A DNA stretch of 64,000 bases from Halorhabdus utahensis DSM 12940 (lineage in GTDB: Archaea > Halobacteriota > Halobacteria > Halobacteriales > Haloarculaceae). The notes below the pieces were generated by a model. It had not been told where the DNA came from, did no database searches, and saw nothing but the letters and a program-made list of their open reading frames with translations. Position numbers and translations under genes: made by a program. This document shows positions 1 through 64,000 of the stretch, piece by piece (within the stretch, counting starts at the first letter, position 1; each line of letters starts with the position of its first letter). The stretch lies in contig NC_013158.1 in assembly GCF_000023945.1 (NCBI RefSeq), positions 1,550,001-1,614,000 of the forward strand, written 5' to 3'.

Positions 1-30
1 ATCGGGACGAGTACTGATGGTCGGGTCATG

Positions 31-1470
31 TCAGATGTCTCCTTTGAGTCGCACGTCGTCGGCGTAGTAGCGGTACCACCCGTAGGACAGCACCATGATC
101 ACGACGCCGATGGCGATCGATGCGCCGTTCATGAACGCGATCAGCGCGACGCTCGCGACGCCGCCGATCGCCGGCAGGACTGGCGCGCCCGGCATCCGGA
201 AGTCCGGGTCGTACCAGTCCGGATCGCGTCGCCGCAACACCAGAAGAGCCACGCAGATCAGCGCGTACATCACCAGATGGAGGAAGGAGGCCACCTCCGC
301 GAGGATCTCGACGCTGTCGGTCGCCACGAGCACCAGGATCGGGCCGCCGGCCATCGCCAGCGCGACGTGTGGCGTGCCGTATTTGAGGTTGATCTCGCTG
401 GCCTTCTTCGGGAGCAAGGCGTCGCGGCTCAGCGCGTAGATCGATCGGGACGCGCTCAGGATCGAGGCGTTGGCGCTGGAGAAGGTCGCCAGCAAGCCGG
501 CGACGAGGATCAACACTGCGCCGGGCAGCCCGAGTAAGTCCCGCCCCACGTTGACCATCGCCGTCTCGCCGAAGGTGCCCAGTCGCTCCGCGCCAAAGGT
601 GCTCGTCGCGACGAAAATCGTCACCGCGTAGAAGACGGTGACGATGATCACCGAGCCGACCATCGCCAGGGGCAGGTTTCGACTCGGGCGCTTGATCTCG
701 CCGGCAACCGTCGCGACCTGGGCGAAGCCCAGATACGAGGTGAACACGAGCGCGGCGGTCCTGAGTACCGGGGAGTACCCCTTCGAGAAGAACGCATCGG
801 GGACGCTCTGGCGTCCGAAGACGCCCATCGCGTCAAGGATGCCGAACGTGAGCACGCCCGTCAGAATGACCAGCAACACGACGACGATGATGTTCTGGAG
901 AGCCGCCGTCCGCTCGGTGCCGGCGACGCTGAGTGCGGTGAGGGCGGCCCCGAAGAGCAGCCCCAGGACGACGTGTGGCGCCAGTGGCCCGAGCGAGAGG
1001 GAGATACCGACCTCCGCGAAGACGGCGACGACGTAGTGCCCCAGGCCGACGAGGTAGAACGCGGCGGCGAAGACCAGCCCCAGCCACAGGCCGAGGCCGA
1101 CGATTGCGCCGCCGGCCGTCCCCAGCGAGCGGGAGATGAAGTAATACCCACCGCCACTGCGTGGCATGGCGGTCGCGAGTTCCGAGGCCGGGAGCGCGAC
1201 CAGCAAGGCGATCACGCCGCCGATCCCAAAGGAGAGTGCGGCTGCCGGGCCGGCCTCGTGGGCGGCGAGGCCGGGGAAGACGAAGATCCCCGCGCCGATC
1301 ATCGTCCCGATACCGATCGCCAGCCCGCCGACCAGCCCGATCGTCCGCTCCAGCTCGACGCCCTCGTCGTGGGTCGTCGTCTCGTCAGTGACCGACTCGG
1401 GTTCCGGCTCAGGCTGTTGGCCCTCGATGTTCTCGCCGGCTGTCGAAACGTCGACCTCGCGGTCGTCCAT
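31..1470 (-). CDS. APC-superfamily amino acid permease
   Basis: Predicted cytoplasmic-membrane permease of the amino acid-polyamine-organocation superfamily, 479 residues with about 12 hydrophobic segments. After an acidic tail of about 45 residues, the first segment carries [15 protein letters not shown], the glycine-rich helix break of the family, and the following loop carries [12 protein letters not shown]. The frame stays open upstream to 1551, but ATG at 1470 gives a normal N-terminus and the extra 27 residues are not family-like. Many haloarchaeal relatives carry a C-terminal UspA domain; this one ends soon after the last hydrophobic segment. It is transcribed divergently from the phosphate permease at 1643. 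The substrate cannot be read from the sequence. Confidence 0.88.
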
Positions 1471-1627
1471 GGGTGAAGGATTGTTCGGTAACCTGAAAAG
1501 AATACCGGCGATCGACCACAGCCGTACCCCAAAGTGCCCGGACCGACACAACGCTTACACGTGAGTGAGTCGAAAAATTTCCAAGAATGGTTGGATGGAA
1601 TCGTGAGGAGCAGGGCCGGGTCGATCC

Positions 1628-1635
1628 GGAGGTGA
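1628..1635 (+). promoter_or_regulatory. Strong ribosome-binding site deciding a GTG start
   Basis: GGAGGTGA, a full match to the archaeal anti-Shine-Dalgarno sequence, lies 7 nt before GTG at 1643 and supports this start for the phosphate permease. Confidence 0.75.
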
Positions 1636-1642
1636 GCCCACG

Positions 1643-2830
1643 GTGGCACTGAGTTTCTGGCTACTTCCGGTTCTGGCAACGGTGACGTGTGTGGGAATGG
1701 CGTGGGCGCTGGGTGCAAACTCGAACTCGCCGCCGTTCGCCCCTGCGATCGGAGCCAACGCCATTTCGACGATGCGGGCGGCCTTTCTGGTCGGCATCCT
1801 CGCGGCGCTCGGGGCACTCTTACAGGGCGGCTCCATCTCCGAGACCGTCGGCAGAGATCTCATTCTCGGCGTTCAGATCACGCCGCTTGCGGCGACGGCG
1901 GGACTACTCACGGCGGCGGGGTTCATGGCCTTCGGTGTGTACTCGGGCTATCCCGTCCCAGCAGCCTTCGCCACCACCGGGGCGATGGTCGGCGTGGGGA
2001 TCTCGTTAGGTGGCGACCCCGCCATCGCGAAGTACCAGGAACTCGCGCTGTTCTGGGCACTTGTCCCGCCTGTTTCGGGTGGGCTCGCCTACGGGACCGC
2101 GACGATCCTCCGCCGGGACGACATCCCCGAAACGGTCGGCGTGCCGCTGCTCGCGGGCGTCGTCTCCGGCATCGTCGCGAACATCGAACTGGGGATCATC
2201 CCGGGCGACGCAGCCCAGAACTCGCTTGCGGGATTCGCCTCGTCGCTCGTCGGACTGCCCGACCCGCTCGTCAGGGGGGTCGTCACTCTCGCGTTCGGCG
2301 CACTCGGGTTCCTCGCGATCCGACGGCGGACCCAAGCGTCCGCCGAACGGGGGATTCGGACCTTCCTGGTGGCGCTCGGTAGCGTGGTCGCCTTCTCCTC
2401 CGGCGGGAGCCAGGTCGGCCTCGCGACCGGGCCCCTGGAGACGCTGTTCGTCACCAGGCTTGAACTGCCCACGCTCGTTCTCCTGGGAATCGGTGCCGTT
2501 GGGATCCTGGCCGGTGCGTGGATGGGTGCCCCGCGACTCCTGCAGGCCACCTCCAGAGAGTACGCCCAGCTCGGCGCGCGCCGGTCGATCGCCGCTCTGG
2601 TTCCGGGGTTCATCATCGCCCAGGTGGCGATCGCGCTGGGAATCCCGATCTCGTTCAACAACATCGTCATCTCGGGGGTGATCGGCGGCGGGCTCGCGGC
2701 CGGGTCCGCCGGCGTCTCCCGCCGGAAGATCGGCGTCACCGTCGGCTTCTGGCTGCTGACGCTCGCGAGTTCGGTCGGCGTCGGCTACGGCCTCTACTGG
2801 GTGTTCGCGACAGTCCTGGGCATGGAGTGA
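1643..2830 (+). CDS. PiT-family inorganic phosphate permease
   Basis: Low-affinity inorganic phosphate transporter, 395 residues with about 10-11 membrane segments. The N-terminal motif ALGANSNSPPFAPAIG corresponds to the GAND..N..G signature of PiT proteins, followed by the typical LGALLQGG. The second, inverted half has SSGGSQVGLATGP and SFNNIVISGVIGGG in the matching places. The GTG start is fixed by the perfect Shine-Dalgarno site at 1628-1635. It complements the high-affinity Pst system at 17-24 kb. The aspartate of the canonical GAND motif is replaced by serine; I believe haloarchaeal PiT paralogues often vary here, but I cannot confirm it. Confidence 0.85.
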   Translation: MALSFWLLPVLATVTCVGMAWALGANSNSPPFAPAIGANAISTMRAAFLVGILAALGALLQGGSISETVGRDLILGVQITPLAATAGLLTAAGFMAFGVYSGYPVPAAFATTGAMVGVGISLGGDPAIAKYQELALFWALVPPVSGGLAYGTATILRRDDIPETVGVPLLAGVVSGIVANIELGIIPGDAAQNSLAGFASSLVGLPDPLVRGVVTLAFGALGFLAIRRRTQASAERGIRTFLVALGSVVAFSSGGSQVGLATGPLETLFVTRLELPTLVLLGIGAVGILAGAWMGAPRLLQATSREYAQLGARRSIAALVPGFIIAQVAIALGIPISFNNIVISGVIGGGLAAGSAGVSRRKIGVTVGFWLLTLASSVGVGYGLYWVFATVLGME

Positions 2831-2922
2831 CGACGCGACAACCGTCGCTCCGTCTAATAGATTGTTCGCTCCTGTTCCGGCAATTACTGCATAATATGTC
2901 GATGCTATCCGATCTTTGAATA

Positions 2923-2933
2923 CAAATATTTTT
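2923..2933 (+). promoter_or_regulatory. Putative TATA promoter of the nadABC operon
   Basis: AT-rich CAAATATTTTT in an otherwise GC-rich region, about 45-50 bases before the nadA start. It fits an archaeal TATA element with a short leader. Confidence 0.45.
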
Positions 2934-2975
2934 CAATATGGAGTACTGAATAGACGAAACACACGGTGACCCACT

Positions 2976-4103
2976 GTGCCCGACATGCAAACGGCTGATC
3001 TGGACACGGATCTCAGCCTGTTCAAATACGACAATCTGTCACAGTTGCCCCCGGCCTACCGGGATCTCGACGCCGATCAACGGGAGCGCCGGATCGACAC
3101 GGCGCTGGCGGAACTCGGCGACGACGTCGTCATCCTTGGCCACAACTACCAGCGCCGGGAGATCGTCGAACACGCCGACTTCATCGGCGACTCCTACCAG
3201 CTGAGCACGGAGGCCGCCAACTCCGACGCCGAGTACGTCATCTTCGGCGGTGTGACCTTCATGGCCGAATCGGCCGATATCATCACCGACGACGACCAGC
3301 AGGTCATCCTCCCGAGCATGGAGGCTTCGTGTCCGATGGCCGGCATGGCCGAGGCGCTCCAGGTCGATTCGGCGTGGGCAAAGCTCACGGCGGCGACCGA
3401 CGACGACGTCATCCCGATCTGCTATATGAACTCGTATGCGGACCTCAAAGCCTTCTGTGCCGAACACGGCGGGCTGGTCTGTACCTCCTCGAACGCCGCC
3501 GACGCCTTCGAGTGGGCCCTTGAGCGCGGCGAGAAGATCCTCTTTTTGCCCGATAAGCACCTCGGAACGAACACCGCCTACGACCTCGGTCTCGAAGACG
3601 ACACGCTCGTCTGGGACCCCTGGGCCGACGACACCGAGCCCGAGGCGATCCGGGCGAACGACATCATCCTCTGGGAAGGCTATTGCCAGGTCCACGAGCG
3701 ATTCCGGGCCGAACACGTCGAGGAGTTGCGCGAGGACCACCCCGACGCGAAGGTGATCGTCCACCCCGAGTGTCGGAGGGAAGTCGTCGAAGCCGCGGAT
3801 CGCGTCGGGTCGACGGCCGACATCACACAAGCAGTCGAGAACGCGGATCCCGGTGAGACCTGGGCAATCGGGACCGAGATCCACCTCGCCAACCACCTCG
3901 ATCGCTGGCACCCCGAGGTCGAGGTCGTTCCGCTGTGTGGCGACGCCTGTATGGACTGCAACGCGATGCGCCAGATCGACCCCAACTACCTGCTGTGGGT
4001 GCTCGAAGAGCTCGTCGAGGGTCGCGAGCAGAACGTCATCAACGTGGACCCGGCGACGGCGGATCGCGCGGCAACCGCACTCGATCGCATGCTCGAACTC
4101 TGA
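2976..4103 (+). CDS. nadA: Quinolinate synthase NadA
   Basis: [4Fe-4S] enzyme that condenses iminoaspartate with dihydroxyacetone phosphate to quinolinate, the second step of de novo NAD synthesis. It is 375 residues, a normal length. The N-terminal LGHNYQRREIVEHADFIGDSY region is typical. Conserved cysteines occur in EASCPM, VCTSSNA, HPEC and GDACMDCNAM, which include the expected cluster ligands. The call uses GTG at 2976; an in-frame ATG at 2985 is an alternative. It is the first gene of nadA-nadB-nadC: nadB starts 3 nt after its stop, so the genes are probably translationally coupled. Confidence 0.95.
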   Translation: MPDMQTADLDTDLSLFKYDNLSQLPPAYRDLDADQRERRIDTALAELGDDVVILGHNYQRREIVEHADFIGDSYQLSTEAANSDAEYVIFGGVTFMAESADIITDDDQQVILPSMEASCPMAGMAEALQVDSAWAKLTAATDDDVIPICYMNSYADLKAFCAEHGGLVCTSSNAADAFEWALERGEKILFLPDKHLGTNTAYDLGLEDDTLVWDPWADDTEPEAIRANDIILWEGYCQVHERFRAEHVEELREDHPDAKVIVHPECRREVVEAADRVGSTADITQAVENADPGETWAIGTEIHLANHLDRWHPEVEVVPLCGDACMDCNAMRQIDPNYLLWVLEELVEGREQNVINVDPATADRAATALDRMLEL

Positions 4104-4106
4104 ACT

Positions 4107-5978
4107 ATGACTGAAGCAGAATCAACCGAGGTGCTGATCGTCGGCGGCGGCATTGCCGGCTGTGCGGCCGCACTTGCCGCGGCCCGCGAGGTCGAGCAAG
4201 GCGAGAGCTCGAACCGGGCGAGCGGTGAAACCGTGAGCCGCGAGGTCGACCAGCGGGAGACCTCGGAACGAGCGAGCGGTGAAACCGTGAGCCGCGAGGT
4301 CGACCAGCGGGAGACCTCGGAACGAGCGAGCGGTGAAACCGTGAGCCGCGAGGTCGACCAGCGGGAGACCTCGGAACGAGCGAGCGGTGAAACCGTGAGC
4401 CGCGAGGTCGACCAGCGGGAGACCTCGGAACGAGCGAGCGGTGAAACCGTGAGCCGCGAGGTCGACCAGCGGGAGACCTCGGAACGAGCGAGCGGTGAAA
4501 CCGCGAGAAGTGATGCGGAAGTGATCCTCGCGACGAAAGCCCGCCGGCCCGAGGACGCCTCGACGTGGTGGGCCCAGGGCGGCATCGCCATTTCGCGTGA
4601 CGACCCTAAGCAGTTCAAACAGGACATCATCGACGCATCCGCCGGTACGGCCGATCCCGAGGCAGCGGACGTCCTGGTCGAGAACGCGAACGAAGCCGTC
4701 CGGGACGTTCTCGTCGAGACGCTGTCGGTCCCCTTCGATACCGCGGACGGAAGCGATGACGCGGTGGCCGAACGTGGCGGCGAGGACTTCGACTTCGGGA
4801 AGGAGGCCGCCCACGACGCGGACCGCATCCTCCACGTCGACGCCTCGACGGGTTCGTACGTCCTCGAACGCTTCCTCGCATTCGTCGACGACCACCCGGA
4901 CATTCGCGTGCTCGACGACACCGCCGCGCTGGATCTCATCACCCACGAGGGCGAGGTCCGCGGTGCGTACCTCGAATCAAGCGGCGAGGTCCGGCCGGTC
5001 TTCGCCGGCGCGACCGTGCTGGCGACCGGCGGCGTCGGCGACCTCTATCCCGACTCGACCAATCCCGCGGGTTCGACCGGCGACGGCATCGCCATGGCAG
5101 CGCTGGCCGGTGCGGACGTCGCCGACATGGAGTTCGTCCAGTTCCACCCGACGGCCCACGTCGACGAGAGCGGGACGCTGCTCATCAGCGAGGCCGTCCG
5201 CGGCGAGGGCGCGACCCTCCGGAACGCCTACGGCGAGCGGTTCATGCCCGCCTACGACGAGGACGCCGAACTCGCGCCGCGGGACGTGGTCGCGCGGGCG
5301 GTCAAAAACGAACGCGAAGTCAGCGGCGAAGTGTTCCTCGACGTTTCGGATATCGACTTCGAAGAGCGGTTCCCGGACCTCGTCGAGCAGTGCGAACGGC
5401 GCGGGATCGACTGGGAGACGGGGATCCCCGTCAGGCCCGCCCAGCACTTCCTCTGTGGCGGAGTCGCTGTCGACGAGTGGGGTCGGACCTCGCTCGATGG
5501 TCTCTACGCCGTCGGCGAGTGCGCCCACACGGGAGTCCACGGCGCCAACCGCCTGGCGAGCACCAGCCTGCTCGAGGGGTTGGTCTGGGGACTCCGGGCC
5601 GGCGCGGACGCCACCGGTCGCGACCCTGCGCCGATGGACGTCCCCGACCTGGACGACCGCGATCCGGCGCTACCCGACTCCTTCGCCCGCGAGAAGTTCA
5701 CCCGACTCCGGCGGGTGATGGGCGAGTACGTCGGCATCGAGCGCGATCCCGACGAATTGGAGCGAGCACTCGGGGTCCTCCGGCGACTCAAGGGCGAGGT
5801 CGACGCCTACGTCCGGACGCGGACCTCCCGGTCGCTGTACGAACTCCGGAACGCCAGCGTCGTCGCCCTCCTGATCGCTCGCGCCGCGGCCGCAAACGAC
5901 GAAAGCGTCGGCACGCACAATCTCGTCTCCGACGATGGGACGAGCACCGACGACGAGGCGACCGTCGAAACGCCATGA
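4107..5978 (+). CDS. nadB: L-aspartate oxidase NadB with an inserted repeat block
   Basis: Flavoprotein that oxidises L-aspartate to iminoaspartate for NadA. It is 623 residues, about 110 longer than usual. The FAD-binding strand-turn-helix VGGGIAGCAAALAAARE is followed at residues 27-134 by six 18-residue units (consensus REVDQRETSERASGETVS), after which the fold resumes at AEVILATKARRPED. The rest is orthodox: STWWAQGGIA, ATGGVGDLYPDSTNP, QFHPTAH, RDVVARA and GLYAVGECAHTGVHGANRLASTS. The insert sits exactly where the first helix turns into strand 2 of the Rossmann fold, so the enzyme probably tolerates it as a surface loop. Codon phase is kept (54-bp units), the frame is open throughout, and the gene overlaps nadC by ATGA. 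Confidence 0.93.
   Translation: MTEAESTEVLIVGGGIAGCAAALAAAREVEQGESSNRASGETVSREVDQRETSERASGETVSREVDQRETSERASGETVSREVDQRETSERASGETVSREVDQRETSERASGETVSREVDQRETSERASGETARSDAEVILATKARRPEDASTWWAQGGIAISRDDPKQFKQDIIDASAGTADPEAADVLVENANEAVRDVLVETLSVPFDTADGSDDAVAERGGEDFDFGKEAAHDADRILHVDASTGSYVLERFLAFVDDHPDIRVLDDTAALDLITHEGEVRGAYLESSGEVRPVFAGATVLATGGVGDLYPDSTNPAGSTGDGIAMAALAGADVADMEFVQFHPTAHVDESGTLLISEAVRGEGATLRNAYGERFMPAYDEDAELAPRDVVARAVKNEREVSGEVFLDVSDIDFEERFPDLVEQCERRGIDWETGIPVRPAQHFLCGGVAVDEWGRTSLDGLYAVGECAHTGVHGANRLASTSLLEGLVWGLRAGADATGRDPAPMDVPDLDDRDPALPDSFAREKFTRLRRVMGEYVGIERDPDELERALGVLRRLKGEVDAYVRTRTSRSLYELRNASVVALLIARAAAANDESVGTHNLVSDDGTSTDDEATVETP
4185..4508 (+). repeat. Six 54-bp tandem repeats inside nadB
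   Basis: Units start at 4185 (diverged), 4239, 4293, 4347, 4401 and 4455. Units 2-5 look identical; unit 6 differs only at its end. Each unit contains inverted repeats: CGGT-GAA-ACCG near the centre and ACCTCG/CGAGGT further out, so single strands can fold. All three frames are open on both strands across the block, which creates long spurious antisense frames. The near identity implies recent expansion, and copy number may vary between strains. Confidence 0.95.
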
Positions 5979-6802
5979 TCACCGACGGACAGGTCGAGCA
6001 GTGGCTTCGCGAGGACGTCGGCCACCACGACGTGACCAACCACCTGCCCGGCGAGACCGGGGGCCGACTCGTCGCGAAAGAAAGGGGTATCGCGGCCGGG
6101 ATCGACGCCGCGACCGCCGTCTTCGAGTACCTGGACTGTGCGGTCGAATCGGCCGTCGACGACGGCACGCCGATAGAATCGGGTGACGTGCTGCTTTCCG
6201 TCGCCGGGCCGACCCGGGATGTCCTCCGCGGCGAGCGACCGGCGGTCAACGTCGCCGCCCACGCATCGGGGATCGCGACGAAGACCCGCAAGGCAGTCGA
6301 CGTTACCCGAGAAGTGAGCGACGACGTGGCCATCGCCGGGACCCGGAAGACGACGCCCGGCCTGCGGGGGGTCGAGAAGCGCGCAGTCGTGGCGGGCGGC
6401 GGTGACACTCACCGGCTGGACCTCTCGCACATGGCGATGGTTAAGGACAACCACGTCGCCGAGATGGGGCTGGAAGGCGCAGTCGAACACGTCGCGGAAC
6501 GGACCTCCTTCGCGACGCAGGTGGAAGTCGAGGTGGAGGAACCCGAAGACGCCCCGCGGGCCGCCGACGCCGGGGCCGACATCGTCCTGCTGGACAATAT
6601 GTCGCCCGGTGACTGCGAGCAGGCTGTCGAGGCGCTCGCCGCGAACGGTCACGACGACGTGCTCACGGAAGCCAGCGGCGGGATCACAATCGAGACGGTG
6701 CCCGCATACGCGAAGACTGGTGTCGACGTGATCTCGATGGGATCGCTGACGCACTCCGCCGACGCACTGGATCTGTCGTTTCGGACGGCAACGACTGACT
6801 AG
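5975..6802 (+). CDS. nadC: Nicotinate-nucleotide pyrophosphorylase NadC
   Basis: Quinolinate phosphoribosyltransferase, the third step of de novo NAD synthesis (quinolinate + PRPP to NaMN). 275 residues, full length. Family motifs visible: ERPAVNVAAHASGIAT, AGTRKTTPGLR, the KRAVVAGGGDTHR arginine/histidine segment, KDNHV, VLLDNM and EASGGI. The start is ATG at 5975 overlapping the nadB TGA (ATGA), typical of translational coupling; the longer frame reading from 5390 is an overlap artefact. Its stop at 6802 overlaps the stop of the convergent small gene. Confidence 0.95.
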   Translation: MITDGQVEQWLREDVGHHDVTNHLPGETGGRLVAKERGIAAGIDAATAVFEYLDCAVESAVDDGTPIESGDVLLSVAGPTRDVLRGERPAVNVAAHASGIATKTRKAVDVTREVSDDVAIAGTRKTTPGLRGVEKRAVVAGGGDTHRLDLSHMAMVKDNHVAEMGLEGAVEHVAERTSFATQVEVEVEEPEDAPRAADAGADIVLLDNMSPGDCEQAVEALAANGHDDVLTEASGGITIETVPAYAKTGVDVISMGSLTHSADALDLSFRTATTD

Positions 6803-7002
6803 CCCTCAAGCAGGCCGAGTTCGTCGGCGATCAGGTCCGCGAGCTGGTCGGCCACGTCGGGATCGACTTCGGCGACCGACTCGCCGTCGTGCATCCGTTC
6901 GTTGTGTGCGTCGAGTTGGTCGGCGAGATCCGACAGCGGGATCTCGGCGGTGGTCTCACACTCGTCACAGACGATCGGGACAGCAGGCTCGTCGTCGGAC
7001 AT
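6799..7002 (-). CDS. Small CxxC protein, haloarchaeal hypothetical
   Basis: 67 residues, starting MSDDEPAVPIVCDECETTA. One CxxC pair is followed by an acidic amphipathic helical C-terminus (DVADQLADLIADELGLLEG). The frame extends to 7029, but the MSDDE start is more typical. It could be a half zinc-knuckle protein that dimerises; I cannot assign a function. It converges on nadC with a few bases of overlap. Confidence 0.6.
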   Translation of the reverse strand: MSDDEPAVPIVCDECETTAEIPLSDLADQLDAHNERMHDGESVAEVDPDVADQLADLIADELGLLEG

Positions 7003-7151
7003 ACCGGGGACTTCGACGGCCACCACCAAAACGCCCCCGCATCCGGCTGGCTGGACCGTCCACCCCCGGCCGTTTCGGCAGATTTCTCCTGTTTCTATGA
7101 GCGGAGTTGATCGAGCAATTAGTTGTATACGGGCCGGAGAGAGGCAATTAC

Positions 7152-7173
7152 CCCGGATTCGAGCAAATCCGGG
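7152..7173. promoter_or_regulatory. Inverted repeat upstream of the TauE-type gene
   Basis: CCCGGATT (7152-7159), a 6-nt spacer, then AATCCGGG (7166-7173): a perfect 8-bp inverted repeat about 77 bases before the TauE-type start and just downstream of a GTATAC element. It may be an operator or a terminator-like hairpin. Confidence 0.35.
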
Positions 7174-7249
7174 TGACCGGTCTTTGGTGTCACCCTTTCC
7201 GTCGTCTCAAGCCACATCCGGCCGCGGGCAGTAATCGAAGTACTGACCG

Positions 7250-8173
7250 ATGGGGACGAACGAGTCGCACGTCGATCCGGTAGCGTTTCTCGAACACCTC
7301 CGGGCCTTCCGGTACCGGGAGGTGACGATGGCATTGGCGACGCTGTCGGTGATCGCCGGGTCGATCGTCTTCTTCCCCGGCGTCGAGGGGATGACCAGCG
7401 GGCTGCAGTCGGACGTCTCGGCGGAGATCCTGGCCCTCTTCGTCGGCGTCGCGGTCCTCGCCGGCGCGATCAAGGGCATGATCGGGTTCGGCTACGCGCT
7501 GATCGCGACGCCCATCTTCGCGTCGGTGATCGACCCGACGCTCGCGGTCGTCGTGCTGGCGATCCCGCCGTGGATGCTCAACATGTTCCAGGTCGGCGAG
7601 ACTGACACTGGCATGACCTTCATCCGCGAGGAGTGGGTCCTGCTCGTGCTGGCAATCATCGGTGCAGTCGTCGGCGTGGCCGTCCTCGACGCGGTCGAGA
7701 CCGGCCCGCTCGTGCCGTTCCTGATCGGGGTGGTCGTCTTCGGGTACGTGCTCTTCCAGCTCGGTCAGGGCTTCGTGACCGTCGAGAAGGCTCATCACCC
7801 TGTTGCGATGAGCGTCGCCGGCGCGCTGGAGGGGTTCCTGCTGGCGGTGGCGAACCTCGGGCCGCTGCTGCCCGCCTACTTCCACACCTTCGAGCGCGAC
7901 ACGGAGCGCTACATCGGCGGGCTCTCGATGGTGCTGGGTGCGATATTTACAGTCCGGATCCTCCAGATGGCGCTGTTCACCGATCTCATGACGCCCTACC
8001 GGCTGTGGCTGGGCTCGGTCATCGCCGTCGTGACGCTCGTCGGGTTGTTCGTCGGAACCTACCTCCGGCGGCTGGAGATCGACGAGCGGCGGTTCAACTG
8101 GTTCGTGATCGCGCTGCTGTTTGTGATCTCGCTGAACATCTTCCGGCAGACGATCCCGGCGCTGTTTTTGTAG
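7250..8173 (+). CDS. TauE/SafE-family sulfite/organic-anion exporter
   Basis: 307-residue membrane protein with about 8 hydrophobic segments. IKGMIGFGYALIATPIF is the glycine-rich first-repeat motif of the TauE/SafE (DUF81) family, and AVANLGPLLPAYFHTF is the second-half counterpart. An extra N-terminal segment of about 60 residues (ESHVDPVAFLEHLRAF and one hydrophobic stretch) precedes the first repeat. The family exports sulfite, sulfoacetate or similar anions; the exact substrate is unknown. No Shine-Dalgarno site precedes ATG at 7250. Confidence 0.85.
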   Translation: MGTNESHVDPVAFLEHLRAFRYREVTMALATLSVIAGSIVFFPGVEGMTSGLQSDVSAEILALFVGVAVLAGAIKGMIGFGYALIATPIFASVIDPTLAVVVLAIPPWMLNMFQVGETDTGMTFIREEWVLLVLAIIGAVVGVAVLDAVETGPLVPFLIGVVVFGYVLFQLGQGFVTVEKAHHPVAMSVAGALEGFLLAVANLGPLLPAYFHTFERDTERYIGGLSMVLGAIFTVRILQMALFTDLMTPYRLWLGSVIAVVTLVGLFVGTYLRRLEIDERRFNWFVIALLFVISLNIFRQTIPALFL

Positions 8174-8251
8174 TGGTTCGGCGGGAGACGGGCGCTTCTC
8201 GACGTGAAGTCCGGCTCCAGGTTTTAGTAGGCATCCAACAGATGTCCGGAT

Positions 8252-8566
8252 ATGGAGTTCGTCACAACCGAGACAGTCCCAGGCGAAGAGATCAACGACT
8301 CGCTCGGCATCGCCCGCGGCAACACCGTCAAGGCCCGCAACGTCGGGCGGGATATCACCCAGAGCATCCGCAACATCACCGGCGGCGAGTTGAAAGCCTA
8401 CTCCGAGTTGCTGACCGACGCCCGCGACGAGGCTTTAGAACGAATGGCAGAGGACGCCCGTTCGATGGGGGCCGACGCCGTCGTGAACGTCCGCCTGGAG
8501 AGTTCCGAGATCGCCAACGGCGGTTCGGAGGTCATCGCCTACGGGACGGCGGTCACGTTCGAGTAG
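8252..8566 (+). CDS. YbjQ/UPF0145 family protein
   Basis: 104 residues. The architecture matches the YbjQ (UPF0145) fold: FVTTETVPG at the start, ARGNTVKARNVGRDI, the helix with Y.ELLTDARDEALERMAEDARSMGADAVVNVR, and the final strand VIAYGTAVTF. The family forms pentameric rings and is sometimes annotated as heavy-metal binding; its biochemical role is not established. ATG at 8252. Confidence 0.9.
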   Translation: MEFVTTETVPGEEINDSLGIARGNTVKARNVGRDITQSIRNITGGELKAYSELLTDARDEALERMAEDARSMGADAVVNVRLESSEIANGGSEVIAYGTAVTFE

Positions 8567-8594
8567 CGGGGGCGTCAAGTCCGACCCAGCAGCG

Positions 8595-9074
8595 ATGGTC
8601 AATCGAACTGATCCGGGCAGCGTTGGCGTCGTTGCCGGCCGCGTCGTCGGCGCGCTGACAGTTGTCCTCACCGCCGTTGTCATGCTGACCCACGGCGAGG
8701 CGTTCTACCGGTCGGTGCGACTCCTGCTTGCCGGCCTGGAGAGTGACTTCGACGTGCCGGTCGAGTTGCTGTTCTGGGCGAACGTCGCCCTCGTTGCGGC
8801 CGGTCGTTATGCGTTCTGTTACGTGCTCGGGTCGCTGATCGGCGTCGGCTACGACTGGCTCGACCGACCGGGGGTCGCGTTTCTCGCCATCGTCGTGGTC
8901 CTGATCGGGACGGTCGACGGGATCTACGGCGGCATGGGCGCAGGAAACGTCCTCGTCGGAGCGGGCTACCTCCTGGCCTGGCTCGCGTACGTGCCCGTGT
9001 TCGCGTGGCTCCTCGAGGAAGACGACGGACGACGCCAGGAAGCGGTGCGGCTCGACGAACTCGGCGAGGACTAG
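8595..9074 (+). CDS. Four-helix membrane protein, hypothetical
   Basis: 159 residues with four predicted membrane segments (about 12-32, 55-85, 95-113 and 120-140) and a charged C-terminus EEDDGRRQEAVRLDELGED. I recognise no family. It starts 28 nt after the YbjQ-like gene and may be co-transcribed. Its last bases overlap the end of the convergent htpX. Confidence 0.65.
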   Translation: MVNRTDPGSVGVVAGRVVGALTVVLTAVVMLTHGEAFYRSVRLLLAGLESDFDVPVELLFWANVALVAAGRYAFCYVLGSLIGVGYDWLDRPGVAFLAIVVVLIGTVDGIYGGMGAGNVLVGAGYLLAWLAYVPVFAWLLEEDDGRRQEAVRLDELGED

Positions 9075-9904
9075 GCCCGGAGCTTCTGAATCCGCTTTTC
9101 GGTCGGCGGGTGCGTCGAGAAGATCTTCGAGAGCAGGCTGCGTTCCTCGCCCTTGATACAGAGCGCGCTGGCCTGTTCGTCGATCCGGCTCCGGCTGTGA
9201 TCGGCCGAGTTGATCTTTTCGAGCGCGCGTGCAAGGGGTTCGCCGCCCGTGATTTCGGCGGCGTCACTGTCGGCGACGTACTCCCGGTAGCGTGAGATCG
9301 CCATCACGAAGATCATCACGATGAACTGGACGATGTTCCCGACGACCATCGCCATGATGAAGTCGCCGAAGTCGTTGTCGCCCGCAAAGAGGACGGCGAA
9401 CTGTGCGACCAGCGCGACGATCGAGGCGATCCCCTGGCCGATGACCATCATGATCACGTCGCGATTCCGGATGTGGGCGAGTTCGTGGGCGAGGACGCCC
9501 TCGAGTTCCTCGTGGTCGAGCATGTGGATGAGCTCTGCGGAGACGACCACGACACCGGCCTTCTTCCGCCCGACGGCGAAGGCGTTGGGGACGCCCATCT
9601 CGGCGACCATCACGCGGGGCTTGTCGATGCCCATTTCGTCGCTCATCCGCTCGATCGAACGGTGGATCTCCCGGAATCGGGGGTCGTCCTCGGGCATGTC
9701 TTCGGCCCCGACACTCCTGAGGGCGGCCCACTTGCCGATCTTGTACTGGACGCCGACGAAGCCGACGCTGCCAAGCAGGATCACCGCGAGGATGGTGGTC
9801 CCACCGCCGAAGGCGGCATACAGGGCGAGCGCCACCACGGCGTAGAAGCCGAACAGGATCGACCCGACGACGGCCATCCTGAACTTCAGGCCTGGATGTC
9901 TCAT
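9071..9904 (-). CDS. htpX: HtpX-family zinc metalloprotease
   Basis: Membrane-embedded M48 peptidase for membrane-protein quality control, 277 residues. Two N-terminal membrane segments are followed by the domain with VPNAFAVGR, VVVVSAELI, the zinc motif HELAH near residue 140, two more hydrophobic stretches, and the third zinc ligand region YREYVADSDAAEITGG. The C-terminal FSTHPPTEKRIQKL is the classic M48 ending. ATG at 9904. Confidence 0.93.
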   Translation of the reverse strand: MRHPGLKFRMAVVGSILFGFYAVVALALYAAFGGGTTILAVILLGSVGFVGVQYKIGKWAALRSVGAEDMPEDDPRFREIHRSIERMSDEMGIDKPRVMVAEMGVPNAFAVGRKKAGVVVVSAELIHMLDHEELEGVLAHELAHIRNRDVIMMVIGQGIASIVALVAQFAVLFAGDNDFGDFIMAMVVGNIVQFIVMIFVMAISRYREYVADSDAAEITGGEPLARALEKINSADHSRSRIDEQASALCIKGEERSLLSKIFSTHPPTEKRIQKLRA

Positions 9905-10017
9905 AGTAGCCGAAAGTGGGTTCTGAACGCCTATAAACTTCCTGGCATCGGGAGACGGGATCCGGAAGACAACTCTCGTCGGGCAACTGAGAACGTAACG
10001 CGGAGTTCCGGTCCGAA

Positions 10018-11586
10018 CTATTCGAGTAGCGACTCGCCAGTCATCTCGGCGGGCTTTTCGACGTCGAGCAGTTCCAGCAGCGTCGGCGCGATGTCACACA
10101 GCGAGCCACCGGAGCGCACGGAGCGCCCGCCCTCGTCGCCCTCGCTCGTGAGGTAGACGATCGGGACATCGTTGAGCGTGTGGGCCGTATGGGGATCCTC
10201 GACTGTCCCGAGGTCGTCGGCGTTACCGTGGTCGGCGGTGATGAGGACGTCCGCACCGGCTGTCTGGACCGCGTCGATCAACCGCCCCAGCTGTTCGTCG
10301 ACGGCCTCGACGGCCGCGACTGTGGCGTCGAAGTCGCCGGTGTGGCCGACCATGTCGGGGTTGGCGTAGTTGAGCACCAGCAGGTCGGGATCGTCGCTGT
10401 CTCGCGGCTGGTCGCCGCTCGACTGTTCCGGGTCGCTCTGCGACTCGCTCTCGATGAACTGGATGGCAGTGTCAGTGACGCCTGCAGCACTCATCTCGGG
10501 CTGTTCGTCGTAGGTCGGCACGTCCGGGCTCTCGACGATCTCCCGGAGTTCGCCGTCGAACTTGACCTCGCGGCCGCCGTTGAGGAAGTACGTGACGTGG
10601 GGGTACTTCTCCGATTCCGCGAGGCGCAACTGGGTGCCGCCGGCCGCCGAGACGACTTCACCCAGTGTGTTCGCAGGCTGGTTGGGCGGGTAGGCCACGG
10701 GGAGGTCGAACGTCTCGTCGTACTGCGTCATCGTCACGTAGTGGGTCTCCGGCGGCGAGGTGTCGAAGTCCCAGTCCGGGTCGATGGAGTTGAGCAGCCG
10801 GGTGAGCTGGCGGGCCCGATCCGACCGGAAATTGAAGAAGATGACCGCGTCGCCGTCTTCGAGTGCCGCGCCGCCCTCGATCAGCGTCGGCTCGATGAAC
10901 TCGTCGGTGGTGTCCCGGTCGTAGGACTCCTCGGTGGCCGTCACCGGGTCTGGCGCTTCGAACTCGGCCTCGCGGTGGACGATCGCGTCGTAGGCCTTCT
11001 TCGTGCGCTCCCAGTTCTGGTCGCGGTCCATCGCGTGATACCGACCCGTCACGGTCGCGACGTCGCCGGTACCTTCCTCGTCGATGACGCCCTGGAGTTC
11101 CCGGAGGTAGTCCGCGCCGCCGGTCGGCGAGGTGTCCCGACCGTCCATGAAGGCGTGGGTGACCGCCTCGACGTCGTTGTCGGCGGCCATCTCGATCAGC
11201 GCGTGGAGGTGGGTCTGTCGGGAGTGGACCCCGCCGTCGCTGACCAGGCCCATGAAGTGGACCTGGCCGTCGTTGTCTTTGGCGTAGTCCATCGCGGCGA
11301 GGAGGTTCTCGTTCTCGAAGAACGTGCCGTCCTCGATATCGTCGGTGATGCGCGTCGTGTCCTGCTTGACCACGCGGCCGGCCCCGATGTTGAGGTGGCC
11401 GACCTCGCTGTTGCCCATCTGTCCCTCCGGCAGGCCGACGCGTCGGCCCGAGGCGTCCAGTCGGTTGTGTGCGCCCGCGTCCCAGTACGCGTCGAAGTTC
11501 GGCGTGTCCGCGGCTTTGACCGCGTCACGGGCGTCCTCGTCGTCGTTGAGTCCCCAGCCGTCGAGGATGATGAGTCCTGCCTGCAT
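10018..11586 (-). CDS. gpmI: 2,3-bisphosphoglycerate-independent phosphoglycerate mutase
   Basis: Glycolytic/gluconeogenic mutase interconverting 3- and 2-phosphoglycerate; a di-metal enzyme of the alkaline-phosphatase superfamily. 522 residues. Metal ligand region LILDGWGLN at the N-terminus, catalytic serine in GQMGNSEVGHLNIGAGR, then FMDGRDTSP, FFNFRSDRARQ and the C-terminal ligands LNYANPDMVGHTG and ITADHGNAD. An acidic low-complexity stretch (about residues 377-399, SESQSDPEQSSGDQPRD) lies just before the core strand ending LLVLNYANPD and looks like a lineage-specific loop insertion. ATG at 11586 follows an AT-rich element suitable as promoter at about 11615-11630. Confidence 0.95.
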   Translation of the reverse strand: MQAGLIILDGWGLNDDEDARDAVKAADTPNFDAYWDAGAHNRLDASGRRVGLPEGQMGNSEVGHLNIGAGRVVKQDTTRITDDIEDGTFFENENLLAAMDYAKDNDGQVHFMGLVSDGGVHSRQTHLHALIEMAADNDVEAVTHAFMDGRDTSPTGGADYLRELQGVIDEEGTGDVATVTGRYHAMDRDQNWERTKKAYDAIVHREAEFEAPDPVTATEESYDRDTTDEFIEPTLIEGGAALEDGDAVIFFNFRSDRARQLTRLLNSIDPDWDFDTSPPETHYVTMTQYDETFDLPVAYPPNQPANTLGEVVSAAGGTQLRLAESEKYPHVTYFLNGGREVKFDGELREIVESPDVPTYDEQPEMSAAGVTDTAIQFIESESQSDPEQSSGDQPRDSDDPDLLVLNYANPDMVGHTGDFDATVAAVEAVDEQLGRLIDAVQTAGADVLITADHGNADDLGTVEDPHTAHTLNDVPIVYLTSEGDEGGRSVRSGGSLCDIAPTLLELLDVEKPAEMTGESLLE

Positions 11587-11896
11587 ACCCGGACCTTTCA
11601 GTCCGAGGGTAATACCTTTTGATATTTGCCGGTAAATCCGCCCGCCTTCATACGCCCGTCTACCGATTCCCGATTATAATTGGAGGAATACATTTGGACG
11701 GCGGTCTGTCCTGGCGGAGACCACATCTCGGAGCGGGCCCCAGGGCCCCGACCGGGTGATACCCACGGACCTCCCGGGGCCGATGGGCCGTGGACACCCG
11801 ATCGGGAAAAATCACTTTATTGTCACAAATGGCGGCAAACAAGAACGGATAAACGCGTGGTAGTCGTACCGAGAGAGCCGAGAGGGCTTCATCAGC
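11587..11896. other. 310-bp intergenic region with divergent promoters and GC hairpins
   Basis: No coding frame is convincing. The left end holds an AT-rich block (about 11610-11635) that fits the gpmI promoter. The right part holds ACTTTATT near 11810, a candidate TATA box for the MFS gene. Between them, 11703-11793 contains several short inverted repeats: GGTCT/AGACC (11703/11718), GGGT-GAT-ACCC around 11755, and CCACGG/CCGTGG (11763/11788). This may be a structured RNA or a terminator cluster. Confidence 0.4.
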
Positions 11897-13096
11897 GTGA
11901 CAGATAGACGACTACTATCGGTTGTCCAGAAGTTGCTCGACAGTGCAGGCACCGAGTACCGATATCACGTCATTTACTTCTCGTATTACTTCGCGTTGAA
12001 CGGGATGGTGACGTTCAGAAACGCCTACTTCGACGAGATCGGCCTCACGGGGTCACAGATGGGGCTGATCGGGGCGCTGCTGGTCGCCGGCGGGCTGGTC
12101 GCCCAGCCGGCGTGGGGTGTGCTCGCCGACAAAACGGGCGCGACGCGGGGGATCATGCTGACTGGGGCGATCGTCTCGGGGATCAGCATCCTGCTGTTTC
12201 CGCTTGCGGCCCACACCCCCTGGGAGTTCAGTCTCATGATCGTCGCGACGTTGTTCGTCTCGAGTTTCCGCGCGCCGATCCTGCCGATTGCGAACTCGAT
12301 GGTGCTCTCGAAGGGGCTGAGCTACGGCCAGATCCGGGCGGCCGGGAGCCTCGCGTTCGGCCTCGGCAGTCTCTTCATCGGGTGGGTCGCGACGTTCTTC
12401 GGGCTCTCGGTGATCTTCTACCTCTATGCGGCCGGCATGGCGTTTCTCGCCGTACTCGTCAAGGGTCTTGAGAAGCCTCGGGCGGACATCTCACCGGACT
12501 TGAAACGGGACGCAATCAGGCTTTTGGGCAACCAGCGGTTCATCCTGCTGCTGTTCATCGCGGTGGTGATCCCCGGTGCCTTCGCCGGAGCCGACGCCTT
12601 CCTGTCGGTGTACCTCCGGGAACTCACCGGTGGAGATAGCATTACGGGCGTCGCGTGGCTGGTCAAGACGTTCACCGAGGCCGTCGTCTTCGTGTGGTTA
12701 TCCCGGCACAGCTTCGACAACCGGACGTTGTTGACAGTCGGCGGCGTGGTGACAATGGCCGCGTATCTCGTGTTGGGGCTCACCCAGGCGGCACCGATCG
12801 CCGTCGGGGTCATGATCGTCTCCGGATCGGGCGTGGCCTTCTTCATCTACGCCGCGGTCAACATGGCCCACAAGTACGCGCCGGTCGCGCTGGCGGCGAC
12901 CGCCCAGACCCTGTTGTCCTCGATCGGGATGGGCGTCGGACGGGCATCGAGCCAACTCGGCTCGGGGTGGCTGGTGGACACGGTCGGCGTCCAGTCGCTG
13001 TACCTGTTTCTGGCGGCCGCGGCCGCGATCGCGACGGTCGTCAGCCTCCGGTTTCACGTCACCCGGCTCCGGAGTGCGATCGGACGCCGGACGTGA
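11897..13096 (+). CDS. MFS transporter (LacY/nucleoside-symporter-like branch)
   Basis: Major facilitator superfamily protein of 399 residues with 12 predicted membrane segments. The N-terminal motif YFALNGMVTFRNAYFDEIGLTG and the motif-A region WGVLADKTGATRG match the MFS_1-like (LacY/NupG-related) branch. Internal positions of the second half (KTFTEAVVFVWLSRH) are typical too. GTG at 11897 is used because the homologous N-terminus starts here. The substrate cannot be predicted. Confidence 0.82.
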   Translation: MTDRRLLSVVQKLLDSAGTEYRYHVIYFSYYFALNGMVTFRNAYFDEIGLTGSQMGLIGALLVAGGLVAQPAWGVLADKTGATRGIMLTGAIVSGISILLFPLAAHTPWEFSLMIVATLFVSSFRAPILPIANSMVLSKGLSYGQIRAAGSLAFGLGSLFIGWVATFFGLSVIFYLYAAGMAFLAVLVKGLEKPRADISPDLKRDAIRLLGNQRFILLLFIAVVIPGAFAGADAFLSVYLRELTGGDSITGVAWLVKTFTEAVVFVWLSRHSFDNRTLLTVGGVVTMAAYLVLGLTQAAPIAVGVMIVSGSGVAFFIYAAVNMAHKYAPVALAATAQTLLSSIGMGVGRASSQLGSGWLVDTVGVQSLYLFLAAAAAIATVVSLRFHVTRLRSAIGRRT

Positions 13097-13168
13097 GCGG
13101 AGGGGGGCCGTGATCGTCCGTCAAGCGTGACCCCGACCGTTTTTAGCACGTCCCGCGAAAGGCGGGGC

Positions 13169-14428
13169 ATGACACTCGATCCGGTGCACGTCGACGGCAT
13201 CGCCCGGCTGGCCGGTCGCCTCGGCGGGCGAGTTGAGGACACCGACCACGACGACCTCGCCGCGACAGCCTGGGACGAGTTTCTCGATCCCCTGTATTAC
13301 GAGGACGAGGTGATCCTCGAACCGCTCGGCGAGCAACGGCGACGAGCGGCCCCGCTGCCCGACATCGCCCTGGAGGAGCGCCCCTTCGACACCCAGCACG
13401 GGCTTGACTCGGGGACGATCAACCCGACGACGTTCAAGAACGGGCTGGTGCTCGACGTCGCCCAGGCGGCGATGGCCGGCGTGCCCTCGGATCTGGACCT
13501 CCACCGTTCGCGGACGGTCGTCGTCAGCGCCCACACCAACGACATGACGGTCGACCTCGGCGACGACGAGTGGGGGCGCTCCGACGAGGGGTACACCCAC
13601 GAACGACTGCTGGAAGTCCCGCGGGTCGATCGATACGCCCAGACGGTCGTCCACGCGCTCGCGTTGTACCTCGCCGAAAGCCATCACGCTCGGGCCAACA
13701 TCGGGGACGTCTCGGATCTCCTCATACTGGACGGGCCGATCTACCCGACCGGCTTGCTCAACTGGGCCGATAGACATCCCGAACTCGCGGACCTGTTGGA
13801 ATCCGACGAACAGCCCCGTGACGTCGTCGAGAACTACGTCAGGCTGGTCGAGACCTGCCTCGAAGCAGAGATTCCGATCGTCGGCTTCGTCAAGAACAGC
13901 GCCGCAAACGGCCTGACACGGGCACTCCGGACGAAGACGGGTGCGCCGTGGGCCAATGACAACGCCTTTTTCGAACACGTCCTCTCGCGGTACGACGGCG
14001 GTGAGCTTCGCACTGACGCGCTCACGTTCACGAACTGGTTCCGGTCACGGATCGGGACCGACCGCGTCCTCTCGTCGGCCGGGAACGCACTCGGTGTCGA
14101 GCGTGAACTCGACCCTGAAGCCTACGAAGTTACCTTCTTCGCGCTGTACGATCCTCGCGACGAGTTGGTCTATCGGATCGAGGCCCCGTACGCCTTGACG
14201 CGGGACGCCGACCGCCGCGAGCGACTCACCATGCAACTCGTCGCCGACGTCGCCGCCGAACGCGGGCCGCCGGTCGCTGTCGCGAAGGCCGACGAACTCG
14301 CACGCATCGACGCCACAGCCAAGGATCAGCTCCGCGAACGGATCGGCCGGGAGTTCGACAGCGATCGCCAGCAATCGTACAACGAACAACGCTGGGGATC
14401 GAAATACGCGAATGGCGACGGAGAATGA
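13169..14428 (+). CDS. nurA: DNA double-strand-break repair nuclease NurA
   Basis: NurA nuclease, normally the 5-prime end-resection partner of the HerA helicase with Mre11-Rad50. 419 residues. The domain is recognisable by the metal-binding aspartate in TVVVSAHTNDMTVD and the LLILDGPIYPTGLL strand, followed by VGFVKNS and a C-terminal segment PYALTRDADRRERL. The frame is open from 13127, but ATG at 13169 (MTLDPVHVDG) is preferred: a TTTTTAGC element lies about 30 bases upstream, so the mRNA is probably near-leaderless. herA is not adjacent in this window. Confidence 0.85.
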   Translation: MTLDPVHVDGIARLAGRLGGRVEDTDHDDLAATAWDEFLDPLYYEDEVILEPLGEQRRRAAPLPDIALEERPFDTQHGLDSGTINPTTFKNGLVLDVAQAAMAGVPSDLDLHRSRTVVVSAHTNDMTVDLGDDEWGRSDEGYTHERLLEVPRVDRYAQTVVHALALYLAESHHARANIGDVSDLLILDGPIYPTGLLNWADRHPELADLLESDEQPRDVVENYVRLVETCLEAEIPIVGFVKNSAANGLTRALRTKTGAPWANDNAFFEHVLSRYDGGELRTDALTFTNWFRSRIGTDRVLSSAGNALGVERELDPEAYEVTFFALYDPRDELVYRIEAPYALTRDADRRERLTMQLVADVAAERGPPVAVAKADELARIDATAKDQLRERIGREFDSDRQQSYNEQRWGSKYANGDGE

Positions 14429-14550
14429 CGCACGAGAGTGACGATACCCGATCCTGCTGACGAAATCACTGCCTGATCAGTCACTCAGACCCGGAATTAT
14501 GAAATAAATGTGAAATAAGACTAATGGTACTGGATAATCAATGATGAGGT

Positions 14551-14715
14551 ATGACGAAAGAATGGAAGTGTACCCAGTGTGGCAGCGTCCAGACGCGATC
14601 GATCGTCAACCACCTGCGGCGGGGGCCGCCCGAGGAGTGTGAAGTCTGTGGAAACACGGAGTTCAAGGAGACGGTACTCGGGTCAACACACTCGATGCTC
14701 GACTCGCTCACCTGA
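14551..14715 (+). CDS. Small two-CxxC zinc-ribbon protein
   Basis: 54 residues, starting MTKEWKCTQCGS and ending MLDSLT. Two CxxC pairs (C7-C10 and C30-C33, the second in CEVCGN) form a rubredoxin-like zinc knuckle. It has its own ATG directly after ATGATGAGGT and an AT-rich promoter zone at about 14500-14540 (AAATGTGAAATAAGACTAATGG). Such mini-zinc-finger proteins are common in haloarchaea; the role is unknown, possibly nucleic-acid or protein binding. It was found by reading the gap between nurA and the kinase. Confidence 0.7.
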   Translation: MTKEWKCTQCGSVQTRSIVNHLRRGPPEECEVCGNTEFKETVLGSTHSMLDSLT

Positions 14716-14862
14716 GAGCCCCGAAACGGTGGGCTACCCGTCGATGACGAGCAGGTATCCGGACGCAAACCCGTCGATAGCGTGCGAAGCGCGCCAGCAG
14801 GGGGCGGAGGTGTCGCCAAACGGGGAAAGTAATTTACAATCCGGCAAATAACTCGTATTACG

Positions 14863-16863
14863 GTGCTTTACTGGACACTCTATCTCGCGGCCCTGCTCGG
14901 TGCGAGCGGGTTCGCCGTCGCCATCGTCGCCTGGCTGTGGCGACGGGAACGCGATCTCTCGACGAATCTGTTTCTCGTGATCGCCGCTGTCCAGGCTGTC
15001 AGTGGTGTGCTGGTCACCGCGGAGTTGATGACAGCCAGTCGGTCACTCTCTATCGTGGTCTTCGGGTTGCAGAATGCCGTGCTGGCCGGAGTGACGCCCG
15101 CCTTTTTCCTGTTCGTGCTGGCGTCGCTGGGATACCGGCGTCACTTGACGCGGCCAGTGATCGGCCTCGTGTTCGGGATCTTCGCCGTGTCGGGGCTCAT
15201 CCAGCTGACCGACCCAGTCCACGGACTGTACTGGGCTGAATACACGGTCACCGACTCGACATTCCACTACGTCGCCGGCGAACCGACCAATCTGTCGTTT
15301 CTGCTCGTCCTCCCACAGATGTTGTTTTACTATGTGGCCATGGGATTGCTCGGCGCGAACGTCCTGTTCGGGTCCGGGAAGCGACGACGACAATCGGCAG
15401 CCCTGTTCGTCGGGTTCCTCCCGGCGTTCGTCATCACGACGATTTGGTCGATGGGCGTCCTTCTCGGCCCGATCAACGGCGCGCTCGTGATCGGCGGCAC
15501 GTGGTCGCTCGCAGTCATTGCGTGGGCCGTCTTTCGTCAGCAGCTGTTCGACGTCGTCCCGATGGCCAGAGAAACCGTCTTCGAGGCCCTCGAAGAGGTA
15601 GTCATCGTCGTCGACAGACGACAACGGATCCTGGATTACAACGCTGGCGCGGCCGAGACGTTCCCCGAGCTCGCGACCGCGGACGGGGGAGCTCTGGGCG
15701 CAGTCGTGCCGAGTATCGTCGATGCGAACGGTTCGGACACCGGCGGGACGAACAGCGAACAGGGACAGAAAGCAACCTCGGTGGACGAGAACGGCGTGGG
15801 TGACGCCGACCACCCGTTTGTCGATTCGTTCACGCGCCACGTCGACGGCGAACCGCGGGAGTACGAGGTGAGTGTGACGCCGATCTCGGTCAGCGACACG
15901 ACGGGCGGATACGCCGTCGTCGTCAGGGACGTCACCGAGCGCCGAAAGCGGGTGCGCCACCTCAGACAGCAGACGGCACAGCTCGAACGCTTCGCCGAAA
16001 CCCTCTCACACGATCTTCGCAACCCCCTGAGCGTCGCCCGGGGACGGATCGACCTCGCCCAGGAGACCGGCGAGGAGGCACATCTCGAGACGGCCGCCGA
16101 GGCGCTCGAACGGATCGAACAACTCATCGAGGACACGCTGACGCTCGCCCGCGAGGGCCAGGCGATCGAAGACCGCGAGCCGGTCGAACTCGGCGAACTG
16201 GCTCGCAACGCCTGGGCGACGACCGACACCGGCGAGGCATCCTTCGAGGTCATGCCCGACGCCGAGATGACGGTCTACGCCGACCACTCGCGGCTGCGAA
16301 CCGTCTTCGAGAACCTCTTCCGGAATGCTGTCGAACACAGCTCCACGAATCCTGACTCGCAAACCCGTCAAGACGGCGTCGAACACAGCTCCACGAACGG
16401 GGATTCGAACGCGCCACAGGAGCCCGCCGAACGCCGACCGATGGCGGATGAGCAGCCCGAACAGCCAGCTGATCGCGGCAGTATCGAGGCGACGCCGGAC
16501 ACCGCCACGCCGCTGATGCGGGGAAACGCCGAGCGCGAGGGCCACGAGCCGACGAGCGAGCGCGTGACCGAGAGTGGGCGAACGAACGGTTCCGGAACGC
16601 CGATGACAGTCAGGCTCGGCCGGGCCGAAGACGGCTTTTACGTCGAAGACGACGGGCCCGGCATCCCGCCGGCGGATCGCGAAGACGTCTTCGAATACGG
16701 CTACACGACCGACGAGGACGGCACCGGCCTCGGATTGGCGATCGTCGAAGCTATCGCAAACGCTCACGGCTGGGACGTCACGGCGACCGAGGGAAGGGAG
16801 GGCGGTGCCCGTCTCGTCTTCGAGGATGTCGACGTCGTCGAGCCCGCGGCGCAGGGCGATTGA
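14863..16863 (+). CDS. Membrane sensor histidine kinase (7TM-PAS-HisKA-HATPase)
   Basis: 666 residues. Residues 1-220 contain seven hydrophobic segments of the haloarchaeal N-terminal 7TM type, then a PAS-like domain (about 235-365, RETVFEALEEVVIVVDRRQRILDYNAGA), the dimerisation/phosphoacceptor box ETLSHDLRNPLSVARGR, and the ATPase domain with N box NLFRNAVEHS, G1 VEDDGPGIPP and G2 GTGLGLAIV. Between the N and G1 boxes lies an insertion of about 90 low-complexity residues that starts with a second copy of VEHSSTN. No response regulator is adjacent. GTG start at 14863; ligand unknown. Confidence 0.9.
   Translation: MLYWTLYLAALLGASGFAVAIVAWLWRRERDLSTNLFLVIAAVQAVSGVLVTAELMTASRSLSIVVFGLQNAVLAGVTPAFFLFVLASLGYRRHLTRPVIGLVFGIFAVSGLIQLTDPVHGLYWAEYTVTDSTFHYVAGEPTNLSFLLVLPQMLFYYVAMGLLGANVLFGSGKRRRQSAALFVGFLPAFVITTIWSMGVLLGPINGALVIGGTWSLAVIAWAVFRQQLFDVVPMARETVFEALEEVVIVVDRRQRILDYNAGAAETFPELATADGGALGAVVPSIVDANGSDTGGTNSEQGQKATSVDENGVGDADHPFVDSFTRHVDGEPREYEVSVTPISVSDTTGGYAVVVRDVTERRKRVRHLRQQTAQLERFAETLSHDLRNPLSVARGRIDLAQETGEEAHLETAAEALERIEQLIEDTLTLAREGQAIEDREPVELGELARNAWATTDTGEASFEVMPDAEMTVYADHSRLRTVFENLFRNAVEHSSTNPDSQTRQDGVEHSSTNGDSNAPQEPAERRPMADEQPEQPADRGSIEATPDTATPLMRGNAEREGHEPTSERVTESGRTNGSGTPMTVRLGRAEDGFYVEDDGPGIPPADREDVFEYGYTTDEDGTGLGLAIVEAIANAHGWDVTATEGREGGARLVFEDVDVVEPAAQGD
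16330..16397 (+). repeat. Duplicated N-box microrepeat in the histidine kinase
   Basis: A 20-bp sequence beginning GTCGAACACAGCTCCACG occurs at 16330 and again at 16378 (spacing 48 bp, 16 codons). It duplicates the residues VEHSSTN of the ATP-binding N box and opens the variable insertion. Confidence 0.8.
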
Positions 16864-17049
16864 TCTCCCCCCGGAGTTCCGGCGGTTGTCCACGGAACGA
16901 GCCAGCCCGACTACCGACACGGCGGCGACTGATCCAATGCGGTGTCTACCCCTACAAGGAATATTATGTCTATGTATGCCATGATAGTCTTCGGTAGCAC
17001 TCTAGGCGGCTCATGTCGATCAGGATCGCTCCGTACCGGGCCGTACACC

Positions 17050-17058
17050 TATTATAAA
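17050..17058 (+). promoter_or_regulatory. TATA box of the pst operon
   Basis: TATTATAAA 31 bases before the pstS start, a near-ideal haloarchaeal TATA element predicting a very short leader. The 222-bp gap upstream of pstS (16864-17085) holds no other gene. Confidence 0.65.
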
Positions 17059-17088
17059 CCCCTTTAGTCAAATCCCCCACCTCTCTTG

Positions 17089-18210
17089 ATGATGACGCGA
17101 GATTCGACGCGTCCAGACGGGGCATCACGACGGAAATTCATCCTCTCGGCCGGCGCACTCGGGGCCACGGCACTGGCCGGGTGTAGCGGTGGCAACGACA
17201 CGACGGAGGACCAACCGGCCGGAAGCGGCGGAAACGGCGACGTTTCGACGCCGACGGAATCGAACTCACAGGACACCTCGACGCTGAAGGCCGACGGGTC
17301 CTCGACGGTGTACCCGATCGCGAACGACGCGAGCCGGCTGTGGAACGGCAATCCGCCGGCCGACGACCAGGAGTACTGGGGGCCCGGCCAGTACGACATC
17401 GACACGGACATGCACCTCGCCGATTACTGGGCCGAGAAGTACGGCTTCGAGCCGACCGAAACGCGGAGCGTTCCGCCGTTCGGTACGCAGATCGCGCTGA
17501 GTCACTCCGGGACCGGCGTCGAAGCGGTCATCAACGAACGCGTCGACATCGGGGACGCGAGTTCGACCGCCGAGTCGATCCTCGGTGCGGACAACGACGA
17601 ACTCGACAACATCGTCGACCACGTCGTCGGCGTCGACGGCCAGCCGATCGTCGTCAGCCGGGAGATCTACGATGCGGGCGTGACCCAGATCACCGGTGAT
17701 CAGCTCCGGGACATCTACATGAAGGAGATCACCAACTGGAGCGAACTCGGCGGCCCGGACAAGGAGATCTACGCGGTCGGCCGCGCGGAGGACTCCGGGA
17801 CCGACACCGCGTTCAGAGCGAACCTCTATGGCGACCCCGACGCGCCGATCGAGCCCGACACCCGGAAGGGCCAAAACCAGCAGGTCAAGACGCTCATCGA
17901 GCAAAACGACAACGCCATCGCCTACATCGCACTGGCGTTCGTCGAGCCCGACGGCGTGACACCGCCGATCGCCCTCGAACTCGAGGGGACCGTCTACGAG
18001 TACGGCAAGAACCTCGGCGCGAAGGAGTACCCGCTCAACCGCGACCTCCACATGTACACCTACGACGGGACGTCGATGAAGGAGGCCGCGTTCCTCAACA
18101 TGATCCTCTCGGAGTTCGGCCAGACAAACTTCGTCGAACCACAGAACTACTTCAAGCTCCCGGAGGCTCGCCGCGAGGAGGAACGCGCGAAACTCCCCGA
18201 CCAGGTCTAA
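17089..18210 (+). CDS. pstS: Phosphate-binding lipoprotein PstS
   Basis: Extracellular phosphate-binding component of the high-affinity Pst ABC transporter, 373 residues. Twin-arginine signal SRRKFILSAGALGATALAGC with lipobox LAGC: exported folded by Tat and lipid-anchored. Binding-site features: ADGSSTVYP (the TSF/GSST phosphate-ligand segment), GIGDASSTAES equivalent VDIGDASSTAE, and GRAEDSGTDTAF. TTG/ATG/ATG occur in series at 17086-17094; ATG 17089 is chosen. It is the first gene of pstSCAB-phoU, expected to be induced by phosphate limitation. Confidence 0.95.
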   Translation: MMTRDSTRPDGASRRKFILSAGALGATALAGCSGGNDTTEDQPAGSGGNGDVSTPTESNSQDTSTLKADGSSTVYPIANDASRLWNGNPPADDQEYWGPGQYDIDTDMHLADYWAEKYGFEPTETRSVPPFGTQIALSHSGTGVEAVINERVDIGDASSTAESILGADNDELDNIVDHVVGVDGQPIVVSREIYDAGVTQITGDQLRDIYMKEITNWSELGGPDKEIYAVGRAEDSGTDTAFRANLYGDPDAPIEPDTRKGQNQQVKTLIEQNDNAIAYIALAFVEPDGVTPPIALELEGTVYEYGKNLGAKEYPLNRDLHMYTYDGTSMKEAAFLNMILSEFGQTNFVEPQNYFKLPEARREEERAKLPDQV

Positions 18211-18274
18211 GACGACCGTTCTCCGGGATCATGCAGGATTCGAAGTCTGAACGACGCACGTCGAGGACACACCC

Positions 18275-19393
18275 ATGACAGCCGAATTTCAGTCACCGGC
18301 GAGGGGTTCCGCCGTCGTCCGATGGGGGCGCGAGCGTGGCCGCTCGCTTCGCCGGTCGGTCGAGCGGCTGGGCTGGGTCGGTCGCCTGCTGGCCGTCGGC
18401 CAGCTGTCGCTGGTCGTCGCCGCCTTCGTCGGGTTTCTCGTCCAGTCGGTCTGGACGCCGCTTTTCGTGGTCTCGTTTCTGGTTGTGTTCGGACTGGGAT
18501 GGGGCCTCCGAGAGGCGCTGACTGCCAAGATCATGACGTTCCTGATGACGGTCTCCGCGCTGGTCACGCTGGGATTGATCGCCGTCTTCCTCGTCCTCGA
18601 GGCGATCCCCGCGTTCCAGACGGCCGGCTTGGACCTCATCAACCCCTTCGGCGAGAACGCGTGGGCCGCGAGCCAGGGCCAGTATTCGCTCGTCCCGATG
18701 ATCTGGGGGACCGTGCTCACGACGATCGTCGCGGTCGCGGTCGCCGGACCGCTCGGGATTGCGGGCGCGCTGTTCATCAGCGAGATCGCCCCCGGCTGGG
18801 TCCGCGATATCGTCAAACCCGCCGTCGAGATCCTCGCGGGGATCCCGTCGATCGTCTACGGGTTCATCGGGTTCACGATCATCAACCCCTACGTCACGGG
18901 TCGCCTCTCGGTCAATCCCGGCGCGCTGTTCGCGATCGGCGTCGTCATCGGGTTCATGGCGCTGCCGACGGTCATCTCGGTTGCGGAGGACGCCCTGGCG
19001 GCCGTGCCGTCGCCGATGAAAGACGGGTCGCTCGCCGTCGGTGCGACCGACTGGCAGACGATGCAGAGCGTGACCGTCCCGGCGGCGTTCTCCGGGATAT
19101 CCGCGGCCGTCCTGCTCGGGATCGGCCGCGCGATGGGCGAGACGATGGCCGCGACGGTGATGATCTCACACAGCCGTCGGCTCCCCGAACCGACAGGGTA
19201 CAACGTCTTCGACAGCACGGAGACGCTGACGACGTTCATCGCCAGCAGCTACGGCCACGTCACGCCCGGCGAGACGTTCTGGAGCGCGCTGTTCGCCGCC
19301 GGCGTCGTCCTCCTGGTCATCGTCACCGGACTCGGGATCGCCTCGCAACTGGTCGAGATGCGAATGGAACGGAAACTGCAGGGCAACCAATGA
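18275..19393 (+). CDS. pstC: Phosphate ABC transporter permease PstC
   Basis: Membrane subunit of the Pst importer, 372 residues with about 7 hydrophobic segments. The PstC/CysT-type permease core is clear: GTVLTTIVAVAVAGPLGI, FISEIAPGWVRDIVKP, GIPSIVYGFIG, and the ATPase-contacting EAA loop SVGATDWQTMQSVTVPAAFSGI followed by GRAMGETMAA. The stop overlaps the pstA ATG (ATGA). Confidence 0.95.
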   Translation: MTAEFQSPARGSAVVRWGRERGRSLRRSVERLGWVGRLLAVGQLSLVVAAFVGFLVQSVWTPLFVVSFLVVFGLGWGLREALTAKIMTFLMTVSALVTLGLIAVFLVLEAIPAFQTAGLDLINPFGENAWAASQGQYSLVPMIWGTVLTTIVAVAVAGPLGIAGALFISEIAPGWVRDIVKPAVEILAGIPSIVYGFIGFTIINPYVTGRLSVNPGALFAIGVVIGFMALPTVISVAEDALAAVPSPMKDGSLAVGATDWQTMQSVTVPAAFSGISAAVLLGIGRAMGETMAATVMISHSRRLPEPTGYNVFDSTETLTTFIASSYGHVTPGETFWSALFAAGVVLLVIVTGLGIASQLVEMRMERKLQGNQ

Positions 19394-21564
19394 GTGACGC
19401 ATATTCGAGACGACTCGTCGATACAGGCTCGACGGGATACGACCGTATCGCCGCCGGAACCGTCGGGATCGCTTTTCTCCTCTTTGCCGCCGCCGTCGGC
19501 ACGTTCTTCGGCTGGGTGCCGACCGGCGAGACGGGAGGCCCCGTTCCGGGACTGACGTACTTCGGCGTCGCCCTGCTCGGCCTCGGCAGCCTCGTCGTCG
19601 GGTTGGGAGTCGCCTCCCGACGTTTCGACGTCGCGACGACGCCGAGCGAGTCGCCCGGATTGATCGCCAGCACCGTCCTCGGCGTGCTCTGGCTGGCGAC
19701 GGTGGGCTCGGTGGCCACCTGGGCGCTCGGGCCGCTCGGCTGGCCGCTCGGGGTGGTGGTCGGCGGCGCGGTCGGATACGCCACCCTCGCCGCGCCCGAG
19801 GACATCGGCTCGACGCTGCCCGTCGGTGCGTTCCTCCTGCTTTCGGGCGCGCTCGTCACCGCGGGCGTGCTCGGCCCGGGGTGGGCCTGGGAGTCGTCGG
19901 CGTTCGGGGCGACCTTCCCCGCCGACGTCGTCGTGCCGCTGGTGGCGCTGTCGAGTAGCCTCCTCGCGGGCTGGACCGCCGGGAAAGCCTACGGCGGTTT
20001 CGGCGCACGCGGGCGACAACACGGCGCGTTCCTGCTCGTCTCGCTGGTCGTCTTCCTCGTTGTTGGCGTGCTTGCGTTCCTGCTTGTCTACGTCGCCGAG
20101 CGCGGGATCGGGACGACGGTCGAGAACCTCACCGTCAGCGCCGGGACGCTGCTGGTCGCGCTCGCGCTCCCACTTTTCGTCGCAGTCCGGCGCGGACGCC
20201 GCGGTCTCGGCTCCGCGTCCGGGGTCACCCTCATCGCGGTGTACCTGTGGCTCGCGCTCGCAGGGACGCTCGCACTGGTCGGTTCGGGGCTCGGGTACGC
20301 GATCGTGAGCGGCAACGGGCTCACGACGGCCACCACGACGATCCAGCCGACGGCGGCCGTCGGCGCGCTGCCGGCCGCCTTCGTCAGCGGCCTCGCGGTG
20401 CTGGCCGCCAGGCAAGCAACGCCGTGGCGGCCATCCGATCGGCGGGCACGAAGACTCAAGCGCGCCGGGGTTGGCCTCGCAATCGCGCTCGCAGCGGGCG
20501 TCATCATCGAACTCCTCGTCGGCCCGCTAGTGGTCGGCGTCTCGCTGGTCGGCACGTTTGCCGTGGTCGTCTGCGCACTGAGTAGCGCGTCCATCGCCGC
20601 GGGTCTGCCAGGACGGTTCCGGGACGGCCCCGCTCGCACCCCGGTCCCGCCGCTCACCGCGAGCGCCCAGCTGTTGCTCCTGGGAGTGCTGGCTGCGTCG
20701 CTGCACGTGCTCCTCACCGGCAACTCGATCGGAACAGAGACCGTGGGACTGGTCGCGAGCGGGACCGTCGACTGGCCGTTCGTGATGAACCCGACCCAGG
20801 GGCTCGGGATCCAGCGCGGGGTCATGCCGGCGCTGATCGGGACCGTCTGGATCGTCGTCGGTGCGGTCGCCTTCGCCGTGCCGATCGCCGTCGGCGCGGC
20901 CGTCTTCCTCACGGAATACGCCGAGGACAGTCTCTTCACCAAGGGCGTCGACGTGGCCACGAACGGCCTCTGGAGCACCCCGAGCATCGTCTTCGGGCTG
21001 TTCGGCCTGGCGTTCATCGTCCCGCGATTCGGCAACAGCGGGTCGATCTTCGCCTCCCAGCTCGTTCTCGGGTTCATGTTGCTCCCGCTCGTGCTGGTCA
21101 CGAGCCGGGAGGCGATGCAGAGCGTCCCCGACGAGTACCGGGACGCCAGCGCCGCGCTGGGCGTCAGCAAGTGGGACACGATCAAGGAGGTCGTCATCCC
21201 CGCCTCGATGCCGGGGATCATCACCGGCGTCATCCTCGGGGTCGGGCGTATCGCCGGCGAGACCGCCCCGCTGTTGCTCGTGTTGAACGGCCCGGTCGCC
21301 CCGACGGACGCCCCGGCTGTCCTGTCGAGTTTCGAGGTCGGCCTGACGGCCCAGCCGCCGTTCGTGTCGGTGACCAATCCGGCGCTGCTCGAATCGGCGA
21401 GCGCGCTCCCCTACCAGCTGTACGCGATCATCACCGCGGGCGTGTTGGACGACATGGCGTTCGGCTGGGCGACGGCGTTCGTGTTGCTCGGCGTCGTCCT
21501 GTCGTTTTTCGCCGTGGCCGTCGCCTCGCGGCGGTACTTCCGGAGGAAACTACACCATGACTGA
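19390..21564 (+). CDS. pstA: Phosphate ABC transporter permease PstA with a long N-terminal membrane extension
   Basis: 724 residues, far above the roughly 290 of bacterial PstA. The C-terminal ~300 residues are the permease proper: [46 protein letters not shown], the EAA loop [22 protein letters not shown] and [10 protein letters not shown]. The first ~400 residues hold about ten extra hydrophobic segments without recognisable motif. A longer frame from 18322 is only a shadow of pstC; the ATG at 19390 overlaps the pstC stop. I recall extended PstA proteins in haloarchaea, but the role of the extension is unknown. Confidence 0.93.
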
Positions 21565-22462
21565 GACGACGATGGCGTCAGAAGGCAGCACAGGCACGGA
21601 AATCGAGACGACGTCCGGCGAGAGCACGGAGCGGACGCGCGAGGCGTGGACCGACTACGAGTTCGGGAGCGAGGCGGTCCTGTCAGTCGAGGACCTGAAC
21701 GTCTACTACGGCGACGAGCGGGCGATCAAGGACGTCTCGATGGACATCCCCGAAAAGAGCGTCACGGCGCTGATCGGCCCCTCAGGGTGTGGGAAGTCGA
21801 CGTTCCTCCGCTCGCTCAACCGGATGAACGACCGGATAAAGAGCGCCCGGGTCGAAGGGACCGTCGAGTTCGACGGCAGTGACATCTATCAGGAGGGCGT
21901 CGATCTGGTTGAGCTCCGCAAGCGGATCGGGATGGTGTTTCAGTCCCCGAACCCGTTCCCCAAGTCGATCCGGGAGAACGTCGCGTACGGCCCCCGAAAG
22001 CACGGGGACATCAACCGCGGACTTGCGGCCCGGCTGCTCGGGCGCGACGAGAAGGACGCCGAAGACGAACTCGTCGAGCGGACACTGCGGCAGGCAGCCC
22101 TGTGGGACGAGGTGAAAGACCGGCTGGCGGACAACGCCCTCGGGCTGTCCGGTGGCCAACAACAGCGCCTCTGTATCGCACGGTGTCTCGCGGTCGATCC
22201 GGAGGTCATCCTGATGGACGAGCCCGCGAGCGCCCTGGACCCCATCGCCACCGCCAAGATCGAGGACCTCATCGAGGAGTTGGCCGAGGACTACACGGTC
22301 GTCGTGGTCACCCACAACATGCAGCAGGCGGCGCGCATCTCCGACCAGACGGCCGTCTTCCTCACCGGTGGCGAACTCGTCGAATACGACGACACCGAGA
22401 AGATCTTCGAGAACCCCGAGAGTCAGCGCGTCGAAGACTACGTCACCGGCAAGTTCGGGTGA
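21557..22462 (+). CDS. pstB: Phosphate ABC transporter ATPase PstB
   Basis: ATP-hydrolysing subunit, 301 residues. Walker [10 protein letters not shown]-loop [15 protein letters not shown], signature LSGGQQQR, Walker [14 protein letters not shown] and the H-loop [13 protein letters not shown] are all intact. An acidic N-terminal tail of about 35 residues precedes the domain. An insertion around [21 protein letters not shown] lies in the helical domain. The start overlaps pstA by 8 nt. Confidence 0.96.
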
Positions 22463-22466
22463 TCCG

Positions 22467-23141
22467 ATGGCACGAGAGGAGTTCCGTCACGCACTGGCCG
22501 ACCTCCGGACGGCCGTCGTCGAGATGGGCGAACTCGTCCTCGAACGCCTGAAAGCCGCCCGCTCGGCACTAGCCGAGGGTGACGACGACCGTGCCGAGGC
22601 GGTCATCGAGGGGGACGAAGAGATCAACCGCCGGTACCTCGACATCGAGGCCGACTGTATCGACCTCTTCGCGCTGGAACAGCCGGTCGCTGGCGACCTC
22701 CGGCTGGTCGCGGCCAGCTTCAAGATCTCGACCGACCTCGAACGCGTCGGCGATCTGGCGACCAACCTCGCCCGGTACGCGCTGTCGAGTCGCCCGGACC
22801 CGTTCCCGGAACTCGACATCTCCGGGATCGGTCGGGCGGCGGCCGCCATGCTCGAAGACGCGCTGGCGGCCTACGAGACCGAGGACGCGGCGGCCTGCCG
22901 AACGGTCGCCGGGCGAGACGACGACCTGGATGCGATGTGTCAACGTGCGAGCGAACGGGTAGCCCGGGACTTGCTGGAACGCGATCCGGAGCTCGACGCC
23001 TGGGCACTCGAAGCAGTCCTCGACGACGTCGCGAGCGTGCTGTTGACGATCCGCGACATCGAACGGGTCGGCGATCACGCCGTCAATATCGCCGCCAGGA
23101 CGCTGTACGCCCTCGAGGGCGATCCGGAGTTGATCTACTGA
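22467..23141 (+). CDS. phoU: Phosphate uptake regulator PhoU
   Basis: 224 residues forming two three-helix PhoU repeats: ERLKAARSALAEGDDDRAEAVIEGDEEINRRYLDIE in the first and DLDAMCQRASERVARDLLE with IRDIERVGDHAVNIAA in the second. PhoU proteins restrain Pst transport and phosphate signalling at the membrane. ATG at 22467 follows pstB by 4 nt. The last nine codons (LEGDPELIY) and the stop are the template of the repeat that follows. Confidence 0.94.
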   Translation: MAREEFRHALADLRTAVVEMGELVLERLKAARSALAEGDDDRAEAVIEGDEEINRRYLDIEADCIDLFALEQPVAGDLRLVAASFKISTDLERVGDLATNLARYALSSRPDPFPELDISGIGRAAAAMLEDALAAYETEDAAACRTVAGRDDDLDAMCQRASERVARDLLERDPELDAWALEAVLDDVASVLLTIRDIERVGDHAVNIAARTLYALEGDPELIY

Positions 23142-23230
23142 TGAAACGCGATCCGGAGGTGAACTACTGATGAAACTCGCTCTGGAGTTGATCTACTGAT
23201 GAACTCCGCTCTGGAGGTGAGCGACTGATG
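23112..23230 (+). repeat. 29-bp repeat of an RBS/TGATG junction with three minicistrons
   Basis: The phoU 3-prime end (from 23112) is repeated in units whose ATGs lie at 23141, 23170, 23199 and 23228, an exact 29-bp period. Each unit has GGAGGTGA or GGAGTTGA ending exactly 7 nt before the next ATG and a TGATG stop/start overlap. The result is three complete nine-codon frames: MKRDPEVNY (23141-23170), MKLALELIY (23170-23199) and MNSALEVSD (23199-23228), chained between phoU and the next regulator. The two Shine-Dalgarno variants alternate, which suggests a 58-bp higher-order duplication. Confidence 0.9.
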
Positions 23231-24211
23231 GAGACCCGCAAGATCCAGAAGGTCGGCGGCTCGACGTTCACGGTCTCGGTCCCCAAGGAGTGGGCCAGAC
23301 GCCAGGGCCTGGAGACGGGCGAGGTCGTTCGGCTGTACACCCACCGCGACGGGTCGCTGATCGTTCGTGGCAGACAGACCGACGGCGAGAGTCTGACGTC
23401 GGTCTCACTGTCCGTCACAGAGTCAAGTGCCGACGCCGTCGAGCGGTCGATACAGGGGGCCTACGAGGCCGGGTTCGAGCGGATCTCGCTGCATGCCGAT
23501 GACGGTTTCACCGACGAGCAACGCAGAGTCGCCCGCACGGTCGGCCGACGCCTCGTCGGGACGGAAGTCCTCGACGCCGATGCGGACCGGATCGACGTCC
23601 GGGCGATGCTCGACGCCTCGGCGGTCTCGATCCGCCAGTCGATCGACCAGGCCGTCTCGGTCGTCTCGACGATGCAGGAAACGGTGCGTGAGAAGCTGAC
23701 CGGCGACGTTGAGCCCACCGGGCAGGTCAGTGATCGCCTGACGGACGTCACGCGGCTGGTCGCGCTGATCCGTCGTCACTACAACCGGTCGTTGGTGACG
23801 TTCGGGGAACTCGATGCGCTCGGCATCGATCGTGTGCCGCTGTCCCAGTACGACCGGACGGCGAACCGAATCGAGGAGATCGCCACGGCAACCGTCCGAC
23901 TGGATAGTGCCATCGGCGGCGTCGCACTCGAGGCGGCGGACAGGCAGGCGATCGCAACCCGACTGACTGGCCTCCGCTCAGCCCTCGAAGAGGCGACGAA
24001 ACTCGTCGTCGAAGGCGGAAACGCCCCGGCGATGAGCGTCGAACCGTCGCCGTTGGAAGCACAGAGACAATCGGCTGGTGAACCTCAGGACGACAGCGTC
24101 GATCCGGTCCGAGCCCGGATATTCGATCACCTGACGCGGATCGACGACGCCGTCCGAGCGATCGAACGCGTCGGGCTCCAGTCAGCCGTCCGGTCCGGCC
24201 AGTCCTGGTAG
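23228..24211 (+). CDS. AbrB-PhoU fusion regulator of phosphate uptake
   Basis: 327 residues. The N-terminal ~48 residues (TRKIQKVGGSTFTVSVPKEW) are a SpoVT/AbrB swapped-hairpin DNA-binding domain. The remainder is helical and PhoU-like (AVERSIQGAYEAGFERI, ASAVSIRQSIDQAVSVVSTMQ, HLTRIDDAVRAIERVG). This arrangement suggests a transcription regulator that links Pst/PhoU status to promoter binding. A perfect GGAGGTGA at 23213-23220, within the last minicistron, serves its ATG. Confidence 0.88.
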   Translation: METRKIQKVGGSTFTVSVPKEWARRQGLETGEVVRLYTHRDGSLIVRGRQTDGESLTSVSLSVTESSADAVERSIQGAYEAGFERISLHADDGFTDEQRRVARTVGRRLVGTEVLDADADRIDVRAMLDASAVSIRQSIDQAVSVVSTMQETVREKLTGDVEPTGQVSDRLTDVTRLVALIRRHYNRSLVTFGELDALGIDRVPLSQYDRTANRIEEIATATVRLDSAIGGVALEAADRQAIATRLTGLRSALEEATKLVVEGGNAPAMSVEPSPLEAQRQSAGEPQDDSVDPVRARIFDHLTRIDDAVRAIERVGLQSAVRSGQSW

Positions 24212-24309
24212 CGGTCCCAGGTTCCCGTCAGGAACGCTACTGAGGGCTATGTAGAGCTCTTATATACGCCTTTTACCGTCGGTCACGAAAATCAGAATAG
24301 ACCGAATAC

Positions 24310-25284
24310 ATGCTACGTGACGACATGGCGCACAATCGACTCGACGAGCGACTCATCGAACGGTGTGAAGACATCCCCGCGAACCCGGAACCGGGCGCGT
24401 ACGTCGTCATCGACACGATGCACTTCTCGAACACCGTGATCGAACTGCTGGCACGGGGGGCAGCACACGTCCACGTCCCCGAGGAGCGCGGCGAGGAGTT
24501 CGACTACCGGGCCGCCCACCCCGACGCGCTCATCGGCGGCGGCCGCACGGCCGAGTACGACCCCGAAGACGGCTATGACTTCTTCAACTCGCCGAGTTAC
24601 GTCGAGGACATCGACGTCGAGGGTCGGCCGGTGAGCATGACCTCGACCAACGGCGGCCGGACCGTCATGACCCTCCGCGAGCGTGGGGGCGAGGACGTCG
24701 ACGTGTTCGTGGGCGCGCCGCTGAACGCGCGAGCGATCGGCCGGTTCCTCCGCCGAACGGACCACCCCGTCCATCTCGTGTGCGCGGGCTATCAGGGCGA
24801 GATCGCGATCGAGGATCACGTCGGCGCGGCCCTCATCAGTCGGTACCTCGATGGCATGCCGCCCGCCGAAACCGAGATCGAACTCTTCAGAGACCAGCTC
24901 GAAACGGCGAAAGGCCCCGACTACGTCAGGAAGAACGCGATCCGCCGCCGGGACGTTCGGGCGTACGCGATGAACGTCAACGGCCGGGAAGTGATCCCAG
25001 AGCTGTCGGGCGATTCGCTGGTCCGGGCACGTGCACCCCTCGATCGCCTTCCGGGGAGCGAGGACTGGCAGACTGAGCAAAGTGCGACCCGAGAGACTCA
25101 CCGCTCGCCGGTCGAAGACGTCCACGAAAACCCCGTCTATATCTCCACCTTGTTACCAGAAGTACTTAAACGAACCCGCAGACGAGTCGTGATACCAGGA
25201 CGGTCGGAGTTAGGTCTCCCCGGCCTCGAAGCGCTGGCGGATATCGATCGGGTCGTCGATGTCGCCCATCACGGATTCCAGTAA
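24310..25284 (+). CDS. 2-phosphosulfolactate phosphatase (ComB) family protein
   Basis: ComB-like fold recognisable by YVVIDTMHFSNTVIELLARGA, ALIGGGRTAEY, FFNSPSYVEDID, MTSTNGGRTV and GAPLNARAIGRFL with HLVCAGYQGEIAIED. In methanogens ComB dephosphorylates 2-phosphosulfolactate in coenzyme M synthesis; in haloarchaea the substrate is uncertain. It is 324 residues, about 80 longer than usual. The extra tail after about residue 250 has atypical composition and overlaps the end of the opposite-strand CBS gene by 75 nt, so an ancestral stop may have been lost. ATG 24310, or 24325 as an alternative. TATA-like CTTATATACG lies near 24258. Confidence 0.82.
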   Translation: MLRDDMAHNRLDERLIERCEDIPANPEPGAYVVIDTMHFSNTVIELLARGAAHVHVPEERGEEFDYRAAHPDALIGGGRTAEYDPEDGYDFFNSPSYVEDIDVEGRPVSMTSTNGGRTVMTLRERGGEDVDVFVGAPLNARAIGRFLRRTDHPVHLVCAGYQGEIAIEDHVGAALISRYLDGMPPAETEIELFRDQLETAKGPDYVRKNAIRRRDVRAYAMNVNGREVIPELSGDSLVRARAPLDRLPGSEDWQTEQSATRETHRSPVEDVHENPVYISTLLPEVLKRTRRRVVIPGRSELGLPGLEALADIDRVVDVAHHGFQ

Positions 25285-26295
25285 GTCCGTCACCGTGACC
25301 ATCCCCACCACTTCGCCGTCCTCGATGACCAGGGCGAGTTCCTGGTTCTCGGCCTGGAACTGGTCGACAGCGTCGCTAACGTCGACATCAGGCGAAAGCG
25401 TCATGGGCGGGGCGGCGAGTTCGGCAAAATCAACCTCGCCCGTGGCGAGTTCCTCGCGGTAGCGCGACAGCGCGGGGAGGTAAATGATCCCCTCGAAGTC
25501 CGCGAGGTCGTCGCCGATGAGGGGGTATCGGGTGTGTGGGTGCTCCTCCATCAGCCGGAAGTTCTCCTGAGGATCGACTGCCGTCGAGAGCGCGACGATC
25601 TCCTCGGCGTCGACCATCACCTCCTGGACCGGTTGCTCGCCGATCGCGAGAGCGTTCATCACTTCGTCGCGGCGTTCCTGGTTGAGACCACCTTCTTCGA
25701 GCGCCGAGCCGACGCGATTCCGGAGGTCGGCCCGCGTCTCGATGACCTCCTCCTCAGTTTCGAGCCACGCGCCGGTCATCTCGACGCCAAAGAGCTTCAG
25801 CGTGAGTTTGGCGATGCCGTCGCCCAGCGAGATGATCGGCGAGATGAGCCAGTGGAACCAGTACAGCGGGACGGCACCGTATTTCGAGACCCAGCGGGAG
25901 CGCTCGACGCCGAGGTACGTCGGCGTCTGCTCGCCGTGCGTCAGGTGGACGAGGTTGATGATGAGGAAGGCGATGATCCCACCGGAGCCGATCGACGCCA
26001 GGACGGTGTTGTGGAAGATCGGTTCGAAGATCGCCGCCAGCGCCGGTTCGGCGACGATCCCGACCGCGATGCTGGAGGCGGTGATCCCGACCTGGCAGGT
26101 CGTCAGGTACAGTTCGAGGTCCTGGGTCATCTCCCAGGCGCGCCGGAGGCCGGCGTTCGATCCATCACCGACGAACTCCTCCTCGGTATACTGTCGGGCA
26201 CGGGTCAGCGCGAACTCGATCGCGACGAAAAAGCCGTTGGTCAGGATGAGGAAGACACCTGCCAGTAGTCGGATGGTGAGTTCGAGTGAGTTCAT
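25210..26295 (-). CDS. CNNM/DUF21 membrane protein with CBS pair
   Basis: 361 residues of the CNNM/CorC (hemolysin C-like) family, implicated in Mg2+/Co2+ efflux. Residues 1-180 are the DUF21 membrane domain (LTNGFFVAIEFALTRAR, LYLTTCQVGITASSIAVGI). A linker (EVIETRADLRNRV) leads to two CBS motifs: VQEVMVDAEEIVALS and PPMTLSPDVDVSDAVDQF with VIEDGEVVGMVTVTDLLE. It ends after the CBS pair, lacking the CorC/HlyC C-terminal domain. ATG at 26295. Confidence 0.9.
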   Translation of the reverse strand: MNSLELTIRLLAGVFLILTNGFFVAIEFALTRARQYTEEEFVGDGSNAGLRRAWEMTQDLELYLTTCQVGITASSIAVGIVAEPALAAIFEPIFHNTVLASIGSGGIIAFLIINLVHLTHGEQTPTYLGVERSRWVSKYGAVPLYWFHWLISPIISLGDGIAKLTLKLFGVEMTGAWLETEEEVIETRADLRNRVGSALEEGGLNQERRDEVMNALAIGEQPVQEVMVDAEEIVALSTAVDPQENFRLMEEHPHTRYPLIGDDLADFEGIIYLPALSRYREELATGEVDFAELAAPPMTLSPDVDVSDAVDQFQAENQELALVIEDGEVVGMVTVTDLLESVMGDIDDPIDIRQRFEAGET

Positions 26296-26363
26296 CGGGG
26301 CATCCTTCTGTCACCGGACAGTTATGTGTGGCGGTCCCAGAAACGGCTCGCTCAAGGTGGCTG

Positions 26364-27050
26364 TCACTCGCGGTGTTCGATCTCCGGGAGCGGTTCACCC
26401 ACGGCGTCGCCAATGGCCGCGAGCGGATCGACCGGCGTCTCCCGGACGCGGTCCGGGCATAGCACGTCCTCGGTGCCGACAGACTGGACGACGAGCAGGC
26501 TGTCCCCGACCAACTCATCCAGCGTCTCGAAGTCACGCGGGGCGACGACGCCGGGATCGAAGGTCGTCCGGAACTCGTGGTCGATCCCGCTGGCACGGAT
26601 CAGTTCGACGCTCCGTTCGACGGCGTCCCCCGCCTCGGCCCCGAGTTCGTCGTATCGGTCGGGCGTCGTCTTGAGGTCCATCGCGACGTACTCGACCGCG
26701 CCGGTGTCGAGCGTCTCGCGGAGGACAGCCGGCCGCGTCCCGTTCGTGTCGAGTTTCACGTCGAACCCACGGTCGGCGATCCGGCTGACGAATCGGGGCA
26801 AGTCCCGGTGCAGCGTCGGCTCGCCGCCGGTGATCACGACGCCGTCGAGGACGGCTTCCCGGTCGTCGAGAAGGGCGAAGAACTCGTCCGCCGAGAGCGT
26901 CGATGCCCCAGCGTGCTTCGAGTCGGCCTCGATCAGTTCGGGGTTGTGACAGTACGGACACCGGAGATTGCAGCCCGCGGTGAAAACCGCACAGGCGACT
27001 CGCCCGGGGAAGTCAGACAGCGTCGTCCGCTGGAGCCCACCGAGACGCAT
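26364..27050 (-). CDS. nrdG: Anaerobic ribonucleotide reductase activase NrdG
   Basis: Radical-SAM enzyme that generates the glycyl radical of NrdD. 228 residues; iron-sulfur motif CNLRCPYCHNP, SAM-binding ITGGEPTLH and the substrate-strand motifs LDTNGTRP and MDLKTTPDRY. The reading frame is open upstream to 27164, but MRLGGLQRTTLSDFPG at 27050 is the natural start. It lies one nucleotide after the nrdD stop, so it is surely co-translated. Confidence 0.93.
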   Translation of the reverse strand: MRLGGLQRTTLSDFPGRVACAVFTAGCNLRCPYCHNPELIEADSKHAGASTLSADEFFALLDDREAVLDGVVITGGEPTLHRDLPRFVSRIADRGFDVKLDTNGTRPAVLRETLDTGAVEYVAMDLKTTPDRYDELGAEAGDAVERSVELIRASGIDHEFRTTFDPGVVAPRDFETLDELVGDSLLVVQSVGTEDVLCPDRVRETPVDPLAAIGDAVGEPLPEIEHRE

Positions 27051-27051
27051 G

Positions 27052-29172
27052 TCAGTCGGTGACGCTCGGGCGGAAGTCCGCGCGCTCGTCGAATTCGGCC
27101 TGCTTGCCGGGATTCCAATGCTCGGTCGGCCGGAGATACCCCACGACGCGGGAGTACACCTCACAGGATTCCCCGCAGTCCGGGCAGGTCTCGTGCTCGC
27201 CGCTGTGATGGCCGTGGGTCGGACAGACCGAGAACGTCGGCGTCAGCGTGTAGTAGGGCAACTCGTAGTTCTCGGCGATCGTCTTGACGAGTTGCTTGGT
27301 CGATTCGGGGTCGGGCATCGCTTCGCCCAGCCAGCCATGAAAGACCGTGCCACCCGTGTATTTCGTCTGGAGATCGTCCTGGTGGTCCAGTGCGTCGAAG
27401 AGGTCCGGTTCCGCGCCGAATGGCAGCTGCGTCGAGTTGGTGTAGATCGGCTCGTCGCCGCCGAGACCGTCGGTGGCGTGGACGGTCAGGTCCGAGAACT
27501 GCGCACGATCCTGGCGGGCCAGCCGATAGGACGACCCCTCCGCGGGCGTCGCTTCGAGGTTGTACATGTGGCCGGTCTCGGCTTGGTACTCCCGGAGGCG
27601 ATCGCGCATGAATTCGAGGACCTCCTCGGCGAAGGCCTTCCCCTCGGCCGTGTCGATCCCCGACTCCGGACCACGGAGATTGAGAATGGCCTCGTGGGTA
27701 CCGATGAGGCCGATCGTCGAGAAGTGATTCGCCCAGTAGCTGTCCTGCGCCTCCTTGACGTTCCGGAGATAGAACTTCGCGTAGGGGTACAGCCCCTGCT
27801 CGGTGTAGCGCTCCAGCACCTCGCGTTTGGTCTCCAGACTTCGCTTTGCCACGTCCATCAGCGATTCGAGCCGATCATAGAACTCAGCCTCGTCGTCGGC
27901 CCGATACCCAAGCTGGGGCAGGTTGATCGTGACGACGCCGATCGACCCCGTCAGGGGGTTCGAACCGAACAGGCCGCCACCGCGGGATTCGAGTTCGCGG
28001 TTGTCAAGGCGGAGCCGACAGCACATCGAGCGGGCGTCCTCGGTGTCCATCTCGCTGTTGACGAAGTTCGAGAAGTAGGGTGTCCCGTACTTGGCAGTCA
28101 TCTCCCAGATGGGATCGAGCGTCTCGTTGTCCCACTCGAAGTCCTCGGTGATCGAGTAGGTCGGAATCGGGAACGTGAACGGCCGGCCTTTCGCGTCGCC
28201 CTCCAGCATCACCTCGGCGAAGGCGCGGTTGATCAGGTCCACTTCGTCCTGATAGTCACCGTAGGTCGAGTCCTGGGCCTCGCCGCCGATCACGACCGGT
28301 TTGTCGGCGAGGTGGTCGGGCACCGTCAGGTCCATCGAGAGGTTGGTGAAGGGGGCCTGGAAGCCGACCCGCGTCGGGACGTTGAGGTTGAACACGAACT
28401 GCTGGATCTGGTGGCGGACTTCCTCGTAGTCGAGGTCGTCTTCGCGGACGAACGGCGCGAGGTAGGTGTCGAAGTTCGAGAGGGCCTGCGCGCCGGCGGC
28501 CTCGCCCTGCAAGGTGTAGAGGAAGTTCACGAGTTGCATCAGCGCCACGTCGAAGTGGTTGGCGGGCGCGGACTCGACCTTCCCGCGGACGCCCTTCAGG
28601 CCCTCCCGGAGGACATCCTCGATATCCCAGCCGACGCAGTAGGGACCCAGCACGCCCAGGTCGTGGATGTGGATCGCGCCCGCGTCGTGGGCCGCGGCCA
28701 CCTCGGCGCTGTAGAGCTTTTCGAGCCAGTAGTCCTCGATGGTGCGCTCGGTGAGGTGGATGTTCAGCCCCTGCAGGGAGTAGTCCATGTTGGAGTTCTC
28801 CCGGACGCGCCAGTCCTCACGGTCGACGTAGGCGTCGACGGGTCCCTGGTCGGTTCCACTAGCCTCGCTCCCCGCGACCAGCCCTTCCAGATCACGCAAC
28901 TCGGCGTGGCGGTGTCGATAGAGGATGTACCGCTTGGCGGCCGCGTACTCATCAGCCTCGACGAGCGTCCGCTCGACGCAGTCCTGGATCGTCTCGACGG
29001 CCACCGTCCCATCGGACGGATCAAGGCGATCGACCACGCCGTCTGTCAGGGCGTCGATCCCGGTGTCCGGGTCAGTTTCGGCCGCCGCGAACGCCTGCCG
29101 GATGGCGGTCGTGATCTTCGAGCGATCGAACGGTTCCACAGTCCCGTCGCGCTTTTGGACCTGCTGGACCAT
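27052..29172 (-). CDS. nrdD: Anaerobic ribonucleoside-triphosphate reductase NrdD
   Basis: Class III ribonucleotide reductase, oxygen-sensitive and making dNTPs in anaerobic growth. 706 residues. The N-terminal ATP cone starts VQKRDGTVEPFDRSKI. The central barrel includes GLNIHLTERTIEDY, HDLGVLGPYCVGWD, CCRLRLDN and GSIGVVTINLPQLG. The C-terminal zinc site has CPTHGHHSG..CPDCGESC and the glycyl-radical loop SRVVGYLRP. nrdG follows immediately. The enzyme implies anaerobic growth in at least part of the life cycle. Confidence 0.96.
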   Translation of the reverse strand: MVQQVQKRDGTVEPFDRSKITTAIRQAFAAAETDPDTGIDALTDGVVDRLDPSDGTVAVETIQDCVERTLVEADEYAAAKRYILYRHRHAELRDLEGLVAGSEASGTDQGPVDAYVDREDWRVRENSNMDYSLQGLNIHLTERTIEDYWLEKLYSAEVAAAHDAGAIHIHDLGVLGPYCVGWDIEDVLREGLKGVRGKVESAPANHFDVALMQLVNFLYTLQGEAAGAQALSNFDTYLAPFVREDDLDYEEVRHQIQQFVFNLNVPTRVGFQAPFTNLSMDLTVPDHLADKPVVIGGEAQDSTYGDYQDEVDLINRAFAEVMLEGDAKGRPFTFPIPTYSITEDFEWDNETLDPIWEMTAKYGTPYFSNFVNSEMDTEDARSMCCRLRLDNRELESRGGGLFGSNPLTGSIGVVTINLPQLGYRADDEAEFYDRLESLMDVAKRSLETKREVLERYTEQGLYPYAKFYLRNVKEAQDSYWANHFSTIGLIGTHEAILNLRGPESGIDTAEGKAFAEEVLEFMRDRLREYQAETGHMYNLEATPAEGSSYRLARQDRAQFSDLTVHATDGLGGDEPIYTNSTQLPFGAEPDLFDALDHQDDLQTKYTGGTVFHGWLGEAMPDPESTKQLVKTIAENYELPYYTLTPTFSVCPTHGHHSGEHETCPDCGESCEVYSRVVGYLRPTEHWNPGKQAEFDERADFRPSVTD

Positions 29173-29222
29173 GCGAACACTCGCTTCGCCGGCCCCTCAC
29201 TAAACAACTACGATTGCCGTTA

Positions 29223-29238
29223 TACAAATTTATTTGTA
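29223..29238. promoter_or_regulatory. Perfect palindrome over the nrdD promoter
   Basis: TACAAATTTATTTGTA, a perfect 7-2-7 inverted repeat 51-66 bases upstream of nrdD. It coincides with the only TATA-like AT-rich element there, so a bound protein could block TBP/TFB. It may be an oxygen- or redox-linked operator. Confidence 0.5.
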
Positions 29239-29313
29239 CTTCGGTTCGGCGAGTCGTCCCCGGGCGATCAGCGGATGAAGAGCGTCCCCTACCATTGTCC
29301 GTCGTGTCACACG

Positions 29314-29544
29314 CTACCCATCGCTGTCAGTAATCCGGTGCTCGTCTGTGAGGCGGGCATCGATAATTCCTGCAACGATAGTAGCCGCCCCTGAGAGAAA
29401 AAGATACACATTGATCGAGGTCACGTCCATAATGCCAACGTAATCAATGGCAGCGACGCCGAGGATTACCCAAGAAATGGCCTGGAAGCGTCGCCCGGGT
29501 CGAGTTTCGGCGATGAATCTACTCATGCGATCCGCTCGGTTCAT
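29314..29544 (-). CDS. Small membrane protein, hypothetical
   Basis: 76 residues, or 70 from an internal ATG at 29526. Two predicted membrane segments (FQAISWVILGVAAIDYVGI and VYLFLSGAATIVAGIIDA) and a charged end TDEHRITDSDG. No family recognised. It is AT-richer than its left-hand neighbours and lies in the same orientation as the VWA gene group. Confidence 0.5.
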   Translation of the reverse strand: MNRADRMSRFIAETRPGRRFQAISWVILGVAAIDYVGIMDVTSINVYLFLSGAATIVAGIIDARLTDEHRITDSDG

Positions 29545-29653
29545 AGACAGTAAATGCCTTCTGTTTCACTGATAGCAAGCTGCGTGCGAGACAGTGTCAG
29601 CCATCAGCGAATAGATCCAAGATTGCTCCGCCCTGTCGGGTTCGTTCCGGAGT

Positions 29654-30466
29654 TCACCGCAGTTTCCGATGGAGTGGATGCTCCCGATAGAGGACGACAG
29701 AGCCGACGACGATCAACAACGTTCCAGCGATTAGTCCGAGTTGTTCATAGAGGTCCATCGCGAGGAACCGGTAGTAGTACTCTTCGACGCTGAACGGAAT
29801 GTTCTCGGGCCGCTCGATAGTAATTCCGTACTCGTATTCGTTACGGACAACTGTTTGGTTTCCATCCTGATGAGTTATCCACCACTCATCCTCGATGAGA
29901 TTTCCTGTTTGGGTATCAATCGTGAAAGCCCACCGTTCACTTCGGTTTGGGGGGTTCCCTGGGCGAGATACCGACATCGCATTTGGAATTGCAACGATAA
30001 TTTCCTCGGCGCTTCGCTTCCGTACCGTCGCGTTGGCTTCACTGAGCTCATCTACCTTCGGGGTGAAGGCTGTGAAGCGCCCGTTCCATCCGTCGTAATT
30101 TTTGATTGGACTCCAATTCGGACCACCCCATCCCATCGCGCCATTTTCGTAGTGCTTTGGGATGAAGGATCCATCAGTACCATTTATCATTCCCGCTTTT
30201 GCCCGCTGATCGCTGTTTGATACCTCATAATAACTCCGCGGGACAACTTTGGGATAGTCACTTGTATTAAATGAGACAATCCGTCGATAATCTACTGTTT
30301 CCAAGCGATCAAACGTCTGGACGAGTAGTTCACTTGAGTCGGCACTCGTGTTGACCTCAGACGGTTGTACGCCTGATCCGCCGAAAAATACCACACTAAA
30401 CAGTAGAAGACCGGTGATGACGGTGGCAGACCCAGCAATGAGAGATGTCTGGTGTGGGTGTTTCAT
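29654..30466 (-). CDS. Membrane-anchored extracellular protein, hypothetical, paired with VWA protein
   Basis: 270 residues. Membrane segments at both ends (SLIAGSATVITGLLLFSVVFF near the start, LGLIAGTLLIVVGSVVLY near the end) flank an extracellular domain rich in Asn-Xaa-Ser/Thr sites. The ATG at 30466 has a GAGGA-type ribosome site and overlaps the stop region of the VWA gene (30474), so the two are co-translated. I do not recognise the domain; similar two-anchor haloarchaeal surface proteins are usually annotated as hypothetical. Confidence 0.65.
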   Translation of the reverse strand: MKHPHQTSLIAGSATVITGLLLFSVVFFGGSGVQPSEVNTSADSSELLVQTFDRLETVDYRRIVSFNTSDYPKVVPRSYYEVSNSDQRAKAGMINGTDGSFIPKHYENGAMGWGGPNWSPIKNYDGWNGRFTAFTPKVDELSEANATVRKRSAEEIIVAIPNAMSVSRPGNPPNRSERWAFTIDTQTGNLIEDEWWITHQDGNQTVVRNEYEYGITIERPENIPFSVEEYYYRFLAMDLYEQLGLIAGTLLIVVGSVVLYREHPLHRKLR

Positions 30467-30473
30467 ATCTTCC

Positions 30474-33400
30474 TCAGTCTTCTTGTCCATCCGATAGTGG
30501 ATCGTTCACACGGACGACAGAGGGGCCTATACCAGCTATTTGAACAGTGACATCCATGGTACCTCCAGTAGGATCTCCATCTGAGATAGTCCAAGTGAAT
30601 TCCGAAGACATGTTTTTGTAGATGGCAGAATGGTACATGCTGTACTTACTTTTTCCACCCGCGACATTAACAAGTTGACCCGTTCCCTCCTCAAGGACAA
30701 ACGCACCAACTGCCGTCCCATAGCTACCACTTACGATTAGCGTATTCGCAGATGCTGTTACTGAAGATAGAGGGCCACCGCCTGCAGCCATAATTAGCCC
30801 CGTTTCCAATGTGTTCATTGCTTCATCGTACGTTTCTTGGAACCTAGTTTTCACCGTACTTTCGTAGAGATATGGTTCATCGGATTCTATCGTGATCGTA
30901 CCGTCTTCATCTCTTGCTTCGAAATAAATTGGACTATCCTGAGACATATCGAAGTTTGCTTCGAGAATACCGAGTTCTTCCCATTGGTAATCGTTTTCAC
31001 CCGTATCTGGAGCAGATACTACGATATCAGTCTGCGTTATGATTTCATCTCTATTGATCTCTCCAACATTATTATACATATGAATGTCGCGTGACGAATC
31101 GCCGGGCTTGAATTGTAATTCGTACTCTGTCGGAATATCCTCGGTGGCTACGTCATGCGAATAATGAAGATGGACTTCGACATTTTCGAGAAGGATGTGT
31201 TTCTGATCCTCGTCCTTGATCGCATCTTCATCTGGGAGCCAATCTGGATGTTTTGACTGGCCTGGAACCCAGCAACCAATGAAGCACCCACCCTCGGCTG
31301 GAACATGGTGTTTGCGATGCACCGCGGCATACCCAGTTGCTACGTCTCCATCTTTGCCCTCCGAGCCGTACGGGTTCCTGTTTTCACCCCATCTAAGATG
31401 GAACACATTTTCCTTCGTTTCGGCATCGATCCGCGATGGAATCGTCACACCGAGGCGAATCGCTTCCTTCCGCACGGACTCACCACTCCCGGGATGGACA
31501 CTCGCGTCGATCATCTTCGCGGTGACCATCGGGTCGCCATCGTCTTCGTAGGTCACCCGCTCGAACTCGGTAGCATCGCCGTCGACATATTCTTCAGCAG
31601 CCGTACGTGGATTGTCTGGCTCGAGTTCTGGGGGCCTCCCGACCATCCCGGGACGACCGAAAGTCATCCCCAACTCCATATCTTCGACTGCGTCCGAGAT
31701 TCCGTCTTCGTCGGAATCGACCAGCGAAATCCGGTTTTGCTCAACGCGGTCGAACACCTCTGGAAGTTCCGAGGAATCGCTGACCTGATAGAACTCGCCG
31801 CCGGTCGCATCGGCGATACTCGTCAGTTCCTGGGCGTCGATTCCAGTCCCCATTCCGATCGTGTTAATTGTAATCCGATGCTCATCTGCGGTCTGAGCAA
31901 TTGTAACTGGGTCCGGGCCCAGGCCGGTTCCGCCGTCCGCGAGCAGGATGATCTCCTGGGTGTCGCCCTCACCATTACTGGTGAGCTCGTCAACTGCTTT
32001 CTGGAGTCCAGCACCGGTATTGGTCCCGCCGCCAGCATTCAACTGGTCGATACTTGCGTTTACTGCTCCGTGATCGGTCGTCAGTGATTGTCCGAGTGTC
32101 GCGCCTCCCGCGAAGCTGACGAGTGCGGCCCTATCGTCCTCGTAGAGACCGCCGACGAAGCGCTTGGCTGAGGCTTTGGCGTCTTGGATACGAGCGCCAC
32201 CCATACTCCCGCTTTCGTCGATGACAAACGCGAGATCGATCGGTTCTATCGATCCCTCGGTTTCGTTTGCGACGTATTCGGGGTGTTCAGCGAGGTTCAC
32301 CGTGTCCGTGATGGCATCGTTCCAATTGTCCACCCAGAACACCGAAAAATACGAGAACGAATCCACCGTCGCGACGGCCGTCCCGTTCTCGACGTGAACG
32401 TCAGTCTCGACTGCGTGCCAGGGCTTCTCGTCGTGTTGATCCCACTTGTACACCGAGAGGTTTCCGTCGGACGGATCGACATCATCGTCAAGTGGCATCT
32501 CGACAGTCGCGCTCTCGAAATCGGAGAAGTTCCGGATGTGGATGAACGGACCAGCATAGAACGAACGATTTTCCTCAGCCGGGACGGGATCGACCACGAA
32601 ATCGCTTTTGACGATTCCCTCACCGGTGACAGATATTTCCGCGCCACTTTCGGGATCCGTGAGTTCGATATCATACACTTCGTCGGCGAATCCCGGTGCG
32701 TCAAGTGTAATCGTCTTGGAGACTTCTTCACCACTGGATTCGTCTCTCGCTACCACGGTGACCGTTGCCTCCGTCGTCGCCAGTTCGAGTTCCGTCTCGA
32801 AGCGCTCGGGAATGCCAGGCATCATCGAGGTCGAGACATTGACGGTCTTGTGGCGCTCGCCATCGACGTAAATCTCGACAGATTCGACCGTTGCGGACGG
32901 TGCCGAGATCGTCCCACTGACCGGATACGTGATCGTCTCGTTTCCGGGTTCGTGCTGTCCGGTCGAAACGGACAACGACAGACCGACCTCGCTATCGACG
33001 GCTTCGATCGCCTTTTGTGCGTGTTTCCAGGCCTGTTCGTAGTGCTTGATCGCCTGTCGATCCCGATTGTGTCCGTGTTTCTCGTCGGAACGTCGCTCAT
33101 CTCCGCGATCCAGCGCACGCTTTGCGTTTTCGATCTGTCGTTCCGCCTTCCGTCGCTGTCCCGGTGTCTCGACTTCGTCCTCAAACTCCTCGAAGACGTG
33201 CTCAGCGTCTGCGATCGACTGTGTTGCCAGTGACCGATCGGACAAGACGAGTGCAGTAGTGGCGTTGGACACGGTCGAATCGGCCCCGAAGTGCCGGAGT
33301 GCTTGCAGTGCCGAACGATCTGAACCGAACAGGTCGGACGCTTCGACTCTGGACCAATCGACATAGGAACGCACTGACTCGTTTATCGACTTGAATGCGT

Positions 33401-33839
33401 CCGTCAATCGTCGATCTTCCTTTCGGTTCGTCGGGTCAACATCTTCGAGTTGTGCCAGAACCCAGGCCCGTTGTTCCAAAGAAGACAGCATCTCGAGATT
33501 CTGGACAGTCGCATTCTCGATATATGATGGGATCGTTACATTACTGTCCGGCCCGGTGAAGTCGTTCCCAGACTTCCCTGGTGGCCCACCGTTACCTGGA
33601 GACCCGCCGTTTCCGTTCCCGTTACTTTTTCCGTACTTTTCGCCTCTTAAAGTGTATTCCGTCCCTGTGAACGCACCGTCAGCGTCCCTCACTGAGTCAG
33701 AAAGTGAATCGAATGACTGATGCTCCGATAGCTTTGTTGCAACCGGGTCGCTTGCCAGTACAGGCGAGACGACCATCGATGCGGCGATCAATACTGCGAA
33801 GACTACCGCTCCCCCCCGGGAAGTGCATTTATCCCCCAT
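30474..33839 (-). CDS. Large secreted von Willebrand factor A protein
   Basis: 1121 residues from ATG 33839 (a TTG at 33845 is less likely). Sec-type signal (AVVFAVLIAASMVVSPVLA), a Gly/Asn-rich stretch near residue 75, a helical region to about 280, and an Ig-like domain (SVSTGQHEPGNETITYPVSG). A beta-rich domain ends in SFSYFSVFWVDNW, and the VWA domain starts near 540 with an intact MIDAS (DESGSMGG, GGGTNTG, LLADGGTG). A calcium-loop-like DSDEDGISDAVED follows near 705, then about 400 further extracellular residues. No sorting tail such as PGF-CTERM is seen at the end. The likely role is metal-dependent protein binding at the cell surface. Confidence 0.85.
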   Translation of the reverse strand: MGDKCTSRGGAVVFAVLIAASMVVSPVLASDPVATKLSEHQSFDSLSDSVRDADGAFTGTEYTLRGEKYGKSNGNGNGGSPGNGGPPGKSGNDFTGPDSNVTIPSYIENATVQNLEMLSSLEQRAWVLAQLEDVDPTNRKEDRRLTDAFKSINESVRSYVDWSRVEASDLFGSDRSALQALRHFGADSTVSNATTALVLSDRSLATQSIADAEHVFEEFEDEVETPGQRRKAERQIENAKRALDRGDERRSDEKHGHNRDRQAIKHYEQAWKHAQKAIEAVDSEVGLSLSVSTGQHEPGNETITYPVSGTISAPSATVESVEIYVDGERHKTVNVSTSMMPGIPERFETELELATTEATVTVVARDESSGEEVSKTITLDAPGFADEVYDIELTDPESGAEISVTGEGIVKSDFVVDPVPAEENRSFYAGPFIHIRNFSDFESATVEMPLDDDVDPSDGNLSVYKWDQHDEKPWHAVETDVHVENGTAVATVDSFSYFSVFWVDNWNDAITDTVNLAEHPEYVANETEGSIEPIDLAFVIDESGSMGGARIQDAKASAKRFVGGLYEDDRAALVSFAGGATLGQSLTTDHGAVNASIDQLNAGGGTNTGAGLQKAVDELTSNGEGDTQEIILLADGGTGLGPDPVTIAQTADEHRITINTIGMGTGIDAQELTSIADATGGEFYQVSDSSELPEVFDRVEQNRISLVDSDEDGISDAVEDMELGMTFGRPGMVGRPPELEPDNPRTAAEEYVDGDATEFERVTYEDDGDPMVTAKMIDASVHPGSGESVRKEAIRLGVTIPSRIDAETKENVFHLRWGENRNPYGSEGKDGDVATGYAAVHRKHHVPAEGGCFIGCWVPGQSKHPDWLPDEDAIKDEDQKHILLENVEVHLHYSHDVATEDIPTEYELQFKPGDSSRDIHMYNNVGEINRDEIITQTDIVVSAPDTGENDYQWEELGILEANFDMSQDSPIYFEARDEDGTITIESDEPYLYESTVKTRFQETYDEAMNTLETGLIMAAGGGPLSSVTASANTLIVSGSYGTAVGAFVLEEGTGQLVNVAGGKSKYSMYHSAIYKNMSSEFTWTISDGDPTGGTMDVTVQIAGIGPSVVRVNDPLSDGQED

Positions 33840-34119
33840 AACCAAGAAAACTATTCACCTACAATATAGTATTTTCTATATCACTGTATTGACTGAGTGA
33901 TTTTAGTTATGGTATAGATATATGAGTGATAGGTGATGCAGTAGTTCACAAACGAAATCCCGAAATCCGTCTCGAAGAGATCGTTGTACCCAATTTGTAG
34001 ACCGAACGGTGACTGCGTGCGTTCAATACGATACTGACGTACAGTTATCCGTCCACGGGTGAACAACAACCAGCCCCAGGGCAAATTTCGAAATTGTTTC
34101 CGTCCGGTGGACCCCGACG

Positions 34120-35136
34120 CTAGGTGTCCTTCGACGCTGCGGACGAGCCGTAGTCTTGCTGCTCATCGTCGGTCACGTAGTCGTACAGCGCATCAGCCGT
34201 CACCTCGACCCCCTGCCCGGCGAAGAAGTTCGCCACGTTCTGACAGTCCCGTCGGAGGAAGTCCTCGGCGTTGGGCGAGTGGACCGTCACGGCCTGGCCG
34301 AGGTCGATCACGACGAGTTCGCCCTCGTGGAAGACGACGTTGTACTCCGAGAGGTCGCCGTGCACCAGTCCGGCGGCGTGGAGCCGACGCATGTACTCCC
34401 GGAGCACCTCGAAGGCGGTCTCGGGGTTCTCGATGTGGACCTCGTTGAGACGCTTGGCCCGGCCCTCCGCGTCCGTGGCGATGTACTCCATCACGAGGAC
34501 GTTTCGCTCGACGGCGATCGGGTTCGGAACGCGGACCCCGGCCTGCTGTGCCCGTTTGAGGTTGGCGAACTCCTTGCGGACCCAGGCGGTGACGACCTTC
34601 TTCTTGTCCGAGCCGATCCCCTCGAAGCGCGGGTCGCCGTCGAGATACCCGCGCATGTCCTTGAAGTCGCTGGCGTTGATCCGGTAGACCTTGACGGCGA
34701 CCTCGTGGCCGCCCTTCGTTCCCCGGCCGCCGTCGTCTCGTGGCTCCGGCTCGTCGCCGTAGTCACGCGGCTCCGCCGCTTTACTTTCGGCGGACCGCCG
34801 ATCAGGGCGACTCGACTCGTCCGGGGCGCTCCGGGACTGGGCTCCGGAGAGCGCGGTATAGACGTTAGCCTCCTTTCCAGTCGAAATCGGGGCCCCGAAG
34901 GCCTCGATGTAGCCGTCCTGAACGAGTTTGTACAGCGCGGCGAAGGTCGCGTCGTCGAAGACCGACGCCTCGACTTTGAACTGCTCGGTGTTCTTGATAC
35001 GCTTGCGGAACTCACTGAACTCCCGATCCCGCCGGCGGGCGATCCGATCGGCCTCGGTGTCCGCAACGTCGATTTCCTCGAACTCGTCGCCCGGCAGCTC
35101 GGCTCCCTCGTCGTCGATCAGGCCGAACTCGGTCAT
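34120..35136 (-). CDS. rio1: RIO1-type serine/threonine protein kinase
   Basis: Atypical kinase involved in small-subunit ribosome maturation. 338 residues. Glycine-poor ATP loop ISTGKEANVYTA, lysine strand HEVAVKVYRI, catalytic loop LVHGDLSEYNVV and metal loop VVIDLGQAV are intact. Residues 96-143 form a hydrophilic insertion (SGAQSRSAPDESSRPDRRS...) between the ATP loop strand and the lysine strand, where RIO1 proteins normally have a short turn. It is followed by aIF1A upstream on the same strand, a common archaeal pairing. Confidence 0.94.
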   Translation of the reverse strand: MTEFGLIDDEGAELPGDEFEEIDVADTEADRIARRRDREFSEFRKRIKNTEQFKVEASVFDDATFAALYKLVQDGYIEAFGAPISTGKEANVYTALSGAQSRSAPDESSRPDRRSAESKAAEPRDYGDEPEPRDDGGRGTKGGHEVAVKVYRINASDFKDMRGYLDGDPRFEGIGSDKKKVVTAWVRKEFANLKRAQQAGVRVPNPIAVERNVLVMEYIATDAEGRAKRLNEVHIENPETAFEVLREYMRRLHAAGLVHGDLSEYNVVFHEGELVVIDLGQAVTVHSPNAEDFLRRDCQNVANFFAGQGVEVTADALYDYVTDDEQQDYGSSAASKDT

Positions 35137-35223
35137 GGGTGCCCCGCGAAAACAGTGCGAGCAGTGCTGGACAGCGATTTGCGGCCGTCAGTCGGTGGGG
35201 ATGCCACCGTCATGTTTGGTCCG

Positions 35224-35511
35224 TCACGGTTCCTTGATGTGGCCCTCCTCGCGTAACTGATCAGCCTGCTGTTTCTCATACCGCCAAGTGATGTCGGCCT
35301 TCTCGTCCTGCCAGTCCCAGGGCTCGATCAGTACGACGTCGTCCTCGCGGATCCAGATGCGCTTTTGCATCTTGCCCGGGATCCGCGCGGTCCGTTCGAC
35401 GCCATCCATACACCGTACCTTCACGCGATTGGCCCCAAGCATGTTGGTAACGACGGCGAAGACCTCGTCTTCGTCGGGCATACGGAGATCGGTACGTTCC
35501 TGGTCGCTCAT
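35224..35511 (-). CDS. eif1A: Translation initiation factor aIF1A
   Basis: 95 residues from [18 protein letters not shown]-fold S1-type domain: [55 protein letters not shown]. It promotes initiator tRNA and mRNA binding to the 30S subunit. ATG at 35511 is preferred over the upstream ATG at 35532. It lies directly upstream of rio1 on the same strand. Confidence 0.95.
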
Positions 35512-35610
35512 ATCCGGACGTTCGTCCGGCATCGGTATAATTGCTGCGAGAAGAAACGTCGCGATAGAAAGGGCGAAGCGGGACGAGCCCGACCGAACGG
35601 GCGGGCGGCG

Positions 35611-37971
35611 CTACTCGACGTCAGTTTCGCTGAAGTACGCGCGGGAACTCCGGGCGAGTTTGCGGGTGTCGCCAACAACCTCGAAGTCGGCAGCGGCCTC
35701 GATGTCGGCAGCCGAGGAGCCGACGCGGAGTTCGTACTCGCCGGGTTCGACGACCAGGTTCATATCATGGTCGTGGAACGCGAGTTGGGTCGCCGAGATC
35801 TCAGCGGTCACCGTTGCGGACTCGCCGGGTTCGAGGTGGACGCGCTCGAACGCGCGCAGTTCCTGGACCGGACGGGCCTGGGAGGGCCAGCGCTGGTGCG
35901 TGTAGACCTGGACGACCTCGTGACCGGCGACGTCGCCGGTGTTCTCGACGGTGACGCTGGCCTCGATGGTGCCCGTGGTGGGGACTTCCTCGCTCGCGAG
36001 TGAGACGTCGCTATACTCGAAGTCAGTGTAGGAGAGCCCGTGACCGAACGAGTACAGTGGATCCTCGTCGACGTAGACGTGCCGTTCGTTGCGGCTGTTG
36101 GGTCGACGCGAGTAGTAGACGGGCAGCTGACCCACGTCCTTCGGAACGGAGATCGGCAGCCGACCGCTCGGGTTGTGCTCGCCCAGCAGCACGTCCGCGA
36201 TGCCGTTGCCACCCTCCTCGCCCGGCAGCCAGGCGTGGAGGACGGCGGGGACGTGCTGGTCGATCCACTCGATGGAATGGGCCTTGCCGCTGACCTGCAC
36301 GACCACCAGCGGCGTGTCAGTATCGTTGACGGCTTCGACGAGTTCCTGCTGGACGCCCGGGAGTTCGAGGTCGGTAACGTCCGCACCCTCACCGCTCGTG
36401 GGGAGGTCAGGCACCTGTTCGATCCCCTCGTCATCGTCCGAAAGGGCGATCGCCGAGCGTGTCCCGACGAACGCGACCGCGACGTCAGCCTCGGCGGCAG
36501 CGTCGACTGCAGCATCGATCTCGTCGGTGTCGGGGCCGGTCGTCGTACAGCCCTCGACGTACTCGACGTCGTCGCCGAGACGGTCCTGCATGGCGTCGAG
36601 CGGCGTGACGATCTCGCGGTTGACCTCCGCCTCGGGGTAGTGAGCGGCGTAGGCGTAGTCGCCCAGTTGGCCCGAGGGCGCGTCGGCTTTCGGCCCGAGG
36701 ACGGCGACGGACTCCTCGCCCTCCAGGGGCAGGAGGTCGTCGTCGTTCTTCAGCAGCGTCACGGACTCACGGGCGAGTTTGCGGGCGTACTCGCGGTTCT
36801 TCTCGGGCCCGAAGGCCTCTTCGACGCGATCGGGGTCGACGCCCGGATCCTCGAGCAGTCCCTTCTCGATCTTCTGTTTGAGGACGCGTCGGGCGGCGGT
36901 GTCGATCGTCTCCTCGGCGACGTCGCCGTTCTCGACGGCCTCGACGAGGTGCTGGTAGGCCTTGATCTGGGGGAGTTCGACGTCAAGGCCGGCCTCGACG
37001 GCCTGGATCGCGGCGTCGTAGATCGTCGGGGCGACCTGGTGTTCGTCCTTCAGCAGGCGGACGCTGAAGTAATCGGAGACGACGTTGCCGTCGAAGCCCC
37101 ATTCGCCACGGAGGACGTCCGTCAGCAGCCACTCGTCGGACGTGCAGGGTACCCCGTCGATGTCGTGATAGGCGTTCATCACCGAGTCGGCGTCAGTCTC
37201 CTGTACGGCGGCCTCGAACGGGAAGAGGTGCACTTCGCGGAGTTCGCGCTCGCCCAGTTGGACCGTCGAGCGGTTCTTGCCGCCCTCACAGACGGCGTGG
37301 GCGGCGAAGTGCTTCAGCGTGGCCGAGATGCCCTCCTCGGGATCGTCACCCTGGAGGCCGTCGACGAACGCCGACCCCATCTTTGCGACGAGATAGGGAT
37401 CTTCGCCGAAGGTTTCCTCAGTGCGGCCCCAGCGCGGATCGCGGGCCACGTCGAACAGCGGCGAGAGCGCGTGATGAGCACCGATCGCGCGCAACTGCTC
37501 GCGGATCTGAGTGGACATCTCCTCGACGGCGTCCGGATCCCAGGTGCTGGCGATGCCCATCCCCTGGGGATAGGTGGTGCCCTTCGGCCCCATGTACCCG
37601 CTGAGACATTCCTCGTGAGGGATCGCAGGGATGCCAAGCCGGGTTTCCTCGATCAGGTGTTCCTGGAGCGCTTCGGTAACGTCGGCGGCTTCCTGTGGTG
37701 CGAGGCTGCCGCCTCCGCCGAGTCGCGTGAAGTGACCGATGCCGTCTTCCAGAAGGTCAGCGGCGTTGTCCGAGTTGATGTTCCCGTCCTCGTCGAGCAA
37801 CTGCGCTTTGGCCGTCATCTCGCTCTCGTCTTCGACGTCCATCCAGCGCGGTGGGACGGACTGAAGTTGGGCCACCTTCTCCTCGAGGGTCATCCGGGAG
37901 AGGAGGTCCTCGACGCGTCGATCGACTGGCAGCGTCTGGTCTAGATACGGGGGAGTATCTGTGTCTGTCAC
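35611..37971 (-). CDS. GH3 beta-glucosidase/beta-xylosidase-type hydrolase
   Basis: 786-residue glycoside hydrolase family 3 enzyme. N-terminal barrel: RMTLEEKVAQL, ATWDPD-like STWDPDAVEEMS, DVARDPRWGRTEETFGEDPYL, LKHFAAH and the nucleophile region GFDGNVVSDYFSV. Then the alpha/beta sandwich (SVTLLKNDDDLLPL, VAVLGPKAD) and a C-terminal fibronectin III-like domain (EASVTVENTGDVAGHEVVQVY). No signal peptide is present, so it acts in the cytoplasm on imported oligosaccharides; glucosidase versus xylosidase cannot be decided. GTG start at 37971. Confidence 0.92.
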   Translation of the reverse strand: MTDTDTPPYLDQTLPVDRRVEDLLSRMTLEEKVAQLQSVPPRWMDVEDESEMTAKAQLLDEDGNINSDNAADLLEDGIGHFTRLGGGGSLAPQEAADVTEALQEHLIEETRLGIPAIPHEECLSGYMGPKGTTYPQGMGIASTWDPDAVEEMSTQIREQLRAIGAHHALSPLFDVARDPRWGRTEETFGEDPYLVAKMGSAFVDGLQGDDPEEGISATLKHFAAHAVCEGGKNRSTVQLGERELREVHLFPFEAAVQETDADSVMNAYHDIDGVPCTSDEWLLTDVLRGEWGFDGNVVSDYFSVRLLKDEHQVAPTIYDAAIQAVEAGLDVELPQIKAYQHLVEAVENGDVAEETIDTAARRVLKQKIEKGLLEDPGVDPDRVEEAFGPEKNREYARKLARESVTLLKNDDDLLPLEGEESVAVLGPKADAPSGQLGDYAYAAHYPEAEVNREIVTPLDAMQDRLGDDVEYVEGCTTTGPDTDEIDAAVDAAAEADVAVAFVGTRSAIALSDDDEGIEQVPDLPTSGEGADVTDLELPGVQQELVEAVNDTDTPLVVVQVSGKAHSIEWIDQHVPAVLHAWLPGEEGGNGIADVLLGEHNPSGRLPISVPKDVGQLPVYYSRRPNSRNERHVYVDEDPLYSFGHGLSYTDFEYSDVSLASEEVPTTGTIEASVTVENTGDVAGHEVVQVYTHQRWPSQARPVQELRAFERVHLEPGESATVTAEISATQLAFHDHDMNLVVEPGEYELRVGSSAADIEAAADFEVVGDTRKLARSSRAYFSETDVE

Positions 37972-38131
37972 ACCGTACCAGTGGGACGGGCGGAAGGTAA
38001 TGTTTTCCCATCCGGGATTCGATCGAGCGCTGTCACGTCCAAAAACCGACAGACGACAATCAGTTCAGTTGTTCTCAAATGAGATAATGTAACGATCACT
38101 GCCACCCGGGTATGTCCCTCTCGGACCGGCG

Positions 38132-39427
38132 CTATCGCGTTGCCCAGGTGATCGCCTGATCGAGATCGTCGATGATGTCGTCGGGATCCTCGACACCGAC
38201 CGACAGCCGGACCATGTCGTCGGTGACGCCCGCGGCGGCCTTCTCGTCGTCGGACAGTTGCTGGTGGGTCGTCGAGGCGGGGTGGATGATCAGCGTCTTG
38301 GCGTCGCCGACGTTCGCCAGCAGGCTGGCGAGTTCCGTCGATTCGACGGTGTCCCGGGCGGCCTCGTAGCCGGCGTCGAGACCGAAGGTGATCATGCCGC
38401 CGTAGCCGCCATCGAGGTACTTGCTGGCTTCCTCGTGAGTCTCGTGACTCTCCAGGCCGGGGTAGTTGACCCAGGCGACGTCCTGGTGGGCTTCGAGGTA
38501 CTCCGCGACCGCCAGGGCGTTCTCGGAGTGGCGCTCCATGCGCATCGGCAGCGATTCCAGACCCTGGATAGTCTGCCAGGCGTCGAAGGGGGCCTGCTGG
38601 TTACCCAGATCGCGGAGTCCACGGGCAATCGCGGCGTAGGTGAAGGCGGCGTCGCCGAACCGTTCCTCGAAGTTGACGCCGTGATAGGCGGGGTTGTCGC
38701 CCGCAACCTCGGGATAGTCTTCGGCATACTCGTCCCACGGGAAACTCCCTCCGTCGACGAGGATGCCGCCGACGGTGGTGCCCGAGCCGTGGATCCACTT
38801 CGTCGTGGAGTTCCAGACCAGGTCCGCGCCGTGCTCGATCGGGTTGCAAAGATACGGCGTCGCGAAGGTGTTGTCGACCAACAGTGGGACGCCGTGGTCG
38901 TGGGCGATGTCGGCGATCCGCTCGATGTCCGGCGTGACGAGCGCGGGGTTGCCGATGGTCTCGAAGTGGACGTAGGCGGTGTCCTCGTCGATGGCCTCCT
39001 CGTAGGCGTCGTAGTCAAGCGTGTCGACGAACCGCGCCTCGACGCCCTGACGCGGGGCCGTGTGCGTGTAGTAGGTGTAGGTCCCGCCATACAGCGCCGA
39101 GGCAGTGACAACGTTGTCGCCGACATCCGCCAGCAGGAACGTCGCAAGGTTGAGGGCTGCCATCCCGGAGGAGGTAGCGACTGCGCCGACGCCACCCTCA
39201 AGTTTCGCCAGGCGCTGCTGGAGGATCGAGTTGGTCGGGTTCATCAGCCGCGAGTAGATGTGGCCCTCCTTCTCCAAGGCGAACTGGGCGGCGGCGTCCT
39301 CGCTGTCTTCGAAGACATAGCTGGTCGTCTGATAGAGCGGCGGGGCGCGTGCGCCCGTGGCCGGGTCGGGCTCCTCCTGCCCGACGTGCAATGCGTCCGT
39401 GTGGAATCCGCGATCGTCGTCGCTCAT
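38132..39427 (-). CDS. O-acetylhomoserine sulfhydrylase-like PLP enzyme (MetY)
   Basis: 431-residue Cys/Met-metabolism PLP-dependent enzyme. FHTDALHVGQEEPDPATGARAPPLYQTTSYVF is the MetY-type N-terminus; YSRLMNPTNSILQQRLAKLEGG, the PLP-ring contact region SALYGGTYTYY, NTFATPY and the PLP lysine in NSTTKWIHGSGTTVGG follow. It probably condenses O-acetylhomoserine with sulfide to homocysteine, or methanethiol to methionine. ATG at 39427. No metX homoserine acetyltransferase is adjacent here. Confidence 0.9.
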   Translation of the reverse strand: MSDDDRGFHTDALHVGQEEPDPATGARAPPLYQTTSYVFEDSEDAAAQFALEKEGHIYSRLMNPTNSILQQRLAKLEGGVGAVATSSGMAALNLATFLLADVGDNVVTASALYGGTYTYYTHTAPRQGVEARFVDTLDYDAYEEAIDEDTAYVHFETIGNPALVTPDIERIADIAHDHGVPLLVDNTFATPYLCNPIEHGADLVWNSTTKWIHGSGTTVGGILVDGGSFPWDEYAEDYPEVAGDNPAYHGVNFEERFGDAAFTYAAIARGLRDLGNQQAPFDAWQTIQGLESLPMRMERHSENALAVAEYLEAHQDVAWVNYPGLESHETHEEASKYLDGGYGGMITFGLDAGYEAARDTVESTELASLLANVGDAKTLIIHPASTTHQQLSDDEKAAAGVTDDMVRLSVGVEDPDDIIDDLDQAITWATR

Positions 39428-39547
39428 AGCGATCGTGGCTACGACACCCGCCGTTGTATAAGTGGTGTACCGACACCCGGATTCACCGGCGTCGATAACA
39501 CGCGTCGAGATTCGCCGGTATCGAAACCGGGAGGGAACGACAGCGCC

Positions 39548-39784
39548 TTATTTTGCGGCAAGCAGCCCCTTCTCGACCGCGTCGGCGATCAGTTTGTACT
39601 GTGCTCCCAGCAGGCCACCCATGATGAAGATGTAGCCGAGGAGGCCAAACACGACCATCATGATGCCCTCACCGGACAGGTATCCGATACCCGCGATGAC
39701 GGCCCCGATGATCCCCACGACGAGGAAGTACGCAAGCAATCGGAACCCGTACACGATCCCCTCAACCGGATTGACGTTCGCCAT
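39548..39784 (-). CDS. Small two-TM membrane protein, hypothetical
   Basis: 78 residues, MANVNPVEGIVYGFRLL, with two hydrophobic segments around 15-35 and 40-60 and a short end KLIADAVEKGLLAAK. Preceded on its strand by an AT-rich promoter stretch (about 39790-39850). No family recognised; similar short proteins are frequent in haloarchaea. Confidence 0.6.
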   Translation of the reverse strand: MANVNPVEGIVYGFRLLAYFLVVGIIGAVIAGIGYLSGEGIMMVVFGLLGYIFIMGGLLGAQYKLIADAVEKGLLAAK

Positions 39785-39963
39785 GTCCCAAACTCAGAAC
39801 AGTTGGTAAAATAAGTTACTATTCATCTCGATTACCAGTTCGTGAATATATTCGAGTTTGGTAGTTGGCAAAATGAGCGACACTCGAAGAAGTCTAACGA
39901 TACGTCAGCCTGTATTTGATAAAAATATATCTATAATATAAATTTGAGATATCATGTTTTCAC

Positions 39964-41577
39964 TTACCCGAAGCTCCGGATCGTCAGGAAGTCGCTGGCG
40001 TCACGTTGATCGAGTTTGTCGAGGTGAACGATCGGCGCGTAGCCGACGTCGGGGTCGATGTTGACGCTCTCTTGAAAACTGGTCTGTTCCTGCCAGCAGG
40101 CGGAGTTGATCGTCAGCACGTTGTGATAGGAACCGTATCCGAGCTTGTGGACGTGGCCGGTATGGAAGATATCGGGGACGTCCTCCATGACGAGGTAATC
40201 ACGCTCTTCGGGGGCGATCCGGGTGTGGCCGCCGAACTGCGGCGCGATGTGGCGCTTCTTGAGTAACTGGGCCATCGCCCGGTCGGGGTGATCGTAGCTG
40301 GCGTGTTCTTCGGGCAACTCGGCGATCACTTCGTCCAGACTGACGCCGTGGTACATCAGGATATCGACCCCTTCGACGGTAACTGTCGAGGGATTGCCCG
40401 TGATCGTCGCGTCGTGGGCCGACATGATCGAGCGGAGCTCCTCGTCGAAGGCCGGTTGGGGTTCGGCCAACCGGACTGCGTCGTGGTTGCCCGGGATCAT
40501 CACGATCTCCATGTCACCGGGCACGTCTTTAAGGTGCTCCGCGAAGGCCTCGTACTGGTCGTAGATATCGACGATGTCGAGTTCCTCGTCCTGGTCGGGA
40601 TAGACGCCGACGCCCTCGACCATGTCGCCCGCGAGCAGGAGATATTCGACGCGGTCGGCTTCGGGTGTATGAAGCCACTCAGCAAACCGATTCCAGGCGT
40701 CAGCGTCGAACTCCTGGCTGCCGACGTGGACGTCGCTGATCAAGGCCGCGCTGACCGCACGATCAGCCGTCGAGGGTTCGAAGGTCCGGGGAACGTCCGG
40801 GAAGTGGATCGAGTCGGCGAAGAGGATACCCCCGTCGTCGGCGAGTGTTCCCTCCACCGCAATCACCTCGTCGAACAGCAGATCCTCGACCACGTCAGCC
40901 ATGTCCCGATCTTTCATCACCAGCGCCGGGAACGTGCCGGTGGTGTCCTCCAGGTCGATCAGCCAGTGGCCGTTGGCGGTCGAACGGATGTCCGCGACCA
41001 TCCCCACGATCGCGGCCTCGCTGCCGCCTGGCATCGACTCGACTGCATTCGTCGGGCGGTGGTTGACCCGTCCGCGAAGTTGCCCCGAGAGTTTCTCGTA
41101 GCGGTCCCGAAAGACCGCCAGAAAATCCTCGTACTCGCCGGTGCCGGTCGACCGACCGGTCACGTCGCCCGCAATCGACGGTTCGTCCGGATTTCGCCCG
41201 GTTCGGGACGACGTACCGGGTGGACTCTCGCCGGAGTGAACCCCCTTTGTTTCGACTGGAGAACGGTCGGCATCGTCCCGTGGTTCAGGCGGTTCATCTC
41301 CAGTTGAAACAAGGGGGTCTCCATCGGACGCTGGAGACGACGATGACGTGGACGGCGAGTTGTGAGATCGATCGGAACGCCCTGACCCGGTTTCGAGGGC
41401 GTCCCGAACGTCATCGACGGAGAGTTTGATCGCGTCGTCCGGGATGGCTTCTATTGCACGCTCGATGGCGGCCTCCGTGTCTGCAGCCTCCGCGAGTAGG
41501 GTGACCGCCTCGCGGTCGGTGTTGTAGCCACGACTCGCGAGTTCGTTGACGATCCGGGCTGGCGTCTCGCGAGGCAC
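39964..41577 (-). CDS. polD1: D-family DNA polymerase small subunit DP1 (exonuclease)
   Basis: Proofreading subunit of PolD, 537 residues. After an N-terminal helical domain (ETPARIVNELASRGYN) comes a disordered, acidic/Ser-rich linker (about 75-160), an OB domain (VGMVADIRSTANGHWLIDLEDTTG), and the calcineurin-like phosphoesterase: SDVHVGS, LLAGDMVEG, IPGNHDAVR, YHGVS and HTGHVHKLG, an Mre11-type 3-prime to 5-prime exonuclease site. GTG at 41577 is used; the longer frame to 41883 overlaps the signal peptidase antisense. Two ORB-like boxes lie in its linker. Confidence 0.94.
   Translation of the reverse strand: MPRETPARIVNELASRGYNTDREAVTLLAEAADTEAAIERAIEAIPDDAIKLSVDDVRDALETGSGRSDRSHNSPSTSSSSPASDGDPLVSTGDEPPEPRDDADRSPVETKGVHSGESPPGTSSRTGRNPDEPSIAGDVTGRSTGTGEYEDFLAVFRDRYEKLSGQLRGRVNHRPTNAVESMPGGSEAAIVGMVADIRSTANGHWLIDLEDTTGTFPALVMKDRDMADVVEDLLFDEVIAVEGTLADDGGILFADSIHFPDVPRTFEPSTADRAVSAALISDVHVGSQEFDADAWNRFAEWLHTPEADRVEYLLLAGDMVEGVGVYPDQDEELDIVDIYDQYEAFAEHLKDVPGDMEIVMIPGNHDAVRLAEPQPAFDEELRSIMSAHDATITGNPSTVTVEGVDILMYHGVSLDEVIAELPEEHASYDHPDRAMAQLLKKRHIAPQFGGHTRIAPEERDYLVMEDVPDIFHTGHVHKLGYGSYHNVLTINSACWQEQTSFQESVNIDPDVGYAPIVHLDKLDQRDASDFLTIRSFG
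41240..41264 (-). promoter_or_regulatory. ORB-like box inside polD1 (leftward)
   Basis: On the minus strand it reads CTCCAGTCGAAACAAAGGGG followed by another G, the archaeal origin-recognition-box pattern (CCAnnnGAAAC then a G-run). It lies in the codons for SPVETKGV of the DP1 linker. Confidence 0.5.
41294..41323 (+). promoter_or_regulatory. ORB-like box inside polD1 (rightward)
   Basis: CTCCAGTTGAAACAAGGGGG on the plus strand, forming with the box at 41240 a divergent pair about 30 bp apart whose G-runs point outwards, the same geometry as in oriC. Confidence 0.5.
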
Positions 41578-41679
41578 ACTACGTCTACAGCAAGTGCGCC
41601 AGCAAAAGGATGGCGGTCCCCGAGAACGGCCCATCTTGGGGACGAAAGAGTTATCTGAAACAAAAGAACTGTAAGCGGT

Positions 41680-42333
41680 GTGATCGAAAGCGAGGGCGAA
41701 TGGGCAACGAGCGCGAGAGGAAAATCGGCCATCGATCGGTTCCTGAAGTCCTCCCTGGCCCTGTTCGCGTTCGATACGCTGAGTAGCGTCCTGATCGTCG
41801 TGATGATCGGTGGGTTGCTGTTCGCGACGAGTGGTGTCTGGTCGCCAGTCGTCGCTGTCGAGAGTGGCAGTATGCAGCCGCATATGGACGTCGGAGAGTT
41901 CGTGTTCGTCATGGAAGACGGACGGTTCCCCGGTCCGGAATCACAGGGGGACACGGGAATCGTGACTGCCCACACCGGTCAGGAAGCGGGCTACCGGACG
42001 TTCGGTGGGTACGGCGACGTGATCGTCTATCAGCCCGACGGAAACGAGACGAAGACCCCGATTATCCACCGGGCAATGTTCTGGGTCGAGAACGGTGAAA
42101 ACTGGTACGAGCGCGCCGGTTCGACGGCGATCGGGAACGCGGATAGTTGCGAGGAACTCGCCAACTGCCCGGCCCCACACGCGGGCTTCATCACGAAGGG
42201 AGACAACAGTGTCACGAACAGCCGATACGATCAGCTAATGGAGATCAGTTCGCCGGTCAAACCAGCGTGGATCGTCGGGACGGCAGAAGTGGGCGTCCCG
42301 TGGCTCGGGCAACTTCGCCTGGCCCGGGACTGA
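41680..42333 (+). CDS. Signal peptidase I (Sec11-type), copy 1
   Basis: Membrane-bound type I signal peptidase, 217 residues. One N-terminal membrane anchor (SSVLIVVMIGGLLFATSGVW), catalytic serine in AVESGSMQPHM, and the archaeal/eukaryotic Sec11 histidine in TPIIHRAMFW in place of the bacterial lysine; the aspartate box is TKGDN. A long haloarchaeal loop (WYERAGSTAIGNADSCEEL) separates His and Asp regions. GTG start at 41680. Followed by a second copy. Confidence 0.92.
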   Translation: MIESEGEWATSARGKSAIDRFLKSSLALFAFDTLSSVLIVVMIGGLLFATSGVWSPVVAVESGSMQPHMDVGEFVFVMEDGRFPGPESQGDTGIVTAHTGQEAGYRTFGGYGDVIVYQPDGNETKTPIIHRAMFWVENGENWYERAGSTAIGNADSCEELANCPAPHAGFITKGDNSVTNSRYDQLMEISSPVKPAWIVGTAEVGVPWLGQLRLARD

Positions 42334-42403
42334 AGCGACGAAGCCGGTGAACGGACGCCCAAAAACGAAGAGTTGTAACGGTCCAGGTCAAACGGACGCG
42401 CAG

Positions 42404-43516
42404 ATGAGCGACCCGAGCGACGATCGCGACCCGCCAGATCGGGAGCGCGATCGGCGAGAACCTGCCCCGGACACGCCCTCCGAACCCGGGGACGATGACG
42501 ACGACAGCGCAGGTAACGGAGGGGTAGCTGATCGTGACGAGCAGTCGGCTCAGGACCAGCCGTCAGCTGGTCGTCGTGAACGCGACTCGACGCACTCTCC
42601 ACCGGAAGACCGGACGGCCGGAACTCGATCACCGCTCGAAGAGACGGAGCCCAGTAACCAGCCTCCATCAGGGGACAGAGACCATCGTGGGGCCGATTCG
42701 GATCAGACCGGTGCAGCGACGGGCCGGGATGTCGCCGAACGGCACCCGCCATCGATCGATAGAGAGAGACGGAAACCGCCACAGAGACGGGGGTCCGCAA
42801 GCGGCAGTGACAGTTGGCTCACCCGCGTGTTCCAGTATACGTTCGACATCGCAAGCAGCGTGTTGATCGTCGTTCTGATCGGCGCGCTCCTGTTCGCGAC
42901 GAGCGGGGTCTGGCCACCGCTGGTGGCGATCGAAAGTCCCAGCATGGAACCCAACATCGATACCGGAGATCTCGTCTTCGTAATGGAGGAACACCGGTTC
43001 TCCGGGCCAGGAGCCACGGAGGAATCCGGGATCGTGCCGGCACGTGCAGGCCAGGAGACGAATTATCGCATGTTCAACGGCTACGGTGACGTAATCATCT
43101 ACCAACCAGACGGCAACGGCGAGGCGACACCGATCATTCACCGGGCAATGTTCTGGGTTGCGGCGGAGGAGAACTGGTACGACCGTGGGGATCCAGCGGC
43201 GATCGGGAACGCGGACAATTGCGAAGAGCTCGCCAACTGCCCGGCTCCCCACGCCGGGTTCATCACCAAGGGCGACAACAATCGCTACTACGACCAGGTC
43301 GGTAATCAGTTCAGCGGGCCGGTCAAGCCCGAGTGGATAATCGGCACCGCCGAGTATAACGTGCCGGGACTCGGCCGGGTCCGACTCCTGACCGGAGAGG
43401 CACAGTCGCGGTACGGAACGGTGGCGAAAGATGCGGAGCACGTAACAGCTGGGACGACTGTGACGGCAGCAACGAACGGAACCGAAAGCGTCGATTTCCC
43501 GTCGATCGCGCCGTGA
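42404..43516 (+). CDS. sec11: Signal peptidase I (Sec11-type), copy 2 with acidic extension
   Basis: 370 residues from ATG 42404. The first ~140 residues are an Asp/Arg/Ser/Pro-rich disordered cytoplasmic extension; the rest is a close duplicate of the previous gene: anchor DIASSVLIVVLIGALLFATS, serine motif IESPSMEPNID, histidine IIHRAMFW and TKGDNN. It ends with a tail AGTTVTAATNGTESVDFPSIAP. A signal peptidase next to orc1 is part of the conserved haloarchaeal oriC1 neighbourhood. Converges on orc1 with 29 bp between. Confidence 0.9.
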   Translation: MSDPSDDRDPPDRERDRREPAPDTPSEPGDDDDDSAGNGGVADRDEQSAQDQPSAGRRERDSTHSPPEDRTAGTRSPLEETEPSNQPPSGDRDHRGADSDQTGAATGRDVAERHPPSIDRERRKPPQRRGSASGSDSWLTRVFQYTFDIASSVLIVVLIGALLFATSGVWPPLVAIESPSMEPNIDTGDLVFVMEEHRFSGPGATEESGIVPARAGQETNYRMFNGYGDVIIYQPDGNGEATPIIHRAMFWVAAEENWYDRGDPAAIGNADNCEELANCPAPHAGFITKGDNNRYYDQVGNQFSGPVKPEWIIGTAEYNVPGLGRVRLLTGEAQSRYGTVAKDAEHVTAGTTVTAATNGTESVDFPSIAP

Positions 43517-43545
43517 AAAGTTGCGAATCGAACTGCGGTGAAAGA

Positions 43546-45321
43546 TTACTGATCGAATCGGGCCTGGATGAACGGTTGGACGTCTTCGATATCGCCGAGT
43601 CGTGAGTCCGAGTGGAGTACGGCTTCGGTTTCGTCCTGGGGAACCGAGAGACTGATCTCCTTGGTTCGACCGTAGCGGCCCTTCGAAACGACCACAGCGT
43701 TGACGATCCCGAGCATGTCGAGTTCCGAGATGAGGTCGGTGACCCGGCGCTGGGTGAGGACGTCGGCGTCGATCTCCTCACAGAGGCGCTTGTAGATGTT
43801 GTACACCTCGCCGGTGTTGATGTTGTGGACGCCGTTTTTCTCCAGCAGGATGATCGAAAACAGGACGAGTTTCGACTGGGTGGGCAGCGTGCGGACGACC
43901 TCGACGACCCGGTCGAGTTCGATCTTCTCCTGGGCCTGCCGGACGTGGTCCTCGGCGACGAGATCGATCTGGTCGCGTTCGGCGAGTTCCCCGGCCGTCC
44001 GGAGGAGATCGAGCGCGCGGCGCGCGTCGCCGTGTTCCTGTGCTGCAAAGGCCGCACACAGCGGGATGACGTCCTCCGAGAGGGCGTCGTCCTTGAAGGC
44101 GACGTCCGCGCGTGCCTGGAGAATATCCCGCAACTGGTTGGCGTCGTAGGGCGGAAAGACGATCTCCTCTTCACCGAGACTGGACTTGACGCGAGGGTCC
44201 AGAAAGTCAGTGAACTTCAGGTCGTTGGAGATGCCCATGATCGAGACCCGGGAGTTCTCCAGCTCGGAGTTCATCCGCGAGAGATTATAGAGGGTATCGT
44301 CGCCGCTTTTCTCGACGAGTTTGTCGATCTCGTCGAGCATGATCACGACGACGCGTTCGGTGTAATCGACGGCGTCGAAGAAGGTACTGTAGACCCGATC
44401 CGTCGGCCATCCCGTCATCGGGACCGTCTCGAAGGACGCCAGGTCGTCCTCGAGTGACTCGATCTCGGCACTGACGGCTTCGAGCGTGGCGAACTCCGTC
44501 CCCTCGAGTTCGTTCGGATCGGCCTCGGCGCGGTCTTGCAGGTCCTCGAGCTCTGCGAGTCGGTCCTCGATGTGGGCCTCGTTGTTCTCGATGAAGGTGT
44601 TGGCGAGTTGCGCGAGAACGCGGTACTGCGTGTCGGTCACCTCGCAGTTGATGTACTCGACGTCACAGGGGACCTCGTACTTCGCGGAGGTACGTTCGAG
44701 TTCCTCGCTGACGAACTTCGCGCTCGCGGTCTTGCCCGTCCCCGTCTTGCCGTAGATGAGGATGTTCGACGGCGTATCACCGCGGAGCGCGGCGACGAGG
44801 ATCGTCGCCATGTTGTTGATCTGCTCCTCGCGGTGGGGGAGTTTCCGTGGCGTGTAGGAGGGACGAAGCACCTCCTTGTTCTCGAAGATCGGTTCCCCGC
44901 TCAACAGATCGTCGAACAGACCCCTGGAGGCCTCGTCCGCGTCCTCCTCGTCCTCGAAGACGATCTCGTCGAGGAGATCTGTGTCGATCGATCCGGCTGT
45001 ATCGGACGGTGTAGCCTCGACTGACGACCCGAAAGACTCCTCCGACGGCCGTGTCGTCCAGTCTTCGTCGACAGGATCGTCGTCCCCGTTCCTGTTTGAA
45101 TCGGGCGGATCGCTTTCGTGTGAGAGTCCTCCGCCCGCGCCATCGTCTTCGACGTCTGGTGCCGGATCGCTTTCGTCAGGACTGTCCGGATCGGAATCAC
45201 CGCCACTGCGGTCAGTACCCGCAGGTGGATCGACGACACCGCCGGTCGACGGTTCGGAGTGGTCGTCGGTGAGACTGTCCTCCGTGACGGGTGAGTTGGA
45301 TTCGTCTTCGGTGTCTTGCAT
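43546..45321 (-). CDS. orc1: Origin-associated initiator Orc1/Cdc6
   Basis: AAA+ replication initiator, 591 residues. An acidic disordered N-terminus (1 to about 130) precedes the core. Walker A GKTGTGKT at 191-198, Walker B VVIMLDEIDKL, sensor-1 ISNDL, sensor-2 HGDARRALDLLRTAGELA and a C-terminal winged helix (LVLFSIILLEKNGVHNINTGEVYNIYKRL) that binds ORB sites. Expected to bind the boxes in the adjacent intergenic region. An ORB-like box lies only about 10 nt before its start codon, suggesting autoregulation. Confidence 0.96.
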   Translation of the reverse strand: MQDTEDESNSPVTEDSLTDDHSEPSTGGVVDPPAGTDRSGGDSDPDSPDESDPAPDVEDDGAGGGLSHESDPPDSNRNGDDDPVDEDWTTRPSEESFGSSVEATPSDTAGSIDTDLLDEIVFEDEEDADEASRGLFDDLLSGEPIFENKEVLRPSYTPRKLPHREEQINNMATILVAALRGDTPSNILIYGKTGTGKTASAKFVSEELERTSAKYEVPCDVEYINCEVTDTQYRVLAQLANTFIENNEAHIEDRLAELEDLQDRAEADPNELEGTEFATLEAVSAEIESLEDDLASFETVPMTGWPTDRVYSTFFDAVDYTERVVVIMLDEIDKLVEKSGDDTLYNLSRMNSELENSRVSIMGISNDLKFTDFLDPRVKSSLGEEEIVFPPYDANQLRDILQARADVAFKDDALSEDVIPLCAAFAAQEHGDARRALDLLRTAGELAERDQIDLVAEDHVRQAQEKIELDRVVEVVRTLPTQSKLVLFSIILLEKNGVHNINTGEVYNIYKRLCEEIDADVLTQRRVTDLISELDMLGIVNAVVVSKGRYGRTKEISLSVPQDETEAVLHSDSRLGDIEDVQPFIQARFDQ

Positions 45322-45329
45322 GTGGTTTT

Positions 45330-45356
45330 CATCCCCCTTCTTTCAGGTGGAGATTC
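45330..45356 (-). promoter_or_regulatory. ORB-like box before orc1
   Basis: Minus-strand TCTCCACCTGAAAGAAGGGG with one more G: CCA..TGAAA.AAGGGGG spacing of an ORB, differing at the GAAAC position. It lies 9-35 nt upstream of the orc1 ATG. Confidence 0.55.
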
Positions 45357-45710
45357 GCCCGCAGATCCGAGATAGCGGCCGAAAACGGCCTGTAGAACCG
45401 ATATGGCGGATTTCGAGATGGCGATCTTGGTGCAGTTGAACCACAAGAACCGGTGGGTGAAAGGCTATTAAAAATTTCGGTTCAGATCGTGCCCAGTCGA
45501 TGATGATGGATTCGGAGAGGTGATCATGTCCGGTGAATCAGTTTGCAGAGGTCCAAGCACCGTCCGGATTGGAGTGGTCTGGTTTCCGGATTGGAGGGAG
45601 CCTGGTTTTACAGGCTTCGATGCGAATTCCCGGAGCTTGCCCCCGAGACGATCCACACATCTGCATGAAGTCTGGAGAGGTTTGTCATTGAGTGCTATTG
45701 TCAAAGACAC

Positions 45711-45741
45711 CCTCCCCCACCCCTTCGTTTCGAGTGGAACA
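45711..45741 (-). promoter_or_regulatory. ORB with G-string, left
   Basis: Minus strand CCACTCGAAACGAAGGGG then TGGGGGAGG. It matches the right box at all but two of about 27 positions; orientation is inverted, with the G-string facing orc1. Confidence 0.88.
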
Positions 45742-45782
45742 GTCCAAACACCCGGGGAGGGGGGTTCAGCAACCGGGTAAGG

Positions 45783-45935
45783 ACAATCTAGAAAAGTCGG
45801 GTTTTATTAGAGAGTACATATAACAGTAACCGTAATGGGAACCAATTCTCTCATTGAATAAATTTAAAGTGTCTAGTAGATATTAGTACTAGATCTACCT
45901 AGAACAAAAGTACTAGTTTCCACTAGAGGTTCTGT
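45783..45935. other. AT-rich duplex-unwinding candidate with CTAG cluster
   Basis: The most AT-rich stretch of the origin (for example GAATAAATTTAAAGTG). It holds six CTAG tetranucleotides at 45788, 45873, 45889, 45899, 45913 and 45923, and the palindromic CTAGTTTCCACTAG (45913-45926), which also contains an ORB-core-like TTCCA. Confidence 0.7.
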
Positions 45936-46314
45936 ATGGCACTCTCATCTCCATTGACGATGGTTCTCAGTCGGTACTAATCGGTGTTAGTTGGTCCTTC
46001 CTGAGACGATCCGCTGATATACTGTCGAACGGTTTCGGCGATCAGTTTGGCCTCACCCGATGCTTTGCCGTTCTGCTCTACAGTGTAAGATACCGAATCA
46101 TCCAATATGCATCACGACTGCAGTAGAAACGATCCCGTGCATTCCGGAGACTGATAGTCTATTATATACTGGTCTATACCAGTCTGATGTCATGGTTTCG
46201 TTATATCTACCCATCGCCAATATCGAATCGCCACCGAGTCGGTCTGCGTGTGGATTTTCGCTCGTTCGGACGATCTGTACCGGTCAGCGCATGGTCCACC
46301 CGGTGGTTCACGGT

Positions 46315-46343
46315 GTTCCACTTGAAACGAAGGGGTGGGGGGT
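46315..46343 (+). promoter_or_regulatory. ORB with G-string, right
   Basis: Plus strand CCACTTGAAACGAAGGGG then TGGGGGGT. Opposite in orientation to the left ORB and about 580 bp from it; G-string faces oapA. Confidence 0.88.
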
Positions 46344-46406
46344 ATGCACGACCTCTCGTTGGTCATGCACGACCTCTCGTTGGTCATGCACGACCTCTCG
46401 TTGGTC
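46344..46406 (+). repeat. Three 21-bp tandem repeats abutting the right ORB
   Basis: Units beginning ATGCACGACCTCTCG start at 46344, 46365 and 46386 and are identical; the array begins at the end of the ORB G-string. The unit length is two helical turns, so the copies face one side of the DNA. Confidence 0.92.
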
Positions 46407-46547
46407 ATCGGATTGTCGATGAGCCCGTCCTTGTCGTGGTTTCCGTGTTCGTTCAGAATTCGTTATATATGTCTGACGTACAGTTAAGTGAATTCGGAAA
46501 AGTGTTTTGCGCAGATGCCCCGACTCGCTCGGGCGCGGGAGGATAGG

Positions 46548-47189
46548 ATGGGCCTGCTCACAGAACTCAGAGACAGCATTTCACGTGCCGCTTCGAGCCT
46601 GTTCTCAGAACAGGATCCGAAACGCATCGGCATCTACGGACCGCCCAACGCCGGCAAAACCACCCTGGCGAATCGGATCGCCCGGGATTGGACCGGCGAC
46701 GCGGTCGGACCGGAAAGTGCCGTTCCACACGAAACCAGGCGCGCGCGCCGCAAAGAAAACGTTGAGATCGAACGCGACGGCAAGTCGGTCCAGATCGACA
46801 TCGTCGACACGCCGGGTGTGACGACCAAGGTCGACTACACCGAATTCCTCGATCACGACATGGAGAAAGACGATGCCGTTCGCCGATCTCGTGAAGCCAC
46901 CGAGGGCGTCGCCGAGGCGATGCACTGGCTCCGGGAGGACGTCGACGGCGTCATCTACGTCCTCGACTCCGCCAAGGACCCCTTCACGCAGGTCAACACG
47001 ATGTTGATCGGCATCATCGAGAGCCAGGACCTGCCGGTGTTGATCTTCGCCAACAAGATCGACCTCGACGATTCGAGCGTCAAGCGGATCCGCAACGCGT
47101 TCCCACAGCACGAGACTGTCCCGTTGTCGGCGCTCGAAGGCGACAACATGGACGAAGTCTACGACAAGATCGCGGAGTACTTCGGGTGA
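46548..47189 (+). CDS. oapA: Origin-associated Era-like GTPase
   Basis: 213 residues. P-loop GPPNAGKTT, G2/switch region with PHETRRARR, G3 DTPGVTTKVDY, G4 ANKIDL and G5-like SALEGDN: an Era/Obg-type small GTPase. The N-terminal ~35 residues form an amphipathic helix. ATG 46548 has GGAGGA just upstream. It is the first gene right of the origin; I recall the Haloferax volcanii homologues of this trio being named OapA-C (origin-associated proteins), and the letter assignment is from memory. Confidence 0.85.
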   Translation: MGLLTELRDSISRAASSLFSEQDPKRIGIYGPPNAGKTTLANRIARDWTGDAVGPESAVPHETRRARRKENVEIERDGKSVQIDIVDTPGVTTKVDYTEFLDHDMEKDDAVRRSREATEGVAEAMHWLREDVDGVIYVLDSAKDPFTQVNTMLIGIIESQDLPVLIFANKIDLDDSSVKRIRNAFPQHETVPLSALEGDNMDEVYDKIAEYFG

Positions 47190-47195
47190 TCGAGC

Positions 47196-47582
47196 ATGGC
47201 TGAAGTCACAAATAAACCACGCGACGGCGTCCAGATCGACCTGATCAGCGGCCAGCGGATGGAGGGGATGGCCAGCATGGAGAAGATCCGGATGATCCTG
47301 GATGGCGTCCGTGATGGCAACATCGTCGTCCTGGAGGAGGGACTCAGTCCAGACGAGGAGTCCCGGCTGATCGAGGTGACGATGACCGAGATCAGTCCGG
47401 ACGAGTTCAACGGGATCGAGATCGAGACGTATCCGCGGTCGGAGACCGCCGACCAGAGCTTCCTCGATCGACTCATGGGAAAGGAGTCGACGAAGAAGCT
47501 CACCGTGATCGGGCCGGCTAACCAGATCGAGACGCTTCACAAGGACGAAACGCTCATCAGCGCACTCGTCTCCCGGAAATAA
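47196..47582 (+). CDS. oapB: DUF2073 protein
   Basis: 128 residues. MEKIRMILDGVRDGNIVVLEEGLSPDEESRLIEVTM is the DUF2073 hallmark of this conserved archaeal family found beside the GTPase. Function is unknown; the constant gene pairing suggests a partner of the GTPase. It starts 6 nt after oapA, and its TAA overlaps the next ATG (TAATG). Confidence 0.85.
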   Translation: MAEVTNKPRDGVQIDLISGQRMEGMASMEKIRMILDGVRDGNIVVLEEGLSPDEESRLIEVTMTEISPDEFNGIEIETYPRSETADQSFLDRLMGKESTKKLTVIGPANQIETLHKDETLISALVSRK

Positions 47583-48370
47583 TGCCTCACCAGTGTACGA
47601 GCTGTGGTACGGTCTTCGACGACGGCTCCACGGAGATGTTGTCGGGCTGTCCGGAGTGTGCTGGCAACACCTTCCAGTATCACCCGGGCGGGACGGAGTC
47701 GACTGGCGAGTCAGCGCCCGACGCGGCGCCCCCGGAGCGACCCGAACCGGACGATTCCGTCGCCCGGACCGTCGGCAACGCCGCACAGACGGTCAAGAAC
47801 TTCATCGGGAGCGACGAACCGACGCCCGGCGTCGACCCCGACGAGGCGGACCCCCTCTCGCCGTGGCCGGGTGACGCCGAGGACGCGGCGACCGTCGATG
47901 GTGACACGTCGCCCGCTCGACCCGAAACAGGGGGACCAACCGCTGGCGGTGCGGAGAATGACAGCGTCAGCGCCGAACCCCAGACTGATTCGGATCGCGG
48001 TGAGACCGTTCGGACGGCCGGAATCGAGGGCGAAGCCCAGGCATCGGCCCGATCGGCGGTCGTCTCGCCGGAGGAACTCTCGGAGGCCACCGGTGGGACC
48101 AACGTGGCCGTCGGTTCGAACGGTGGAGCCGTGGCTGCCGGGACTGCCAATGGCGAGCAAGCAGACGATGACCGGACCCCAACCGAAGACCGTCCCGACC
48201 TCGCCGAACTGCGCGAGGAGCTCAACGACCAGTTCGAGTCCATCCGGATCGTCGAACCCGGCCAGTACGAACTCAACCTCATGGAGCTGTACGAACGAGA
48301 GGAGTATATCATCGCACTCCAGGAGGACGGCCGCTACCAGATTCAGGTCCCCGATACCTGGCAGGAGTGA
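47582..48370 (+). CDS. oapC: Zinc-ribbon protein with disordered linker
   Basis: 262 residues. The N-terminal zinc ribbon (CTSCGTVF..LSGCPECAGNTF) is separated by ~150 acidic, Gly/Ser/Asp-rich residues from a conserved C-terminal helix-strand module (IRIVEPGQYELNLMELYEREEYIIALQEDGRYQIQ). It is the third gene of the origin-adjacent cluster and probably binds nucleic acid. Gene letter is from memory. Confidence 0.82.
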   Translation: MPHQCTSCGTVFDDGSTEMLSGCPECAGNTFQYHPGGTESTGESAPDAAPPERPEPDDSVARTVGNAAQTVKNFIGSDEPTPGVDPDEADPLSPWPGDAEDAATVDGDTSPARPETGGPTAGGAENDSVSAEPQTDSDRGETVRTAGIEGEAQASARSAVVSPEELSEATGGTNVAVGSNGGAVAAGTANGEQADDDRTPTEDRPDLAELREELNDQFESIRIVEPGQYELNLMELYEREEYIIALQEDGRYQIQVPDTWQE

Positions 48371-48456
48371 GGCTCCCTGGGACGTTCGGTCCGCTCGCGT
48401 TCTTCTGGTCGCGCCCGTAAGCAATCCTTTTTGTCCTCGTCACCGTGGGTAGGCAC

Positions 48457-48882
48457 ATGCACTATCGGGAACTCACCGGGTCGCGGGAGTTCGTCGCCAG
48501 CCTGACCCACGGCGAGGACTGGCGCGGCCAGATCGAGGCTTTCGCCCGGGATGAGGGGATCAAGGCGGCCGTCTTCTTCGGCCTCGGGACCGTTCAGGAC
48601 GCGGCGATCTGGTACTACGATCAGGACGAACAGACGTATCGCGAGACGGTCTTCGACGAACCGCTTGAAGTCGCGGCCTGCGTCGGGAATATATCGCTCG
48701 ATGTCGACGGAGAGCCCTTCGCACACACACACGTCGTCCTCTCCCGCGAGGACGGATCGACGATCGCTGGCCATCTCGATGCAGGGACAACATACATCGG
48801 CGAACTGTACGTTCGGACGTTCGAGGAATCGCTCGAACGCGCTCCGGACGAGACGACCGGTGGCGACCTCTGGGCGCTGTAA
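48457..48882 (+). CDS. PPC/DUF296 domain DNA-binding protein
   Basis: 141 residues. PPC (plants and prokaryotes conserved) fold: an N-terminal strand with REFVASLTHGEDW, AVFFGLGTVQDAAIWYY, VGNISLDVDGEPFAHTHVVLS, and AGHLDAGTTYIGELYV with conserved histidines likely binding metal. ATG at 48457 is preferred to the in-frame GTG at 48445; a T-rich element sits about 30 nt upstream. Its stop directly abuts the polD2 start. Confidence 0.85.
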   Translation: MHYRELTGSREFVASLTHGEDWRGQIEAFARDEGIKAAVFFGLGTVQDAAIWYYDQDEQTYRETVFDEPLEVAACVGNISLDVDGEPFAHTHVVLSREDGSTIAGHLDAGTTYIGELYVRTFEESLERAPDETTGGDLWAL

Positions 48883-51800
48883 ATGCGCGACGCCGACGAG
48901 CGGTACTTCGCGCGGCTGGAAGACGAACTCGATACGGCCATGGACGTGGCCCGGAGCGCTCGCGAGCGGGGCGGCGATCCGACGACCGACGTCGAGATAC
49001 CCGTCGCGAAGGACATGGCCGATCGCGTCGAGAACATCCTCGGGATCGACGGGGTCGCCGAACGGGTCCGGGATCTCGAAGGCGAGATGTCACGCGAGGA
49101 GGCCGCCCTCGCCCTGGTCGAGGACTTCGTGGCGGGGACCGTCGGTGACTACGATACGAAGGCGGGCAAGATCGAGGGGGCCGTCCGGACGGCCGTCGCC
49201 CTGCTCACCGAGGGGGTCGTCGCCGCGCCGATCGAGGGGATCGACCGCGTCGAGATCCTCGACAACGACGACGGCACCCAGTTCGTCAACGTCTACTACG
49301 CCGGGCCGATCCGATCCGCCGGCGGGACCGCCCAGGCGCTCTCGGTCCTCGTGGCCGACTACGCCCGGACCCTGCTCGACATCGACGAGTACCACGCTCG
49401 CGACGAGGAGATCGGCCGTTACGTCGAGGAGATCGAACTCTACGACGAGGACACCGGCCTGCAGTACTCGCCGAAGGAAAAGGAAACTCGACACATCACC
49501 GATCACATGCCGATCATGCTCGACGGTGAGGCCACCGGTGGCGAGGAGGTCTCGGGTTATCGGGACCTCGAACGCGTCGACTCCAACAGCGCCCGGGGCG
49601 GGATGTGTCTGGTCCTCGCAGAGGGAATCGCGCTCAAAGCCCCCAAGATCCAGCGCTACACCCGTCAGCTCGATGACGTCGAGTGGCCGTGGCTCCAGGA
49701 CCTGATCGACGGCACGATCGGGGCGGACGAGAGCGAGGACGAGACGGGCGGAGAAGAAGACGAAGACGGTTCGGCCGACGGCGAGAGGGACACGCAGGAC
49801 GACGACGCGTCCACAGTGGACGGCCCACCCCGGGCAGAGCCATCGAAGAAGTACCTCCGGGATCTCATCGCGGGTCGCCCTGTCTTCTCCCATCCGAGCG
49901 AATCGGGTGGATTTCGACTGCGCTACGGCCGCGCCAGAAACCACGGCAACGCCACGGCGGGCGTCCACCCGGCGACGATGCACCTCGTCGACGACTTCCT
50001 CGCGACGGGGACCCAGATCAAGACCGAGCGCCCGGGGAAGGCTGCGGGTGTGGTCCCGGTCGACACCATCGAGGGACCGACGGTCCGGCTCGCTAACGGC
50101 GACGTCCGGCGGATCGACGACCCCGAAGAGGCCAAGGAAGTCCGCAACGGCGTCGAGTCGGTCCTGGATCTCGGGGAGTATCTCGTCAACTACGGCGAGT
50201 TCATCGAGAACAATCATCCGCTCGCGCCGGCTTCCTACACTGTCGAGTGGTGGGTCCAGGAGTTCGAGGCGGCCGGCGCGGACGTCCAGGCGATGACTGA
50301 TTCCGTCGAGATCGACCTCGACGATCCCACGCCGTCCCGAGCCCTCCAGTGGGCCCGGGAATACGACGCCCCGCTCCACCCGAAATACACCTACGTCTAT
50401 CACGACGTGAGCGTCGAGGCGATCGACGCCCTGGCCGACGCGATCGCGGACGGCGAGATCGTCACGGGGGACGGGGCCACGGCGGAGCCCGGTGATCACG
50501 CCGACAGGGCGGGCACCGCGACCGGCGATCTCGTCCTCCCGCGGAGTGAGATCGCCCGACGGACCCTCGAATCGCTGCTGGTCGAACATACCCAGACTGA
50601 CGCCTCGCTGATTGTCCCGACCTGGCGGCCGCTCGTCGAGACGCTGGGATTCAACGACGACCTGACGCGACCGTGGACGCTGTCGGACCTTTCGGAAGCG
50701 GCCCGCACGTACGACGATGGGGAGAACGCCATCGAGGCCGTCAACGAGATCGCCCCCTTCGACGTCCGTGAGCGAGCCCCGACCCGGATCGGCAACCGGA
50801 TGGGCCGCCCCGAGAAGTCCGAGGAACGGGAACTCTCGCCGGCCGTCCACACGCTGTTCCCGATCGGCGAGGCCGGGGGCAATCAGCGTGATGTCGCGAA
50901 GGCGGCCGGGCACGCCGACGAGATGGGTGACGCACCGGGCGAAGTCGAACTCGAGGTCGGCCGTCGGCGGTGTACCGATTGCGCCACCGAGACCTATCAG
51001 GCGCGGTGCCCCGACTGTAACGGCATCACCGAAACCATCTACGTCTGCCCGGACTGCGACCGCGAGGTCGACCCCGACGAGTCCGGCCGGGCCGAGTGTC
51101 CACGGTGTGAGACCATCGCCTCACCGACCAGAATGACGACGATCGACGTCGGCGAGGTCTACCAGCAGGCTATGGACAGCGTCGGCGAGCGCGAGGTTGC
51201 CTTCGACGTACTCAAAGGCGTCAAAGGATTGACCTCGAAGGAAAAAATGCCCGAACCGATGGAGAAGGGTGTCCTCCGGGCCAAACACGACATCAGCGCG
51301 TTCAAGGACGGGACGGTCCGCTACGACATGACTGACCTCCCCGTCACCTCAGTTCGGCCGGCCGAGCTCGACGTCACCGTCGAGCAGTTCCGCGAGCTGG
51401 GCTACGAGGCAGACATCCAGGGCGATCCACTGATCCACGACGATCAACTGGTCGAGTTGAACGTCCAGGACGTCGTCCTCTCGGACGGCGCGGCCGAGCA
51501 CATGCTCAAGACGGCGGCCTTCATCGACGACCTCCTCGAGTCGTACTACGGTCTCGATCCCTACTACGAACTCGAGGATCGAGACGACCTCGTCGGCGAA
51601 CTCGTCTTCGGGATGGCTCCCCACACCAGCGCGGCGACCGTCGGCCGCGTCGTCGGCTTCACCTCGGCTGCGGTGGGGTACGCTCACCCGTACTTCCACG
51701 CGGCGAAACGACGGAATTGTGACGGAGATGAAGATTGTGTAATGCTTCTCCTTGATGGACTTTTGAACTTTAGTGTCAAGTACCTGCCAAATCAGCGAGG

Positions 51801-52464
51801 GGGCCGCATGGACGCGCCCTTAGTGATGTCTTCACGGATCGACCCGGCCGAGATCGACGACGAGGCCCACAACATCGACATCGTCGAACAGTATCCCCTG
51901 GAACTCTACGAAGCGACCCGCGAGATGGCCCATCCCGAGGACGTTGACGTCAAGATCGCCGAGGACACCCTCGGGACGGACGAGGAGTACACTGGCTTCG
52001 CCCACACCCACGACACCAGCAACATCGCCCTCGGGCCGGATCTCTCGGCGTACAAGACCCTCGGATCGATGGAGGACAAGATGGACGCCCAACTTGAAAT
52101 CTCCCGGAAACTCCGGGCCGTCGACGAGACCGACGTCGCCGAGCGAATCATCGAGTATCACTTCCTGCCGGACCTGATCGGCAACCTTCGTGCCTTCTCG
52201 CGGCAGGATGTCCGGTGTCTGGGCTGTGGCGAAAAGTACCGCCGGATGCCCCTCACCGGCACCTGTCGGGAGTGTGGCGGTGACGTGAACCTGACCGTCC
52301 ACGAGGGCTCGGTCAACAAGTACATCGACACGGCCACGCGCGTGGCCGAGGAGTTCGGGGCCCGGGAGTACACTAAACAGCGCTTAGAGATCCTGGATCG
52401 CGCGATCAAGCGCGTCTTCGAGGACGATACGAGCAGGCAGACGGGGATCGGGGACTTCATGTGA
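48883..52464 (+). CDS. polD2: D-family DNA polymerase large subunit DP2
   Basis: Catalytic subunit of the replicative PolD, 1193 residues, intein-free. Two-barrel RNA-polymerase-like core with the double-psi motif around NCDGDEDC (N945-C946 onward) and VKYLPNQRGGRMDAPLV. A zinc module CTDCAT..CPDCNG..CPDCD..CPRCE spans about 690-745 and a second CLGCGEKY..CRECGG about 1111-1135. An acidic low-complexity insertion at about 281-322 (ESEDETGGEEDEDGS) is lineage-specific. Codons 945-986 use AT-rich codons unlike the rest. The C-terminal RQTGIGDFM is a PCNA-binding-type tail. Confidence 0.96.
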   Translation: MRDADERYFARLEDELDTAMDVARSARERGGDPTTDVEIPVAKDMADRVENILGIDGVAERVRDLEGEMSREEAALALVEDFVAGTVGDYDTKAGKIEGAVRTAVALLTEGVVAAPIEGIDRVEILDNDDGTQFVNVYYAGPIRSAGGTAQALSVLVADYARTLLDIDEYHARDEEIGRYVEEIELYDEDTGLQYSPKEKETRHITDHMPIMLDGEATGGEEVSGYRDLERVDSNSARGGMCLVLAEGIALKAPKIQRYTRQLDDVEWPWLQDLIDGTIGADESEDETGGEEDEDGSADGERDTQDDDASTVDGPPRAEPSKKYLRDLIAGRPVFSHPSESGGFRLRYGRARNHGNATAGVHPATMHLVDDFLATGTQIKTERPGKAAGVVPVDTIEGPTVRLANGDVRRIDDPEEAKEVRNGVESVLDLGEYLVNYGEFIENNHPLAPASYTVEWWVQEFEAAGADVQAMTDSVEIDLDDPTPSRALQWAREYDAPLHPKYTYVYHDVSVEAIDALADAIADGEIVTGDGATAEPGDHADRAGTATGDLVLPRSEIARRTLESLLVEHTQTDASLIVPTWRPLVETLGFNDDLTRPWTLSDLSEAARTYDDGENAIEAVNEIAPFDVRERAPTRIGNRMGRPEKSEERELSPAVHTLFPIGEAGGNQRDVAKAAGHADEMGDAPGEVELEVGRRRCTDCATETYQARCPDCNGITETIYVCPDCDREVDPDESGRAECPRCETIASPTRMTTIDVGEVYQQAMDSVGEREVAFDVLKGVKGLTSKEKMPEPMEKGVLRAKHDISAFKDGTVRYDMTDLPVTSVRPAELDVTVEQFRELGYEADIQGDPLIHDDQLVELNVQDVVLSDGAAEHMLKTAAFIDDLLESYYGLDPYYELEDRDDLVGELVFGMAPHTSAATVGRVVGFTSAAVGYAHPYFHAAKRRNCDGDEDCVMLLLDGLLNFSVKYLPNQRGGRMDAPLVMSSRIDPAEIDDEAHNIDIVEQYPLELYEATREMAHPEDVDVKIAEDTLGTDEEYTGFAHTHDTSNIALGPDLSAYKTLGSMEDKMDAQLEISRKLRAVDETDVAERIIEYHFLPDLIGNLRAFSRQDVRCLGCGEKYRRMPLTGTCRECGGDVNLTVHEGSVNKYIDTATRVAEEFGAREYTKQRLEILDRAIKRVFEDDTSRQTGIGDFM
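51715..51842 (+). other. Foreign-codon patch in polD2 at an intein site
   Basis: Codons such as AAT, GGA, GTA, CTT, TTG, TTT, AGT, CCA, CGA, TTA, TCT and TCA cluster here, whereas flanking codons are nearly all GC-ending. The patch starts at the N/C junction of RRN-CDGDEDC, a known DP2 intein insertion point. Confidence 0.75.
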
Positions 52465-52631
52465 GTGGGTTCTACCGAGCCGAGCGAAGCGAGGCTCGGC
52501 TTTTTGGTCCAGATTTTTGCGCGAGTGGTCAGGAGTGATGTGAGCAGTGTAACCGCGAACGAAGCGAGTGACCCGAGCGGAAAAAGGTGGGAGAGATACG
52601 AGCAGGCAGACGGGGATCGGCGACTTCATGT
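52426..52631 (+). repeat. 37-bp direct repeat of the polD2 3-prime end
   Basis: Copy 1 at 52426-52462 contains the last codons of polD2; copy 2 at 52595-52631 differs at one base and also reads DTSRQTGIGDFM then a stop. The copies are 169 bp apart and enclose a hairpin terminator. Confidence 0.9.
52475..52505 (+). terminator. Hairpin plus T-run terminator after polD2
   Basis: CCGAGCC (52475-52481), loop GAGCGAAGCGA, GGCTCGG (52493-52499), then a T5 run. It terminates transcription of the oap-polD2 cluster. Confidence 0.65.
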
Positions 52632-52660
52632 AGCGGCCGGCGGGCACTGCAGCCGGACAC

Positions 52661-53113
52661 TCACGCAGCGTCGGGGTCAGGTTCCAGTCGATAGCGAGTC
52701 GTCGGTCGACCGGAGAACCGCGGGCCGGAGCCCGTGGTGGCGAAATCAGCCGCCTCGGCGGCATTTCGGACGGCTGCTTCGCCGTCAGGAACCAACAGTT
52801 CGACGACCATCGCTTCCCGGCGGGCGAACCGGATCGGTTCTTCGAGCAGTCGCGCACACGCCGGTTCGGAGCCGGCGAGTTGCGTGACGTAGACTGTCTC
52901 GTCGCGAGCGTCGAAGCTCACGAATCCGATGATCGGGACACTGTCGTCGTCTCCATCGTCGCTTTGCTCCGTGGCTGGACCGTCAGCTCTGTCCGGATCG
53001 ACGGCGACGCGAACCGTCCGGTCGTGGACGAGATTTCGCATCACGTCCACGGGTGAGTCAGCCAGTTCCGCCAGCGCATCGGCGTCGGCTTCGACGGCCT
53101 CACGAACGTCCAT
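52661..53113 (-). CDS. GNAT-like N-acetyltransferase
   Basis: 150 residues, MDVREAVEADADALAELADSP, the classic GNAT N-terminus. Two central strands IIGFVSFDARDETVYVTQLAG are separated by a Ser/Asp-rich insertion. The late part ARLLEEPIRFARREAMVVELLVP and the DF..TGSGPRFSGRPTTRYRLEP ending are consistent with an acetyl-CoA fold. The substrate is unknown. ATG at 53113. Confidence 0.6.
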   Translation of the reverse strand: MDVREAVEADADALAELADSPVDVMRNLVHDRTVRVAVDPDRADGPATEQSDDGDDDSVPIIGFVSFDARDETVYVTQLAGSEPACARLLEEPIRFARREAMVVELLVPDGEAAVRNAAEAADFATTGSGPRFSGRPTTRYRLEPDPDAA

Positions 53114-53216
53114 GCGAGTGGTTCACGACCCCGACGTAGTTAACCGCTGTGGCGACGGCTGTTTTGAGTGGCGTCGGTGCGAGCAATCTTTGTCTCCGGT
53201 CCGCCTACTGTCGAGT

Positions 53217-53507
53217 ATGTACGTCTCTCCGGCGGTCCGGTCGATCCGCGAGCATCCAGTCGAGGACGAATCGGTCACGTTGCTCGTCCGTGCAGCCGAC
53301 GATGTCGCCGAGATCCGCGATCGGATCGAAACTGCCGGTGGGACGATCGAGGAGAGCCTGGAGTTCGAGACGCTGGCCGTCTCTATTCCACAGACGGGTG
53401 TCGGGGAAATCTGTGAGCTAGAGGGGATCGAATCGATCGAGACCGACCGGACGCTGACGATCGACGCCGATGGCGCGGGCGAAGACGTCTCGACGTCCGG
53501 GGAGTAG
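53217..53507 (+). CDS. Small conserved protein, hypothetical
   Basis: 96 residues from MYVSPAVRSIREHP. Alternating strands and helices (VTLLVRAADDVAEIRDRIETAGGTIEESLEFETLAVSIPQ, ICELEGIESIETDR) resemble the peptidase-inhibitor I9 / ferredoxin-like fold; this is a fold guess. A GTCGAGT spacer with no Shine-Dalgarno site precedes ATG. Confidence 0.6.
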   Translation: MYVSPAVRSIREHPVEDESVTLLVRAADDVAEIRDRIETAGGTIEESLEFETLAVSIPQTGVGEICELEGIESIETDRTLTIDADGAGEDVSTSGE

Positions 53508-53615
53508 TCCGTTTCGAACCGGGGTCGAAGCGATCGTCAACCGTGATACACTCACACGCGGAGTCTGCAGCCAGACGCAAACGTTTTGCTTGCCCACCAA
53601 CTACGCCGATTCAGC

Positions 53616-54089
53616 ATGGCGGACTGTCCACTCGCCGACGATTGCCCCGAATTCACCGAGCGGATCGAGGGGATGGGGTGTACCCACTACGGCGACCGCG
53701 GCGGGGCCGAGTGGTGCAACCACTACAACCAGCCGATCTCCGACCTCAAATCCCAGCCGGTCCAGCCGGGCGAAGAAGTGGTCGTCACTGTCGAGGACAT
53801 CCACGAGAGCGGGGCTGGCGTCGGTCGAACCGAGGACGGGTTCATCCTCCTGATCGACGGCGTTCTGCCCGAGGCTCGCGCCAAAGTTCGCGTGACGACT
53901 GTCCACTCAAATCACGCTCGGGCCGAGGAAGTCGAACGCCTCGAACTCGATCCGGAGGAATCCGAGGGCGAGGACGGCGACGAGGCCGGTGAATCCAGCG
54001 ACGAGGAGTCTTCCGACGACGGGGACGGCCGCGACGACGGCCCGGATCGACCCGAACTCGGCAGTCGGGACAACTTCTGGGGCAGCTAA
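53616..54089 (+). CDS. TRAM-domain protein with N-terminal Cys cluster
   Basis: 157 residues. N-terminal cysteine/histidine-rich part (CPLADDC, CTHYGD, EWCNHYN) followed by a TRAM domain (about 50-110, PGEEVVVTVEDIHESGAGVGRTEDGFILLIDGVLPEARAKVRV) and an acidic tail ending RDNFWGS. TRAM domains bind RNA. ATG at 53616 lies about 30 nt from a CGTTTTGC element. The frame is open to 53586. Confidence 0.78.
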   Translation: MADCPLADDCPEFTERIEGMGCTHYGDRGGAEWCNHYNQPISDLKSQPVQPGEEVVVTVEDIHESGAGVGRTEDGFILLIDGVLPEARAKVRVTTVHSNHARAEEVERLELDPEESEGEDGDEAGESSDEESSDDGDGRDDGPDRPELGSRDNFWGS

Positions 54090-54188
54090 CGGCTGGGCTG
54101 GCAGTCCGTCGATCTCCGTTCTTGCAGTCGATCTTTCAGCTGACGCATCGCTCGTGACGCTTTTCTCCCCGGCGACGTACGTCGGAAT

Positions 54189-54974
54189 ATGGATCTGCAA
54201 CTCGAGGGCAACGTCGCGCTGGCGACGGCCGCAACTAGCGGCCTCGGACTCGCGAGCGCCGAAGCACTCGCCGCGGATGGTGCGAACGTCGTCGTCTGTG
54301 GCCGAACCGCGGAACGGCTGGAATCCGCCCGCGAGCAACTCGCGGCGGCAGGGCCGGGCGATGTCCGGGCGATCGAGGCCGACATCACCGATCCCGATCA
54401 CGTCGAGGCACTCGTCGCGGAGACCGTCGAGACCTTCGGCGGGCTGGATCACCTGGTCACGAGCGCCGGCGGACCGCCGAGCGGGTCCTTTCTCGATACG
54501 CCGACCGACGCCTGGTACGACGCCTACGACCTGTTGGTGATGAGCGCCGTCCGGACGACGCGGGCAGCCTACCCGCACCTCAAAGAGAGCGACGTGGGAT
54601 CGATCGTCAACATCACGTCCCGGTCGGTCCGGGAGGTCATCGACGACCTCGTGCTCTCGAACGCGGTCCGGCGGGCGGTCATCGGGCTGATGAAAACGCA
54701 GGCCCGGGAGTTCGCGCCGGACGTTCGCGTCAACGCCGTCCTGCCCGGCGCACACGAGACGGCCCGCATCGAGGAACTGATCGACGATGCCGTCGAACGT
54801 GGCGAGTACGACAGCTACGAGGAAGGCCTGGCAGACTGGGCGGCGGACGTTCCGATGGGTCGCATCGGCGAGCCGCGGGAACTCGGCGACGTCGTTGCAT
54901 TCCTTTCAAGTCCCCGGGCGAGTTTCCTGACGGGCGCGGCGATCCCGATCGACGGCGGGTCGATGCGGAGTTGA
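54189..54974 (+). CDS. SDR-family oxidoreductase, atypical active site
   Basis: 261 residues. Rossmann motif ATSGLGLASAEALAADG, DITDPDHV, TSAGGPPSG in place of NNAG and the catalytic-serine segment NITSRSV. The position of the catalytic YxxxK is NAVRR (LSNAVRRAVIGLMKT), as in a divergent SDR subgroup I recall with SN..R..V.G. C-terminal NAVLPGAHETARIEEL, MGRIGEPRELGDVVAFLSSPRASFLTGAAIPIDGG. NAD(P)-dependent function likely, reaction unknown. Confidence 0.85.
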   Translation: MDLQLEGNVALATAATSGLGLASAEALAADGANVVVCGRTAERLESAREQLAAAGPGDVRAIEADITDPDHVEALVAETVETFGGLDHLVTSAGGPPSGSFLDTPTDAWYDAYDLLVMSAVRTTRAAYPHLKESDVGSIVNITSRSVREVIDDLVLSNAVRRAVIGLMKTQAREFAPDVRVNAVLPGAHETARIEELIDDAVERGEYDSYEEGLADWAADVPMGRIGEPRELGDVVAFLSSPRASFLTGAAIPIDGGSMRS

Positions 54975-55017
54975 ACCGCGGACGGACCAATGCGGAGTTG
55001 AGACAGCCGTCACCGCT

Positions 55018-55224
55018 TCAGCGGCCGTCGGGGCGCGTCATCGAGAGGGTCAGCATCACACCGAGGGCGACGAGCGCCACGGCCATCAACACGACGTAGC
55101 CGCTCGGGGGTAATCCGCCCCAAGGCGGATTCGGGTAGAAGAAGTCCACGAGCAACACGAAAATCGCCGTCAGCGTCGCGAGGACTGACAGGGCGAACAA
55201 CCAGAACCAGACGTATCCACGCAT
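55018..55224 (-). CDS. Two-TM small membrane protein
   Basis: 68 residues. Membrane segments WFWLFALSVLATLTAIFVLL and YVVLMAVALVALGVMLTL separated by an extracellular Pro-rich loop FYPNPPWGG. Family not recognised. Confidence 0.6.
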   Translation of the reverse strand: MRGYVWFWLFALSVLATLTAIFVLLVDFFYPNPPWGGLPPSGYVVLMAVALVALGVMLTLSMTRPDGR

Positions 55225-55414
55225 ATGCGCGCCTTCTCGGGGTAGGATATTGGTACTTCCGGGAAGTTCACAGGTGAACTTTTGAGGTACGTTTGCCTCC
55301 GCGGTCGGCAGGCCCGCGACAGTTCCATTCAGCGGTCAAATGCTGCTGTCGCCGCTTTCAGACTGCGCCATCAGTCAGGGGTATTTTTGGTGTCATGCAT
55401 TGATGTCCCTGCAA

Positions 55415-56404
55415 ATGGGGTTCGATCGCCAGGGCCGTGCGGCGACGTCCGTTATCGGGATCCTTCTCTTGGTCGCGGTTGCAGTTGTCATCGCGGTCGT
55501 CGTGATGATGGCGTCGCTGACGTTTCTCGATGCATTGGGAGCGCCGACTGCGGACGCAGTCTTCGAGTACGAGCAGACGTCCGTCGGCCTTCGGATGACA
55601 CCGATGGCGATTGGCACTGACGTCACTGTCCGACTGAACGGCAAGCCCGTCTCGACGATCGAAAGCGACGACGCCGGTCGATCGGTGCTCCTGCCGACTG
55701 CACCCGGCGACCGTATCACCGTCGTCTCGCGTGACAGAGAGCAGTCCGTGCTCGTGCAAAAACGGGTCGACGAACGGGCCGAAATCGGCGATTTCATCGC
55801 CTATTACACGTTCGAGAGTGGTTCGGGGTCCACCCTTGTCGATCGCTCGGGCAACGACAACGACGGGACACTCAACGACGATCCGAAATGGATCGACAGT
55901 GGCCTACGATTCGACGGGTCGAACGATCACGTCCTCGTGGACAACCTCGATGCACAGCAAGATGTCGAGGCCTTCACCGTCGCCACAACCTACACCCAGC
56001 GAGGGCCCGGAAGTGACACAGTAACACAGCTCGTCGAACATACCTGGCAGGGCAACGAGTGGTTCATCGAAACGCGGGACAACGGATCCGGTGGCTATCA
56101 GATCGACTACGCAGTCGGCTTCCCGGACGCAGCCGGTCAGGTGTCGACGGGTGACGACTACACGTACGGCACCCGCCACGTCGTCGTGGGCACGTACGAC
56201 GGGCAGACGTTCGAACTGTACGTCGACGGCCAGCGAGTGGCGTCGGAGTCGTATTCGCGGCAAGTCAATATCGGCGATATGCGGATCGGCCGGGACTTCG
56301 AGTCCACGTCCCAGTACTTCGAGGGAGATATCCACGAACTCAGGCTGTACTACAGCGCGTTCGATGGGGCTGACGTTCGAAGAATTTCCGAGTCGATGCG
56401 GTGA
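55415..56404 (+). CDS. Type IV pilin-like protein with LamG-type domain
   Basis: About 329 residues from ATG 55415; ATG 55403 is equally possible. The N-terminus RQGRAATSVIGILLLVAVAV is the archaeal class III (prepilin peptidase) signal followed by the pilin hydrophobic helix. A short beta region precedes a concanavalin/LamG-like domain (IAYYTFESGSGSTLVDRSGNDNDGT, GLRFDGSNDHVLVDN, VVGTYDGQTFELYVDGQRV, DIHELRLYYSAF). A GTATTTTT promoter element lies 25-30 nt upstream. Likely an exposed adhesive or sugar-binding pilin component. Confidence 0.78.
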   Translation: MGFDRQGRAATSVIGILLLVAVAVVIAVVVMMASLTFLDALGAPTADAVFEYEQTSVGLRMTPMAIGTDVTVRLNGKPVSTIESDDAGRSVLLPTAPGDRITVVSRDREQSVLVQKRVDERAEIGDFIAYYTFESGSGSTLVDRSGNDNDGTLNDDPKWIDSGLRFDGSNDHVLVDNLDAQQDVEAFTVATTYTQRGPGSDTVTQLVEHTWQGNEWFIETRDNGSGGYQIDYAVGFPDAAGQVSTGDDYTYGTRHVVVGTYDGQTFELYVDGQRVASESYSRQVNIGDMRIGRDFESTSQYFEGDIHELRLYYSAFDGADVRRISESMR

Positions 56405-56458
56405 GACTCGCCCGACACGATGAACTCATTTTGGCTCGATTGCGACCGGTAGACAGCC

Positions 56459-58069
56459 TCAGCCATCGTCGAGCGACAGCGCTCGAAAGCGTCGGCGGGC
56501 ATACCAATAGCCGCCGGCAGCGACGAGACTCAGGACGACCGCGTAGACGCTGAGAAGGCCGAACCCAGCGAGTTGATTTTCGGTCAACCCGACCCACAGG
56601 AGCACGAACCCGATCGCACCGACGAATACCCCTCCCATCAGAAAGACGAAGGTAATGACGAACGAGGGATGGGCTCGCTCGACGCTCATGTACTCACGGC
56701 GCTCGAACTTCGGGAGGGCGGCTCCCATGCCGAGTGCCGTCCCCGTCCCGGCAACGGCAAGCAAGACAGCCAGTAGCGCCTGCCCGAGGACGAACGCCGG
56801 CGAGTATTCGATCAGCCCGAACGGGACGCCCACCCCGGCGACGACCAGTCCCAGCACGATTCCGGCGAGCATGCGTCCACGGAGCAACGGCCCGACCGAT
56901 CGGGTGCTCGTCAGCAGGAGTGGGAGTTGCTCGCGATCACTCCCCAGTGGATTGAGACAGAACGCCCCACCTGCGAGGATCGCCCCGGCGATGACGACCC
57001 CGGGCGGGCCGATCAATACCAGCGAGTGCGGGTCCTCGAACACCGTCCCGCTCATGCCGAGCACGCCGAAGAGAACTGGCGTGAGGTGAGCGAGCGTCCG
57101 TGGATCCCGCCGGGTCCGAAGCAGGTATCGCCAGGCGATCCGCCCCGACTGTGTGAGATCGAACAGCCTGGGGACGCTGTGGGTCCCGTCGGTCGCCTGG
57201 CCGGCATTATCTCCACCGACCTCCCGGACAAGCAGCAGTGTTTCCAGGCGGACCACGGCGACAAAGCCGAGCGAGATGGCCATCACGAGCACGCCGGCGA
57301 GTGCGACACCGAGCAACTCGACTCGCCCATTTACCGGCGAGAGCACGAGAGCCGCGTAGGCCTGGACCGGAGTGCCCGGGAGTATCGCGCCGATCGAATC
57401 CGGCCCGACGATGCTTCCATCCTCGATCAGCGTGTTGGTGAGGCGTTGCGTTCCAGCAAAGATGCCGATCAACAGGCTGAGAAACACCCCTGCCCGGACC
57501 CAGAGCGAAACCGCCAGGCGCTCGTTGGCGTATCTGACCCCGTCGCCGAGCAGTCGGCCGGCAACGACGCCGGCACCCAACATCGGCACTCCGCCAAGCC
57601 CGATCAATATGGGGACCAGCGGGTTCGATGCGCCCACGCCGACGATCACGAGCAATACGATCGCGGTCGGCACCAATCCCGCCAGCCCCTCGGTCGTTCG
57701 CGTGACGAACCGCCCGATCGACACCGCCGCTGGCGGAATCGAGGTCCGGATCAACGGCCCGACGACGCCGACCCGTGTCTGGTTGAATCCGCCGACGAAC
57801 CCGACGTAGCCCCCCGCGAATGCGACGGCGAGATAACTCGCGGCCAGGATGCCGATCGGTGCTGGCCCGGTTGCCGCCTCCCGACCCACGGCCGTCGTCT
57901 GCTCCCACACCAACAGCGGGAACGCGACTGCGAAGAGTTCGATGATCGCAAATCCGACCAGCCGTCTCGGCTTCTGGCGCACGTTTCGCAGCGTCGTGCG
58001 CAACTCCGTCCGGGCAAGCGTCCAGGCCCCACGAAGCGTCTGTTGGCTGGAGCGACTCGATTCGGTCAT
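56459..58069 (-). CDS. ABC transporter permease
   Basis: 536 residues with about 12 hydrophobic segments, the ABC-2-like membrane subunit of the exporter whose ATPase starts 58824. A cytosolic loop around VREVGGDNAGQATDG separates two halves. Overlaps the ATPase stop by ATGA. Substrate unknown. Confidence 0.75.
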   Translation of the reverse strand: MTESSRSSQQTLRGAWTLARTELRTTLRNVRQKPRRLVGFAIIELFAVAFPLLVWEQTTAVGREAATGPAPIGILAASYLAVAFAGGYVGFVGGFNQTRVGVVGPLIRTSIPPAAVSIGRFVTRTTEGLAGLVPTAIVLLVIVGVGASNPLVPILIGLGGVPMLGAGVVAGRLLGDGVRYANERLAVSLWVRAGVFLSLLIGIFAGTQRLTNTLIEDGSIVGPDSIGAILPGTPVQAYAALVLSPVNGRVELLGVALAGVLVMAISLGFVAVVRLETLLLVREVGGDNAGQATDGTHSVPRLFDLTQSGRIAWRYLLRTRRDPRTLAHLTPVLFGVLGMSGTVFEDPHSLVLIGPPGVVIAGAILAGGAFCLNPLGSDREQLPLLLTSTRSVGPLLRGRMLAGIVLGLVVAGVGVPFGLIEYSPAFVLGQALLAVLLAVAGTGTALGMGAALPKFERREYMSVERAHPSFVITFVFLMGGVFVGAIGFVLLWVGLTENQLAGFGLLSVYAVVLSLVAAGGYWYARRRFRALSLDDG

Positions 58070-58824
58070 TGCCAGGCTCGTTCGGGTTCGGCAGTCAGTT
58101 CGAGGAACGCATCTTCGAGGTCCGCCTCCCCGTCCTCGTCGGCGGCCGCCGCGAGCCCACCTGGCGACCCCTCCGAGACGAGTCGCCCGTCGTAGAGAAC
58201 GCCGACGCGGTCGGCGATCTCCTCGACGACGGGCAGGATGTGCGTCGAGAGGAACACCGTCGTGTCGCCGCTGGCCAACTCCACGATCAACTCCCGGAGC
58301 GTCTTGGCTGCCCGTGGATCCAGCCCCGACGTCGGCTCGTCGAGAAAGACGACCCCGGGATCGTGCTGGACGGCCTGGATGAACGCTGTCTTCTGTTTCA
58401 TCCCTTTGGAATAGCCGTCGATCCGCCGGTCGAGATCCGCCTGGAGGTCCAGTGAGTCGGCGATATCCAGCGCCCGATCCTCGACTCGTTCCCAGGGAAC
58501 CCCCCGCAGATCAGCGGCGAAGTGCAACTGCTCGCGGCCGGTCAACTCCCGGTACAGCGGTGGCTCTTCCGGAAGGAGTCCGATGTGATCGACGAGGTCT
58601 CCCCGATCTGAACAGTCGATTCCATCGACGAACCCGTCGCCGCTGGTCGGTTCTATCAACCCTGTCAGGATCCGCATCGTGGTGGTCTTGCCCGCGCCGT
58701 TGGGGCCAAGAAACCCGTAGACGACGCCCGTCGGAACGTCCAGGTTCAGGCCATCGACCGCGACTGTGTTCCCGTAGCGTTTGGTTATCTCTCGGGCAGT
58801 GATCGCGCTCGTGTCTCCAGTCAT
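58066..58824 (-). CDS. ABC-type exporter ATPase
   Basis: 252 residues. Walker A GPNGAGKTT, Q-loop LLPEEPPLYRELTG, degenerate signature YSKGMKQKT, Walker B VVFLDEPTSGLDP and H-loop STHILPVVEEI. The Y/SKGMKQ form is typical of the CcmA/NatA branch of multidrug or antibiotic exporters. Operon with the permease. Confidence 0.92.
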   Translation of the reverse strand: MTGDTSAITAREITKRYGNTVAVDGLNLDVPTGVVYGFLGPNGAGKTTTMRILTGLIEPTSGDGFVDGIDCSDRGDLVDHIGLLPEEPPLYRELTGREQLHFAADLRGVPWERVEDRALDIADSLDLQADLDRRIDGYSKGMKQKTAFIQAVQHDPGVVFLDEPTSGLDPRAAKTLRELIVELASGDTTVFLSTHILPVVEEIADRVGVLYDGRLVSEGSPGGLAAAADEDGEADLEDAFLELTAEPERAWQ

Positions 58825-58905
58825 AGACGCCTGTATTCTGAGCAGCTATTTAATGCCCTGCCGACGGCTGCTGGTGATGCAATCGGTCGAAACCGAACTG
58901 CGCTC

Positions 58906-59211
58906 TCAGCCGGACTCCTCTGGCTCCCACGTCTCGACAGTTCCGGCTCGCACGTCCTCGACGCAGCCGCGACAGTCCGGGTGCTCCACGTCGAAGCAGT
59001 CGGGTTGGCCGTCTTCGTCGATCTTGACGGCCCGCCGCTCGGCGTATCGCCGGCAGACGATCCGTGCCTGTCCGTCCTCGGCGAGCGGGAGATCCGTCCG
59101 GGCCGTGTGCTTTGCGTTCTCGTAGGCGCGTCTGGCCTCGGCCAGTTGTTGACCGGCGGATTGCAGGCTCGACCGCAGGAATCCCGGAAGCGACTGCTCG
59201 TCCTCGGCCAT
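58906..59211 (-). CDS. Haloarchaeal conserved protein with CxxC pair
   Basis: 101 residues from MAEDEQSLPGFLRSSL. Helical N-terminus, central ARIVCRRYAERRAVKIDEDGQP and C-terminal CFDVEHPDCRGCVEDV with three cysteines. Seemingly a haloarchaea-specific family; function unknown. ATG at 59211; the frame is open upstream to 59277. Confidence 0.65.
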   Translation of the reverse strand: MAEDEQSLPGFLRSSLQSAGQQLAEARRAYENAKHTARTDLPLAEDGQARIVCRRYAERRAVKIDEDGQPDCFDVEHPDCRGCVEDVRAGTVETWEPEESG

Positions 59212-59305
59212 GGTTGCGCTGTGGGCCCTCTCCCTATGAATCTTCTCGCCGTGGGGCCGGCTGACCCGTCCCACCACGGTTTCACTTCCGCCGTGGTCGC
59301 CGCGA

Positions 59306-59314
59306 CTTTATATA
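59306..59314 (+). promoter_or_regulatory. TATA box of the rpa operon
   Basis: CTTTATATA 58 bases before the rpa start in a GC-rich surround; predicts a leader of about 30-35 nt. Confidence 0.6.
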
Positions 59315-59371
59315 GGAGGCCGACCAACTGTCAATCGTCTCCCATCGAAAACACGCGGAGACAGCACAGCT

Positions 59372-60307
59372 ATGACGGATTTGCATACCCACGCGGAAGA
59401 GATACACGAGCAGTTCGCAGACCAGCTAGACGTGAGTGTCGACGATGTCACGGAACGACTCGACACGCTGGTCAACGAGTACCAGGTACCGATCAGCGAG
59501 GCGCGCCGGAGCGTCACCAACTCCTACCTCGACGAGGCAGGGCTAGATCGCGAGGACATCGGCGGCGGAAGCGGCGGTAACGAGACCGTCCAGGCTGCCG
59601 ATGTCGACGCGCCCGAGGAGTGGGTCGACATGACGGCAAAGGTCGTCGAGCTCTGGGAGCCCCGGAGCGACGCCGTCGCCCAGGTCGGCCTGCTGGGCGA
59701 CGAGACCGGGACGATCAAGTTCACCAAGTGGTCCAAATCCGACCTCCCGGAACTCGCGGAGGGGGCGACCTACCACCTCCGGAACGTCGTCACCGACGAG
59801 TACCAGGGCCGGTTCTCGGTCAAACTCAACCGGACGACCGTCATCGAGGAGACCGACGAGGAGATCGAGGTCGGCGACGACGCCCTCGAAGTCGAGGGGG
59901 CCCTGGTCGACATCCAGAGCGGCAGCGGCCTGATCAAGCGGTGTCCGGAGGACGATTGCACGCGCGTCCTCCAGAACGGGCGGTGTTCCGAGCACGGCGA
60001 GGTCGAGGGCGAGTTCGACCTCCGGATCAAGGGCGTCCTCGACGACGGCGAGGAGGTCACCGAGGTCATTTTCGATCAGGAAGCCACCGAGAACCTCACC
60101 GGTGTGACGCTCGAAGAGGCCAAGGACATGGCGATGGACGCCCTCGATACGAGCGTCGTCGTCGAGGAGATGCAGGGGACGATCATGGGGCGGTACTACC
60201 GCGTCGAGGGTCCGACCTTCGGGCGGTACCTGCTGGCCGACGAGATCGAGACGCTGACTGACGCGGTCGATCCTGAAGCCACGCTGATCAAAGCGAGGTC
60301 GATATAA
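59372..60307 (+). CDS. rpa3: Single-stranded-DNA-binding protein RPA (RPA3-type)
   Basis: Replication protein A subunit, 311 residues. N-terminal helical part (ISEARRSVTNSYL), a canonical OB fold (WVDMTAKVVELWEPRSDAVAQVGLLGDETGTIKFTKW), a second OB region, and a zinc motif CPEDDC..GRCSEH near residue 195. Protects single-stranded DNA in replication and repair. The size and neighbour gene match the Haloferax rpa3-rpap3 pair, as I recall. TAATG overlap with the next gene. Confidence 0.9.
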   Translation: MTDLHTHAEEIHEQFADQLDVSVDDVTERLDTLVNEYQVPISEARRSVTNSYLDEAGLDREDIGGGSGGNETVQAADVDAPEEWVDMTAKVVELWEPRSDAVAQVGLLGDETGTIKFTKWSKSDLPELAEGATYHLRNVVTDEYQGRFSVKLNRTTVIEETDEEIEVGDDALEVEGALVDIQSGSGLIKRCPEDDCTRVLQNGRCSEHGEVEGEFDLRIKGVLDDGEEVTEVIFDQEATENLTGVTLEEAKDMAMDALDTSVVVEEMQGTIMGRYYRVEGPTFGRYLLADEIETLTDAVDPEATLIKARSI

Positions 60308-60921
60308 TGGCGGCGACACCGACCCGAGAGGTTGCCCGCCGCGTCTTCGCGGGCGAGTTCAACGACGCGACCTACACGTTCAAGGAAAGCGACGACGACC
60401 GTGCGCCGGTGTACGTCCTCCTACCGACGGGCGAGCGCGCTAATCGTGTCTTCATCGTCGGCACGCTGACCGAGACCGAGGACGTCGGCGAGGACAGCGA
60501 GTACTGGCAGGGGCGGATCGTCGATCCCAACGGCGACACTTATTTCGCCTACGCCGGGCAGTACCAGCCCGACGCCGCCTCGATGTTGCGGGAACTCGAA
60601 CCGCCCGCGTACGTCTCCATCGTCGGCAAGCCACGGACCTACGAGACTGACGACGGCGAGGTCAACGTCTCGATCCGGCCGGAGTCGATCACGCCGGTCG
60701 ACGAGACGACGCGGAACCGCTGGGTGGTCGAGACGGCCGAGCGGACGCTCGAACGCGTCCAGGGCTACCAGGAGGCCGACCCGACCCAGGACGACTACGC
60801 GGCTGACGAGTACGTCCAGATGGCCCACGACGAGTACGAGCCGGCGGTCGAAAACTATCGACGGCTCGTCGTCGAGGCCTTAGAGAGCTTAGAGGAGGAG
60901 ACGGCCGAACCCGAAGCATAA
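60307..60921 (+). CDS. rpap3: RPA-associated protein
   Basis: 204 residues. A COG3390-type OB-fold protein (TREVARRVFAGEFNDATYTFKE, GERANRVFIVGTLTETEDVG, YWQGRIVDPNGDTYFAYAGQYQP, YVSIVGKPRTY) with a C-terminal acidic helix. Forms the partner of the preceding RPA; translationally coupled by TAATG. Confidence 0.88.
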   Translation: MAATPTREVARRVFAGEFNDATYTFKESDDDRAPVYVLLPTGERANRVFIVGTLTETEDVGEDSEYWQGRIVDPNGDTYFAYAGQYQPDAASMLRELEPPAYVSIVGKPRTYETDDGEVNVSIRPESITPVDETTRNRWVVETAERTLERVQGYQEADPTQDDYAADEYVQMAHDEYEPAVENYRRLVVEALESLEEETAEPEA

Positions 60922-61027
60922 CCTGGGCGAGCAGTAGTCGGATCGCGACGAGTTTCGGGTGGAATCATATTCGTTAAACACTCTTTCCTTTGGTTTTATT
61001 GTCTGTACGACAACTCTATACAGTAGA

Positions 61028-62116
61028 ATGCCCACGAGGCCGAATTCTTCGACACACGGAACTTCCGATACCGAAGATCGTCACCCGGATAATCCGGCAG
61101 CCACTCGCCAGAATCGATCCAGCCAGTGCGCGCCATCGGGCGGCAGTAGTGGTCGTGAACCGCAACAAGAGCGGCGTCCGAAAGGGAGCGGCACCGCGAC
61201 AAGTCGCCGTCGACTTTTGGCCTCCGGCGTGGGACTGCTAGCCATCGCCGCCAGTGGGTGTGTGACGGAGAATGAATCCCAGACCAGTGAGGATCCAACT
61301 GGTGAGGTCGAGACAAACGACGATCCAACTGCCGCGACCCAGAAATTCATCACAGCCCTGGATCAGGGTGATGCGGCAACAATTCAATCATTGGCCCGGA
61401 GCGGTTCCGAACTTGAGAACGTTTCGGCGAGTGACCTTACAGTATTCGAGGAAGGCGACCTCGAACTCGAACAAACGAATCTCTCCACCCGAGGTGATGA
61501 TACAGCGACCGTCGAAGTCACACTTTCAGAAGCGAACAATTCTGATTCGGCGACCTTCAATCTCAATCTCTTGCAGGAAGATGGACGGTGGACCATCGAC
61601 ACACCCTCATGGTGGGATGAATATTCATTCTTCCAGAGTCGACCCGAGGAGAGCAGGACAGAAGCCAATAACCAGATTACGAACCGGGTCATCGAAGTCA
61701 CTAGCGTCGGATCTATCAATGGGGGAGTCGTCGACGAACTGAAATTCACCATTCGACTGGCAGCCGGTTCAGAAGCGGTTCCTCTCGATGGGATGTTGAT
61801 CCAGTTGGTTACTGAAGACGGTAGTTGGAACCTGTTGTCTTCGAACAGTGACGATGTTTCCAATGCAGATGGTGTCTTCTCTTATCGTACCCTCCAGGAC
61901 GACGATTCGTCCATCGCAGACAATCACACGATGAACGATCGTAGCGACCGCACTGTCATTACAATCGGTCTTGACGGGTCAGGTGATTCTATCGACAGTA
62001 CATTAGGCCCTAGCCAAACGGGGACAATGCATGTGATCACACCGTCTGGCGGCGAAACTACGTGGACGCTCGTCGTGCCAGACTCACTGGAAGGCAAAGA
62101 GAAGGTCGAGATCTGA
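61028..62116 (+). CDS. Tat lipoprotein carrying an archaellin-like domain
   Basis: 362 residues from ATG 61028, with TTTTATTG promoter element about 35 nt upstream. The first 56 residues are hydrophilic, then comes the Tat signal TSRRRLLASGVGLLAIAASGC with the lipobox cysteine near 78. Residues 95-200 form an NTF2/DUF4878-like ligand domain (AATQKFITALDQGDAATIQSL). Residues ~215-362 match the outer domain of archaellins: ITNRVIEVTSVGSINGG, DELKFTIRLAAGSEAVPLDG, and the ending TWTLVVPDSLEGKEKVE. The archaellin class III signal helix is absent, so it cannot be a filament subunit in the usual sense. Confidence 0.72.
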   Translation: MPTRPNSSTHGTSDTEDRHPDNPAATRQNRSSQCAPSGGSSGREPQQERRPKGSGTATSRRRLLASGVGLLAIAASGCVTENESQTSEDPTGEVETNDDPTAATQKFITALDQGDAATIQSLARSGSELENVSASDLTVFEEGDLELEQTNLSTRGDDTATVEVTLSEANNSDSATFNLNLLQEDGRWTIDTPSWWDEYSFFQSRPEESRTEANNQITNRVIEVTSVGSINGGVVDELKFTIRLAAGSEAVPLDGMLIQLVTEDGSWNLLSSNSDDVSNADGVFSYRTLQDDDSSIADNHTMNDRSDRTVITIGLDGSGDSIDSTLGPSQTGTMHVITPSGGETTWTLVVPDSLEGKEKVEI

Positions 62117-62319
62117 ATGGGGAAACTCGAACTGGGTGTCAGCTCCGTCGGTGTGACCAGCGATCTTTCAGTATCTCACAGCGGTGAGAGGTTCAGATCC
62201 AATCGGCTCTCAGGACACCCTCGACCCAGCCTGACCCGGACCCACTCGAGGTGCCAACAAGATGGCTGGGTGCCGTCTGACAAATAATTAAGTAGGTGGG
62301 CAAATGATTGTCGCCAACC

Positions 62320-62751
62320 ATGAGTAACAAGAACAAGACTATCTCCTTTCGGGTCAGCGAGGAGAAGTTCGAGACCCTCCGGGAGATCGCCGAGGAGCGC
62401 GATATCTCGCTGTCGGCCGTCTTCCGGGACTACGTCGACATGCTCGTCGACCACAGCGGGAAAGTCGAGGTCGTCCCGGAGCACGAACTCAGCGGTGAAG
62501 CCGAGAGCGACGACGAGACGTTCCCGCCGCAAGTCGAGGTTCCCAAGTCGTTCATCCGAGAGCACGAACGCCTCGAACTCGAATCCGACCACCTCCGGGA
62601 GCAACTCGAGGAGTACAAACGCTACGTGACGAAACTCCGCGAGGAGGTCAACGGCGACGACGAGGACATCATCCAGCTCGAAGACCTCGATGGGGAGCAA
62701 GAGGACGAGGAATCCGCCTATCGGATCGGCGAGTTCGACGAGCCGGTCTGA
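62320..62751 (+). CDS. Ribbon-helix-helix protein with coiled coil
   Basis: 143 residues. RHH (CopG/MetJ-type) DNA-binding fold in KTISFRVSEEKFETLREIAEERDISLSAVFRDYVDML, then a linker and a predicted coiled coil FIREHERLELESDHLREQLEEYKRYVTKLREEV with an acidic tail. Regulator or DNA-binding scaffold. A TATA-like AAATAATTAAG lies at 62282-62292. It starts 203 bp after the lipoprotein gene; nothing else was seen in that gap. Confidence 0.82.
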   Translation: MSNKNKTISFRVSEEKFETLREIAEERDISLSAVFRDYVDMLVDHSGKVEVVPEHELSGEAESDDETFPPQVEVPKSFIREHERLELESDHLREQLEEYKRYVTKLREEVNGDDEDIIQLEDLDGEQEDEESAYRIGEFDEPV

Positions 62752-62759
62752 CCGCTTCG

Positions 62760-63212
62760 CTACAGTAACTGCTCGCGTCTGTTCTGTGCTTCTCTGGCGA
62801 CGTTCGTCTCTCCCTCGACGTCCGCCAACGATTCGACGGCTTCCAGCGTCCGGACCCCGCTATCCAGAAACGAGAGCACGTCGCCCGGGTAGGCATACAG
62901 CATGTAGTCGTCGCCCATCACGTCGACGATGGCATCGGGGCCCAGGCCGTCAGCGCGCAACTCCAGCAGATAGCGAACGAACTTCTCCTCGGGGTGGCCA
63001 CAGTGGGGGGCCGACTGGCAGTCACAGTCCATGAAGTCCTCGGCGAAATCCAGCACCCGGTCCTGGGTCGCGTCGTTGAGTTTGCCCAGGTTCTCGCCGT
63101 GAAAGAGGACGTCCAGCGTCGCGCCGGCGAAGGCACTCTTCGGGAAGGAGGTCTCCAGTTGGGAGACGAGCTGGCGGTGGTTCTTGACGTAGATCTTGTC
63201 GGTGATCGCCAC
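62760..63212 (-). CDS. Conserved Cys/His protein (DUF5814-like)
   Basis: 150 residues from a GTG at 63212 (VAITDKIYVKNHRQLVSQ). Motif FMDCDCQSAPHCGHPEEKFVRYLLELR is a Cys/His cluster likely binding metal; VMGDDYMLYAYPGDVLSFLDSGVRTLEAVESL follows. I recall related N-terminal domains on haloarchaeal helicases (DUF5814); certainty moderate. The frame runs up to 63326. Ends 8 nt after the RHH gene, convergent. Confidence 0.6.
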   Translation of the reverse strand: MAITDKIYVKNHRQLVSQLETSFPKSAFAGATLDVLFHGENLGKLNDATQDRVLDFAEDFMDCDCQSAPHCGHPEEKFVRYLLELRADGLGPDAIVDVMGDDYMLYAYPGDVLSFLDSGVRTLEAVESLADVEGETNVAREAQNRREQLL

Positions 63213-63291
63213 GACGACCGATATGAGGGGATAGCGAGCCAAAAGCGTCTCGGAATGCGCGCTGCCATGCGACCCCCAGCCCGAATCTCGA

Positions 63292-63576
63292 TTATATTCC
63301 GAGGATCCCTTCGACGAGTTCGCCAATCCACTCCAACAATTCCCCGGCGAAATCCTGGTATTCGGGAACGAATATTTCGAGCAAACCGACCGTGAGCAAC
63401 CCCGCGGGGATGCTCAATCCGAAAACAGCCAGCAATATCAGTCCGTAATTCGACTGGTCGAGCTGGATGGATACCCACCCAGTGCCGCCATGTTCGTCGA
63501 TGGCGTCAGTCGTTTTCTGTGCCGGTTCGAACTGGTGGTCAGTTTCTTCTTCTTCCGGTGGCGAATACGAACTCAT
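63292..63576 (-). CDS. Small membrane protein, hypothetical
   Basis: 94 residues. An acidic hydrophilic first half (SPPEEEETDHQFEPA) and two hydrophobic segments (YGLILLAVFGLSIPAGLLTVGL and AGELLEWIGELVEGILGI). No family recognised. Confidence 0.55.
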   Translation of the reverse strand: MSSYSPPEEEETDHQFEPAQKTTDAIDEHGGTGWVSIQLDQSNYGLILLAVFGLSIPAGLLTVGLLEIFVPEYQDFAGELLEWIGELVEGILGI

Positions 63577-64000
63577 TGTCTCTGCCTCCGCCGTCCGTTC
63601 GTTTTCGTCTGCCCACCTGTCCAGGCCTTGTTGCCTGGTCTCATGAGTCTCGGTTTGGATGGAATTCTGAAAAGTGTTCGGCTGATTTTCACGTCGTCTT
63701 GGGTGTATGCGAGCCGGGGGACGGTCAGCGACGCTATCTCCACCGGTGCCAGCAAGAGTACTGTGTCACCATCGTAACAATTGATATGTCGCTTGGGACG
63801 TCACTCCCCCCGGTGACGACCGCTGCAATACCTCCATTCCGCCGTCACTGTGAGCAAGCATTGTCTGACAAGTGATGTAATCTCTGTATGTGTCTCTGAG
63901 TGTGATTTCAGACTGAACGATTTCAAAAACGCATCACGACACTCGATTTCAACATTTGAACAGGTCCATTGACGGCAATTAACGAACGTGAAAACACCTA
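63577..64000. other. 424 bp without a recognisable gene
   Basis: Composition is AT-richer than most of the window. Short frames on both strands lack family features. No tRNA, repeat or clear promoter was seen; the region lies upstream of the small membrane protein gene. Confidence 0.55.

Follow-up and report, generated by a model that had tools for sequence, protein, structure and literature searches.

The stretch of DNA analysed here (64,000 nucleotides of Halorhabdus utahensis DSM 12940, contig NC_013158.1, positions 1,550,001 to 1,614,000; hereafter the window) has a 29-bp tandem repeat lying between phoU and the regulator gene downstream of it, which raises the question of how such a repeat arose at an operon junction and what it does there. 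A first-pass annotation had read it as three nine-codon minicistrons copied from a ribosome-binding junction, forming a re-initiation cascade that could tune the ratio of PhoU to the regulator. The answer favored here is that the array is probably a chain of minicistrons that passes ribosomes on from phoU to the regulator gene, derived by tandem duplication of the phoU/regulator junction; we infer that its units are translated, that the duplication took place in situ, and that there is selection for coupling.

The array has 84% matches and no indels according to TRF (Table 1), and a repeat search places its register copies at spacings of 29 and 29, with 83–87% identity to the reference. The phoU gene ends in GAG TTG ATC TAC TGA, and the reading order from there is MKRDPEVNY (ATG AAA CGC GAT CCG GAG GTG AAC TAC TGA), MKLALELIY (ATG AAA CTC GCT CTG GAG TTG ATC TAC TGA), MNSALEVSD (ATG AAC TCC GCT CTG GAG GTG AGC GAC TGA), and the AbrB/PhoU-like gene. 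Each minicistron has nine codons and a TGA sharing its A with the following ATG; because 29 is 2 mod 3, every 29-bp copy spans nine codons between successive TGATG overlaps. The overlap is TGATG at all four links of the chain, and ahead of all four ATGs, at a distance of 7 nt, stands a Shine-Dalgarno (SD) sequence of the form GGAGKTGA. This genome contains the anti-SD motif GGATCACCTCCT, and the predicted SD/anti-SD duplexes of the array range from -14.0 to -16.2 kcal/mol. Reading of the sequence and the chain parser agree that the unit length, SD spacing, overlaps, coordinates, and frame arithmetic given in the first-pass annotation were correct, and that there are indeed three nine-codon minicistrons between the two genes.

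Table 1. Features of the phoU/regulator junction and the genes around it (positions in the window).
Feature	Position	Strand	Evidence and remarks
pst operon genes: two permeases, one ABC ATPase	18275..22462	+	Upstream of phoU; Pfam PF00528, PF00528, PF00005
phoU, 224 codons	22467..23141	+	Upstream ribosome donor; translation, Pfam PF01895, TIGR02135; 3' end holds first SD and TGATG
29-bp tandem repeat array	23119..23230	+	3.9 copies, phoU 3' end included
SD GGAGTTGA within phoU	23126..23133	+	7 nt ahead of ATG 23141; duplex -14.2 kcal/mol
Minicistron 1, MKRDPEVNY, stop	23141..23170	+	Sequence reading, chain parser
SD GGAGGTGA	23155..23162	+	7 nt ahead of ATG 23170; duplex -16.2 kcal/mol
Minicistron 2, MKLALELIY, stop	23170..23199	+	Sequence reading, chain parser
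SD GGAGTTGA	23184..23191	+	7 nt ahead of ATG 23199; duplex -14.0 kcal/mol
Minicistron 3, MNSALEVSD, stop	23199..23228	+	Unit common to window, G006, and G004
SD GGAGGTGA	23213..23220	+	7 nt ahead of ATG 23228; duplex -15.3 kcal/mol
Downstream regulator gene, 327 codons	23228..24211	+	AbrB/MazE-type N-terminus (PF04014); PhoU-like C-terminus

A parser following stop/start overlaps only found exactly one chain in the array, of three minicistrons, joined by TGATG overlaps to the genes on both sides. The chance of a complete chain in random or shuffled gaps of the array's size was 5% at the same length and 12% at free length, with the repeat itself left uncounted. For the genome background, pattern searches and sampled regions were used: TGATG-N-SD-TGATG has three matches in the 3.1-Mb genome, all at the phoU junction, and none in a reversed control.

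The locus is a pst-phoU operon, its two permeases being of the binding-protein-dependent kind, followed by the regulator gene, and the gene names first proposed hold by Pfam, TIGR02135, and profile comparison. The PhoU-like part of the regulator was not shown by Pfam or NCBIfam alone; it emerged from a profile comparison of its C-terminal part with PhoU (hhalign probability 97.8%). Compared with the Halorhabdus genome G006, the pst-phoU segment (about 17300–23170) has roughly 94–98% identity and the sequence beyond 24225 about 92%, versus only 76% for the regulator gene (window 23230–24225, compared with L313, L314, and L315); fourfold-site divergence from G006 is 0.40 in the regulator gene and 0.06 in phoU. 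In one lineage the regulator gene looks to have been exchanged by recombination, and one of the borders would lie at or close to the minicistron array. Two other repeats were seen in the window. Six 54-bp in-frame repeats of 18 residues each (EVDQRETSERASGETVSR) occupy 4184–4507, in an L-aspartate oxidase (nadB)-like ORF (4107–5978) just past its N-terminal nucleotide-binding motif, and 3.1 perfect copies of a 21-bp repeat (ATGCACGACCTCTCGTTGGTC) are found at 46344–46408, with no convincing gene across them.

The same junction was compared across the genus, where the orthologous gene pair is present in five of six further genomes. Three of these (G005, G001, and G003) have a direct TGATG overlap and no units, while in G006 and G004 a single 29-bp unit is present (MKPALEVSD and MDPAQEVSG respectively, each closed by a stop codon), matching unit 3 of the window. 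Copy number in the genus, with one genome per species, is thus 0, 1, or 3, and the junction is always intact; decayed frames in the relatives, which would have spoken against the proposal, were sought and none was found. In other genera of the family, several have a direct TGATG and others a short gap. Within the array, unit 1 is like the phoU end at 16 of 18 nt, and unit 2 resembles unit 3 in its first half and phoU in its second. The oldest of the three is probably unit 3, to which units 1 and 2 were added later. The SD of the shared unit is slightly stronger (-15.3 to -16.0 kcal/mol) than the one encoded in phoU (-14.2 kcal/mol). Because the fourfold-site divergence of phoU is just 6% from G006 and 17% from G004, conservation of the unit was rejected as proof of selection within the genus, and the window locus alone cannot prove selection on it.

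A second copy-number series comes from an ABC permease/ATPase junction in the genus g25, surveyed by protein orthology regardless of frame. Thirty loci were read, 18 with a direct overlap and no units and 12 carrying 23, 44, 46, 47, or 107 bp at the junction; unit numbers are 0, 1, 2, or about 5. All 12 of the non-zero states have a complete chain, by way of TGATG, ATGA, or an 8-nt overlap, and the g25 tree calls for a minimum of nine changes in length; sister genomes differ, for example, as 46/23 and 107/0. The comparison used for this series was with random gaps whose length was left free, which were readable in 25–33% of trials, and the length changes therefore appear to have been filtered for continuity of the predicted chain. 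In one g25 locus (L291, genome G461), about five in-frame 21-bp copies encoding MRRDAGP repeats make up a single 35-codon minicistron; the sister genome G359 has none.

A pattern scan for junctions of this kind covered 148 family genomes and 394 order genomes, the second set including the first; a junction was kept only if the frames on either side of it showed the codon structure typical of haloarchaea. Treating every TGATG-SD-TGATG match as a relay was rejected, many being Met codons in frame close to the end of an ordinary gene (the MLAKRDDGGEN type, for example) or lying in non-coding frames. Among the 22 junctions with codon-like flanks, which form about 17 groups of loci, the unit is stop-free and 2 mod 3 in length in 21; the remaining one (L252) consists of two consecutive 23-bp units, and all 22 conform to the frame rule. 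With a one-in-three chance per group the probability of this frame rule is near 1e-8, the approximately 17 groups perhaps not being fully independent. The gene pairs, named from translations mostly without family-search confirmation, putatively include topoVI B/A, narG/narH, mnhF/mnhG, uS17/uL14, eS4/uL5, uL22/uS3, branched-chain ABC genes, pstC/pstA, MgtE halves, and cheY/cheA. Besides the window, two loci have chains of three units: L268, with 44-bp units leading from a cheY-like to a cheA-like gene, and L144, with identical 26-bp units, where copy number is less certain because the locus is near the end of a MAG contig. A phylum-wide scan gave a few candidate matches beyond the haloarchaea.

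Unit sequences are unrelated between junctions and range from 23 to 50 bp; what they have in common is the SD with TGATG, and the frame. In the sequence leading up to the second TGATG, likeness to the upstream gene end at the same locus is greater than to the gene ends of other loci (0 of 20,000 permutations), as expected if the units are copies of their junctions. In L276, and for the first unit of L268, there is no likeness between the unit and the upstream gene end, so that some loci need not be junction duplications. L258 (genome G339) has two similar 47-bp minicistrons, MCSDPQETVSSGGDD and MNSDPRKTKSSGGEK, each closed by a stop codon, at different junctions 1.5 kb apart in one ribosomal-protein operon; this suggests possible copying between junctions, more MIRU-like (see below) than the window case. 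For one gap of 29 nt, same-length shuffles that keep the TGATG ends give a readable frame by chance in a fraction of 0.75–0.91. Such shuffles, being weak for single short units, were abandoned as the main test, and the case rests instead on the many loci, with their mod-3 rule, and on the length changes. In this way the earlier proposal that the units were copied from a ribosome-binding junction and the chain kept readable is supported by comparison, both among relatives and across many independent junctions under the frame rule.

The peptides do not share this constancy. They vary among units and among species, and the EV or GG common near their ends is set by the SD codons. At the pstC/pstA junction of another pst operon (L332, L333, and L334), a minicistron of 12–13 codons occurs in three Halorhabdus species, encoding MDCRNTSREVSA, MDYRDTIVEVTA, and MIGHRKAPVEVIV, each followed by a stop; these have diverged while the chain is conserved, although that of MIGHRKAPVEVIV is entered by an ATGA overlap, not TGATG. 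No match to the pstA of these three loci was found in the window's own genome. What is conserved is the continuity of the predicted chain, and not the putative peptides. It is accordingly very improbable that the nine-codon peptides themselves are functional, although they would be produced if the chain is translated.

Termination-reinitiation is the mechanism to be expected at such overlaps (PMC6728339, PMC10666635). In Haloferax volcanii, overlapping downstream genes were strictly coupled in nine of nine pairs tested; internal SDs gave no de novo start, and the contribution of the SD differed by pair (PMC6728339). Reinitiation was about 40–60% at gaps of 13–14 nt and about zero at 22–23 nt, and in E. 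coli the terminal 15 nt of the gene upstream were enough for it (PMC10666635). A termination-reinitiation junction would need just a short 3' stretch with an SD and an overlapping stop/start, which would make a 29-bp copy a complete, portable hand-over module. A ribosome leaving phoU could terminate and restart at 23141, 23170, and 23199, and then at the regulator ATG at 23228. Selection for an unbroken chain is proposed because an unread gap of 29–87 nt is expected to abolish coupling in haloarchaea: unless they contain open minicistrons, 29, 58, or 87 added bases would be expected to leave the regulator uncoupled, and junction duplications in situ would be kept only where ribosome hand-over survives. 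The peptides would then be by-products, with selection retaining the unbroken chain.

Short tandem repeats do arise by slippage, and the array could be a neutral, untranslated product of it, the regulator being started independently, for example from a transcript of its own. The 18 g25 genomes and three Halorhabdus species that do without units would agree with this, but it is an unlikely explanation: the frame rule holds across approximately 17 locus groups, 12 of 12 g25 chains are unbroken after at least nine length changes, and throughout the family the alternative state is the direct TGATG overlap. Still less probable is that the repeats are DNA or RNA elements, such as operator sites of this AbrB-type regulator or mRNA structures, with incidental frames. 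The adjoining gene does encode an AbrB-domain protein, and the array folds slightly better than shuffles; with z = -2.1 the improvement is modest, and no mRNA structural element is claimed. Against such elements, the same architecture is found between unrelated genes (ribosomal proteins, topoVI, narGH, mnhFG), in units whose sequences and lengths are unrelated and which share the SD with TGATG, and the frame.

A further possibility is compatible with the relay mechanism. Copy number might act as an adaptive rheostat, the number of units setting the PhoU:regulator ratio, with each added termination-reinitiation step lowering, or a stronger SD raising, the share of ribosomes reaching the regulator. 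Copy number does vary between species, and SD strength among units; the unit common to three species bears the stronger GGAGGTGA, and in several Haloferax pairs removal of the SD altered reinitiation by 20–80% (PMC6728339). However, the Haloferax effect showed no dependence on the length of the SD and in one pair ran the other way (PMC6728339), and the frequent changes in copy number between g25 sister species are as expected of a loosely constrained repeat. This idea is best regarded as speculative, and the data would fit a chain merely preserving coupling after duplication equally well as one tuning a ratio. Of the first-pass interpretation, then, the junction copying and readable chain have the support of comparison, while termination-reinitiation stands as the expected mechanism.

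The closest precedent for such relay arrays is the mycobacterial MIRU, described as a repeat that inserts at start codons and carries an inner ORF in coupling with the neighboring gene (PMC12548453). Both are short repeats at operon junctions whose inner ORFs are coupled by stop/start overlap, and both occur in tandem: the senX3-regX3 MIRUs comprise three 77-bp units in strain H37Rv, and two of 77 and one of 53 bp in CDC1551 (PMC4213456), lengths which, like 29, are 2 mod 3. The senX3-regX3 operon is also, like the window locus, a phosphate-responsive regulatory one. However, MIRUs are apparently mobile and dispersed through the genome with one shared sequence, and their links have -4 spacing (ATGA), whereas the present units are shorter, junction-specific, mostly similar to the adjacent gene end, more often linked by TGATG, and found in archaeal hosts. 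Assignment of the units to the MIRUs was rejected for want of a dispersed homologous family: in this haloarchaeal genome the unit pattern is confined to a single locus, and the unit comes from local phoU-end-like sequence, not from a mycobacterial sequence family.

The overlapping gene pairs of Haloferax volcanii have the same TGATG or ATGA overlap, and their SD likewise lies in the 3' end of the upstream gene, so that strict coupling is to be expected here too (PMC6728339, PMC10666635); they differ in that the window junction is repeated, with minicistrons that are not genes between the two genes. The window genes, 86 nt apart, are predicted to be able to stay coupled, whereas in Haloferax coupling is lost across direct gaps of about 20 nt. 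Synthetic bicistronic-design or nfORF boosters likewise use a short ORF with an internal RBS by its stop to bring ribosomes to the next gene (PMC13255528), but they are single units placed before one E. coli target, as against a natural tandem chain between genes. No report of relay chains in archaea was found in the open literature searched, the subscription literature being mostly outside the search.

It is conceivable, though at present a tentative generalization, that haloarchaeal operons hold a general, unnamed class of variable-number relay arrays, formed by junction duplication, filtered by frame and bridging apparent gaps, in which copy number and SD strength would govern the output ratio of the two partner genes as evolvable translational rheostats. 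The arrays suggest that the site of ribosome hand-over is self-contained and can be duplicated as a module in situ. An SD used in coupling has to be encoded within the C-terminus of the upstream protein (Huber et al., 2019), and a duplicated copy would offer a way round this constraint, being free to adopt a perfect SD. The natural copy-number series (0/1/3 units in Halorhabdus and 0/1/2/about 5 in g25) would make the efficiency of each termination-reinitiation step measurable, and operon gaps seemingly too long for coupling may prove to be bridged by unannotated minicistrons.
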